A DNA stretch of 38,771 nt from positions 1 through 38,771 of the forward strand of contig CALZKB010000074.1 of assembly GCA_945787575.1 (NCBI GenBank). Reading direction: 5' to 3'. A program made the translations under genes and the position numbers. Positions 1 through 38,771 of this stretch are shown piece by piece. The stretch comes from Thermoanaerobaculia bacterium (GTDB lineage: Bacteria; Acidobacteriota; Thermoanaerobaculia; Multivoradales; JAHEKO01). The notes beneath the pieces were generated by a model. That model was not told the DNA's origin, did no database searches, and saw nothing but the letters and a program-made list of their open reading frames with translations. Each line of letters starts with the position of its first letter. Position 1 is the stretch's first letter.

Positions 1-75
1 GTAGTGAGACATTTTGAGAGCGTCTGACACAGCCTCGGCGATCACGGCTTCGTCTTCGACCAGTAGAATCCTCAT
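1..75 (-). CDS. Response regulator, N-terminal fragment (cut by window edge)
   Basis: Reading the minus strand from an ATG at 75 gives 25 codons beginning MRILLVEDEAVIAEAVSDAL, which run off the left edge. The stretch ILLVEDE is the first beta strand and acidic pocket of a receiver (CheY-like) domain; the two Asp/Glu after LLV bind Mg2+ next to the phosphorylatable Asp, which lies outside the window. The output domain cannot be seen. It is transcribed in the same direction as the hybrid kinase at 302-2125, 226 bases downstream of that gene's stop, and is its likely partner. A sigma-54-type promoter at 134-148 would give a leader of about 47 bases, so an NtrC-type output domain is an attractive guess but only a guess. 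Confidence 0.85.
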   Translation of the reverse strand, partial: MRILLVEDEAVIAEAVSDALKMSHY

Positions 76-133
76 GGCTAGGCACCCCCCGTGCGGTCGA
101 TGTGGCGGTTGTTGGTCACCCCAACTGGAGAAA

Positions 134-148
134 GCAAGGAGCGTGCCA
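134..148 (-). promoter_or_regulatory. Sigma-54-type (-24/-12) promoter for the response regulator
   Basis: On the minus strand the sequence reads TGGCACGCTCCTTGC. This is a full match to the RpoN consensus TGGCACG-N4-TTGC, with GG and GC separated by exactly ten bases. Predicted transcription start is near 122, upstream of the ATG at 75. A 12-bp palindrome, CCGCTCGAGCGG (260-271), and a 9-bp inverted pair, GTTGCGCGC at 165-173 with GCGCGCAAC at 271-279, lie upstream and could be enhancer-binding sites; that part is speculative. Confidence 0.6.
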
Positions 149-223
149 CACGTCACCGCCAGGAGTTGCGCGCCGGCTCATTGCGCCGGGCGCGGCGGCA
201 CGTCCTTCGAGACAAGATGCCGA

Positions 224-254
224 ATTATACGGTGATGGACGAGTCGGGGTTCAA
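224..254 (-). promoter_or_regulatory. Possible sigma-70 promoter upstream of the response regulator
   Basis: The minus strand has a perfect TATAAT (224-229) preceded by TTGAAC (249-254) with a 19-bp spacer, which is longer than ideal. It sits in the 226-bp gap between kinase and regulator, upstream of the sigma-54-type site. It could provide basal expression of the regulator. The long spacer lowers confidence. Confidence 0.35.
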
Positions 255-301
255 ACGGACCGCTCGAGCGGCGCGCAACCGCAGCGACTCACCCGCGGTC
301 T

Positions 302-2125
302 CTAGGCGTGGGCTGCTGGCGACAAGACGCGATCGATCGCGCGCGCCAGCTGTCGGGCGGTGTAGGGCTTCGGCAGGAAGTTGATCGCTTCCTCGTCGAC
401 CCCGGTCCGGAGGACAGCGCTGTCGGTGTGGCCGGAGGCAAAGAGAACGCGAATCTCCGGGTCTCGAGCCTCGATCCGGTCGGCCAGCTCTCTGCCGGTG
501 ATGCCGGGCATGATCACGTCGGTCAAGAGCAGAGCGAAGCCGGAGGGGGCCGCGTCGAACAGCTCGAGGGCGGTCTCCCCGTCTTCGGCCGAGCGCACTT
601 CGAAACCCATGGCGCCGAGCAGCTCTTCGGTCGACTCTCTGAGCTCTTCGTTGTCCTCGACGAGCAAGACCCTTTGACCGGACCCGATCGCTCCGTCCGT
701 CCGTGGGCTGTCCCCGACTGCTGGCAGCGGCTTGGCGGTGCGCGGGAAGCAGAGCTCGATGTGGGTTCCCGGGAGGTCGGTGTCCATCAGCCGGACGGTG
801 CCGCCGTTCTGCTCGGCGATACCGTAGACGGTGGCGAGCCCGAGACCGCTGTGCCGGCTCTGGTCCTTGGTCGAGAAGAACGGTTCGAAAACCCTGTCAC
901 TGAGCTCCGGCGAGATCCCAGGCCCGCTGTCGGAGACGCGCAGGGCGATGCCGCCGAGCTGGCACTTGCACACGGCGCCACCGCCATCGGGGAGACGGAG
1001 GATGCATTCCTTGAATTCGATGTTGCGGCTGGAAATGCGGACCGTGCCTCCCTCCGGCATCGCGTCGCGAGCGTTGACCAACAGGTTGACGACCGCTTGC
1101 TCGACTTGGCTGACTTCGACCTCGGTATGCGCCAGGTCGGGAGCGAGGTGGAGCTCGAGGCGGAGGTCTTCGCCGATGAGGCGGCCCGCCATCTCCTCCA
1201 GCCCGATGACGACCGAGTTGAGATTGACGATCTCGGGCTGTACCGTCCGGCCGCGGCTGAAGGCGAGGAGCCGCTCGAGCAGGGCCGACGCCCGGGAGCA
1301 GGTCCCGATGACCGTATCCATCTTCGCCGCGACGCGGCCGTCGGTCGCCGTCTGCATGCGCACGACCTCGCACTGGGCGCTGATGGCGGCGAGATAGTTG
1401 TTGATGTCGTGGGCCAGCCCGCCGGCCAGGCTGCCGATCGCTTCCATCTTCTGCGCCTGCAGGAGGGCGGTCTCGCTCTTCCTCAGCGCTTTCTCGGCCT
1501 TGCGCTGGTGCCGCTCGTGGGTCCAGACCGCCACGATGGCGAAGGCGATGATCGCCGTCCAGGCCAGAAGCATGAGTCGAAAGAGAATGCGCGAACGGCT
1601 GTGGGCGTCGTCGAGCCGGCCGAGGGCATGCTCGTCGAGAGCTCGCAGGTCGCTCAGCAGGTCGTAGAAAGAGCGGTCGTAAGCCACGTCGACCGATGAT
1701 CCCACCCCGACTTCTTCGCCGGCGTCGAACCCCTCCAGCCGCTGCGTGGAGAGCTCGACGAAGCGATCCACCCGGGGTCGCAAACGGGCGAGGATCTCCG
1801 CCGCGATCGGGTCGTCGGCGATCGACGTCGCGGCGACCTCCGTCGACTCTCCCGCGAGCTGCAGGAGAATCGCGCGGCTGCGGTACTGGTGCTCCCGGAT
1901 CTCGTCGAGGTCTACGACGTCGCCCGACACATACTCCTCGACCCACAGGTGCAGGGTGGCGATACGGGTCTCGACCTCTGCCACCAGCCGTGCCGCCTTG
2001 GCGTCCCGGACGAGGACGTGCTCCCGGAGCGCATCGTTGAGGACCAGGAGGAGCATCGAGAGCAGCCCGAGACCGAGCAAGAGGCCCGGCAGAAGGAATC
2101 GGCTCTCGTCGTTTTCTTCAGGCAT
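302..2125 (-). CDS. Membrane-bound hybrid histidine kinase with C-terminal receiver
   Basis: The 607-residue protein starts at ATG 2125. It has a transmembrane segment at about residues 11-30, an extracytoplasmic helical sensor region (about 31-180), a second membrane segment (about 181-201) and a short coiled linker. The HisKA box GGLAHDINN follows, with phospho-acceptor His239. The ATPase domain shows an N box (NLLVNARDAMPEGG), G1 (DSGPGI) and G2 (GLGLATVYGI). A receiver domain ends the protein, with acidic pocket VEDNEE, phospho-acceptor Asp536 in TDVIMPG and Lys586 in PKPY. Kinases of this build often act in phosphorelays. The response regulator fragment at 1-75 is the obvious output candidate. 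The ligand cannot be read from the sequence. No strong ribosome-binding site is visible. Confidence 0.93.
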   Translation of the reverse strand: MPEENDESRFLLPGLLLGLGLLSMLLLVLNDALREHVLVRDAKAARLVAEVETRIATLHLWVEEYVSGDVVDLDEIREHQYRSRAILLQLAGESTEVAATSIADDPIAAEILARLRPRVDRFVELSTQRLEGFDAGEEVGVGSSVDVAYDRSFYDLLSDLRALDEHALGRLDDAHSRSRILFRLMLLAWTAIIAFAIVAVWTHERHQRKAEKALRKSETALLQAQKMEAIGSLAGGLAHDINNYLAAISAQCEVVRMQTATDGRVAAKMDTVIGTCSRASALLERLLAFSRGRTVQPEIVNLNSVVIGLEEMAGRLIGEDLRLELHLAPDLAHTEVEVSQVEQAVVNLLVNARDAMPEGGTVRISSRNIEFKECILRLPDGGGAVCKCQLGGIALRVSDSGPGISPELSDRVFEPFFSTKDQSRHSGLGLATVYGIAEQNGGTVRLMDTDLPGTHIELCFPRTAKPLPAVGDSPRTDGAIGSGQRVLLVEDNEELRESTEELLGAMGFEVRSAEDGETALELFDAAPSGFALLLTDVIMPGITGRELADRIEARDPEIRVLFASGHTDSAVLRTGVDEEAINFLPKPYTARQLARAIDRVLSPAAHA

Positions 2126-2167
2126 GGCGAGGCTAAGACGTCACCAGCATAACGCAGCAGCCTCGCC
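2126..2167 (-). repeat. Inverted repeat abutting the kinase start codon
   Basis: GGCGAGGCT at 2126-2134 and AGCCTCGCC at 2159-2167 are perfect 9-bp complements with a 24-base loop. On the minus-strand transcript the stem would end directly at the kinase ATG (2123-2125). A minus-strand TATGCT lies inside the loop. It may be an operator, a translation-blocking hairpin, or the end structure of the upstream unit; no U tract follows. Confidence 0.4.
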
Positions 2168-2185
2168 CGTCACCAAAGGCGAGGA

Positions 2186-2872
2186 TCAGTCGCCGCGGTG
2201 CCCGTCGAACAGCTTCGGCTCAGCGGATTCCTGGAGCACCGCGCGGTTCGCCGGCCACAAGTTGCCCTCCCAGAGCTCGACGGAGCGCACCTTGCCGAGT
2301 TGCGCGATCTCCACTTGCTCCAAGGGGATCAGCGCGTTGTCGAGGTCGACCAGCCACAGCAACAGATTGTCGTCGACCGACAGGTAGAGCAGGCCGTCGG
2401 CGGTCTCCGGGTGGGAGCGCTGCCACTCCAGGGTCAGCTTCTCGTAGCGACGGTCGAGATTGCGCCAGCGGCTCTCGTTCCAGACGACGGTCTCGTTGAA
2501 GGCGCGCAGCCGCAGCTGAAGATAGCCGTTGTGGCGGCGAGCCTCGACTTTGAAGGTCGGTAGCCGCTGGGCCGATTGACCGTTGAACAGCGTGGCGACT
2601 CGGTCTTTCGGGATGTCCCAGATCTTGGGAGCGAGCCGGAAGGTCGCGGCGAGCTCGTCGGCGCTTTCGACGTCGAACAGCTCGACTCCGCCCACCACGT
2701 TGCTCCAGCGACTCGTGTCGCCGGTCTCGAAGCCGTCGCTGAAGATCTCACCGTACGCTTCGGCGAATATCTCCCAGCCGAACGCCTGAGAGGGAAGGGA
2801 GGTGAACGGGACCAGAGCCCATCCCGACAGGCAAACCAACAATGCTGCAGCGGATTTGAGGTTTCTTCGCAT
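2186..2872 (-). CDS. Secreted protein of unknown function with a GFETGDTSRW motif
   Basis: The start is the ATG at 2872, because AAGGAGA lies 8 bases upstream and the following residues form a clear signal peptide (Arg-Arg, hydrophobic core ALLVCLSGWALVPF, cleavage near SQAFG). The mature part begins with FSDGFETGDTSRWS, a short motif that recurs near the start of secreted proteins in Acidobacteriota and some proteobacteria. The rest (about 228 residues in total) looks beta-rich and resembles a concanavalin-like sandwich, with strands such as YLQLRLRAF and LLYLSVDDNLLLWL. No catalytic motif is visible. It lies 61 bases after the glycan cluster and may be co-transcribed with it. Confidence 0.75.
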   Translation of the reverse strand: MRRNLKSAAALLVCLSGWALVPFTSLPSQAFGWEIFAEAYGEIFSDGFETGDTSRWSNVVGGVELFDVESADELAATFRLAPKIWDIPKDRVATLFNGQSAQRLPTFKVEARRHNGYLQLRLRAFNETVVWNESRWRNLDRRYEKLTLEWQRSHPETADGLLYLSVDDNLLLWLVDLDNALIPLEQVEIAQLGKVRSVELWEGNLWPANRAVLQESAEPKLFDGHRGD

Positions 2873-2933
2873 CAGAGGGTCTCCTTGGGTCTGTTCTCCG
2901 GCCCCGTGTTGGCACACGATGACCGACCGGCGA

Positions 2934-4459
2934 TTACAAGTCGGTGACAGAAGTGGAGGCGGGCTCTTCCTCCGTGGCTGAGACCACTTCGAGCTCGTGA
3001 ACCTGGAAGACGGGGCCGTGGCGCTCGACCGAGACGTCCGGAAAGAGCTCGGTCGGCGGTTCGTCGAAGTAGACCGCCTGCCCGCGCTCGAGCCTGTCTT
3101 CGACGAGGGTCTTCAAGTCCTCGGGCGCGATGAGGAAGCGGTTGAGGGCTTCGACGTCTCTCCGCCGCCCTTCCACGAGCTGCAGGTACTCGAGCACCGG
3201 AATCGTGCTCCACCAACCGATGACGAGCGATCCCGGCTCCACTCTCGAAAGGACCGAGATTCCGCGATTGTAGGAGCTGCGGTCGGTCGAGAGATCGACC
3301 AGCGGCCCGTTCCAGGCGATGGCGAAGACGACGGAACCGACCGCCAGCGATCGCAACAACCAGCGGGTGCCGGCGACTATCCGATGCTCGGTGTCGGCGG
3401 CCATCCATTCGTCGAGCGCTTGGTAGCCGACGGCGAGGAAGATCGCCCAAATCAGGTAGGAAGGCAAGAACATCGTGTTCTTGTCGACCACCCGGTAGTT
3501 GATGTAGAACGCCGTCGTCGTCACGAAGAGGATGCCGAGCGTCTCGGCCAGTGGAGCCGTTCGTCGTCGCAGCGCGACGACACCGACGAGAGCCGGTCCG
3601 ATACCGACGGCGACGAAGGCTCGTACGAGCTCGGTGCAGAAGCCGAGGGTCTGGCGTCCCAGCTCGGCTGCCGTGTAGCCCATCATCACGCCGGCGAAAG
3701 CCTTGCCCGAGACCAGCCACCACATTCCGGCCGACGTCGTGAGGTCGACGGCCACCATTTGCCCCTGGGCGTCGTAGGCCCCCGCATAGTTGAACGCCGG
3801 ATCGCCCAGGTAGACCCAGCTCAGATAGAGGTACTGGCTCAAGCCCAGGGCGAGGCCGGCCGCCGCGGCCGCGAGCCGACGACCGTCGAGCCACCGCCAG
3901 CCGCAGGTCCGCACGACGAACCAGACACAACCGGGGGCGAGAAGCACGGTAGCCACGTGGTTGCCGAAACTGATCCCCACGACCAGGGTGCACAATGCCA
4001 GGCGCGCGGTGGACGGCGCGCGCTCGAACCCCATGAGCGCCAGCACGATCGACGCCGTCATGAAGGTGTGCAGGGTGTAGACCTCGGCGCCCAGCCGGCG
4101 ATGGCGAGCTGGCGCAGCACCAGATCGGCGATCGCGAGGGTCAATGCGCCGAAGATCGCGGAGAAGACGTTCATCCGATAGCCGACGTCTCCGATCGGCA
4201 ACTGGCTCCACAACTTGCCCAGAATCAGGTAGAGGGGGTAGCCGGTAGCGCGCAGCAGCCCTCCGGTGTAGGCCGCGGTCGTGAGCTCGGCGCTGTCCAG
4301 GTTGTAGACGGTGGGCGCCACGGTCGATAGGTAGAGCGCAAGCGGCAGGAGGAAGGCGAGAACGAAGCGACCGACCGCGAGGACCGAGTCGGCGCCGAAG
4401 ACGGATGCCGACGTCGAAAACCGCCCCTTCTTGCGCGCGCCGCTCACCAGGGGCTCCAT
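2934..4459 (-). pseudogene. DUF2723-type GT-C membrane protein, interrupted by a frameshift
   Basis: Two minus-strand reading frames together make one DUF2723-like protein (protein O-mannosyltransferase relatives). The N-terminal part starts at ATG 4459, one base after the stop of the upstream gene, and has the family signature DSAELTTAAYTGG followed by TGYPLYLILGKLW. It runs to about 4095 and goes out of frame after RQLAIAGW. The second frame resumes at once with AEVYTLHTFMTAS, another family signature, and continues through several membrane helices and a soluble tail to the stop at 2934. Family members normally have about 20 residues (a helix ending FWSQAV or similar) between these points, so a small out-of-frame deletion is likely. 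An assembly error is the alternative. Confidence 0.75.
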
Positions 4460-4460
4460 C

Positions 4461-5639
4461 TCAACCGACCCAGTAGCCGTTGGCGAAGAGGGCGGTGAAC
4501 AGAGACAGCAAGACGAGGGAGACGGCGGTCACCGTACGGTCGACCCAGGCGCGGTCGCCCCAACGAGCGAGCAGGACGAACACCGGAAACAGGACCCAGA
4601 CATAGCGCCGCTGGCTCATGAGCAGGCCCGAGCTGAACGACAGGGTGAGACCGCCGACGACGAACAGCCCCTCGGCCCAGCGACCCTCCCCGAGAAGCAC
4701 CGAGCCGAGTGCCAGGAAGGCGAGCACCATGGCCACATCGATGCAGTTGTCGAGATGGACGTGCCCGGCGGAAAGGGCCGCGAGCCAGTCCCCGCCGGGG
4801 ACGACCAGCGCGTCACGCAGCGTCTCGAGCGGGGGCCGTGGTTGGCGTCCCCACTGAGCCGCGGCTTGGACGAAGGCGAACGGGCTGCCGAAAGCCAACC
4901 AGAGGTGACCCATGAACAGGCCCATCCCCGCCGGCGTCAGCAAGCCGGCGAGAACGCCCGCTCGAGGAACGCTCTCGGGATCCCGGCGACGCTCCTCCCA
5001 CCAGCAGACGATGAGGAGAACGGCGACGGCCAGTCCGTGCATTCTGGTCAGTGAGGAGGCGGCGCCAAGTAGGCCGGCGGTCGCCCAATGTCCGCTTCGA
5101 GCCCGCTCGAGCGCGCCGATCGCCAACAACAGAAAGAGTGATTCGGTGTAGATCGCCGAACCGAAGAAGCTGGTCGGGAAAATCATGAGGTACCACAGCG
5201 ACCGTTCGGCGAGAGTCGGTCCCCACTCGCGCGAGACGAGCCGAAAGAAGAAGATGCAGGCGCCGAGCAGGGCCAGATGGCTGACGAGGATGCCGGCGTG
5301 GACCGGATCCAAGCCGAAAAGGCCGAACAGGTCCATGAGGATGGGCAGGAGGGGAAAGAAGGCGACCGAGGGCAGCTCGACGTCGTGGAGCTGGTAGCCT
5401 TCTTCCGCGATGCTGACGTAGAAGCCGGTGTCCCAGCGGCTGCCGAAGACGTCGACCAGGAGGTTCTCGACGCCGCGCAGGTGGTAGGGCGCGGGATCGG
5501 TCTGGTCGTGGATGAGCGGCGCCGCCACGTAGGCGACCAGCACAACGGCGAGTCTCGTGACGAGGAAGACCGTCAGCGGAACCCGCAGCCACTCGGGAAA
5601 GCGGGAAGACGACCCTCGGTCGTCGGCAGGAACGGTCAA
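4461..5639 (-). CDS. PIG-V-like mannosyltransferase family membrane protein (GT-C)
   Basis: An integral membrane protein of about 392 residues with many hydrophobic helices. The loop SRWDTGFYVSIAEEGY after the first helix is the W-D-x-x-x-Y region typical of PIG-V-like mannosyltransferases, with the likely catalytic Asp. The motifs VAFFPLLPILM and YLMIFPTSFFGSAIYTESLF also fit that family. The open frame reaches back to 5777 but overlaps the upstream gene by about 140 bases; a TTG at 5639 overlapping the upstream TGA is the most economical start and still precedes the first helix. Such enzymes transfer a sugar from a polyprenyl-phosphate donor outside the inner membrane. The GT2 gene just upstream probably makes that donor. 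Confidence 0.8.
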   Translation of the reverse strand: MTVPADDRGSSSRFPEWLRVPLTVFLVTRLAVVLVAYVAAPLIHDQTDPAPYHLRGVENLLVDVFGSRWDTGFYVSIAEEGYQLHDVELPSVAFFPLLPILMDLFGLFGLDPVHAGILVSHLALLGACIFFFRLVSREWGPTLAERSLWYLMIFPTSFFGSAIYTESLFLLLAIGALERARSGHWATAGLLGAASSLTRMHGLAVAVLLIVCWWEERRRDPESVPRAGVLAGLLTPAGMGLFMGHLWLAFGSPFAFVQAAAQWGRQPRPPLETLRDALVVPGGDWLAALSAGHVHLDNCIDVAMVLAFLALGSVLLGEGRWAEGLFVVGGLTLSFSSGLLMSQRRYVWVLFPVFVLLARWGDRAWVDRTVTAVSLVLLSLFTALFANGYWVG

Positions 5640-6403
5640 TGGGCGCCGACAGCCCCCTCGTTGCCTGAGAGCTGGACGATCTTCCGCTCGAGGCTCCGTC
5701 GTACTCGCGCCAGCCCGCGGAGATCTTCGAGAACGGTGGAAGCGATCCGTACTCGGCTGTCGCGATCCTCGGCCCAACGGACCGGAACCGAGCGGACGTC
5801 AAGGCCCGCTCCCTCGGCCACGAGAAGCAGCTCGGTGTCGAAGAACCAGTGATCGTTCTCGACGAGTGGGAGGACGCGGCGGATCGTCGAGAGTCTGACC
5901 GCCTTGAATCCGCACTGCGCGTCGTCGAAGCCGGTCGGGTGGAAGAGCGCCCGAATCAGCAGGTTGTAGCCGCGCGAGAGGACCTCCCGCTGGAGGCAGC
6001 GATCGGTCTCGGCACCGTCCGCGAGGCGAGAGCCGACGACGAGGTCGGCACCATCGTGCAGCGCAGCAACGACGGCCGGAATGGCGCTCACATCGGTGGA
6101 TAGGTCGACGTCCATGTAGAGAGAGTAGTCCGCGGCGGTTCGGTTCCAGACGTGCCTCAGGGCGAGCCCCCTGCCCTTGACCTCGAGCCTCTCGTACTGC
6201 ACGCGCCGGAAGTGGGCCGACAGCGCCTCACCCTCCACTTGACTGCCGTCGGTGGAGCCGTTGTCGACGATCACGATCTTCCAGTCGGGGAGATCGAAGT
6301 TGAACAGACGCCGGCGGAGGCGCTGGACCGAGTCCGATAGAGCCGCCTCCTCGTTGTAGATCGGGATCACGAAGTCGATCGAGTCAAGGTGCGATTCGCT
6401 CAT
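5636..6403 (-). CDS. Family 2 glycosyltransferase, dolichyl/polyprenyl-phosphate mannose synthase-like
   Basis: The start is the ATG at 6403, with GGAGG 7 bases upstream. The 255-residue protein has the GT-A fold signatures: FVIPIYNEEAAL at the N-terminus, IVDNGSTDGS, the donor-binding MDVDLSTD (DxD-like) and the acceptor-loop VVGSRLADGA, then a GF-QCGFKA-like stretch (GFDDAQCGFKAVR). No C-terminal membrane helices are present, so it should act at the cytoplasmic face. It probably links a sugar from a nucleotide donor to polyprenyl phosphate. It is the second gene of a tight minus-strand cluster, between an SGNH protein and a PIG-V-like enzyme, and overlaps the latter by 4 bases. The exact sugar cannot be deduced. 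Confidence 0.88.
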   Translation of the reverse strand: MSESHLDSIDFVIPIYNEEAALSDSVQRLRRRLFNFDLPDWKIVIVDNGSTDGSQVEGEALSAHFRRVQYERLEVKGRGLALRHVWNRTAADYSLYMDVDLSTDVSAIPAVVAALHDGADLVVGSRLADGAETDRCLQREVLSRGYNLLIRALFHPTGFDDAQCGFKAVRLSTIRRVLPLVENDHWFFDTELLLVAEGAGLDVRSVPVRWAEDRDSRVRIASTVLEDLRGLARVRRSLERKIVQLSGNEGAVGAH

Positions 6404-6423
6404 GGGACGACCTCCATTTCGAC

Positions 6424-7524
6424 TCACAGCTTCAGCAGGTTGCGCTCTCGGATGTAGTCGGCCAACCGCTCGGCGACCAGCCGATGTCCGCTTCGGTGCC
6501 AGTGGCCCGCGGGCTTGATGGGTTGGCCTTCGGCTACCGCCTCGCGGAATTCGGGGAGCAGGTCGAGGCAGAACGCCGCTCGGGTCGCGCAGTAGTCACG
6601 GAAGAACTCGTAGCCCGGGGTCTCGAGATCCGGGACCGTGATCTCTTCGCTGTGCGGCAGGTAGACGAAGGCGAGGACGGCGCCGGCCGCCACCGCCTCG
6701 TCGACCATCTCGTCGAGCAGGGCGGTGGTCAGGGCGTTCATCCGGCGCTGGGCAAGACCGACGGTCCAGAAGTAGCTGTCTCGCACGATGGTCAAGAGAT
6801 CGAGCAGGCGAGGACGCCACCGGGAGCGACGCACGACTTCATCGGGCTTCGGAACCGGGACGTTGCGCAGGGAGAGCCGGTCCCCCGTCACCTCGAACCT
6901 CGGTTTGGCATAGTCGCGGAAATCGAGCAAGTTGCGCTCCATGTCGTCGCGCACGAAACCGAGAACCACTAGGTCGGGCTGGTAATCGAGACTCTGCTCG
7001 CGCAGCATCAAGAGCATCTGGTCGTGGCCGTAGCCGTGGACTCCGAAATTGACGACTTCGGCCTCGGGAACCAAGGCGCCGAGGACGTGGGGGTACGCCT
7101 CTTCGTCCCGAACCTCGTCGCCAAAGGTGAACGAGTCACCGACGACCAGGATCCGAGGCTTGCCGTCTGGAGGCGAGAGCTCGACCTCCCGCGTCCCGCG
7201 AAGCCAGGCCGAATTGGTGTTGACGGTATCCGGACCGAAGGTGTCCGCCTCGCGAACGAGCGGCTTGCTGGCCCAGCCACGGGTCGGGTGGTATTGGTCA
7301 AAGCTATAGTAGATCTGGTTGTCGGTGACCCGACGTTCCAGCCAGCTGAGTCGCCAGCCTGCGGAGCTTCGCATCCCGACGCGGCGGAGCACGCTCTCCG
7401 ACCTCAGGACCGCGCGCGCGAGAGCCTCGGAGAACCCGAGGATGAAGAACACGTAGAGCAGTGCGAAGCCGCAACGTCTCAGCGCAGTCTGCCTGCGGGT
7501 CGAGCTCGCAGCCGAAACCGTCAT
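6424..7524 (-). CDS. Membrane-anchored SGNH/GDSL-like protein
   Basis: A 366-residue protein with one N-terminal membrane segment (about residues 18-38), then an SGNH-type domain. The nucleophile block is ILVVGDSFTFGDEV with Ser131; a block NFGVHGYGHDQ supplies the glycine and possible oxyanion residues; the C-terminal block is GHWHRSGHRLVAE with His341 or His347. In AlgX/AlgJ-like relatives the last block usually has Asp two residues before the first His; here that position is Ala339. The protein may be an esterase or acetyltransferase acting on the glycan built by the neighbouring transferases, or an inactive relative. The start ATG at 7524 has no Shine-Dalgarno sequence upstream. Confidence 0.8.
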   Translation of the reverse strand: MTVSAASSTRRQTALRRCGFALLYVFFILGFSEALARAVLRSESVLRRVGMRSSAGWRLSWLERRVTDNQIYYSFDQYHPTRGWASKPLVREADTFGPDTVNTNSAWLRGTREVELSPPDGKPRILVVGDSFTFGDEVRDEEAYPHVLGALVPEAEVVNFGVHGYGHDQMLLMLREQSLDYQPDLVVLGFVRDDMERNLLDFRDYAKPRFEVTGDRLSLRNVPVPKPDEVVRRSRWRPRLLDLLTIVRDSYFWTVGLAQRRMNALTTALLDEMVDEAVAAGAVLAFVYLPHSEEITVPDLETPGYEFFRDYCATRAAFCLDLLPEFREAVAEGQPIKPAGHWHRSGHRLVAERLADYIRERNLLKL

Positions 7525-7588
7525 GATTGGAGGTTGCCGGAGGACTGATTACAGAAGCATGACGCAGGTTGCGCTCGGCATCGCCGCC

Positions 7589-7604
7589 TGGCACTGCGCT
7601 TGCA
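7589..7604 (+). promoter_or_regulatory. Sigma-54-like promoter motif before the zincin gene
   Basis: TGGCACTGCGCTTGCA matches the RpoN pattern TGGCAC-N5-TTGCA with the required ten bases between GG and GC. The predicted start (near 7614) falls only about 4 bases before the ATG at 7618, so the transcript would be almost leaderless. That odd spacing means the match may be coincidental. Confidence 0.35.
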
Positions 7605-7617
7605 CACGACGGGGACC

Positions 7618-8622
7618 ATGCTCTCTCGAGTTCGGGCCGTTCGCCGCCGGAGTCGATTCGCCCTGGCGTTGGCAGTGCTCGCAGGCGCCCAGGCCGCTGC
7701 CGATTCGACGGGCGGAGTGCCGGATCGACCGCTCGTGATGGAAGCTCGCCGGCTCGCCGACGCATTGGGGTCGGAAGTGTGGCCGAGCTGGGCGACCCCG
7801 TTCGAGTTGTTGCTCGTCGGCGAGGCGCAGGAATACCTCATCGGGTCCCGACGATCCCCCGACGGCTTCGAGGAGCTTCGGGAAGATCCCGAGCTCGGCC
7901 CGGTCGCGGTGCGCCCGCGAGTCTTCGCGACCCAGCTCGAAGCGACGATGCCGGCCTTCGGACCACCGGCTACGATTGTGGTCGGTACGGCAAAGGCGAC
8001 CGATCGGTCGCCGACCGGGTGGATGCTGATGCTCCTGCACGAGCACTTCCACCAGTGGCAGATGAGGTCCACGGCCTACTTCGAAGCCGTAGCCGCCCTC
8101 GATCTCGCCGGCGACGATACGACCGGGCGCTGGATGCTCGACTACCCGTTCCCCTATGATTCGCCGCCGGTCGTCGCCGACTACGAGCGAGTCGCCAGAG
8201 CGCTCGCGGGTCTCCTGCGCCGTCCGGCGGACGAAGACATCGCGAGCGAGGCGGAGGCACTCTGGGATGACTATGCCGCTTGGCTCTCCGAGCTCGAAGA
8301 CCGCGACCGCCGCTACCTCCGGTTTCAGCTCTGGCAGGAGGGCGTCGCCCGTTTCGTCGAGCTGCGAGTCGCCGAGAAGGCCGGGGCGGGTTGGAAGCCG
8401 TCGCCCTCGGTGACGGCGCTCGAGGGGTTCGAGGACTTCTCTGCCGCCGCCTGCGCGGCGTGGGAGCTGCTTTTCGAGCAGCTCGAGGAGCCCGACCTAC
8501 CGCGTCGTCGACGCGTCTCGTTCTATGCGCTGGGGGCGGGCCTGGCGCTGCTTCTCGATCGCACCGAGCCGACTTGGAAGTCTCGCTACGAAGAGCCGCG
8601 CTTCCGCCTGGCTCCGAATTGA
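7618..8622 (+). CDS. Secreted zinc metallopeptidase-like protein (HExxH)
   Basis: The ATG at 7618 is chosen over an in-frame TTG at 7600 because it is followed directly by a signal peptide (Arg-rich start, then FALALAVLAGAQAAA) and has GGGG just upstream. The 334-residue protein has the zincin motif HEHFH at residues 141-145. Downstream, WQEGVARFVELRVAEK gives the glutamate expected as third zinc ligand in gluzincin-like enzymes. The rest shows no recognised domain. It ends 48 bases before aroDE in the same direction and could be the first gene of that operon, although no functional link to tryptophan synthesis is evident. The substrate is unknown. Confidence 0.78.
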   Translation: MLSRVRAVRRRSRFALALAVLAGAQAAADSTGGVPDRPLVMEARRLADALGSEVWPSWATPFELLLVGEAQEYLIGSRRSPDGFEELREDPELGPVAVRPRVFATQLEATMPAFGPPATIVVGTAKATDRSPTGWMLMLLHEHFHQWQMRSTAYFEAVAALDLAGDDTTGRWMLDYPFPYDSPPVVADYERVARALAGLLRRPADEDIASEAEALWDDYAAWLSELEDRDRRYLRFQLWQEGVARFVELRVAEKAGAGWKPSPSVTALEGFEDFSAAACAAWELLFEQLEEPDLPRRRRVSFYALGAGLALLLDRTEPTWKSRYEEPRFRLAPN

Positions 8623-8670
8623 CACTACCTGGCCCCCCTGCTCTACTGACCGCCACTCCTCGAGGGGGCC

Positions 8671-10149
8671 GTGCCGCAGACCACCGATCTCATCGCATCG
8701 CTGACCACAGCGCCCGACGAGGATCGGCTGCGGGAGCTTGCCGGACTGGCGGATCTCCTCGAGATTCGAGGCGATCTCGTCGCCGACCTCGATCCCCACT
8801 GGCTGCGTGAGCATTTTTCTGGGCGCTTGCTCTACACCTATCGGAGCGTCGAAGAAGGGGGGCGGGGTGCGGACGGTGGAGAAGAGCGCCACGCGCGGCT
8901 GATCGCGGCCCAGGCTGTCTACGACCTGGTCGACCTCGAATTGCGCGATCTCGAGCCATCGGTCCTTACCTCGATCCCGCCCGAGAAGCGCCTGATCTCT
9001 TGGCACGGCACCGTCGATGCGATCGAGGAGCTGCTGACGACGGTCGAGCGCCTGACCGCCGTCGAGGCACGCTGGTACAAGCTCGTGAACTGGGTCGAGA
9101 CCAGTGGGCCGGATCGTTGGCCGCTGATCCTGGTCAAGCAGCTCGGACGCGACGACCTGATCGCCTTCGCCGCCGGCGAGGTCGGCGGGTGGACCCGTCT
9201 GCTGGCTGCTTACCTGGGCTCCCCTGCGGTTTTCGCGGCCGGTAGCGAAACGCCCGCCGCTGCCGGACAGCTCCCCATCGAGAGGCTCCGGCGCGAGTAC
9301 GGCTGGCCGTTGCCGAAGACGCTCACCAAGATCTTCGGGATCGTAGGCAAACCGGTGACGCACAGCCTGTCGCCCTACATTCACAACCGGGCGCTGAGAG
9401 CTCTCGACCTACCCGGCCTCTATCTTCCGTTCCACGTCGAGAGCTTCGGAGAGTTCTGGCTGGAGGTGGTGGAGGAGGAGGGTTTCACCGAGGCGGGCTG
9501 CGCCTTGCGGGGTCTGAGCGTCACGGCGCCCCACAAGCGAATTGCGATGGCCGTGGCGGGGGCGACGAGTCCGTTGACCGAGCGCATCGCTTCCGCCAAC
9601 ACCCTCATTTACAGGGATGGGGTCTGGGAGGCGGATAGCACCGACGCCGAGGGAATCCTCGGGCCGCTCAAGCGGCGCCAGATCGTCGTGCGGGACCGTC
9701 CCTGTGCGGTGCTCGGAGCCGGCGGCGGTGGTCGCGCCGCCGCCTTCGCGCTGACGGCGGCCGGCGGCAACGTGACGCTCTTCAACCGGAGCCCGGAGCG
9801 CGGGCGCAAGGCGGCCGCGCTCCTGGAGGTGCCGTGGGCGCCGCTCGAGCAGCTCGACCCCGGCAGCTTCGAGGTGGTGGTCCATTCGACGCCGCTGGGG
9901 CGAGATGATGCCGATCCGCTCCCTTGCGATCCGAGTGCGCTGGCGGCCGGAACGGTCGCGATCGACCTGGTCTATCGGCGCCGCGAGCCGACTCCCTGGC
10001 TGAGCGCCCTCCAGGAGCGAGGCCAGACGGTGATCGATGGCCGCGAGGTGCTGCTGCACCAGGCGATTCCGCAGTTCGCGGCGTTGACCGGACGCGAAAT
10101 GCCGAATGACCTGGTCGTCGATCTGCTCGACGAGCTGGCGGTGCCATGA
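8671..10149 (+). CDS. aroDE: Bifunctional 3-dehydroquinate dehydratase (type I) / shikimate dehydrogenase
   Basis: A 492-residue fusion starting at GTG 8671 behind GAGGGGG. Residues 1-210 are a short type I AroD barrel: TYRSVEEGG (substrate-binding Arg58), catalytic His112 in ISWHGT, Schiff-base Lys137 in YKLVNW, and the closing loop ending AAAGQLPI. Residues 220-490 are AroE: GKPVTHSLSPYIHN, catalytic Lys289 in SVTAPHKR, NADP-binding GAGGGGRAAAFAL, NRSPERGR and HSTPLGR. It dehydrates dehydroquinate and reduces the product to shikimate, two successive steps on the way to chorismate. The fused order matches the plant enzyme and some bacteria. Its TGA overlaps the trpE ATG, so the two are translationally coupled. 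Confidence 0.95.
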   Translation: MPQTTDLIASLTTAPDEDRLRELAGLADLLEIRGDLVADLDPHWLREHFSGRLLYTYRSVEEGGRGADGGEERHARLIAAQAVYDLVDLELRDLEPSVLTSIPPEKRLISWHGTVDAIEELLTTVERLTAVEARWYKLVNWVETSGPDRWPLILVKQLGRDDLIAFAAGEVGGWTRLLAAYLGSPAVFAAGSETPAAAGQLPIERLRREYGWPLPKTLTKIFGIVGKPVTHSLSPYIHNRALRALDLPGLYLPFHVESFGEFWLEVVEEEGFTEAGCALRGLSVTAPHKRIAMAVAGATSPLTERIASANTLIYRDGVWEADSTDAEGILGPLKRRQIVVRDRPCAVLGAGGGGRAAAFALTAAGGNVTLFNRSPERGRKAAALLEVPWAPLEQLDPGSFEVVVHSTPLGRDDADPLPCDPSALAAGTVAIDLVYRRREPTPWLSALQERGQTVIDGREVLLHQAIPQFAALTGREMPNDLVVDLLDELAVP

Positions 10150-11573
10150 ATGCGCGCCGCCGCGCCACGCCCCGCGTTCGCCAGTTCCTCGGCGACAGCC
10201 TGACGCCGGTCGCCGCCTACCAGCGGCTAGCGACGGACGGCCCCCGATTCCTTTTCGAGAGCGTGACCGGCGGCGATCAGGTGTCGCGTTACAGCTTTCT
10301 CGGTGGCGGGCCTTCCGAGGTCTACCGGGTGTACCGCGATCGGTTGGAGATCGAGAGCGGAAGCGAGCGGCGAGAGATCCACGGCGATCCTCTCGCGAGT
10401 CTTCGTGAGAGATTCCGGTCGATCGAAGCCGAGCCCGGCGAGATCCCCTTCCTCGGAGGGTACGTCGGCTACTTCGGCTACGACATCGCGCGTCTCGTCG
10501 AGCCATCGTTGGCCGACCCACCGGAGGATCCCTTCGGTCTGCCACTCGCGATCCTCGCCCGCATCGACGCGCTGCTGGTATTCGATCACGCCCACCAGCG
10601 CCTACTGGCGGTGGCCAACGAGATCGAGGGGGAAGTAACCGCAGCCGAGGCCGAGTCGCGCCTCGATGCCCTGACCGCGGTGGTCGAGCGAAGCGACAGC
10701 GCCCGCGCCGCCCGACTGCCGATCCTCGGGCCACAGGCGGCAACTGGGCCAGGGGTAAACCTCGACGGGCCGGACTATCAAGCGCGGGTGCGCGCTGCCC
10801 AGCGGCACATCGAGGTAGGCGACATCTTCCAGGCAGTCCTGGCTCGCCGTTTCGAGCTGGGCGCCGCGGTCGAGGCGACCGCGCTGTACCGTGCCCTTCG
10901 AGCGGTCAACCCCAGCCCCTACATGGTGCTCCTCGAGATGCCCGAGGTCGCGCTCGTCGGGGCCAGCCCGGAGATGCTGGTGCGCAAGACCGGCCGACGG
11001 ATCGAGACCCGCCCGATCGCCGGAACTCGGCGTCGGGGCCTGACCCCGGACGAGGACGAACGCCTTGCCGAAGAGCTTCTCGCCGACCCCAAGGAGCGAG
11101 CCGAGCACGTGATGCTCGTCGACCTCGGGCGCAACGACGTCGGGCGGGTGGCCGTGCCCGGCAGCGTCGACGTACGTGGCTTCATGGAGATCGAGCGCTA
11201 CAGCCACGTCATGCACATCTGTTCGAGCGTCGAGGGCGATCTCGCGGCCGATCGGGACGCGCTCGACGTGCTGCTCGCGTGTTTCCCGGCCGGCACGGTA
11301 TCGGGGGCACCCAAGATCCGCGCCATGGAGATCATCGATGACCTCGAGCCGGAAGCGCGCGGCCCCTATGCGGGCGCGATCGGTTACGTCTCTTTCGCCG
11401 GCGATCTCGACACTTGCATTACGATCCGCACGCTGGTGGTTCACGACGGCAAGGTCTCGGTGACCGCCGGGGCCGGCGTCGTCGCCGACTCGGATCCGCG
11501 CTCCGAGGAGCGGGAGACCGAGAGCAAGGCGGCCGCGCTGTTGGCCGCCGTCGAGCTGGCGCGACGCCTCTAG
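10146..11573 (+). CDS. trpE: Anthranilate synthase component I
   Basis: A 475-residue chorismate-using enzyme that makes anthranilate with ammonia supplied by TrpG. The N-terminal part contains FLFESVTGG and RYSFLGG, which correspond to the tryptophan feedback-site region. The catalytic domain shows RPIAGTRRRG, VDLGRNDVGRV, GAPKIRAMEIIDDLEP, GPYAGAIGY and the final AGAGVVADSDP, the usual order for TrpE/PabB enzymes. TrpE is preferred over PabB because the next genes are trpG, trpD and the rest of the pathway. The ATG overlaps the aroDE stop by four bases (ATGA). Three bases separate it from trpG. Confidence 0.96.
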   Translation: MNARRRATPRVRQFLGDSLTPVAAYQRLATDGPRFLFESVTGGDQVSRYSFLGGGPSEVYRVYRDRLEIESGSERREIHGDPLASLRERFRSIEAEPGEIPFLGGYVGYFGYDIARLVEPSLADPPEDPFGLPLAILARIDALLVFDHAHQRLLAVANEIEGEVTAAEAESRLDALTAVVERSDSARAARLPILGPQAATGPGVNLDGPDYQARVRAAQRHIEVGDIFQAVLARRFELGAAVEATALYRALRAVNPSPYMVLLEMPEVALVGASPEMLVRKTGRRIETRPIAGTRRRGLTPDEDERLAEELLADPKERAEHVMLVDLGRNDVGRVAVPGSVDVRGFMEIERYSHVMHICSSVEGDLAADRDALDVLLACFPAGTVSGAPKIRAMEIIDDLEPEARGPYAGAIGYVSFAGDLDTCITIRTLVVHDGKVSVTAGAGVVADSDPRSEERETESKAAALLAAVELARRL

Positions 11574-11576
11574 ACC

Positions 11577-12149
11577 ATGATCCTGATCATCGACAACTAC
11601 GACTCCTTCACCTACAACCTGGTGCAGGAGCTGCTCGTGATCGGGGTCGAGGTGGACGTCGTGCGCAACGACGAGCTGACGGTGGCCGAGATGCTGGCCC
11701 GCGAGCCGGTGGGTATCCTCATCTCGCCGGGGCCGGGGCGACCGGACGATGCCGGCGCCTGCCTCGAGCTGATCGCCGCTCGACCCGCTCAGCCGGTGCT
11801 GGGAGTCTGCCTCGGGCATCAGGTGCTCGGCCAGGCGTTCGGCGGCCGCGTCGAGCGCGCTCCGCAGCTCGTGCACGGCAAGACCTCCGAGGTGATCCAC
11901 GAGGGGGCGGGTATCTTCCGGGACTTGCCGATGCCGTTCGAGGCCACGCGCTATCACAGCCTCACGGTCGTTCCCGAGACCCTGCCAGAAGAGCTCGAGC
12001 CGCTCGCCTGGACCGACGATCACGTGCTGATGGGCATGCGGCACCGGCGGTTGCCCTACTGGGGCGTTCAGTTCCACCCGGAGTCGATCCTGACGACCGC
12101 GGGCCCGACGCTGCTTCGCAATTTCGTCGAGGAGTGTCGAGGTGGCTGA
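11577..12149 (+). CDS. trpG: Anthranilate synthase component II (glutamine amidotransferase)
   Basis: A 190-residue class I amidotransferase starting MILIIDNYDSFTYNL. It has the oxyanion region SPGPGRPDDAG, the nucleophile Cys78 in GVCLGHQ, the conserved RYHSL, and His167/Glu169 in WGVQFHPES, so the triad is complete. It hydrolyses glutamine and passes ammonia to TrpE. In many bacteria such a subunit also serves PabB; no pabB is seen here. The gene starts 3 bases after trpE and its 3' end overlaps trpD by 8 bases. Confidence 0.96.
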   Translation: MILIIDNYDSFTYNLVQELLVIGVEVDVVRNDELTVAEMLAREPVGILISPGPGRPDDAGACLELIAARPAQPVLGVCLGHQVLGQAFGGRVERAPQLVHGKTSEVIHEGAGIFRDLPMPFEATRYHSLTVVPETLPEELEPLAWTDDHVLMGMRHRRLPYWGVQFHPESILTTAGPTLLRNFVEECRGG

Positions 12150-13170
12150 TTCGGTCATCACCCGCCAAGCGGCGCTCGAGCGGCTGAGCGAAGGTCGGGA
12201 CCTGACGGCGACCGAAGTCGAGGCTCTGTTCGGCCAGTTGATGGACGGCGAGTTCGACGAGCCGTCGAAGGCGGCGTTGCTGATGGGGCTTGCCGTCAAG
12301 GGCGAAACGGCAGGTGAAATTGTCGGCGCGGCGAGGGCGATGCGCCGCCGCGCCGTGGAGATCCGTCATCGTCGAGAGGATGTGATCGACACCTGCGGGA
12401 CCGGCGGCGACGGCAAGGGGACGTTCAACATCTCGACTGCCGCGGCCCTGGTGGCCGCCGCCGCAGGAGTGGTGGTTGCAAAGCACGGCAACCGCTCGGT
12501 GTCGAGCCGCTCCGGGAGCGCCGACGTGTTGGCCGCGCTCGGAGTCGACATCGCGGTACCGCCGGAGCGGGCGGCGGCGGCGCTCGACGAGATCGGGATC
12601 GCCTTTCTGTTCGCGCCGACTCTTCAGCCTGCGATGCGGGAAGTGAGGCCCGTCCGCAAGGCGCTCGGAGTGCGGACGGTCTTCAATCTGCTGGGGCCGC
12701 TCACCAACCCGGCGGGCGCCCGGAGGCAGCTGCTCGGCGTCTACGCCGAAGAGCGGGTTCGCACCTTGGCCGAGGTGCTGCTCGAGCTGGGAAGCGATCG
12801 AGCGATGGTGGTTCACGGTTGCGACGGTCTCGACGAGATCACCCTCACCGGACCGACCCGGGTCGCCGAGGTGATCGACGAGGCGATCAAGGAGTACACC
12901 GTCGAGCCCGCCGACCTGGGTTTCGATCCGGTGCCCGAGTCGGCGCTGGCCGGCGGTGACCCCGACGAGAACGCCGGGGCGCTCGTCGGCGTCCTCGCCG
13001 GCGAACCGGGCGCCCGGCGTGACATCACGCTCGCCAATGCCGGGGCGGCGGTCTACGTCGCCGGTCTCGCCGCGGAACTGAGAGTGGGCGTCGAGCTGGC
13101 TCGGACCGCACTCGACTCCGGCGGCGCCGCGGCCAAGCTCGACGAGCTTCGAGTCTTCTATGACGGCTGA
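12142..13170 (+). CDS. trpD: Anthranilate phosphoribosyltransferase
   Basis: A 342-residue enzyme with a GTG start inside the trpG 3' end, preceded by GAGG. It transfers phosphoribose from PRPP to anthranilate. The signature blocks are all present: DTCGTGGDGKGTFNIST (PRPP loop), KHGNRSVSSRSGSADVLAALG and the anthranilate-site stretch FLFAPTLQPAMREVRPVRK, followed by GPLTNPAG. Length and motif spacing match the stand-alone enzyme, with no amidotransferase fusion. Its end overlaps trpC by 11 bases, consistent with coupled translation. Confidence 0.96.
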   Translation: MADSVITRQAALERLSEGRDLTATEVEALFGQLMDGEFDEPSKAALLMGLAVKGETAGEIVGAARAMRRRAVEIRHRREDVIDTCGTGGDGKGTFNISTAAALVAAAAGVVVAKHGNRSVSSRSGSADVLAALGVDIAVPPERAAAALDEIGIAFLFAPTLQPAMREVRPVRKALGVRTVFNLLGPLTNPAGARRQLLGVYAEERVRTLAEVLLELGSDRAMVVHGCDGLDEITLTGPTRVAEVIDEAIKEYTVEPADLGFDPVPESALAGGDPDENAGALVGVLAGEPGARRDITLANAGAAVYVAGLAAELRVGVELARTALDSGGAAAKLDELRVFYDG

Positions 13171-13948
13171 GCTCGCCGATGTCTTGCGCCGCATCGTGGC
13201 GCGCCGGCGGCAGCGGCTGGCGGCGGCACAGCCCCTCGCGACCGGATGGCGGGTAGAAGCGCCGTCGGCCGACGAGAATCCGTTCCTCACGGCGCTCGCC
13301 AAGTCGGGGCGGCGGATCGTCGCCGAGGTGAAGATGGGTTCGCCGAGGCTCGGGTCGCTGGCCGACCGCATCGATCCGGAGGCGCAGGCGCGAGCCTACG
13401 CCGAGGCTGGCGCCGCCGCTCTGTCGGTGGTCGTCGAGCCCGATTTCTTTCTGGGTAGCTACGAGCTGCTGGCGCGCTGCCGTCGCGCCGCCGGCCTGCC
13501 GACGATCGCCAAGGACTTTGTGGTCGACGACCGGCAGCTGGTCTGGGCGCGCTCGGCGGGCGCCGACGCCTTCCTGCTGATCGCCGCGCTCCACAGCCGC
13601 GAGGAGCTCGCGCGCTACGCGGTGCTCGCGGCCGATCTCGGTCTGTTGCCGTTGGTCGAGATCCATGACCCCGAAGATCTCGCCAAGCTGGAAGGACGTG
13701 ACTGGCCGTTGGTCGGCGTGAACAACCGCGACCTCCGGACCTTCGACGTCGATCTCGAGCACTCCGCGGCGCTCGCTTCGAGGCTGCCGCAGACCGCCGT
13801 CAAGGTGGCGGAGAGCGGCCTCGGGACGGCGGCGGACATCGCCCGCCTGGAACAGGTCGGCTTCGATGCGTTTCTAATCGGGGAGTCGCTGCTCGTGGCC
13901 GACGATCCCGCCGCCAAGTTGCGCTCCCTGCTTCGCACCGGCGGCTAG
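13160..13948 (+). CDS. trpC: Indole-3-glycerol phosphate synthase
   Basis: A 262-residue TIM barrel. Residues equivalent to the known catalytic set are present: Glu56 and Lys58 in AEVKMGSP, Lys118 in AKDFVVD, Glu167 in LVEIHD, Asn188 in GVNNRDL and Glu218-Ser219 in AESGL. Two usual signatures are altered (AEVKMGSPRLG instead of the common KRASPSKG form, and VVVEPDFFLGS where LTE is typical), but the key residues are kept. It closes the indole ring with loss of CO2 and water. The start ATG lies inside trpD. It is separate from TrpF, unlike the fused enterobacterial form. Confidence 0.95.
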   Translation: MTAELADVLRRIVARRRQRLAAAQPLATGWRVEAPSADENPFLTALAKSGRRIVAEVKMGSPRLGSLADRIDPEAQARAYAEAGAAALSVVVEPDFFLGSYELLARCRRAAGLPTIAKDFVVDDRQLVWARSAGADAFLLIAALHSREELARYAVLAADLGLLPLVEIHDPEDLAKLEGRDWPLVGVNNRDLRTFDVDLEHSAALASRLPQTAVKVAESGLGTAADIARLEQVGFDAFLIGESLLVADDPAAKLRSLLRTGG

Positions 13949-13972
13949 CCGAGCTGCTAGATTCGCATTCCC

Positions 13973-14611
13973 ATGCGCGCTGCCGCCTCCCGTCCGCTCG
14001 TCAAGATCTGTGGCATTACCCGCACCGAGGATGCTCTCGCGTGTGTCGATCTGGGGGCCGATCTCATCGGTTTGAACTTCTACGAGAAGAGCCCGCGCCG
14101 GGTGTCGCCGCCGGCGGCGCGGGAGATCGCTGATGCGGTGCGGTATCGGGTGGAAGTGGTGGGGGTGTTCGTCAATCATGAGGCGGCCGAGATCGAAGCG
14201 ATCGCTGACGAGGTCGGCCTCGACCGACTGCAGTTTCATGGCGATGAGCCGGCTGAGTTCGTCGAGGCGTTCGGCGAGCGAGCGTTGCCTGCCCTGCGAG
14301 TGTCCCGTCGGGGAACTTTCGATCCCGGACGGCTGGCTGCCTATCCGAGTGCGTGGGGATTCCTCTTCGACGTCGCCGTCGCCGACGCCTACGGCGGAAC
14401 CGGGCGGTGCTGGTCCTATGAGGCGGTCGCCGCCGCCCCCTCCGATCGACCGACCCTGCTCGCCGGCGGTGTCGACCCCGGTAACGCCAGGGCGGCGCTC
14501 GCGGTGAGTGGTCGCGGCGGCGTCGACGTCTGCTCCGGGGTGGAGAGCACTCCGGGAGTCAAGAAGCGCTCGGCGATCGCGAGGTTGATCGAGGAGGTGC
14601 GCCGTGGCTGA
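13973..14611 (+). CDS. trpF: Phosphoribosylanthranilate isomerase
   Basis: A 212-residue TIM barrel that converts phosphoribosylanthranilate to the deoxyribulose form. It shows [12 protein letters not shown] with general base Cys13, [27 protein letters not shown], general acid Asp133 in FLFDVA, YGGTG and the C-terminal phosphate loops [11 protein letters not shown] and [15 protein letters not shown] 24-base gap after trpC is the largest in the operon apart from the one before aroDE; no strong Shine-Dalgarno sequence is seen before the ATG. It overlaps the trpB start by 8 bases. Confidence 0.96.
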
Positions 14612-15827
14612 AACGCGCGCCGGCTACTTCGGAGCCTACGGTGGGCGCTACGTGCCGGAGACCTTGATGGCTCCGCTCGAGTCGTTGACCATCGCCTATG
14701 ACAAGGTCTCCCGTCGGCGCGACTTCAAACAACAGCTGGCGGCGCTGTTGAACCACTACGCCGGCCGTCCGACGCCGCTCTACGAAGCCGAGCGGCTGAG
14801 CGACCAGCTGGGCGGGGCCCGGATCTTCTTGAAGCGCGAGGATCTGCTCCACACCGGCGCCCACAAGCTCAACAACGCCCTCGGCCAGGCGCTCCTCGCC
14901 CGGGCGATGGGCAAGGGTCGGGTGATCGCCGAGACCGGAGCTGGACAGCACGGGGTGGCCACCGCCACCGCGGCGGCTCTGTTGGGGCTCGAATGCACCG
15001 TCTACATGGGCGAGGAGGATATGCGCCGGCAACGGCCCAACGTCTACCGGATGGAGCTGCTCGGCGCCCGGGTGGCGGGCGTCGACAGCGGTAGCCGGAC
15101 GCTCAAGGACGCGATCAACGAGTCACTACGCGACTGGGTGACGAACGTCTCCGGCACCCATTACGTCCTCGGCTCGGTCCTCGGGCCGGAGCCCTACCCG
15201 CGGATGGTCCGCGACTTCCAGAAAGTGATCGGCGAGGAGGCTCGCCGGCAGCTCAAGAAGCAGTCGCGCCGCGCCGACCCAGACCTCGCGATCGCCTGCG
15301 TCGGTGGCGGCAGCAACGCTCTCGGCCTGTTCAGCGCCTTCATCCGAGAGCCGAAGGTGCGCCTGATCGGCGTCGAAGCGGGCGGTGCCGGGGAAGAGCT
15401 CGGTCAGCACGCGGCGCGCTTCAAGGGCGGCCGCCTGGGAGTGCTCCACGGCACTCGCACCTGGCTGTTGCAAGACGAGGACGGCCAGATCGCCGCGACT
15501 CATTCGGTGTCGGCGGGACTCGACTACCCGGCGATCGGACCGGAGCATGCCCTGATGCACGAGCAGGGAAGGGTGGAGTACACGGCCATCTCGGACGCCG
15601 AAGCGGTAGCCGCATTCCATCGTCTGGCCGAGACGGAGGGCATCCTGCCGGCGCTGGAGAGCGCCCATGCCGTGGCGGAGGCGATTCGTCGCGCGCCCGG
15701 TCTGTCCTCCGATCGCACCGTGCTCGTCAACCTCTCGGGGCGGGGAGACAAGGACCTCGAATCGGTCCGCGAATACGACGCAGCCCATCGCGCCGAAGGC
15801 GATGGAGTAGGCGAGGCGGCAGAGTGA
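14604..15827 (+). CDS. trpB: Tryptophan synthase beta chain
   Basis: A 407-residue PLP enzyme that joins indole and serine. The GTG start at 14604 follows GAGGAGG. Signatures: [12 protein letters not shown], the PLP lysine Lys88 in [20 protein letters not shown], the glycine-rich phosphate loop [10 protein letters not shown] and the C-terminal [11 protein letters not shown]. This is the standard TrpB1 type that pairs with TrpA, not the stand-alone TrpB2. It overlaps trpA by a GTGA junction. Confidence 0.97.
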
Positions 15828-16657
15828 GCGGCCTCGGCGGAACGAGCGAGATCGATCGGGTGTTCGACAGCTGTCGAGCGCTGCGCCGGGCCGCGTTCGT
15901 CCCCTACGTCACGGCTGGCGATCCGGACCTCGAGACGACTCTCGAGCTGATCGGCGCCTTGGCCGACGGTGGCGCCGACTTGATCGAGCTGGGAGTACCG
16001 TTCAGCGACCCGATCGCCGACGGTCCGGTCAACCAGCGCGCCGCCGTGCGAGCGCTCGCCAGCGGAACGACCCTCTCGGGAGTGCTGCGGATGGTGTCTA
16101 GCGCCCGTCAGCGCTGGTCGGTGCCGATCGTGCTGTTCACCTACTTCAATCCCATTCTGGCGCGCGGCGTGGCCCACTTCGCGTCACAGGCAGCGGCGTC
16201 GGGCGTCGACGGAGTTCTCACTCTCGATCTGCCACCGGAGGAAGCTTCCGGCGAGTACATCGACGCGCTTCGCGCCAACGAGCTGGCAACGGTCTTCCTC
16301 GTAGCGCCGACCAGCACCCGGGCGCGAATCCGGCGAGCCGACGAGCTCACCCGGGGCTTCGTCTACTACGTGGCGCGAACCGGAGTCACCGGTGACCGTC
16401 GGGAGTTGGCGCCGGAGCTCCTGAAACAGGTGAAGGCGGTGCGGCGCAAGGTGCGTCATCCGCTGGCCGTCGGTTTCGGGATCTCGACCCCGGAGCACGT
16501 CGCCGAAGTTGGATCGGTGGCCGACGGAGTCGTCGTCGGCAGTGCGTTGGTCCGGCTGGTGGAGGAGCACGGACGCGACGCCGCGGGACCGGTCGCCGAG
16601 GCCGTGCGCCGGCTGAGCGAGCCTCTGCGGACGGCTCGGAGAGGCCGTCGATCGTGA
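15824..16657 (+). CDS. trpA: Tryptophan synthase alpha chain
   Basis: A 277-residue TIM barrel that cleaves indole-3-glycerol phosphate and channels indole to TrpB. Catalytic Glu55 and Asp66 lie in [15 protein letters not shown], and the phosphate-binding end shows [11 protein letters not shown] and GVVVGSALV. The N-terminal [13 protein letters not shown] is typical. The GTG start overlaps the trpB stop (GTGA), and its own stop overlaps the next gene in the same way. Confidence 0.96.
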
Positions 16658-17322
16658 GCCAGAGTATCGAGATCGGCCACGTCTCCTCTCCCATTCACGG
16701 TCGCTACCTGATACGCGAGTCGGAGGCGGAGGGCGCCGCGCCCTTGCTGGTCGCCTTCCACGGCTACGGCGAGGACGCCGAGGAGATGTTGGAGGCGGCC
16801 GTCGAGATCCCGGGTGTCAGCCGTTGGCACATCGCCTCGATCCAGGCTCTCAACCGCTTCTATCGGACTCGGAGCGGCGAGGTCGGCGCCAGCTGGATGA
16901 CGAAGCAGGATCGCGAGCTCGCCATCGGCGACAACGTCGAGTACGTGCTCCGCGCTCTCACGGCCGTGCGGGAACGGCTGAATGTCCGGAGCCCGACCGT
17001 CTTCGTCGGTTTCTCCCAGGGGGCGGCGATGGCCTATCGCGCGGCTGGCGCGGCCCCGGAGGGGTGCCAGGGCCTGGTCGCCCTCGCCGGCGACGTACCG
17101 CCGGAGCTCGCGCGCTGCGCCGACTGGAACCGTCCATCGATACTCATCGGTCGCGGTAGCGAGGATGAGTGGTACAACGAGGGCAAGTGGGAGCAGGACT
17201 GCCGTCTCCTGGAGAGCCTGGGCTCGGCGGTCGAGACTTGCGTCTTCGATGGCGCCCACGAGTGGACCGACGCCTTCCGGCATCGGGCCGGCGAGTTCCT
17301 CGAGAGAGTGGCCTCGGCCTAG
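16654..17322 (+). CDS. Alpha/beta hydrolase (carboxylesterase/phospholipase family) coupled to trpA
   Basis: A 222-residue protein of the short phospholipase/carboxylesterase type. LLVAFHGYGED gives the oxyanion loop, FVGFSQGAAMAY the nucleophile elbow with Ser121, IGRGSEDEWY the acid Asp171 and FDGAHEWTD the base His202, so the triad is complete. There is no signal peptide, so it should be cytoplasmic. The GTG start overlaps the trpA stop by four bases, making it the last gene of the tryptophan operon by position. No known step of tryptophan synthesis needs an esterase; a role in removing a side product or in use of a tryptophan or anthranilate ester would be speculation. Confidence 0.85.
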   Translation: MSQSIEIGHVSSPIHGRYLIRESEAEGAAPLLVAFHGYGEDAEEMLEAAVEIPGVSRWHIASIQALNRFYRTRSGEVGASWMTKQDRELAIGDNVEYVLRALTAVRERLNVRSPTVFVGFSQGAAMAYRAAGAAPEGCQGLVALAGDVPPELARCADWNRPSILIGRGSEDEWYNEGKWEQDCRLLESLGSAVETCVFDGAHEWTDAFRHRAGEFLERVASA

Positions 17323-17410
17323 AAGATGCATCCGGGACGCAGGCCGCCCGTGGACCCTCGCCTTCGGCTCGGTTGTCGGGCCGCCGCCCGAGCGCTCGCG
17401 GCAACGAATC

Positions 17411-17463
17411 AGCCGACAACGCAACGACTGCGGGGGCACGGGTCCCCCGGCTACGTGTCGGCT
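17411..17463. repeat. Nested intergenic hairpin element, copy 1
   Basis: AGCCGACA (17411-17418) pairs with TGTCGGCT (17456-17463), and inside lies GGGGG-CACGGGT-CCCCC (17432-17448). The element separates the convergent trp operon and the NSS transporter unit and overlaps the stop codon of the 36-residue ORF. The reverse complement of its inner part (GTAGCCGGGGGACCC, then GTGCCCCC) nearly matches the hairpin at 21190-21214, and the outer arms match those at 37805-37881. It may stop transcription from both sides, although no U tract follows. The rest of 17323-17461 shows nothing else. Confidence 0.55.
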
Positions 17464-17572
17464 AGTCGTCGGATGGCGGGGGTGCCTTGAGGGTGCGCGC
17501 AAGGCAGTAGGCGGCGAGAATCGTCACGCTTCCCATGCTCACCATCATGAAGATCTTGGCGAAGGGTTCCAT
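17462..17572 (-). CDS. MetS-like small subunit of NSS transporter (36 aa)
   Basis: A short minus-strand frame begins at ATG 17572, 9 bases after the stop of the NSS transporter, with AGGTGG about 6 bases upstream. It encodes 36 residues: MEPFAKIFMMVSMGSVTILA followed by a short polar tail ending in PPPSDD. This single hydrophobic helix with a polar C-terminus matches in size, form and position the small subunits (MetS type) that accompany methionine/alanine NSS transporters such as corynebacterial MetPS. The sequence itself is too short to prove the family. It probably sits in the inner membrane beside the transporter. Confidence 0.7.
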   Translation of the reverse strand: MEPFAKIFMMVSMGSVTILAAYCLARTLKAPPPSDD

Positions 17573-17581
17573 TTCGACCAC

Positions 17582-19126
17582 CTACCTTTCGAGGCCTTTG
17601 CGATTCCACGAGCGCTTGATGAGCACGATTCCGACCGCCGCCATCGAGAGCATCAGGAGACGTGCGAGCCAGAGATAGGGCATGTCCGCTTCCTCGACGC
17701 CGGCCATCATGAGCTTCGGCAGCGCCTCGGTGTAGCCCCACCAACCGAGCATCCCGAAGAGAAAGACCGGGGTCACCCACTTCATGATCGGCTTGTAGAT
17801 CGCCGCGATCTTGAGATCGGCCCCCTTGTGAAGCTCGTCCCAGCCGCGGTTGATGCCGAAGATCCAGGCGAAGAGCACGATCTCGATAGCGGCGAAGACG
17901 ACGAGCCCGAAAGTGCCGGCCCAGTAGTCCCACTCGTCGAGCACGCCCCGTTGCAGGAAGACGACGTGGAAGAAGCCGAGGCCGATGCCGAGCATGGTGA
18001 CGGCGCCGGCGGCCTTCTTGCGGGTGAAGCCGACCTCTTCTTGCAGGAAGGAGATCGTCGGGCTGGCGAGGGCGACGCAGGAAGTGATGCCGGCGATGAA
18101 TAGCAGGAAGAACCAGAGAAATCCCCAGAGCTCGGCGGCGGGAAAGCCCTGGAAGACCGATCCCATCGCCACGATACCGAGGTCGAAGCTGCCGCCCTGG
18201 GCGATGGCGGTGGCGCCGGCGACTCCGAAGAAGGTGACAGCCGCCGGGATCGCGATCGTGCCTCCGAGCACGACCTCGGCGAACTCGTTGGTCGCAGCGG
18301 TCGACAGTCCGGTGAGGGTGACGTCGTCCTTCTCACGGAGATAGGAGGCGTAGGTCTGGATCGATCCCATGCCGATCGACAGAGTAAAGAACATCTGACC
18401 CGCCGCCGCGATCCACACTCCGGACCTCCCGAGACTTGACCAGTCGGGGTTCCAGATGAAGTTCAGTCCTTCGGACGGCGAGGCGGCCACCGGGTCCATC
18501 GTGAGGATGCGGACGACGAGAATGATCGCCAAGACGAAGAGCAGGGGCACGCCGTAGAGCGCGAGCTTTTCGATGCCGCCGCTGATGCCGCGCGCCAGAA
18601 TCCAACCGAGAAACACCATCGTCGCGGCGAAGAAGGCGACCGGCATCCAGCCGGCCACCGCCGCGGACTCACCGATGTTCTGGTAGTTGGCGAGGAAGGT
18701 CCGCACGTGGTCGGCCTTGGCCTGGGCGTCGCCGCTGCCGAAGTACTTGCCGGTGAGGGAGAAGAAGCTGAAGCCGAGCATCCAGGAGGCGACGTAGGTG
18801 TAGTAGATGAAGACGATCAGGGGCATCACGACGCCGAGAATGCCGAGGTACTTGGCCCACTTCTTCTTCCGGTCGGTGAGGACGTCGAACATGCCCGGCA
18901 CGGTGCCATGGCCGTGCGTTCCTCCGTAGCGCCCCACGCCCCATTCGATCCACATCAGGGGGACGCCCAGCAGCAGGAAGGAGATGAAGTACGGGATCAT
19001 GAAGGTCCCACCGCCGTTCTGAGCGGCCTGGACGGGGAATCGCAGGAAGTTGCCGAGGCCGACTGCATTGCCGGCCATCGCCAGCACCAGGCCGATGCGC
19101 GTACCCCATTGTTCCTTTTGGGCCAT
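17582..19126 (-). CDS. Sodium-dependent amino acid transporter, NSS/SLC6 family
   Basis: A 514-residue membrane protein with about 12 helices. The first helix contains GNAVGLGNFLRFPVQAAQNGGG, abbreviated here as the GNAVGLGNFLRFP signature, where the unwound segment binds Na+ and substrate, followed by FMIPYF and the conserved PLMWIEWGVGRYGG. Later helices keep typical NSS blocks such as FFTLSIGMG and GITSCVALASPT. It imports an amino acid with sodium, substrate not deducible. The ATG at 19126 is preferred over an in-frame TTG at 19132 because GGAG lies about 10 bases upstream. A sigma-70 promoter lies at 19180-19208. The MetS-like ORF follows 9 bases later. Confidence 0.93.
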   Translation of the reverse strand: MAQKEQWGTRIGLVLAMAGNAVGLGNFLRFPVQAAQNGGGTFMIPYFISFLLLGVPLMWIEWGVGRYGGTHGHGTVPGMFDVLTDRKKKWAKYLGILGVVMPLIVFIYYTYVASWMLGFSFFSLTGKYFGSGDAQAKADHVRTFLANYQNIGESAAVAGWMPVAFFAATMVFLGWILARGISGGIEKLALYGVPLLFVLAIILVVRILTMDPVAASPSEGLNFIWNPDWSSLGRSGVWIAAAGQMFFTLSIGMGSIQTYASYLREKDDVTLTGLSTAATNEFAEVVLGGTIAIPAAVTFFGVAGATAIAQGGSFDLGIVAMGSVFQGFPAAELWGFLWFFLLFIAGITSCVALASPTISFLQEEVGFTRKKAAGAVTMLGIGLGFFHVVFLQRGVLDEWDYWAGTFGLVVFAAIEIVLFAWIFGINRGWDELHKGADLKIAAIYKPIMKWVTPVFLFGMLGWWGYTEALPKLMMAGVEEADMPYLWLARLLMLSMAAVGIVLIKRSWNRKGLER

Positions 19127-19179
19127 TGCCAAAGGTCTCCTTGGTCGGTCGCCTGAACGGATTGATCGAGCCGGGCGGC

Positions 19180-19208
19180 AGGCTACCGAGGGGGGTCCCG
19201 ACTGTCAA
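19180..19208 (-). promoter_or_regulatory. Sigma-70 promoter for the NSS transporter
   Basis: The minus strand reads TTGACA (19203-19208), a 17-bp spacer and TAGCCT (19180-19185). The predicted start near 19173 gives a leader of about 47 bases that contains the GGAG before the transporter ATG. The -35 box overlaps the last bases of the upstream uppS-like gene, so the transporter and its small subunit can be expressed separately from it. Confidence 0.6.
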
Positions 19209-20062
19209 GAAAGAGGTGGCCTTGACGGGCGCGACAGGTGCGGCTCCTCCCAACGCCTTTCGAGGCGGCCGGGCGCTGGCCGGGCGATCGACAGTGCTAC
19301 GTCGGTCGCGTCCTTCAGATGCAGCCGGCTACCTCCCGAGTTTTCTGGCGCCGGCACCGTGGGCGCTTCTGGCGCCGGCAGAGCACCAAAGCGACGCTCA
19401 CGGCACAAATAGTCGCCGAGGGCGGCATCGAGATCCGACTCTCGAAAGTCGGGCCACAGGACGGGCGTGAAGAAGAGCTCGGCATAGGCCGATTCCCAGA
19501 GCAGGAAGTCGCTCAGCCGCTTCTCGCCCGAAGTGCGGATCACCAGGTCGACCGGCGGAACGCCGGGAAGTGAATGGCAAGCTTCGGCGACCGCCGCTTC
19601 GAAGGCCGTCTCGACCGGATCCTCGGCGGAGGTACCCGCTTTTGCCAGCAAGACGGCCGCGTTTTCCAGAGACTCCCGAGCCGAGTAGTCGACGGCGATT
19701 CGCAATAGAAGGGTCTCTCCCCGACGTGTCGAGCGCTCGGCGGCCTCACGCCCGATGACATTGATCCGAACGCCCTGCTCCCGGCAGCCTTTCGACTCCC
19801 GGTCGAGGAAGTGCTCGAAGAGGCGCATCAGCGCATCGACCTCGCCCTCCGGGCGCCGCCAGTTGTCGGCGGAGAAGGCGAAGATCGTCAAGGTCGCGAT
19901 GCCCCGGCCGAGCGCTGCTTCGACCAAGGTGCGGACGGCGCGGGCTCCCGCCCGATGGCCGGCCGACCGCGGTAGCCCTCTTTCGCGCGCCCAACGGCCG
20001 TTGCCGTCGGGGATGACGGCGACATGAAGCTGTCTGTCCTGAGGCGGATTGCTTTGCATCAT
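19205..20062 (-). CDS. uppS: Cis-prenyltransferase (undecaprenyl diphosphate synthase family) with C-terminal tail
   Basis: About 285 residues. Family blocks are HVAVIPDGNGRWA (Mg2+-binding Asp), AGHRAGARAVR, FAFSADNWRRP, DLVIRTSGEKRLSDF (diphosphate-binding Arg and Ser) and YAELFFTPVLWPDF. The common IMDGNGRWA is IPDGNGRWA here, a form also seen in some actinobacterial and archaeal cis-prenyltransferases, so product length could differ from C55. About 45 low-complexity residues follow the normal end. ATG 20062 (or 20059) is the likely start; an upstream TTG at 20077 is possible. It lies between a winged-helix regulator and a transporter, not beside cdsA or frr, so it may be a second paralogue. 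Confidence 0.85.
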   Translation of the reverse strand: MMQSNPPQDRQLHVAVIPDGNGRWARERGLPRSAGHRAGARAVRTLVEAALGRGIATLTIFAFSADNWRRPEGEVDALMRLFEHFLDRESKGCREQGVRINVIGREAAERSTRRGETLLLRIAVDYSARESLENAAVLLAKAGTSAEDPVETAFEAAVAEACHSLPGVPPVDLVIRTSGEKRLSDFLLWESAYAELFFTPVLWPDFRESDLDAALGDYLCRERRFGALPAPEAPTVPAPENSGGSRLHLKDATDVALSIARPAPGRLERRWEEPHLSRPSRPPLS

Positions 20063-20086
20063 AAAGTGGCGATTCAAAAAAGAGAC

Positions 20087-20494
20087 CTAAGAGGAGCGGG
20101 TGGCATGGATCAGTGCCTCCATGTGATCCAGGTAGCGCTCGAGCGCTTTGCGGCCGCTGGCTGACAGCGTGTAATCGGTCCGTGGCTGGCGGCCTTGGAA
20201 GGTCTTCTTGCAGTTGATGTAGCCGGCATCCTCGAGTTTGCGGGCGTGAACGCTCAGGTTGCCGTCACTGGTCTTCAACAGCGCCTTGAGCTCGGAGAAC
20301 GACATCGCCGAGTTGACCGACAGTGCGCTCAGGATCCCCAACCGCACCCGTTCGTACACCAACCGGTCGAAACGCTCGGCCTGGGAATCGGAGAGGTAGC
20401 CGGCGACCGCCTCGAGCGCTCCTTCGGGACCTGCCTGGTGCGTGATGCTCCCGCTCCGCGCGTCCCCTTTCTTGGACGCCGACCGCTCAGCCAC
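20087..20494 (-). CDS. Winged-helix transcriptional regulator (MarR/ArsR-like fold)
   Basis: The GTG at 20494, with GAGGA a few bases upstream and overlapping the stop of the membrane protein gene by 8 bases, gives 135 residues. A longer open frame upstream is only the shadow of that gene. The core has RLGILSALSVNSAMSFSELK, then the recognition helix TSDGNLSVHARKLEDAGYI and a wing with FQGRQPRTDYTLSASGRKAL. This is the type of winged-helix protein often annotated as a transcriptional regulator with a DNA-binding domain resembling MarR. It is coupled to the membrane protein gene, and the pair probably regulates its own promoter, where two 11-bp direct repeats lie at 21127-21154. Confidence 0.85.
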   Translation of the reverse strand: MAERSASKKGDARSGSITHQAGPEGALEAVAGYLSDSQAERFDRLVYERVRLGILSALSVNSAMSFSELKALLKTSDGNLSVHARKLEDAGYINCKKTFQGRQPRTDYTLSASGRKALERYLDHMEALIHATRSS

Positions 20495-21098
20495 CGTACT
20501 TCCTCGCGATGATCGCGCCGAAGACGAGGTGGAGTCCCCCGAAGCCGATCGCCAGCAGGGGGTTCGACCAGTCAGGAGGGGAAGCCAGGGCGACGAGACC
20601 GAGGAGCACGAACGAGGTCCCCATGACCGGCACGGGCGGAACCGAGAACGTGCCGCCGGCCAGCACCGCCACACCGTAGAGCAGCAGCCAGATGCCGGCG
20701 ATGCTGCCCGGGCTCGAGGGCGTCAGCTTCGCCGTCAAGGCCACGGCCGCCAGGGCGGGTGGGATCAGGCTGAAGAGGAATCGCCGTCCGACACCGCGCA
20801 GCAACGTCTCGCCGCGCCCTCGTGCCTTCGAGACCATCGCCACTCCGCCGAGCGCCACGGCGACCGTGGCCGCAGCGAACCATACCGGGAGCCAGCCGCC
20901 GTCACCAGGCTGGCGCGGAGCGAGCAACGCCGCTGCCAGCGCCACCGCCCCCATCGCCATCACCCCTCGTCCCGGCACCGAGGTGAACGATCTCGACGAC
21001 TCCATGGTCTCGCGGATGAAACGCAGGTTGCTCATCGCGTGCGAATGCATCGCGACGGGCGGTGCCGGTTCCGCTTCGATCGGTTCGGTCCGTGACAT
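20487..21098 (-). CDS. Membrane protein of unknown function, partner of the winged-helix regulator
   Basis: The ATG at 21098 gives 203 residues; an open frame extends to 21173 but passes through the promoter. After a polar N-terminus of about 45 residues come about six hydrophobic segments, including VMAMGAVALAAALLAP, WFAAATVAVALGGVAM, LIPPALAAVALTAKL, WLLLYGVAVLAGG, FVLLGLVALAS and LLAIGFGGLHLVFGAIIA. No enzymatic motif is visible. Small membrane proteins of this kind are commonly encoded with a winged-helix regulator, and the role of the pair is generally unknown. No Shine-Dalgarno sequence precedes the ATG; the promoter position suggests a leaderless transcript. Confidence 0.78.
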   Translation of the reverse strand: MSRTEPIEAEPAPPVAMHSHAMSNLRFIRETMESSRSFTSVPGRGVMAMGAVALAAALLAPRQPGDGGWLPVWFAAATVAVALGGVAMVSKARGRGETLLRGVGRRFLFSLIPPALAAVALTAKLTPSSPGSIAGIWLLLYGVAVLAGGTFSVPPVPVMGTSFVLLGLVALASPPDWSNPLLAIGFGGLHLVFGAIIARKYGG

Positions 21099-21105
21099 GG
21101 GGCGG

Positions 21106-21134
21106 AGGATAGGGAAATAGGTTCCAATTGTCAA
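21106..21134 (-). promoter_or_regulatory. Sigma-70 promoter giving a leaderless transcript
   Basis: The minus strand has TTGACA (21129-21134), a 17-bp spacer and TATCCT (21106-21111). The ATG of the membrane protein (21098) begins only seven bases after the -10 box, exactly where transcription should start, and the gap CCGCCCC holds no ribosome-binding site. The mRNA would therefore begin at or next to the AUG. Confidence 0.65.
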
Positions 21135-21154
21135 GTACTTTGCATTGTCAAGTA
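21127..21154. repeat. Two 11-bp direct repeats at the promoter (candidate operator)
   Basis: ATTGTCAAGTA occurs at 21127-21137 and again at 21144-21154, a 17-bp period. The promoter-proximal copy covers the -35 box and the distal copy lies directly upstream. On the minus strand each reads TACTTGACAAT. The placement suggests binding of a regulator, most simply the winged-helix protein of the same operon. Confidence 0.55.
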
Positions 21155-21189
21155 AATTCCGAAGCGCCAGCACCGGAACTCCACGCCAG

Positions 21190-21214
21190 GTAGCCGGGGC
21201 ACCTCTGCCCCCGG
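21190..21214. repeat. Intergenic hairpin element, copy 2 (partial)
   Basis: GTAGCCGGGGCACCTCTGCC and the following CCCGG form a stem of CCGGGGCA (21194-21201) with TGCCCCCGG (21206-21214), one bulge. The first 24 bases match the reverse complement of 17431-17455 with only a few differences. It lies between the S2P gene end and the divergent membrane-protein promoter. Confidence 0.45.
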
Positions 21215-21296
21215 TCGGTTCCTGCCCGCTTGATGTTCCGGCGCGCGTCCGGCGGATTCAGGCGAAGAGAGGGGCTCTTTGCGTCTACCCGGTCCG

Positions 21297-22418
21297 CTAC
21301 GTCGTCCGCTGTGCGAGCCCGCGGAGGAGGTCGGAGAGAGTCAGGGTGCCGACGAGGTCGCCGCGATCGACGACGAGGAGCCGTGCCAACCCCGCTCGGC
21401 GCATGCGGCCGAGGGCGTCGAGAGCGTCGGTGTCGGGATCCACGGTGTTAGCAGTGGAGCACGGCTGCGTGAGCGTCCCGACGCTCTGCCTTTCCCATTC
21501 GCTCCGTGGCAGGTGGTGGGCGCTCTGGGTGGTGACCAATCCGACGAGGCGGCGATCGTCCACGACCGGGAAGCTCGACAGCTTGTGGCCCTCCGCGTAC
21601 GACTCCATGAGCTCGGCGATCGAGATGTGGCGGGGTACGACCACCGGATCGCGACTCATGAACTCGCTGACCGGCTCCCCCGCGAGGACCTGCCGCCAGA
21701 TCGCCTGCTGATAGGAGGATTTGGCGGCGTTTCGCACGAAGAGACCGATGAGGCAGAACCAGATGCCGGCACCGAGGAAACCGGTGGCGAGTATCCGTAG
21801 GATGCCGAGTCCGATGAGCCCAAAGGCGAGAACCTGGCCCAGCATCGAGCTCACTCGGGTCGCGGCCAGCAGGTCTTTGCGCCACCACCACAGCGCCGAG
21901 CGCAGCACCCGCCCGCCATCGAGCGGAAAGGCGGGGAGCAAATTGAAAACGGCGAGCATCAAGTTCATCCGGCTGACCCAGACGATCGCCATCGAGAGGG
22001 GTATCGATCCGGAGAGCGCCAACACCAGGCCGACTGCGAGGGAGCCGAGCAGCGCCAGGCCGAAGCTCGCGACCGGCCCGGCGATTGCGATCACGAACTC
22101 AGCCACCGGCGTCGGCGGCTCGTCTTCGAGCTCGGCCACGCCTCCGAAGATGAAGAGTGTGATTCGGCGGGTCGCTACCCCGTATTGACGGGCGACGAGT
22201 GCGTGGGCGAGCTCGTGTAGGAGCACCGAGCCGAAGAGTCCGATGGTGCCCACGACGGCCATAGCCCAGGCCGTCATCGGCGCGATGTCCGGCATCTGCT
22301 GCGGGAACTCGCCCGTGGCGAGCGACCCGGTGACGAGCACGGCGATGATCAGCCAGCTGAGATCGAAGCCGATCGAGATCCCGAAGAAGCGGAGGAGATG
22401 AATGCGGCTGCTACGCAC
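21297..22418 (-). CDS. Site-2 protease family zinc metalloprotease with CBS domains
   Basis: A 373-residue polytopic membrane protein. The zinc site is HELAH (His68, Glu69, His72), with the third ligand Asp167 in LLPAFPLDGGRVL, both in membrane helices as expected for S2P family M50. The C-terminal 125 residues hold two CBS modules (VSEFMSRDPVVV, then FPVVDDRRLVGLVT, and LLVVDRGDLVGTLT), which usually bind adenine nucleotides and adjust activity. Such proteases cut membrane-anchored regulators; the substrate is unknown. The GTG start at 22418 lies 10 bases after the pspC stop and has only a weak ribosome-binding site, so it is probably translated by coupling to pspC. Confidence 0.92.
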   Translation of the reverse strand: MRSSRIHLLRFFGISIGFDLSWLIIAVLVTGSLATGEFPQQMPDIAPMTAWAMAVVGTIGLFGSVLLHELAHALVARQYGVATRRITLFIFGGVAELEDEPPTPVAEFVIAIAGPVASFGLALLGSLAVGLVLALSGSIPLSMAIVWVSRMNLMLAVFNLLPAFPLDGGRVLRSALWWWRKDLLAATRVSSMLGQVLAFGLIGLGILRILATGFLGAGIWFCLIGLFVRNAAKSSYQQAIWRQVLAGEPVSEFMSRDPVVVPRHISIAELMESYAEGHKLSSFPVVDDRRLVGLVTTQSAHHLPRSEWERQSVGTLTQPCSTANTVDPDTDALDALGRMRRAGLARLLVVDRGDLVGTLTLSDLLRGLAQRTT

Positions 22419-22428
22419 AGTCTGTTTC

Positions 22429-22647
22429 TCAGACGTTGATCACACGCTCTTCTCGGGCCGGCATGACGAACCAGAGGATGACGTAGATCAGCGCTCCAGG
22501 GAATGCGGCCGAGACGATCGAACCGACGACGTAGATCACTCGAACGGTGAGCGGCCGCCAGCCGAGGAACTCGGCGATACCGCCGCACACGCCGCCGAGA
22601 ATGCGGTTGTCGCGGGATCGGGTGAGTCCGGAGCCGGATCTGCTCAT
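22429..22647 (-). CDS. pspC: PspC domain protein
   Basis: The ATG at 22647, 7 bases after GGAGG, gives 72 residues. A second in-frame ATG at 22671 with its own GAGGAGG would add eight residues. The core LTRSRDNRILGGVCGGIAEF, then LGWRPLTVRVIYVV and a second hydrophobic segment ending YVILWFVMPA, is the PspC domain, a short inner-membrane protein linked to envelope stress. Its neighbour is a site-2 protease, so the pair may act in a membrane-stress pathway. The leader carries two mutually exclusive hairpins involving the ribosome-binding sites, and an intrinsic terminator lies further upstream. Confidence 0.88.
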   Translation of the reverse strand: MSRSGSGLTRSRDNRILGGVCGGIAEFLGWRPLTVRVIYVVGSIVSAAFPGALIYVILWFVMPAREERVINV

Positions 22648-22651
22648 ACTT

Positions 22652-22685
22652 GCCTCCTTTTGGGAGGCCATGAGTTTCGGCCTCC
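22652..22685 (-). promoter_or_regulatory. Candidate translational switch: alternative hairpins over the pspC ribosome-binding sites
   Basis: On the minus-strand RNA three segments occur in order: GGAGGCC (22679-22685), GGCCTCC (22663-22669) and GGAGGC (22652-22657). The first pairs with the second (7 bp, 9-base loop), and the second pairs with the third (6 bp, 5-base loop), so only one stem can form at a time. The first segment belongs to the Shine-Dalgarno region of an in-frame ATG at 22671, and the third is that of the ATG at 22647. Each fold therefore hides a different start. Confidence 0.5.
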
Positions 22686-22734
22686 TCAAGTGGAATACGA
22701 ACAGGAGTGCGAGTTCGTTCATGGCTGGGGATCG

Positions 22735-22765
22735 AAAAATAAGGCGAGAGGATGACCCTCTCGCC
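22735..22765 (-). terminator. Intrinsic terminator in the pspC leader
   Basis: Minus-strand RNA: GGCGAGAGG, loop GUCAU, CCUCUCGCC (a perfect 9-bp GC-rich stem, 22743-22765), then UUAUUUUU (22735-22742). This is a strong Rho-independent terminator shape. It lies between divergent genes, so on this strand it can only end a leader or a small RNA before pspC. Confidence 0.75.
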
Positions 22766-22871
22766 TGCTTCGGGGGAGAGAAAGGAGGGTAATTGAAGCC
22801 CCTGAATCCTAGCGGACCCTCTGGGTTGTGCTTGTTACAGAGGTCACACCGCCCGCTCACGTCGCCTCGGT
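22735..22871 (-). ncRNA. Candidate small RNA or attenuated leader upstream of pspC
   Basis: A minus-strand TACAAT (22878-22883) could start transcription near 22871; no convincing -35 box is seen. The RNA would run about 137 bases to the terminator at 22735-22765. Inside it GACCUCUG can pair with CAGAGGGUC (one bulge), and the same GACCUCU can instead pair with AGAGGGUC in the 5' arm of the terminator, which would disrupt termination. This is the layout of an attenuator, but a stand-alone small RNA is equally possible. The open frame seen here (CDLCNKHNPEGP) resembles no family I recognise and is probably not coding. Confidence 0.4.
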
Positions 22872-22884
22872 TTTGCTATTGTAA

Positions 22885-22922
22885 AGCGGGTCGACCCTCG
22901 AACAGGAGCTCGTCGACCCGCT
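22885..22922 (+). repeat. Inverted repeat in the leader of the first secreted paralogue
   Basis: AGCGGGTCGAC (22885-22895) and GTCGACCCGCT (22912-22922) are perfect 11-bp complements with a 16-base loop. The structure ends just before the GGAGG (22926-22930) of the gene at 22939. It could be an operator or an mRNA-stabilising leader hairpin. Confidence 0.5.
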
Positions 22923-22938
22923 CACGGAGGTTCCAGCG

Positions 22939-24594
22939 ATGCGCCAGCTCACAGCTTCGATCGGTCTCATCCTGGTCTGCGTCGCTCCGCTGGCCGCTCT
23001 GCGCGAGGAGTCGGAGGACGGTTTCTCACGGCCACGGCGGTCGTCCGGCATGCGGGTAGTGCGCGCGCGACCTGGCAGCTTGCCGTTCGATGGCGATTGG
23101 CCGGCTCTCGCTGACGTGCCGGTCGAGCGCTATCACTACCGCTGGGACCCCAGGTTCCTCGACGACGCTCGCCGGGAGTCCTACGTCAGCTCGTCGATCG
23201 AAGAGGGAAGGCTCCCCGTCGCCGCATCGACCGCGGGTGGCATCGCGTCGCGGGCGCCGTTGCGCGGTCGGACCTTCGACGGGCTCAATCGTGCCACCTC
23301 CGGATACCTCGGCTTCAGCGCCTTTCCTCCCGACGCCAACCTGTCGGTCAGCAAGACCAAGGTCATCCAGGCGACCAACGTTGCCCTGCGGATGACCTCC
23401 CGCGCCGGCGTCGAGATCGACCGAGTACCGCTCAACAACTTCTTCGGCTTCGATTCGAACAGCCTGCTGTTCGATCCCAAGGTCTTCTTCGACCGCATGT
23501 CCAAGCGCTTCTACCTCGTTGCGCTGGAGCAGAACGACTCTCCACGCAGGTCCGGAATCTGGATCGCGGTGTCACGCAACGACAGTCCGGCGCGCCTCGA
23601 AGCTCCCAGCGATTTCTGCACCTACCGAATCTCCGGCAACCAAGGCGGTAGCTGGGCCGACTATCCGACGATCGGCATCAACGAAGAGTGGTTCGCGGTC
23701 GCGGTCAACAACTTCCGGTTCTCCGACGGCAGCTTCAAGAAGGCGCACGTCTACGTGATGCCGGTCGATCAGATCACCAGCAACGCCCAGGGGTGTCCGC
23801 CGCTCGGCATTCGGAGATTCTCACCGTCACGCGACACCCAAGGCGAGCGCATCTTCGGCTTTCACCCGGTGCAGCACTACAGCGCCAACGTGGGGAACGG
23901 TTCGGCGCTCTATATGGTCAGCACCGCTTTCTTCTTGCCGTCGTCTCGCTACACCCTCTGGCAGATCGCGAGCGGGTCGGGAGGCGCTCCGCAGCTCTCT
24001 CAACAGAACATCACCGGCGACTTTGACTACACCTTCGCCCCCGTCGCGCCACAGAGGAATGGGCTGGAGCTCGATTCCGGCGACCCGCGGATTACCCAGG
24101 CCGCCTTTCGAGGAGGGAAGATCTGGTACGTGCACGGGACGGCTTGCGGTATCGGCGAGCTCCCCAACGAGGGATGCCTTCGCGCGGTCGAAGTGACCCC
24201 GCGATCCGACGCCCCAGCGAGCATCACCTTCAGCGAGACCTTCGGTCTACCGAATACGTTCCTCTTCTGGCCCGGTATCGCCATCAACAAGGTGGGCGAC
24301 GTGCTCGTCGTCTCTCAGCGGGCCAAGGCGGGGCAGTTCCTGCGAACCGTCTACAACGGAAAGCAGGCGGGGGCTCCTGGCTTCGATGCGCCGCGCAACC
24401 TCGGAAACGGCAACTGCCCGCTCGAGAACCTCTCGGCTGACGGATCGGTGAACCGGACGGGAGACTATGTCGGGCTCCAGACCGATCCGCTCGACGACTT
24501 GGGATTCTGGTTCACCGGCGAATTGCCGGGAGCGGTGGGATTCGGTTTCGGTTGCGACTGGAAGACCAAGATCGCGCGGACTCAGTACCCGTAG
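22939..24594 (+). CDS. Secreted protein of unknown function, tandem paralogue A
   Basis: A 551-residue protein with ATG at 22939, GGAGG 9 bases upstream, and a signal peptide (ASIGLILVCVAPLAAL). I do not recognise the family. The mature protein begins with EDGFSRPRRSSGM, then has a conserved string of blocks: YHYRWDPRFLDDARRESYVS, FPPDANLSVSKTKV, DRVPLNNFFGF, SNSLLFDPKVFFDRMSKRFY, RSGIWIAVS, FCTYRI, GSWADYPTIGINEEWFAVAV, HGTACGIGELPNEGC and RTGDYVGLQTDP. Repeated strand-like units with Trp/Tyr and Asp-Pro turns suggest a beta-propeller; several Cys are conserved with the paralogue and may form disulfides. The next gene is a close relative in the same direction, 31 bases away. Confidence 0.8.
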   Translation: MRQLTASIGLILVCVAPLAALREESEDGFSRPRRSSGMRVVRARPGSLPFDGDWPALADVPVERYHYRWDPRFLDDARRESYVSSSIEEGRLPVAASTAGGIASRAPLRGRTFDGLNRATSGYLGFSAFPPDANLSVSKTKVIQATNVALRMTSRAGVEIDRVPLNNFFGFDSNSLLFDPKVFFDRMSKRFYLVALEQNDSPRRSGIWIAVSRNDSPARLEAPSDFCTYRISGNQGGSWADYPTIGINEEWFAVAVNNFRFSDGSFKKAHVYVMPVDQITSNAQGCPPLGIRRFSPSRDTQGERIFGFHPVQHYSANVGNGSALYMVSTAFFLPSSRYTLWQIASGSGGAPQLSQQNITGDFDYTFAPVAPQRNGLELDSGDPRITQAAFRGGKIWYVHGTACGIGELPNEGCLRAVEVTPRSDAPASITFSETFGLPNTFLFWPGIAINKVGDVLVVSQRAKAGQFLRTVYNGKQAGAPGFDAPRNLGNGNCPLENLSADGSVNRTGDYVGLQTDPLDDLGFWFTGELPGAVGFGFGCDWKTKIARTQYP

Positions 24595-24625
24595 GAGGGC
24601 GGACGCACTCCAAGGAGGCTCCTCG

Positions 24626-26287
24626 ATGTCCAAGACCGTCATTCTCTGTGGACTCGTTCTCGCGGTCTCGGGTTTACCGGTCGCCGCCGCGGCCAGCGAA
24701 CAGGACGGTTTCGACCGGCCGCGCCGAGCCAGCGGCTCGATGTTCGTTCGTCCTCGCGCTGGAAGCCTCCCTTGGGACGGCGAGGAGTGGGCGCGCTCGG
24801 CGGTTCCGGTCACTCACAACCACTATGCGTGGGACCCGGAATACCTGACCGCGGCCCGTCGCGAGGCCTACGTCAGCACCGAGGTCGGGGAAGGGCGGAT
24901 CGTGGGCAACGGCTCGTCGTCGACCGGCGGCTCCGGTCGGTCGCGGGCGCCGAGTCGTGGCGTCACTTTCGACGGGCTCAACGCTGCCACCGCGGCGTTT
25001 CAGGGGCGGTTCGTCTTTCCGCCGGACGCGATCATCGGTGCGAGCCCGACCAGGGTCCTGCAGGGCTCGAACGTCGCCCTGCGGTTGACCGACCGAGCCG
25101 GAAGCGAGATCGACAGGGTTCCGCTCAACACCTTCTTCGGCTTTGCCGCCAATGAGCTGCTCTACGATCCCAAGGTCTACTTCGATCGCCTCTCGGAACG
25201 TTTTTTCGTGGTCGCCCTCGAGCAGCAGGAGGAGACCAGGCGCTCGGGCATCTGGTTGGCCGTATCCAAGGGGTCGAACCCGTCCGCCCTGCAGGCGCCC
25301 AGCGAATTCTGCACCTACCGCATCCCCGCCAACCGGGCCGGGAGTTGGGCGGACTATCCGCTGGTCGGCATCAACGAGAAGTGGTTCGCGGTTTCCGTGA
25401 ACAACTTCCGATTCGGCGACGGCGGTTTCCGGCGTGCTCATGTCTACGTCGTGTCGGTAGCGCGGATCACCGAGAACGCCACCGAGTGCCCAGGGCTCGC
25501 GATCAAGAGGTTCGACCCACATCGGGGCGCCAACGGCGAGCCGGCGTTCTCCGTTCATCCGGCGCAGCAATACACCCCGGCCGCCAATTTCCCGGGCACC
25601 CCGCTGTTCATGGTGAGCGCCGCGTTCAACCTGCCGTCGAGAGAGTACACGCTGTGGAGGATTACGACCGAGGCCGGTCAGCCGAGGCTCTCCAAGCAGC
25701 TGCTGACGGGCGACTTTGCCTATGGCTTCGCGCCTTTCGCACGCCAGCGCGGAAGCTCCCAGGAGCTCGACAGCGGCGACCCGCGCATTACTCAAGTGGC
25801 CTTCCGAAACGGCAAGGTCTGGGCGGTGCACGGGACCGGGTGCGCCATCGGACCGCTGCCCAACGAGGCGTGCATTCGGGCCGTCGAGATCACGCCGGCC
25901 GCGACCGGCCCTTCGCGGATCTCCTACAGCGAGACCTTCGGCCGCCCGAGTCAGTTCTTCTTCTGGCCGGGGGTCGCGATCAACGAGCTGGGAGACGTCG
26001 CGATGGCCTTTCAGAGGGCCAAGCCGGACGGCTTCTTGGGCGTCGTGTTCAACGGCAAGCGAGCGAATGCGCCTCATTTCGACACGATGCGCAATTTGAG
26101 AATCGGCAACTGCTCACTGATTCACGACCCGACGGAGCCGGTGACCCGGACCGGGGACTACGTCGGCGTCCAGACCGATCCAGCCGACAATCTCGGCTTC
26201 TGGATCACCGGCGAGTATCCCGGCACCGTCCGGACTTCATCGTCCGGCTGTGACTGGAGAACGTACGTCGGCCGCGCCCGGTACTAG
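24626..26287 (+). CDS. Secreted protein of unknown function, tandem paralogue B
   Basis: The ATG at 24626 follows AAGGAGG; the open frame to 24467 only shadows the end of paralogue A. The 553-residue protein has a signal peptide (VILCGLVLAVSGLPVAAAAS) and aligns with paralogue A over its full length with nearly no gaps; well over half of the compared positions look identical by eye. Shared blocks include DGFDRPRRASGSM, RVPLNTFFGF, LLYDPKVYFDRLSERFFVVA, FCTYRIPANRAGSWADYP, HGTGCAIGPLPNEAC and TRTGDYVGVQTDPADNLGFW. Conserved Cys are kept. The pair is a local duplication. Function is unknown; export and propeller-like repeats suggest a surface or extracellular role. Confidence 0.8.
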   Translation: MSKTVILCGLVLAVSGLPVAAAASEQDGFDRPRRASGSMFVRPRAGSLPWDGEEWARSAVPVTHNHYAWDPEYLTAARREAYVSTEVGEGRIVGNGSSSTGGSGRSRAPSRGVTFDGLNAATAAFQGRFVFPPDAIIGASPTRVLQGSNVALRLTDRAGSEIDRVPLNTFFGFAANELLYDPKVYFDRLSERFFVVALEQQEETRRSGIWLAVSKGSNPSALQAPSEFCTYRIPANRAGSWADYPLVGINEKWFAVSVNNFRFGDGGFRRAHVYVVSVARITENATECPGLAIKRFDPHRGANGEPAFSVHPAQQYTPAANFPGTPLFMVSAAFNLPSREYTLWRITTEAGQPRLSKQLLTGDFAYGFAPFARQRGSSQELDSGDPRITQVAFRNGKVWAVHGTGCAIGPLPNEACIRAVEITPAATGPSRISYSETFGRPSQFFFWPGVAINELGDVAMAFQRAKPDGFLGVVFNGKRANAPHFDTMRNLRIGNCSLIHDPTEPVTRTGDYVGVQTDPADNLGFWITGEYPGTVRTSSSGCDWRTYVGRARY

Positions 26288-26340
26288 TGAGCCCTGGCCT
26301 TCGCCCGAATCCGTCGGACGCGGGTCGCGATCGATGATCG

Positions 26341-27699
26341 CTACTGAATGTAACCGAGCGCCTCGAGCTGGCGCCGGAGCTCGGGACTCGGGTCAACCTC
26401 GGTAGCGCTCGGCGCCTCGCGAGTCGCCAGAATCTCCTCGAAGGTCTCGAGCAGACGGCCGACCTCGAGGGGGTGGTTGCCCGAGGCGTCCCACAGCTCG
26501 TCTGGATCCTCGGCGAGGTCAAAAAGCCGCTGCCGACGGGAGAAGGGCCTCAGAAGCTTGAAGCGCTCGTCACGGATCGAAGACACTCGGGCTTGGTCGA
26601 CTCGGTCGAGGCGACTGACGGCGAGCAGAGGAGGGACCTCACGCCCGCTCCACAGGGCGGTGAGATCGATGCCGGAAAACTCGGGCGGCACTCTCGAGCC
26701 GATCGCTTTCAGGATAGTGGGAGCGATATCGATTCCGCGCACCAGGCGATCGACGCGCCGGCCCGCGAACTGGCCGCCCGGGAACTTGATGATCAGGGGC
26801 ACCTCGAGGAGCTCTTCGTAAAGCGTATGAGAGTGCCAGCCGACGAAACCGTGCTCGCCGAACTCCTCTCCGTGGTCTGACGTGAGGACGATGAGACTCG
26901 AGTCCCACAGGTCGCGTGCCTTCAACTCGGCAAAGAAACCGGCGAGGACGCGGTCGACTTCGAGGATCTCGGCGTCGTAGGTCGCGATGACGTGGGCGAG
27001 ATCGGAAGCGGGGAGCGCCTGGTCGGTCCGATTGATCGCCTTGATGGTCTCGACGCTGATGGAGTCGGGAAAGGGGCCGTCGTAGGACTCTTCGAAGACC
27101 GCGAGCGCGTCGGGACTCGGGTCGTAAGGATGGTGCACCTGGTAGGTGTGGAGGAAGAGCAGGAAGGGGTCGCCGTCGAGCGAGTCGAGCCACTCGAGGC
27201 CGCGGCGAGCCGTCGGCCCGAGAGCGTCGGAGGGCAGCACCTCGTAAGGGTCGAATCCTTGAGTCAATCCGAAGATCGGATCGAGCTGGCCGCCGCCGGT
27301 GAACGCCGCAGCCGAGTAGCCCGCCTGTCTCACGACCTCGGGAAGGGTCGTGATGTTCTCCGGCAGCGCCCGGCGATTCTCCCAGGACGCTCCGTGATGG
27401 TGGGGCAGGAGCGAGGTCAGGATCGAGGCGTGGGAGGGGAGCGTCGACGAGGCGTGGGCGATCGCTTTCTCGAAGACGGCCGACTCCTCACAGAGAGCGT
27501 CGATCGTCGGACTGGTCGGTTTGTCGTAGCCGTAGCAGCCCAAGTGATCGGCCCGCAAGGTGTCGATCGAGATGAGGATGACGTTGATTCCAGGGCGAGC
27601 CGACGTCGATACGCCACAACCCGTCGAGAGAGTGAGCAGCGCGAGAACGGCGGCGAGGCATCGCGCTGGGGCGGGTTCCGGTGGCGAGGAAAGCAACAC
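26341..27699 (-). CDS. Sulfatase-like lipoprotein of the alkaline phosphatase superfamily
   Basis: A GTG at 27699 gives 452 residues with a signal sequence ending in LLTLSTGCG, a plausible though not ideal lipobox, so the protein is probably lipid-anchored. Metal-binding blocks are ISIDTLRADHLGCYGY at the start and LTSDHGEEFGEHG in the middle. The nucleophile block is STLPSHASILTS: the Cys or Ser that becomes formylglycine in true sulfatases (C-x-P-S-R) is Thr here and Arg is His, as in phospho-transferring relatives. It may therefore be a phosphatase, phosphodiesterase or phosphoethanolamine/phosphoglycerol-type transferase. It is divergent from a Ser/Thr kinase, 75 bases apart. Annotation as a sulfatase would be fold-level only. 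Confidence 0.85.
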   Translation of the reverse strand: MLLSSPPEPAPARCLAAVLALLTLSTGCGVSTSARPGINVILISIDTLRADHLGCYGYDKPTSPTIDALCEESAVFEKAIAHASSTLPSHASILTSLLPHHHGASWENRRALPENITTLPEVVRQAGYSAAAFTGGGQLDPIFGLTQGFDPYEVLPSDALGPTARRGLEWLDSLDGDPFLLFLHTYQVHHPYDPSPDALAVFEESYDGPFPDSISVETIKAINRTDQALPASDLAHVIATYDAEILEVDRVLAGFFAELKARDLWDSSLIVLTSDHGEEFGEHGFVGWHSHTLYEELLEVPLIIKFPGGQFAGRRVDRLVRGIDIAPTILKAIGSRVPPEFSGIDLTALWSGREVPPLLAVSRLDRVDQARVSSIRDERFKLLRPFSRRQRLFDLAEDPDELWDASGNHPLEVGRLLETFEEILATREAPSATEVDPSPELRRQLEALGYIQ

Positions 27700-27732
27700 G
27701 TCGGGGACGGGAAGATCGGCTTTGCGGTGGAA

Positions 27733-27761
27733 GTGACCGACGGGGTTGCGATTGCTACGAT
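27733..27761 (+). promoter_or_regulatory. Possible sigma-70 promoter of the Ser/Thr kinase
   Basis: GTGACC (27733-27738), a 17-bp spacer and TACGAT (27756-27761), each box matching four of six consensus bases. Start would be near 27768, only about 7 bases before the ATG at 27775, which has no Shine-Dalgarno sequence. The leader would be very short. Confidence 0.35.
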
Positions 27762-27774
27762 TGCGGGTCTGCCC

Positions 27775-29607
27775 ATGGAGACTTCGCTCAAGATTCCCGA
27801 GGTCGGTCGCTACCGGATCTTGCGTCCGCTGGGCCGGGGCGCGATGGGGACGGTCTACCTTGCCGACGATCCCGTGATCGGCCGTCGCATCGCCCTCAAA
27901 GTGCTGAAGTTGGACATGCCTGGCGCCGAAGGCTCGGCCGATCGTCTTCGCTCGCGCTTTCAGACCGAGGTCAAGAGCGCCGGCATCCTCTCGCATCCTC
28001 ACATCGTCACGGTCTACGACGCGATCGAAGAGACCAACGACGGCGGGCTGTGCATCGCCATGGAGTACGTCGAGGGCACGACCCTCAGCGACATCCTGAG
28101 GAGACCGGAGCCGATCGGAACGGACGTCGCGCTCGATCTCGGGGCACAGATTGCCGATGCCCTCGCCTACGCCCACGGTAAAGGCGTCATTCACCGCGAC
28201 ATCAAGCCAGCCAACGTGATCGTGACGCCGAGCGGGCAGACGAAGATCACCGACTTCGGAATCGCCCACCTCATCGACGTGGCGCTGAGCGACGACCTTC
28301 GCTTCCTCGGAACTCCGAGCTACATGGCGCCCGAGCGCATCGAGGGGCGCGAGATCGACGAGCGGGCCGATCTCTTCTCGCTGGGAGTCGTGCTCTACCA
28401 GCTCGTCACTCGTCACATGCCGTTCCAGGGCTCGAGCGTGGCGGATCTGACGCGCAGTATCGCCCGTGACGAACCGACTCCGCCCGAGCGCTACGTCCCG
28501 GAGCTGCGCCCCGACTTCAGGAGCATTCTGGCGAGGTGCCTCGAGAAGAGCCCGAGGAAGCGCTATCAGGACGCGGCGACCTTGGCCGCAGACCTGCGGG
28601 GTGTCTTGACCACCCTCGCAGCGCAGCACAGCACCCAGCCGGTGCCACCGCAGACGGGGGCCGCGCCGGGCAGGTGGTCCGGTCGATTGGCCTCGGCTGG
28701 TGCCAAGATCAACTCGGGCAGTCTCGGACGGAAGGTGGCGATGGTCGCCGCCGTGGTCGCCCTGGCGGCGGCCGGTCTGTTTTGGTGGCGGGCGAGGCCC
28801 GCGGCGACACGGGAGCCTCCCCCGGCGGCCGCTGCGACCGGCCTGCCCGCTCCGTACGTAGCGGCACTCAACCAGGGGATGCGGCGGTTGGCGTCCGGCG
28901 AAACGGAAGAGGCCATCGATCTTCTCCGTTCCGCCGAGCTGCTCGGGCCGGGCTCCCGGCGCGCGAACCTGTGGCGCGAACTGGCCGAGGATCGGCTCGA
29001 GCGCGATCGCCTCGCCCGGACGGAGATCGAGATCCTCGATCTCGTCGACACCGGGCGCGCCGAGCTCTCCGCCGGCCGCTTCCGGTCGGCCCGTCGGCAG
29101 CTCGCTCAGGCCAAGGCTCTCGACCCCGAGCATCTCGCGGTCGCAGATCTCGGGAGCCGGTTGTGGTTGGCCGAACAACGACGCCAAGAGCACCAAGCGA
29201 ACGCCGCCGAACCGCCGGTCGAAACCCCGCCGCCTCCGATCGAGATCGAGCCCCAGGTCGTCGAGGTGGCGCCGGCGCCGGTGCCGACGACCGGAGCTCT
29301 CGAGCTCGATTTCTTCAGCCAGAGGTCGCGCGGCGTGCTGACGATCTACGAAGACGATCGACAGATCTACCGGCAGGGGTTCCGCTTCACCGAGCGACGT
29401 CGATTCCTACCGCCCAAAGCGGCCACCGGCTCGCTGAGCGCCAACTTCGAGATGCCGGTGGGAGAGATCGAGCTCCGGCTCTACTTGTCGCTGCCCGGAC
29501 ACGAGACCCAGGTCATACCGGTGCGCGGAGAGATCGCCGGCGGCGGACGCACCGTGCTGCGACTGCGAGTCAGTGCCGACGGTGAGTTTACCGCCTACTT
29601 CCGCTGA
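27775..29607 (+). CDS. Membrane-anchored eukaryote-like Ser/Thr protein kinase
   Basis: The ATG at 27775 gives 610 residues; the frame is open far upstream but only as a shadow of the divergent gene. Kinase domain at about 11-280: glycine loop LGRGAMGTVY, catalytic Lys42 in ALKVLK, HRDIKPANV (Asp142) and DFG at 160-162, GTPSYMAPER and a C-terminal Arg-rich lobe, so it looks active. One membrane helix (about 321-338) follows. The outer part has a helical, TPR-like region (about 350-470), a Pro-rich linker with PPPPIEIEP, and a beta-rich C-terminal domain of about 100 residues of no recognised family. It probably senses something outside and phosphorylates cytoplasmic proteins. tatD follows 26 bases later. 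Confidence 0.92.
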   Translation: METSLKIPEVGRYRILRPLGRGAMGTVYLADDPVIGRRIALKVLKLDMPGAEGSADRLRSRFQTEVKSAGILSHPHIVTVYDAIEETNDGGLCIAMEYVEGTTLSDILRRPEPIGTDVALDLGAQIADALAYAHGKGVIHRDIKPANVIVTPSGQTKITDFGIAHLIDVALSDDLRFLGTPSYMAPERIEGREIDERADLFSLGVVLYQLVTRHMPFQGSSVADLTRSIARDEPTPPERYVPELRPDFRSILARCLEKSPRKRYQDAATLAADLRGVLTTLAAQHSTQPVPPQTGAAPGRWSGRLASAGAKINSGSLGRKVAMVAAVVALAAAGLFWWRARPAATREPPPAAAATGLPAPYVAALNQGMRRLASGETEEAIDLLRSAELLGPGSRRANLWRELAEDRLERDRLARTEIEILDLVDTGRAELSAGRFRSARRQLAQAKALDPEHLAVADLGSRLWLAEQRRQEHQANAAEPPVETPPPPIEIEPQVVEVAPAPVPTTGALELDFFSQRSRGVLTIYEDDRQIYRQGFRFTERRRFLPPKAATGSLSANFEMPVGEIELRLYLSLPGHETQVIPVRGEIAGGGRTVLRLRVSADGEFTAYFR

Positions 29608-29633
29608 TCGACCCGCGGTCGAGAGCCTCCGAC

Positions 29634-30410
29634 TTGTTCGATACTCACGCACACCTGTGCGATCCGGCCTTTGCCGAGGACCTGTCCGCGGTGCTCGAAC
29701 GGGCGCGCGCGGCAGGCGTGAAGGGGATCGTGGCCGTCGGCGAGACCCTCGAGGACGCGCGTTTCAACCTCGCTCTCGCGGATCGTGAGGGCGAGCTCGT
29801 CGCGGCGGCTGCCGGCCTCTTTCCGACCATTCTCGATCGGAGCCGCGCGGAGGAGCTCGTCCGGTGGATTCGCGCGCACCGCGAGCGCCTCGTTGCGATC
29901 GGCGAAGTGGGACTCGACCACTGGAAGATCCGGGGCGAGAGCGACCGGAAGATACAGCGCTCGATCTTCGGTCGCTTCGTGGACCTTTCGCTCGAGCTGG
30001 ACCTCCCGCTCAACGTGCACTCCCGCTCGGCCGGCCGCGCGACCATCGAGTTTCTGATCGAGCGCGGTGCGAGAAGGGTTCAGTTGCACGCCTTCGACGG
30101 GCGGGCGGCAAGCGCCCAGCCGGGTGTCGACGCCGGCTACTTCTTCTCGATCCCGCCGTCGGTCGTGCGCTCACCCCAGAAACAGAAGCTCGTTCGCCGC
30201 CTCCCAATCTCCTGCTTGCTGGTGGAAACCGACAGCCCGGTCCTAGCGGCGGTTGCCGGGGAGCGCAACGAACCTTCCCACGTCGCGCGGTCGCTGGCCG
30301 CCATCGCGGAGCTCAAGCAGCTGCCGATCGATGAGCTTGCCCGAGCGGTCGAATCGAACAGTCGCCGGCTCTACACGGCGGCCTCGCCCTCGTCGTCGGC
30401 GCTCTCTTGA
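29634..30410 (+). CDS. tatD: TatD-family metal-dependent hydrolase (deoxyribonuclease)
   Basis: A 258-residue TIM barrel with the TatD metal site: His5 and His7 in FDTHAHL, Glu91 in IGEVGLDHW, His129 in NVHSR, His152 in QLHAF and Asp200 in VETDSPVL. The usual GLDYY is GLDHW here. TatD proteins act as Mg2+-dependent DNA exonucleases linked to DNA repair and turnover. The start is a TTG at 29634 with only GAG upstream; no ATG or GTG lies closer in frame. It follows the Ser/Thr kinase and may be co-transcribed. It ends 63 bases from a convergent gene; I see nothing in that gap. Confidence 0.88.
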   Translation: MFDTHAHLCDPAFAEDLSAVLERARAAGVKGIVAVGETLEDARFNLALADREGELVAAAAGLFPTILDRSRAEELVRWIRAHRERLVAIGEVGLDHWKIRGESDRKIQRSIFGRFVDLSLELDLPLNVHSRSAGRATIEFLIERGARRVQLHAFDGRAASAQPGVDAGYFFSIPPSVVRSPQKQKLVRRLPISCLLVETDSPVLAAVAGERNEPSHVARSLAAIAELKQLPIDELARAVESNSRRLYTAASPSSSALS

Positions 30411-30473
30411 AACCCGTGTGGCCGGCCGTGATCGCGCTCGCAACGCGACCCGCAGGACCTCTGGCAGGGGCCA

Positions 30474-31580
30474 CTAGGGAGCGGATCGCTCGGCGACGAT
30501 CAGCCAGCGATCATCGATCCGGTGCCAGGTCAACGACTTGGTGACGGTGTCCTCGAAGGTGTTGGAGGTGTAGCTCTGGGAGAAGACGGTGCTCGGGCTT
30601 CCGGTACCTTCGTCGAGCACCTGAATGTCCTCGACGACCAGCTTGATGAAGGCGGGTCGAGTGAGGCGCTGACGGCGCTGCGCGACCCAATCGTCGTGGC
30701 TGGAGCCGTCGGCGGGCCTGAAGTCCGGCGCGTAGAAGGCCAGGTACCGATCGGTGTCCTGACTGGCCCAGGCGGCGGCCCAGGCGTCCGCCCTGGCGGT
30801 CAGCGCCCTGGCCACGCTGGGCGCCACCGGCGGCTGAGCAGGGGGCGGCTCGGCGACTGGCTCGTCAATCGGGGTTGCATCTCGGATGTCGGTGCCGTCC
30901 TCGCCCTCGGGGGTCTCGGCCGCCGCCGGCGGTGAGGTCGTCGCGTCGTTCGCCTCGCTCGCCTCGATCGGCTGGGTCGAGGCGGCTGTCTCGGCGAGCT
31001 GCGCCGGTTCCTCGCTCGCTGCTCCGGGGGACTTCGAGCGGAGGAGCCCCCACCCGAGCCAGCCGAGGAGCGCAACCGTCGCGAGGGCGCCGACGACGGC
31101 GAGCAATGGGCGCCTGCGTTCTTCGAGGTGGAGGGGAGGGATCTCCTGAGTCGCGAGGCCGTCCGGCTCGTCACGCTCCGGGTAGCCGCGGGCGAACTGC
31201 TCGGGCACCGTCCAATTCTCGAACGAGCGTGTCTCGTCCTCTTGGTAGGTCTCGACGAGCCAGCGAATGCCTCTCCGGGCTCTCTCTTCGAGCTCGATGA
31301 AGCGAATACCCATGCCGGTCTGCTGGTGAGGCGTCGAGTGCTTCTGGACCCAGACGATGCGGCCGCGCCCCCTGAGCACGCGCCAGTTCTCGGCCGGGCG
31401 TAGCTCGAAGTGCATGAGGGTACCGGGCGGCATCGGAGTCTCGCCACAGACGAACATGCCGGCCATGCCGATGTTGTCGGTGATCTCCTCGAACACCTCC
31501 TCTACGCCCGGATACTTGACCACCACCCGCGCTCGAATCGGTAACCGGGCCGATCCGCGCCGCGCCACGTACTCCCCCAT
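30474..31580 (-). CDS. PilZ domain membrane protein with C-terminal NTF2-like domain
   Basis: A 368-residue protein. Residues 1-110 form a PilZ domain: the RxxxR motif is in ARLPIRARV, but the second motif, normally [DN]xSxxG, is DNIGMAG with Gly in place of Ser, so cyclic-di-GMP binding is uncertain. A single membrane helix lies near 165-180 (LLAVVGALATVALLGWLGWG). An acidic, Ala/Pro/Glu-rich linker follows, then about 100 residues (WAAAWASQDTDRYLAFYAPD, later LTWHRIDDRWLIVAE) that resemble NTF2/SnoaL-like domains at the end of envelope proteins. It may carry a cytoplasmic signal to the periplasm. Cluster: VWFA-like protein, zincin, then this gene. Confidence 0.82.
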   Translation of the reverse strand: MGEYVARRGSARLPIRARVVVKYPGVEEVFEEITDNIGMAGMFVCGETPMPPGTLMHFELRPAENWRVLRGRGRIVWVQKHSTPHQQTGMGIRFIELEERARRGIRWLVETYQEDETRSFENWTVPEQFARGYPERDEPDGLATQEIPPLHLEERRRPLLAVVGALATVALLGWLGWGLLRSKSPGAASEEPAQLAETAASTQPIEASEANDATTSPPAAAETPEGEDGTDIRDATPIDEPVAEPPPAQPPVAPSVARALTARADAWAAAWASQDTDRYLAFYAPDFRPADGSSHDDWVAQRRQRLTRPAFIKLVVEDIQVLDEGTGSPSTVFSQSYTSNTFEDTVTKSLTWHRIDDRWLIVAERSAP

Positions 31581-31588
31581 CGGCCGGG

Positions 31589-31594
31589 ATTATA
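31589..31594 (-). promoter_or_regulatory. -10 box directly before the PilZ gene
   Basis: The minus strand carries a perfect TATAAT, followed after eight bases (CCCGGCCG) by the ATG at 31580. No clear -35 box is seen at the right distance. If used, the transcript would start within a base or two of the AUG and lack a ribosome-binding site. Confidence 0.4.
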
Positions 31595-31627
31595 ACGCCC
31601 ACGACGGTCAGCCAGTTGGGCCGGAAT

Positions 31628-32872
31628 TCACTGTGCGCGGCCAACCTCGCTCGTCAACCAAAAGCCGTAGCTACGTTCCAGCTTGTCGACGGACTGGCCG
31701 AGCCCGCGGCCGAGCGCCGCCGCTCCCGACGGTCCACCGGCCGCGACGTCCTCCAAAAAGGCGCGGAAGTCCATGGCCGTCTCCTCGGGGGCTGCGTCGA
31801 GCAGGAAGCGGACCAAGAAGGTAGAGAGCGCGTAGTTCCTCGACCTCTGATCCGGAGCGACGAAGTCGATCCACTCGAGGTCGAGCAGCTCGCCGAGCGG
31901 CAACATTCGAGAACGGGCCGTCTTCCAGTCCTGGAGCAGCTTTGTCCAGACCACCCGGCCGCCGCTGCTCGTCGAGGAGACCGCGACGGTGTTGCCGCGC
32001 ATCCGCTGAGTCGTCAGCAGGGTCGTCCCGCCCAGCGTCCCGGGCTCGAGCCTGCCGTCCGCGCCGATCCGGGAGAGCGAGAGATCGTTCGCGAGGCCCT
32101 CTTCGAGCCAGGTGCGCGGAAGCAGAGGGAACACTTGGCGGTTGAGCAGGTGGGTCAGCTCGTGGACGAGGATCGAGGCGAGCTCGTCGCGCGAGCTCGC
32201 TTCGACGAAGAGAGCCGCCAGGGAGCTGTCGGCGTGGCCGTCGGCGGCGAAGTCGCCGACGTTGGTCGCTGCCCAAGTGAGGTCTCGGTAGTCCTTCTCG
32301 CGCTCAAACAGGAGGATCGGCGGGAGTCGGCTGATGTCCGGCTCCAACCCGAACCGTTCCCGGTAGGTGGCGGGAAGGCTGGTCGCGATCCGATCGAGAG
32401 ATGAGAGAAGTTTCTCGTCTTCGACATCGGTGTGAAGCGGCCAAGGACCGAGCGTGGTCCAGACGCGGTTCTCTCCTTGCAGCCTCGCCCTCGCCTGAGC
32501 GAGGCGAGCGGTTCGCTCCTCCGCCGCACGGTCGACGACGATCAACGCTCGGGCTTCTGGCGCGAGCGGCTTCGAGGCATCCGGTACCGGTTCACCCGCC
32601 GGGGCGAGCCAACCTGTCAGCTCCCTGAAGCGGGTGCGGATCCAAATGCCGTCGCGCTCGAGCACGGGGAGCTCGATCTCGGCGCTCACGATCGCGAGTT
32701 GCGCCGCCCGAGGATCGGGGTGCGTTCTCAGTGGCGTGTCGGCGGGCACGAGAATCGAGGCCTCCGCTTCCAGGGGCTCGAAAGCGGCTCGCCGCCCGAG
32801 CGGCTCGTCCTGCGCCGCGGCCGGCGACCCCAGAACCGTCCAAAGCACCAGGATGGCGGCGTTTCGCGTCAC
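31628..32872 (-). CDS. Secreted zincin, peptidase MA-like family, with N-terminal SH3-like domain
   Basis: The GTG at 32872 overlaps the stop of the upstream gene (GTGA) and is followed by a signal peptide (AAILVLWTVLGSPAAA). The mature 390 or so residues start with an SH3b-like unit (about 38-92, VPADTPLRTHPDP through ELTGWLAP), then a long helical region, then the metal site HELTH (His237, Glu238, His241) with TWLEEGLAN supplying the third glutamate about 17 residues later, as in the peptidase MA family. It probably acts in the periplasm or at the cell surface; the target is unknown. Coupling with the VWFA-like gene suggests a shared job. Confidence 0.85.
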   Translation of the reverse strand: MTRNAAILVLWTVLGSPAAAQDEPLGRRAAFEPLEAEASILVPADTPLRTHPDPRAAQLAIVSAEIELPVLERDGIWIRTRFRELTGWLAPAGEPVPDASKPLAPEARALIVVDRAAEERTARLAQARARLQGENRVWTTLGPWPLHTDVEDEKLLSSLDRIATSLPATYRERFGLEPDISRLPPILLFEREKDYRDLTWAATNVGDFAADGHADSSLAALFVEASSRDELASILVHELTHLLNRQVFPLLPRTWLEEGLANDLSLSRIGADGRLEPGTLGGTTLLTTQRMRGNTVAVSSTSSGGRVVWTKLLQDWKTARSRMLPLGELLDLEWIDFVAPDQRSRNYALSTFLVRFLLDAAPEETAMDFRAFLEDVAAGGPSGAAALGRGLGQSVDKLERSYGFWLTSEVGRAQ

Positions 32873-34146
32873 GATCCCGCGAGATGAATGCCCACGGTGC
32901 TCGGACCGAGTGAGACTTCGGGTGGTTGAAACACTCCGTGTACCCAAGCGATGCGCTGTGCTTCGAGGAGTTTGACGACTCGGCGGGTCTCGCGCTCGAG
33001 TTTCGCCATCGTCGAGACATTCGCCGCCGGCCCCCACGGCGTGTCGACCTCGCCCTCGGTGCTCCACACCACCAACGGTACGCGGAGTTGTTCGAGGTAG
33101 CGGCGAACGTTGGCTTGCGAGTGGTGACTGTTGTCAGCCGCTTCCGGTCCGAGCAGCAGGACGACCGCCCGCCGGTGCCCACCTGCCGAGATGTTCACGC
33201 CGGCGACCGCGACGGCGTCGGACAGTCGCTGAAGTGGATCGGGCACACGAGGGTCGCGGACGTGGGTGAGGAGCCATAACAGGCCTCCCGACGCCACCGA
33301 CAGAGACCGAGGTGCGAACAGGTGCAGATCGACGGCTGGGCGCGAGCGCTGCTCGGCAACCGGGCGCAAGAACCGGACGGCGTAACCGCGGTTGAGGGGA
33401 GCAACCCAGCGGTAGGATCCCGAGCTTCGCCGGGCCATCTCGTCGATCGCGACTTGCGCGCTTTGGTCGCGCACGAAGACCAGCTCCGCCGGGCCGCTGA
33501 CCACGTCGACGACCTCCAGCGGCTCGCCGCGACCTTGCAGCCAGCCGGACCTCGAGGGTGCCTTGGAGCCCTTGTCGAGTCGCAGGGGCACGGCGGTCAG
33601 CTCGCTGGAGACGGTGTCCGTGAAACTGCCGCCGAACGTCCGTTCCACGATCGAAACGATGAACTCCGAGAATTGGACTTCGATTCGCAGATAGTGGAGT
33701 TGCTCGGGATCGTGCTTCGGCAGCTCGATCGCACGAGGGTCGGTCGTGGGGATCTCGACCCCGTCGAATGACACGTTCACGCTGATCGGATCCTCACGTT
33801 CGACGCTGTTCCAGCGGACCTTCGCGATCAGCTTCCCGGTCTCCGGCGAGAGGTCGAGGAGCAGCTGCACGTCGGCTGGCGGGTGGGGTAGGTTGAGCCA
33901 CTGCTGCGCGCTTCCGAGCTCTTCGCCGGAAGCGGAGTAGGCCACGGCCTCGAGTCGTCGGGGCTCGAGCTCATCGCCGAGGTCACAGATCGCCCGCCAA
34001 GGAGCGCCGACGACCTCCGCGATCGCCTCGCCGTTCAGCCGGATCTCGACCGCTGCGACGTCCTGGCGCACGAGCAGCTCGACCTCGTGCGGGCCGACCA
34101 CGAGCCCGAGAAACAGAGTGGCGAACGTTACGACGTCCTGGATCAC
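32869..34146 (-). CDS. Degenerate VWFA-like exported protein
   Basis: A 425-residue protein, GTG start at 34146, with a short hydrophobic N-terminus (VVTFATLFLGLVVG) that may be a signal peptide. The first 110 residues look Ig-like (EVELLVRQDVAAVEIRLNG). The middle has the acidobacterial VWFA-related layout (TAVPLRLDKGSKAPSRSGW, ELVFVRDQSAQVAIDEMA) and the end has RRAVVLLLGPEAADNSHHSQ. In real VWFA domains the metal site is DxSxS; here it reads DQSAQ, so metal binding is doubtful. The closest identity I can offer is the acidobacterial VWFA-related family, with moderate certainty. It is coupled to the zincin by a GTGA overlap. Confidence 0.7.
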   Translation of the reverse strand: MIQDVVTFATLFLGLVVGPHEVELLVRQDVAAVEIRLNGEAIAEVVGAPWRAICDLGDELEPRRLEAVAYSASGEELGSAQQWLNLPHPPADVQLLLDLSPETGKLIAKVRWNSVEREDPISVNVSFDGVEIPTTDPRAIELPKHDPEQLHYLRIEVQFSEFIVSIVERTFGGSFTDTVSSELTAVPLRLDKGSKAPSRSGWLQGRGEPLEVVDVVSGPAELVFVRDQSAQVAIDEMARRSSGSYRWVAPLNRGYAVRFLRPVAEQRSRPAVDLHLFAPRSLSVASGGLLWLLTHVRDPRVPDPLQRLSDAVAVAGVNISAGGHRRAVVLLLGPEAADNSHHSQANVRRYLEQLRVPLVVWSTEGEVDTPWGPAANVSTMAKLERETRRVVKLLEAQRIAWVHGVFQPPEVSLGPSTVGIHLAGS

Positions 34147-34231
34147 GCGGCAGTCATCGTGTAGACCTTCGTTAGTGAGTACCGAAGCGCACCGCAGCGG
34201 TATTCCCGCCGCCTCGGGCGTCAGCTTCGGC

Positions 34232-34237
34232 TATGAT
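34232..34237 (+). promoter_or_regulatory. -10-like box before the secreted protein gene at 34248
   Basis: TATGAT, five of six consensus bases, ends ten bases before the ATG at 34248. No matching -35 box is seen. Start would fall about four bases before the AUG, again nearly leaderless. It overlaps an alternative in-frame ATG at 34233, which makes that start unlikely. Confidence 0.3.
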
Positions 34238-34247
34238 AGCCGGTGAC

Positions 34248-35021
34248 ATGAGCCCTCGCGGAGTGGCCTCGCTCGCGCTCTTCACTCTCGCTGCCGGTCT
34301 CTCCGGCGGGTTAGCGGCTGACACGGTCGAGCTCGCCAACGGCAACCGCTTCGAACCGGTCGTCGCCGAGGTCGACGGTGACACGGTCCGAATTCGATTC
34401 TCCTACGGAGAGATGAGCGTGCCCCGATCGACTGTCACCCGCGTGGTCCAGAGCGAATCGGCTCTCGATCGCTACCTCGCCGAAGCCGATCGGCTGGGCC
34501 GCGATCCGGAGTCCACCGCCGGCGACTGGCTGGAGCTCGCTCTGACGGCTCGCGCCGACGGTCTCGACGGCGCGTATCGGCGGGCCGTCGCCCTGGCCGC
34601 CGAGCTCGATCCGTGGTTTGAGCCGCTCGCGCCTCATCTGCGAGCTCTCGATCTCGTGCTCGACGAGACCGCCGGGCGATGGGTGCCGTATCGGGAGCCT
34701 GCCCCGCCGGCGTCGCCGGCGGGGCGGGTCGGAAACGAGATTCGTGACGAGCGCGGTCGGCTGCTCGCGACCCTCGAACTACTGGCCCTCGCGGAGTTGG
34801 CCGAGGAGCTGAGGGAACGCGCCCGGACGCCCCCCCCGGTGATCGTCGCCGTGCCGCCGACCGTCACCTTCCTGGGGGCGGTCGCACCGTTCGGATGGCG
34901 GCCGACCGAATCCAATCGAGAGACGATGCGCCAGCTCGTCCGACGTCAGCCTGGGAGCCTGTTGCCGGTGATCCCCCGCCAGCAGAACCGGTCAGGCTTC
35001 AAGCGAGCCGAAGGCTTCTGA
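34248..35021 (+). CDS. Secreted protein of unknown function
   Basis: The ATG at 34248 gives 257 residues beginning with a signal peptide (SLALFTLAAGLSGGLAA). The first mature 45 residues (DTVELANGNRFEPVVAEVDG, then DTVRIRFSYGEMSVPRSTVT) form a small beta unit seen at the N-terminus of many delta-proteobacterial and acidobacterial exported proteins. The middle is helical, Ala/Glu/Leu-rich and TPR-like (residues about 75-140). The end has no recognised motif. It is divergent from the VWFA-like gene, with about 100 bases between them. I cannot name a function. Confidence 0.65.
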   Translation: MSPRGVASLALFTLAAGLSGGLAADTVELANGNRFEPVVAEVDGDTVRIRFSYGEMSVPRSTVTRVVQSESALDRYLAEADRLGRDPESTAGDWLELALTARADGLDGAYRRAVALAAELDPWFEPLAPHLRALDLVLDETAGRWVPYREPAPPASPAGRVGNEIRDERGRLLATLELLALAELAEELRERARTPPPVIVAVPPTVTFLGAVAPFGWRPTESNRETMRQLVRRQPGSLLPVIPRQQNRSGFKRAEGF

Positions 35022-35081
35022 CGGTCGGCCTCGCCGCTCGGAGCGGGGACGCGGGCCGAGAGGCCGAGTCGTCACAGGGCA

Positions 35082-35101
35082 CTTGTGAAAAGTTTCACAA
35101 G
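35082..35101. promoter_or_regulatory. Perfect CRP/FNR-type palindrome (operator)
   Basis: CTTGTGAAA-AG-TTTCACAAG is a 9+2+9 perfect palindrome. It contains TGTGA (35084-35088) and TCACA (35095-35099) six bases apart, the textbook CRP half-site pattern TGTGA-N6-TCACA. It covers the -35 box and spacer of the promoter at 35083-35111, a position more typical of repression than activation. Confidence 0.7.
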
Positions 35102-35111
35102 ATGTTATCCT
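35083..35111 (+). promoter_or_regulatory. Extended -10 promoter of the folate gene leader
   Basis: TTGTGA (35083-35088), a 17-bp spacer and TATCCT (35106-35111), with TGT directly before the -10 box making it an extended -10. Predicted start is near 35118. The same TATCCT hexamer is used at 21106. Confidence 0.65.
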
Positions 35112-35117
35112 ACGGTC

Positions 35118-35279
35118 ATCGTAGCCTGGTAAGAGCTACAGGGAGGTTCCCCTACCGAGTTTGAGCCCACCTCTTTTGCTGGAGGCTCTTCGGAGAATCC
35201 AGACCGCTCAACAACCCCACCCCATTCCCTAGCCCACCTAGGGTAAACCCAAACCAGACCCACCCACCAGGAACCTCCC
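35118..35279 (+). ncRNA. Structured leader RNA or small RNA of unknown class
   Basis: The 210-base stretch between the promoter and the SDR gene is C/A-rich and folds in a nested way. A first hairpin is GTAGC (35121-35125) with GCTAC (35135-35139). A long-range stem joins GGGAGGTTCC (35141-35150) to GGAACCTCCC (35270-35279), 10 perfect pairs. Inside are TTGAGC (35161-35166) with GCTCAA (35206-35211), CTGGA (35179-35183) with TCCAG (35198-35202), the capped hairpin CTC-TTCG-GAG (35186-35195), and CCCTAG-CCCAC-CTAGGG (35227-35243). It matches no riboswitch or 6S RNA I can recall. It may be a cis-regulator of the downstream genes or a free RNA. No terminator is visible before the SDR gene. Confidence 0.5.
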
Positions 35280-35328
35280 ATTCCCTTCTCCTCCCCCCGA
35301 GACCTGAGTCCAGAGCCCGACACCTCAT

Positions 35329-36108
35329 TTGCCACAGTCTGTCGACACCCTGCGCGGCCGGACGGCTCTCGTCACAGGTGCGGCGCACCGCGTCGGCAAG
35401 GGGATCGCCGAACGGCTCGCCGCCGCCGGTGCCGACCTCTGGATCCACTACGGCTCGTCCGAAGGAGCAGCCGTCGATTGCGCGACCGAGCTCCAGGACA
35501 CCCACGGCGCGACCGCGCGCGCGATTCGAGCTGACCTGTCGGATCCGGCGGCGATCGACAGGATGTTCGGCACTGTGGGTCGAAGCTCGGGCCGGCTCGA
35601 CATCCTCGTCAACAGTGCCGCGTCGTTCGAGTCCTCACCGTTCTCCGAAGTCGATGCCGCGACCTGGGACCGGACGCAAACCGTCAACCTCCGTGCTCCG
35701 CACCTCTGCGCTAGGGCCGCCCAGCCGCTGCTCGAAGCTGCGGCGGAGGAGCGGAATGCGACCTCCTCGGTCATCAATATCGCGGACCTGAGCGGCGTCG
35801 TGCCCTGGCGCCATCACGTACAGCACGGCGTCAGCAAGGCAGGCCTCCTGCACTGGACTCGGATCGCCGCCCTCGAGTTGGCGCCGCGGGTAAGAGTCAA
35901 CGCCGTCGTTCCGGGCGCAATCCTGCCGCCCACGGGGGGCGACCCGGAGGCTTGGGAAGACGTCGGAAAGCACCTCCCGCTCCGCCGCTCCGGAAATCCT
36001 GAAGATGTCGGCAACGCCGTCGCTTTTCTCGCCGCTGCCGAATTCATCACTGGTGAGATACTTTTCGTCGACGGCGGCGAGCATCTTTACGGGAGCAACA
36101 AGCGCTAA
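35329..36108 (+). CDS. Short-chain dehydrogenase/reductase, pteridine reductase (FolM)-like
   Basis: A Rossmann protein of about 259 residues: ALVTGAAHRVGKGIAERLA (NADP-binding, with the Arg typical of pteridine reductases), IRADLSDP, ILVNSAASFESSPF, then VINIADLSG. The catalytic YxxxK reads HGVSK: Lys170 is kept but the Tyr is His166. The C-terminus has VVPGAILPP and ITGEILFVDGGEHL. It lies directly before folB, which supports a role in dihydrofolate or dihydropterin reduction, but the missing Tyr leaves activity in doubt. The start is uncertain: TTG at 35329 has no ribosome-binding site, and a CTG at 35350 region is also possible. A structured leader precedes it. Confidence 0.8.
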   Translation: MPQSVDTLRGRTALVTGAAHRVGKGIAERLAAAGADLWIHYGSSEGAAVDCATELQDTHGATARAIRADLSDPAAIDRMFGTVGRSSGRLDILVNSAASFESSPFSEVDAATWDRTQTVNLRAPHLCARAAQPLLEAAAEERNATSSVINIADLSGVVPWRHHVQHGVSKAGLLHWTRIAALELAPRVRVNAVVPGAILPPTGGDPEAWEDVGKHLPLRRSGNPEDVGNAVAFLAAAEFITGEILFVDGGEHLYGSNKR

Positions 36109-36138
36109 CCGCCCAGATACGGCAGCCCCGAGAAAGTC

Positions 36139-36516
36139 ATGAGCAGCGACCGCATCTTCGTCCGCGATCTACGCCTTCGTGGGATCATCGGCATCAACGA
36201 CTGGGAGCGCGAGAAGCGCCAGGACGTGGTCATCAACCTGACTCTGTTTGGCGACTTTCGAACGGCCGGCGAATCGGACGCGATCGAGGACGCCATCAAC
36301 TACCGGACGATCACCAAAGAGGTCATCCGCCACGTCGAAGGGTCGTCACACTATCTCGTCGAGAAACTGGCTTCGGAGCTCGCCCGGATCTGCGTCGTCC
36401 GCCACGGCGCCGAGCGCGCCGTCGTGCGCGTCGAGAAACCGGGAGCGCTGCGCTTCGCCGACTCCGTGGGCGTCGAGGTCGAACGGTCCCGGGCCGATTT
36501 CGAGGGACGAGGGTGA
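36139..36516 (+). CDS. folB: Dihydroneopterin aldolase
   Basis: A 125-residue protein of the usual length. The blocks LRGIIGINDWEREKRQDVVINL (quoted in part: GIIGINDWERE holds the substrate-binding Glu), DAINYRTITKEV, SHYLVEKLAS and VEKPGALRFAD with the catalytic Lys are those of FolB. It cleaves dihydroneopterin to hydroxymethyl-dihydropterin in folate synthesis and works as an oligomer in the cytoplasm. It follows the FolM-like gene by 30 bases and overlaps the next gene by 4 bases. Confidence 0.93.
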   Translation: MSSDRIFVRDLRLRGIIGINDWEREKRQDVVINLTLFGDFRTAGESDAIEDAINYRTITKEVIRHVEGSSHYLVEKLASELARICVVRHGAERAVVRVEKPGALRFADSVGVEVERSRADFEGRG

Positions 36517-36860
36517 CCGTGGCCGAGATCGCCAAGCTCAGTAGCGTCGAAGAGCTCGATCGGCACATTGCCGCCTCGGCCGAACGCGACGTCTGGATCT
36601 TCAAGCACAGCCTCACCTGTGGGATCTCGAGCGCCGCCTGGCGGCCGTTTCAGCAGTTTGCGGGTGATGCTCCCTCCGATGACGGGCCGCGGTTCGCGGT
36701 GATCGAGATCCAGAACGCTCGCGATTTGTCGAGGGCCGTGGCAGAACGCCTCGAGGTGCGACACGAATCGCCGCAGGCGCTTTTGATCCGAGACGGTCGA
36801 GTCGTCTGGCACGCGAGCCACTGGGACATCGACCGGAGGGCTCTCGAGGCGGCGAGTTGA
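36513..36860 (+). CDS. ytxJ: BrxC/YtxJ-like monothiol bacilliredoxin family protein
   Basis: A 115-residue thioredoxin-fold protein, GTG start overlapping the folB stop (GTGA). WIFKHSLTCGIS carries the single active Cys36; in Bacillus YtxJ/BrxC the motif is TCPIS, so the Pro is Gly here. RHESPQALLIRDGRVVWHAS holds the conserved cis-Pro loop, and HASHWDI matches the family end. In Bacillus this protein removes bacillithiol from proteins; whether this organism makes bacillithiol cannot be seen. Coupling to folB suggests shared expression rather than a shared reaction. Confidence 0.85.
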   Translation: MTVAEIAKLSSVEELDRHIAASAERDVWIFKHSLTCGISSAAWRPFQQFAGDAPSDDGPRFAVIEIQNARDLSRAVAERLEVRHESPQALLIRDGRVVWHASHWDIDRRALEAAS

Positions 36861-36874
36861 CGCCCGGCTCTGCC

Positions 36875-36900
36875 TTGACCGGGCGCTCCTGTGTTACTCT
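36875..36900 (+). promoter_or_regulatory. Weak promoter candidate for infC
   Basis: TTGACC (36875-36880) is followed by TACTCT (36895-36900) with TGT before it as an extended -10; the 14-bp spacer is short. It lies in the 182-bp gap between ytxJ and infC. The gap also holds GCGCGC (36999-37004) pairing with GCGCGC (37011-37016) just upstream of the infC ribosome-binding site. Confidence 0.25.
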
Positions 36901-37042
36901 TGCAGCCGGTGCTTACAAGTCCTCTAGACCTCATCGGGCCGACGGTCATCGCCCCGCGCTGCACACCCACTCCGCTGTGAAGCCTTTCGTCGCTCTCCGC
37001 GCGCGATGAGGCGCGCCGTCCGCTCTCGAAAGGAGCCCAGCC

Positions 37043-37708
37043 ATCGCTAGGAGACGTCGTTGGAGGCCGGAGCCTGTCCAGAGCAAGGACAAGTTCCGGA
37101 TCAACCGACAGATTCGCAGAAGCCCCGTCCGCTTGATCGACGACGAAGGGACGCAGGTCGGAGTCGTCGATCTCGAAGTGGCGCGTGAGCGGGCCGAGGA
37201 GATCGGACTCGACCTCGTCGAGGTAGGCCCCAATGCCGACCCGCCGGTAGTGCGGATCCTCGACTGGGGAAAGCTCAAGTACGAGCAAGAGAAGAAAGCG
37301 CGCGAATCACGCAAGAAGCAGCATACGATCGACGTCAAAGAGGTCAAGTACAGGCCGAACATCGACGCTCACGACTTCGAAATCAAGACGAAGCGGGCGC
37401 GGCGGTTCCTGATGGCCGGTAAGAAGGTCAAGTTCACCGTCTTCTTTCGCTACCGCCAGCTGCGCCGTCCCGAGCTCGGCGACGAGGTCCTGAACCGCGT
37501 CGTGGAAGAGCTCGCGGACATCGGCATTCTCGAGAGCCGCAGCGGCATGGACGGCCGGCGTTTGGTCATGGTGCTCGCACCGAACGAAGCCGCCACCCGC
37601 TCAGCCAAGTCAGAGGCCGCTAAAGCGGCTGCCGCCAAACCCGAAGCTCGCAAACCCGAGCCTTCCGAAGCCGCCCAGTCCGAGCCCGAGGCTCCCGCCA
37701 CCGAGTAG
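37043..37708 (+). CDS. infC: Translation initiation factor IF-3 with AUC start codon
   Basis: The N-domain shows FRINRQIRRSPVRLIDDEG, then VGVVDLEVARERAEEIGLDL and VEVGPNADPPVVRILDWGKL; the C-domain shows KFTVFFRYRQLRRPELGDEV and the final LVMVLAPN. A 45-residue Ala/Lys/Pro/Glu tail follows. Reading back in frame there is no ATG, GTG, TTG or CTG between the stop at 37007 and a TTG at 37133, which lies inside the N-domain. The ATC at 37043 has AAAGGAG seven bases upstream and gives 221 residues, so AUC is the start. Rare starts (AUU in E. coli) let IF-3 repress its own translation. rpmI and rplT do not follow; a minus-strand gene does. Confidence 0.92.
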   Translation: MARRRRWRPEPVQSKDKFRINRQIRRSPVRLIDDEGTQVGVVDLEVARERAEEIGLDLVEVGPNADPPVVRILDWGKLKYEQEKKARESRKKQHTIDVKEVKYRPNIDAHDFEIKTKRARRFLMAGKKVKFTVFFRYRQLRRPELGDEVLNRVVEELADIGILESRSGMDGRRLVMVLAPNEAATRSAKSEAAKAAAAKPEARKPEPSEAAQSEPEAPATE

Positions 37709-37804
37709 GGTGCCAGGCCCGCAAGTGGCCGAGAGCATCACCGGCTGATCAGCTGGACCAAGGGTCTTTCTGCCCGAGTGCGCGGCAGGCGCGACGCAAC
37801 CATC

Positions 37805-37881
37805 AGCCGACAATGAACCGGCCGGGGACACGGATCGTTCATCCCGGCAGGGCCGGGACCTGTGGCCGGCCTTGTGTCGGC
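37805..37881. repeat. Nested intergenic hairpin element, copy 3 (diverged)
   Basis: AGCCGACA (37805-37812) and TGTCGGC (37875-37881) are the same outer arms as in the element at 17411-17463, each preceded by ATC or AATC. The inside is rich in GGCCGG/CCGGCC complements and contains GGCCGGGGACACGG. It lies between convergent infC and the FAD subunit gene. Nothing else is evident in 37709-37977. Confidence 0.4.
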
Positions 37882-37977
37882 GCGCACGCCGCGGCACGGG
37901 TCCGCTGGCGATCGGAGGTGTGCAACGCGGGTAGCGACAGCTCCGTCGTTTCACTCGGAACGGGTAAGGAATGCCGG

Positions 37978-38771
37978 TCAGCCGAGCCGGTGCTTGGGTG
38001 CGTGCCGCACCCGGTCGAGGCCGGCGGCTTCGCGCAGCGCCGCTTCGGTGTAGCGCTCAACCATCACCGCCCGCCACTGTGCCTGGAAGTCCGTGTTGTC
38101 AAACGGCGTTGCCGGTTTGCGCGCCAGCCGTGCCGCCTCGCGAACGGTTTCCTCGTCGAGTCTCTTGCCGACGAGGAACTTCGAGGCCGCCTCCGCAGGC
38201 AGCGGGCGCGAGCTGACTGCTCCCAGGTAGAGCGCGGCTCGCGCGACGGTGCCGTCCGCCTCCAGCCATAGGACCGCCGAGCTCGACAGCACCGCGAAAT
38301 CGATCGATCCCCGCCGCCGCAGCTTCCAGAACGACGTCCGGCAACGGTCGTCCGCCGAGGCACGGGGGACGACGATCGCGGTGACGATCTCGTCCGGTCG
38401 TTTGGTCAGGTAGTCGATGCCGTCGTCGGCGTAGAGCTCGGTGAGCGGGATCTCCCGTTCGCCGACGGCTGAAGTCAGCCGCACCGTCGCCCCCAGAGCG
38501 CAGAGGATCGGCGCCGCGTCGGAGGCCGAGTGCGCCAGACACTTCTTCGAGCCCGGCGCCACCCAGCAGGTATCGCCACACTCCTTCAGGCAGTAGTCGA
38601 TCGACCGCCGCCAGTCCTCGGTCTGGTTGTAGTAGGTGCATCGCGTGTCGACGCAGAGATTGCCGCCAATCGTTCCCATGTGACGCAGTGGCGGCGAGGA
38701 GATCGACTCGACCGCCCGGGCGAGGGCGGGGTAGTGCTCGACGACCGCCGTTGCCCTCGCTACCTCGTGCA
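37978..38771 (-). CDS. hcrB: FAD-binding subunit of a xanthine oxidase-family enzyme, 4-hydroxybenzoyl-CoA reductase beta type (partial)
   Basis: The frame stays open to the right edge, so the N-terminus is missing; the first visible residues read HEVARATAVVEHYPALARAV and lead into SPPLRHMGTIGGNL, the FAD-binding block. Immediately after it is a Cys-rich insertion (LCVDTRCTYYNQ, DYCLKECGDTCW, SKKCLAHS) found in 4-hydroxybenzoyl-CoA reductase beta subunits, where four Cys hold an extra [4Fe-4S] cluster. The C-terminal CO-dehydrogenase flavoprotein domain follows (SFWKLRRRGSIDFAVLSS). Such subunits pass electrons between the molybdenum/FeS subunits and an acceptor. The partner genes must lie outside the window; the exact substrate is unknown. 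Confidence 0.85.
   Translation of the reverse strand, partial: HEVARATAVVEHYPALARAVESISSPPLRHMGTIGGNLCVDTRCTYYNQTEDWRRSIDYCLKECGDTCWVAPGSKKCLAHSASDAAPILCALGATVRLTSAVGEREIPLTELYADDGIDYLTKRPDEIVTAIVVPRASADDRCRTSFWKLRRRGSIDFAVLSSSAVLWLEADGTVARAALYLGAVSSRPLPAEAASKFLVGKRLDEETVREAARLARKPATPFDNTDFQAQWRAVMVERYTEAALREAAGLDRVRHAPKHRLG

Follow-up and report, generated by a model that had tools for sequence, protein, structure and literature searches.

What is transcribed from the promoter that precedes the folM-like gene in the window (the whole 38,771-nt stretch of DNA that was analyzed), and does the product serve that gene or act elsewhere? The original prediction placed here a CRP-type operator and an extended -10 promoter, driving an undescribed structured RNA ahead of folate genes. 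The perfect 9+2+9 palindrome, read directly from the window sequence, the 17-bp spacer, the extended -10, the 10-bp long-range stem, and the UUCG hairpin all lie where they had been placed (Table 1), and transcription would start near 35118. Our analysis suggests that the segment from 35118 to ~35280 is probably a trans-acting regulatory RNA, belonging to a new order-wide family and representing a Rex-controlled extra copy of it.

Table 1 Features of the RNA locus and the genes downstream, in positions of the window.
Feature	Position	Strand	Remarks
Predicted Rex operator TTGTGAAN4TTCACAA, CTTGTGAAA-AG-TTTCACAAG	35082..35101	+	spans -35 to ~-17; perfect consensus; Rex gene in same genome
-35 hexamer TTGTGA, within left arm of operator	35083..35088	+	17-bp spacer to -10
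Extended -10 TGTTATCCT	35103..35111	+	TGnTAnnnT kept in Rex-type copies; TG lost in L103
Hairpin P0 (GUAGC...GCUAC)	35121..35139	+	double-sided changes among relatives
P1, 5' strand of closing stem, GGGAGGTTCC / GGGAGGUUCC	35141..35150	+	pairs with 35270-35279; 10/10 pairs covary
Unpaired CCnACC box (CCCACC), strand from P1/P2 to P3	35166..35171	+	CCNACC in 43/55 copies
Hairpin P3, UUCG loop	35179..35202	+	main stem 93% of cells paired; 6/6 pairs covary
C-rich strand CCCCACCCC, P3 to P4	35215..35223	+	consensus; motif less regular (18/55 copies, 7 expected)
Hairpin P4 (CCCUAG/CUAGGG), then UAAA	35227..35243	+	91% of cells paired; 4/6 pairs covary; following UA near-invariant
CCnACC box (CCCACC), strand from P4 to P1	35259..35264	+	CCNACC in 48/55 copies
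P1, 3' strand, GGAACCTCCC / GGAACCUCCC	35270..35279	+	pairs with 35141-35150
folM-like SDR gene, possible read-through target, not defining partner	35329..36108	+	pteridine-reductase-like, below NCBIfam cut-off; adjacent in g1, g4 only
folB	36139..36516	+	
ytxJ/BrxC-like monothiol bacilliredoxin	36513..36860	+	

A DNA search found the RNA in four species of the family, two from the same genus and two from another, each locus carrying the palindrome, the TGnTAnnnT element, GGGAGGTTCCCC, and GGAACCTCCC. A model based on a single relative (R1) matched 9 of 18 family genomes, and after rebuilding from 12 copies (R2) 43 of 149 genomes of the class were matched, in 23 genera. Under strict filters, a scan of the phylum returned 8 of 396 genomes, all within this Thermoanaerobaculia order. 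Insofar as the records name them, these genomes are fragmented MAGs. With filters off, a mutY-guided search recovered two further diverged copies (L116 and L119), and three g11 genomes and three genomes from other families of the class yielded none; genus g11 (G019, G027, G087; loci L117, L118, L120) lacks the RNA beside mutY, though the g11 genomes tested have rpoN. Searched against Rfam release 15, the window as a whole has no match above threshold and the RNA locus no credible one even at E ≤ 10; the loci of 12 relatives likewise gave nothing credible at E ≤ 0.5. In one relative (L080), a sub-threshold BjrC68 match overlaps the 3' end of the RNA and its terminator. Searches of the open literature returned no description of this RNA or of Thermoanaerobaculia sRNAs.

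The predicted fold of 35118–35300 beats those of dinucleotide shuffles (z = -3.3, with 1 of 200 as good). A single-sequence covariance model served as the starting model because MAFFT alignments misplaced P1 by one base, and 55 copies (45 non-Rex and 10 Rex-type) were ultimately aligned. In this alignment, whose fitting to the covariance model favours the modelled structure, standard pairs account for 82.7% of pair cells and double-sided changes occur at 32 of 34 pairs. Such changes were counted in 319 cells, as compared to 106 ± 8 in shuffles and at most 65 with the partners slid; a 12-copy alignment gave the same outcome. P1 is paired in 96% of cells, with all ten of its pairs changing. The -10 element, P1, P3, and P4 are conserved among relatives, and P0, P1, P3, and P4 covary. 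At least six stems had been proposed; these four are well supported, whereas pairing is variable in the small P2 stem (45%) and weak in the outer extension that the model gives to P3 (55%). In the predicted architecture, P0 forms a separate hairpin, P1 closes a multibranch loop containing P3 and P4, and the C-rich, G-poor joining strands repeat CCnACC (C, A, and G make up 36%, 35%, and 11% of the unpaired columns). The original claim of an undescribed structured RNA that has a promoter and an operator to itself is supported. Conservation and covariation of the stems, whose absence had been named as a refutation, were both found. As judged from these sequence comparisons, it is a real, undescribed family of structured sRNAs of ~170 nt with a conserved fold of ~160 nt.

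The family is for the most part found in a setting different from that of the window. A sigma-54 box of the form GG-N10-GC, with 10–12 of 12 consensus bases, lies about 20–50 nt before the match start in 44 of the 45 non-Rex copies; shuffled upstream sequences score at least 10 in 0.8% of cases and 11 in 0.04%. All 29 high-quality genomes among the 40 tested, including the source genome G000, have rpoN. mutY lies downstream on the same strand in 39 of these 45 copies, which are usually divergent from dnaA or sppA. By sequence, the predominant copy has a sigma-54 promoter, diverges from dnaA or sppA, and precedes mutY; this form is apparently ancestral. G000 has such a second, sigma-54 copy (L059, C210:4167-4312, TGGCACGTCCCTTGCT), while the window copy has no GG-N10-GC -24/-12 promoter. 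By sequence, the latter is a dispersed paralogue in which the sigma-54 promoter appears to have been replaced by a Rex-overlapped sigma-70 promoter.

Ten copies, from genera g1, g2, g4, g6, and g9, combine a Rex box (13–14 of 14 consensus bases) with an extended -10. In the RNA tree, in which deep branches are unreliable and L103 and L104 are long branches, the Rex copies of g1, g4, g6, and g9 group together, one long branch excepted. Their neighbours are folM-folB in g1 and g4, an opposite-strand DUF1684 gene in g9 and g6, a glycosyltransferase gene in g6, and other genes in g2. Genus g6 additionally has hybrid promoters, where a Rex box (13/14 in L093, 12/14 in L094) directly follows the sigma-54 -12 element and covers the expected start, providing independent support for Rex control. 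At another locus (L005:1384-1495), a long imperfect inverted repeat with GACACAATACGCA lies just 3' of the RNA and resembles a small mobile element.

The C-rich junction strands repeating CCnACC are likely the active part of the RNA, which may act through protein titration or mRNA pairing; the motif's recurrence in the P1–P3 strand (43 of 55 copies) and in the P4–P1 strand (48 of 55) compares with 8 and 7 copies, respectively, expected after shuffling. One reading is a RoxS/RsaE-type base-pairing sRNA, with CCnACC, or ACCUCCC from an opened P1, blocking ribosome-binding sites and no protein titration involved. We regard this as a substantial possibility, somewhat short of even. Rex control combined with C-rich unpaired strands parallels RoxS, an sRNA repressed by Rex (PMC5419742). 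Moreover, AGGAG/GGAGG is enriched before start codons in a small sample (234 and 212 genes from two genomes), and the P1 3' strand contains ACCUCC. Nonetheless, ACCUCCC is paired within P1 in nearly all copies (96%), and the same small sample shows no enrichment upstream of start codons for GGUnGG, the reverse complement of CCnACC. The recurrence of a similar motif in two or three strands is just as compatible with titration. With AGGAG enriched and GGUnGG not, specific pairing or protein titration is favoured over general blocking of ribosome sites, and a role for CCnACC as a general anti-Shine-Dalgarno element is unsupported in this sample. Hfq was not found in G000 or in G019 of genus g11, and its patchy occurrence among relatives makes co-occurrence uninformative.

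A second question is whether the RNA is a cis leader, that is, the 5' UTR of folM-folB-ytxJ (and of mutY elsewhere) acting as an attenuator or riboswitch. The proposal that it leads folate genes holds insofar as the RNA precedes folM-like/folB genes in g1 and g4, at a distance of 45–100 nt, and most other copies stand 90–180 nt before mutY. The compact multibranch fold looks aptamer-like, and the g1 copies have no terminator; in the window copy, no intrinsic terminator was found after the P1 3' strand, and its transcript may partly run into folM, a terminator not being visible. The folate association is weak, however, as the contexts in g2, g6, and g9 are unrelated to it and the sigma-54 copy lies beside mutY. 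Neighbouring genes are unrelated between copies, and in the g9 copies, one g6 copy, and the mutY-free sigma-54 copies L083, L104, L106, and L110, the first gene downstream is encoded on the opposite strand, leaving the g9 and g6 copies in a standalone context. Tandem RNA pairs precede a single mutY in L080, L081, L096, and L108, and in these pairs each copy has a separate sigma-54 box. Of the 55 copies, 18 are followed by an intrinsic terminator (1.3 expected); by inspection, these terminators stand apart from P1, and no alternative pairing is evident. On account of the varied contexts, the terminators, and the opposite-strand downstream genes, a standalone RNA is favoured and a leader appears unlikely. 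A scan of genome contigs with the folM protein gave no matches. On the opposite strand of the window, positions 32869-34146 hold a 425-aa ORF with no Pfam or NCBIfam match, and G001 has a similar ORF close to its copy of the RNA (L002:1849-3132).

The operator had been called CRP-type, and TGTGA-N6-TCACA, which the box matches, is indeed the CRP consensus. The box, however, fits the Rex consensus at 14 of 14 bases, and in Staphylococcus aureus the Rex site is TTGTGAAW4TTCACAA (PMC2883068). G000 encodes an N-terminal Rex DNA-binding domain on contig C211, in a gene cut by the contig end, and this domain is close to solved Rex proteins (matching PDB Rex structures at E = 1e-18). A Rex gene is present in all eight Rex-copy genomes tested, and the two f1 genomes tested that have no Rex gene (G008 and G009) have no Rex-type copy. 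Across the 18 family genomes, TTGTGAAN4TTCACAA has 14 perfect boxes and one control match; eight of the boxes are at this RNA, two at nqrA, three at a multihaem cytochrome operon, and one near a porin-like gene (named by eye from its sequence), so that those elsewhere are mostly at respiratory genes. Within G000, just three sites have at most one mismatch: the RNA operator, the site 42 nt before nqrA, and an imperfect site whose region contains genes for a PilZ-domain protein and a bactofilin. The operator's position between -35 and -10 is also that of a repressor. For the palindrome, a Rex (NADH/NAD+) operator is a better reading than a CRP site. Control by a CRP/FNR-family activator or repressor is doubtful, more so than a leader, and keeps a formal place since the box search used the Rex pattern.

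Two observations concern Rex sites elsewhere. The perfect box 42 nt before nqrA in G000 (C127, L011:1501-1518) has a counterpart before nqrA in G001 (C43, L174:1501-1518), and the Na+-translocating NADH:quinone reductase (nqr) is probably under Rex control. Perfect boxes also precede the multihaem cytochrome operon (L171, L175, and L180, each at 1501-1518) in genomes that have no Rex-type sRNA copy; the likeness of this operon to alternative complex III (ACIII) relies on a next subunit named by eye, and Pfam supports the cytochrome alone.

That the RNA is 6S or another housekeeping RNA diverged past recognition has next to no probability, as the similar length and the shared outline of 6S RNA, a long closing stem and a bubble whose 3' strand bears a hairpin, are outweighed by a separate canonical 6S RNA (RF00013) over the Rfam threshold in G000 (C66:14710-14897, L034), which rules out 6S, and by the lack of any 6S match at the RNA locus even at E ≤ 10; 6S RNA exceeds the threshold in 20 of 21 genomes.

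Returning to a trans-acting RNA present in two differently controlled copies, the extra copy in this family has, by sequence, a Rex operator over a sigma-70 extended -10 promoter, at which Rex-NAD+ would block RNA polymerase. A rise in NADH/NAD+ upon electron-acceptor limitation would release Rex and let the RNA accumulate; we infer this response from Rex biology (PMC2883068, PMC5419742). In this way, the Rex copy would supplement, in response to redox state, the RNA that the sigma-54 copy supplies under an activator of its own. More speculatively, the exposed CCnACC strands might titrate a C-rich-RNA-binding protein or pair with particular mRNAs, and the Rex-controlled and sigma-54-controlled states might thereby alter the same set of messages. 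In its most specific form, which we advance tentatively and hold a little less probable than base pairing of the RoxS type, the RNA would be an order-wide, sigma-54-driven sponge for a C-rich-RNA-binding regulator, encoded at the dnaA/sppA-mutY junction, with a duplicate that lost the sigma-54 promoter and came under the NADH sensor Rex. If so, two unrelated stress inputs would feed one RNA regulator, and this could be the first Rex-controlled sRNA outside Firmicutes.

Regulation by sRNAs is scarcely described in Acidobacteriota. With a conserved RNA next to mutY that consistently has a sigma-54 promoter, this order offers a candidate post-transcriptional regulator that can be tested directly. 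As far as our analysis shows, three things are new: the RNA family, its sigma-54 gene linked to mutY, and a duplicate predicted to be under Rex control. Regulatory sRNAs as a kind are known. The duplicate points to promoter exchange among paralogous sRNAs, with predicted control like that of RoxS/RsaE and no detectable homology.

RoxS/RsaE sRNAs have C-rich unpaired stretches and a length of about 100 nt. Those of Bacillus and Staphylococcus resemble the RNA described here in Rex repression, predicted for the latter, and in these C-rich stretches. In RoxS a Rex site is found immediately past the start, an arrangement also seen in the g6 hybrid promoters. They belong to another phylum, however, and the present RNA has no Rfam match, is larger (~160 nt compared to ~100), multibranched, and has a sigma-54-driven paralogue. 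The sigma-54-dependent CrcZ and Qrr sRNAs of Pseudomonas and Vibrio are likewise standalone RNAs with a -24/-12 promoter, and CrcZ titrates a protein via repeated unpaired motifs. In contrast to these, the motif here is CCnACC and not CA-rich, the fold is unrelated, and there is a putatively Rex-controlled duplicate. Finally, within these genomes the Rex regulon of nqr and respiratory genes uses the operator seen here, at nqrA and the cytochrome operon, and differs in that the predicted target here is an RNA gene.
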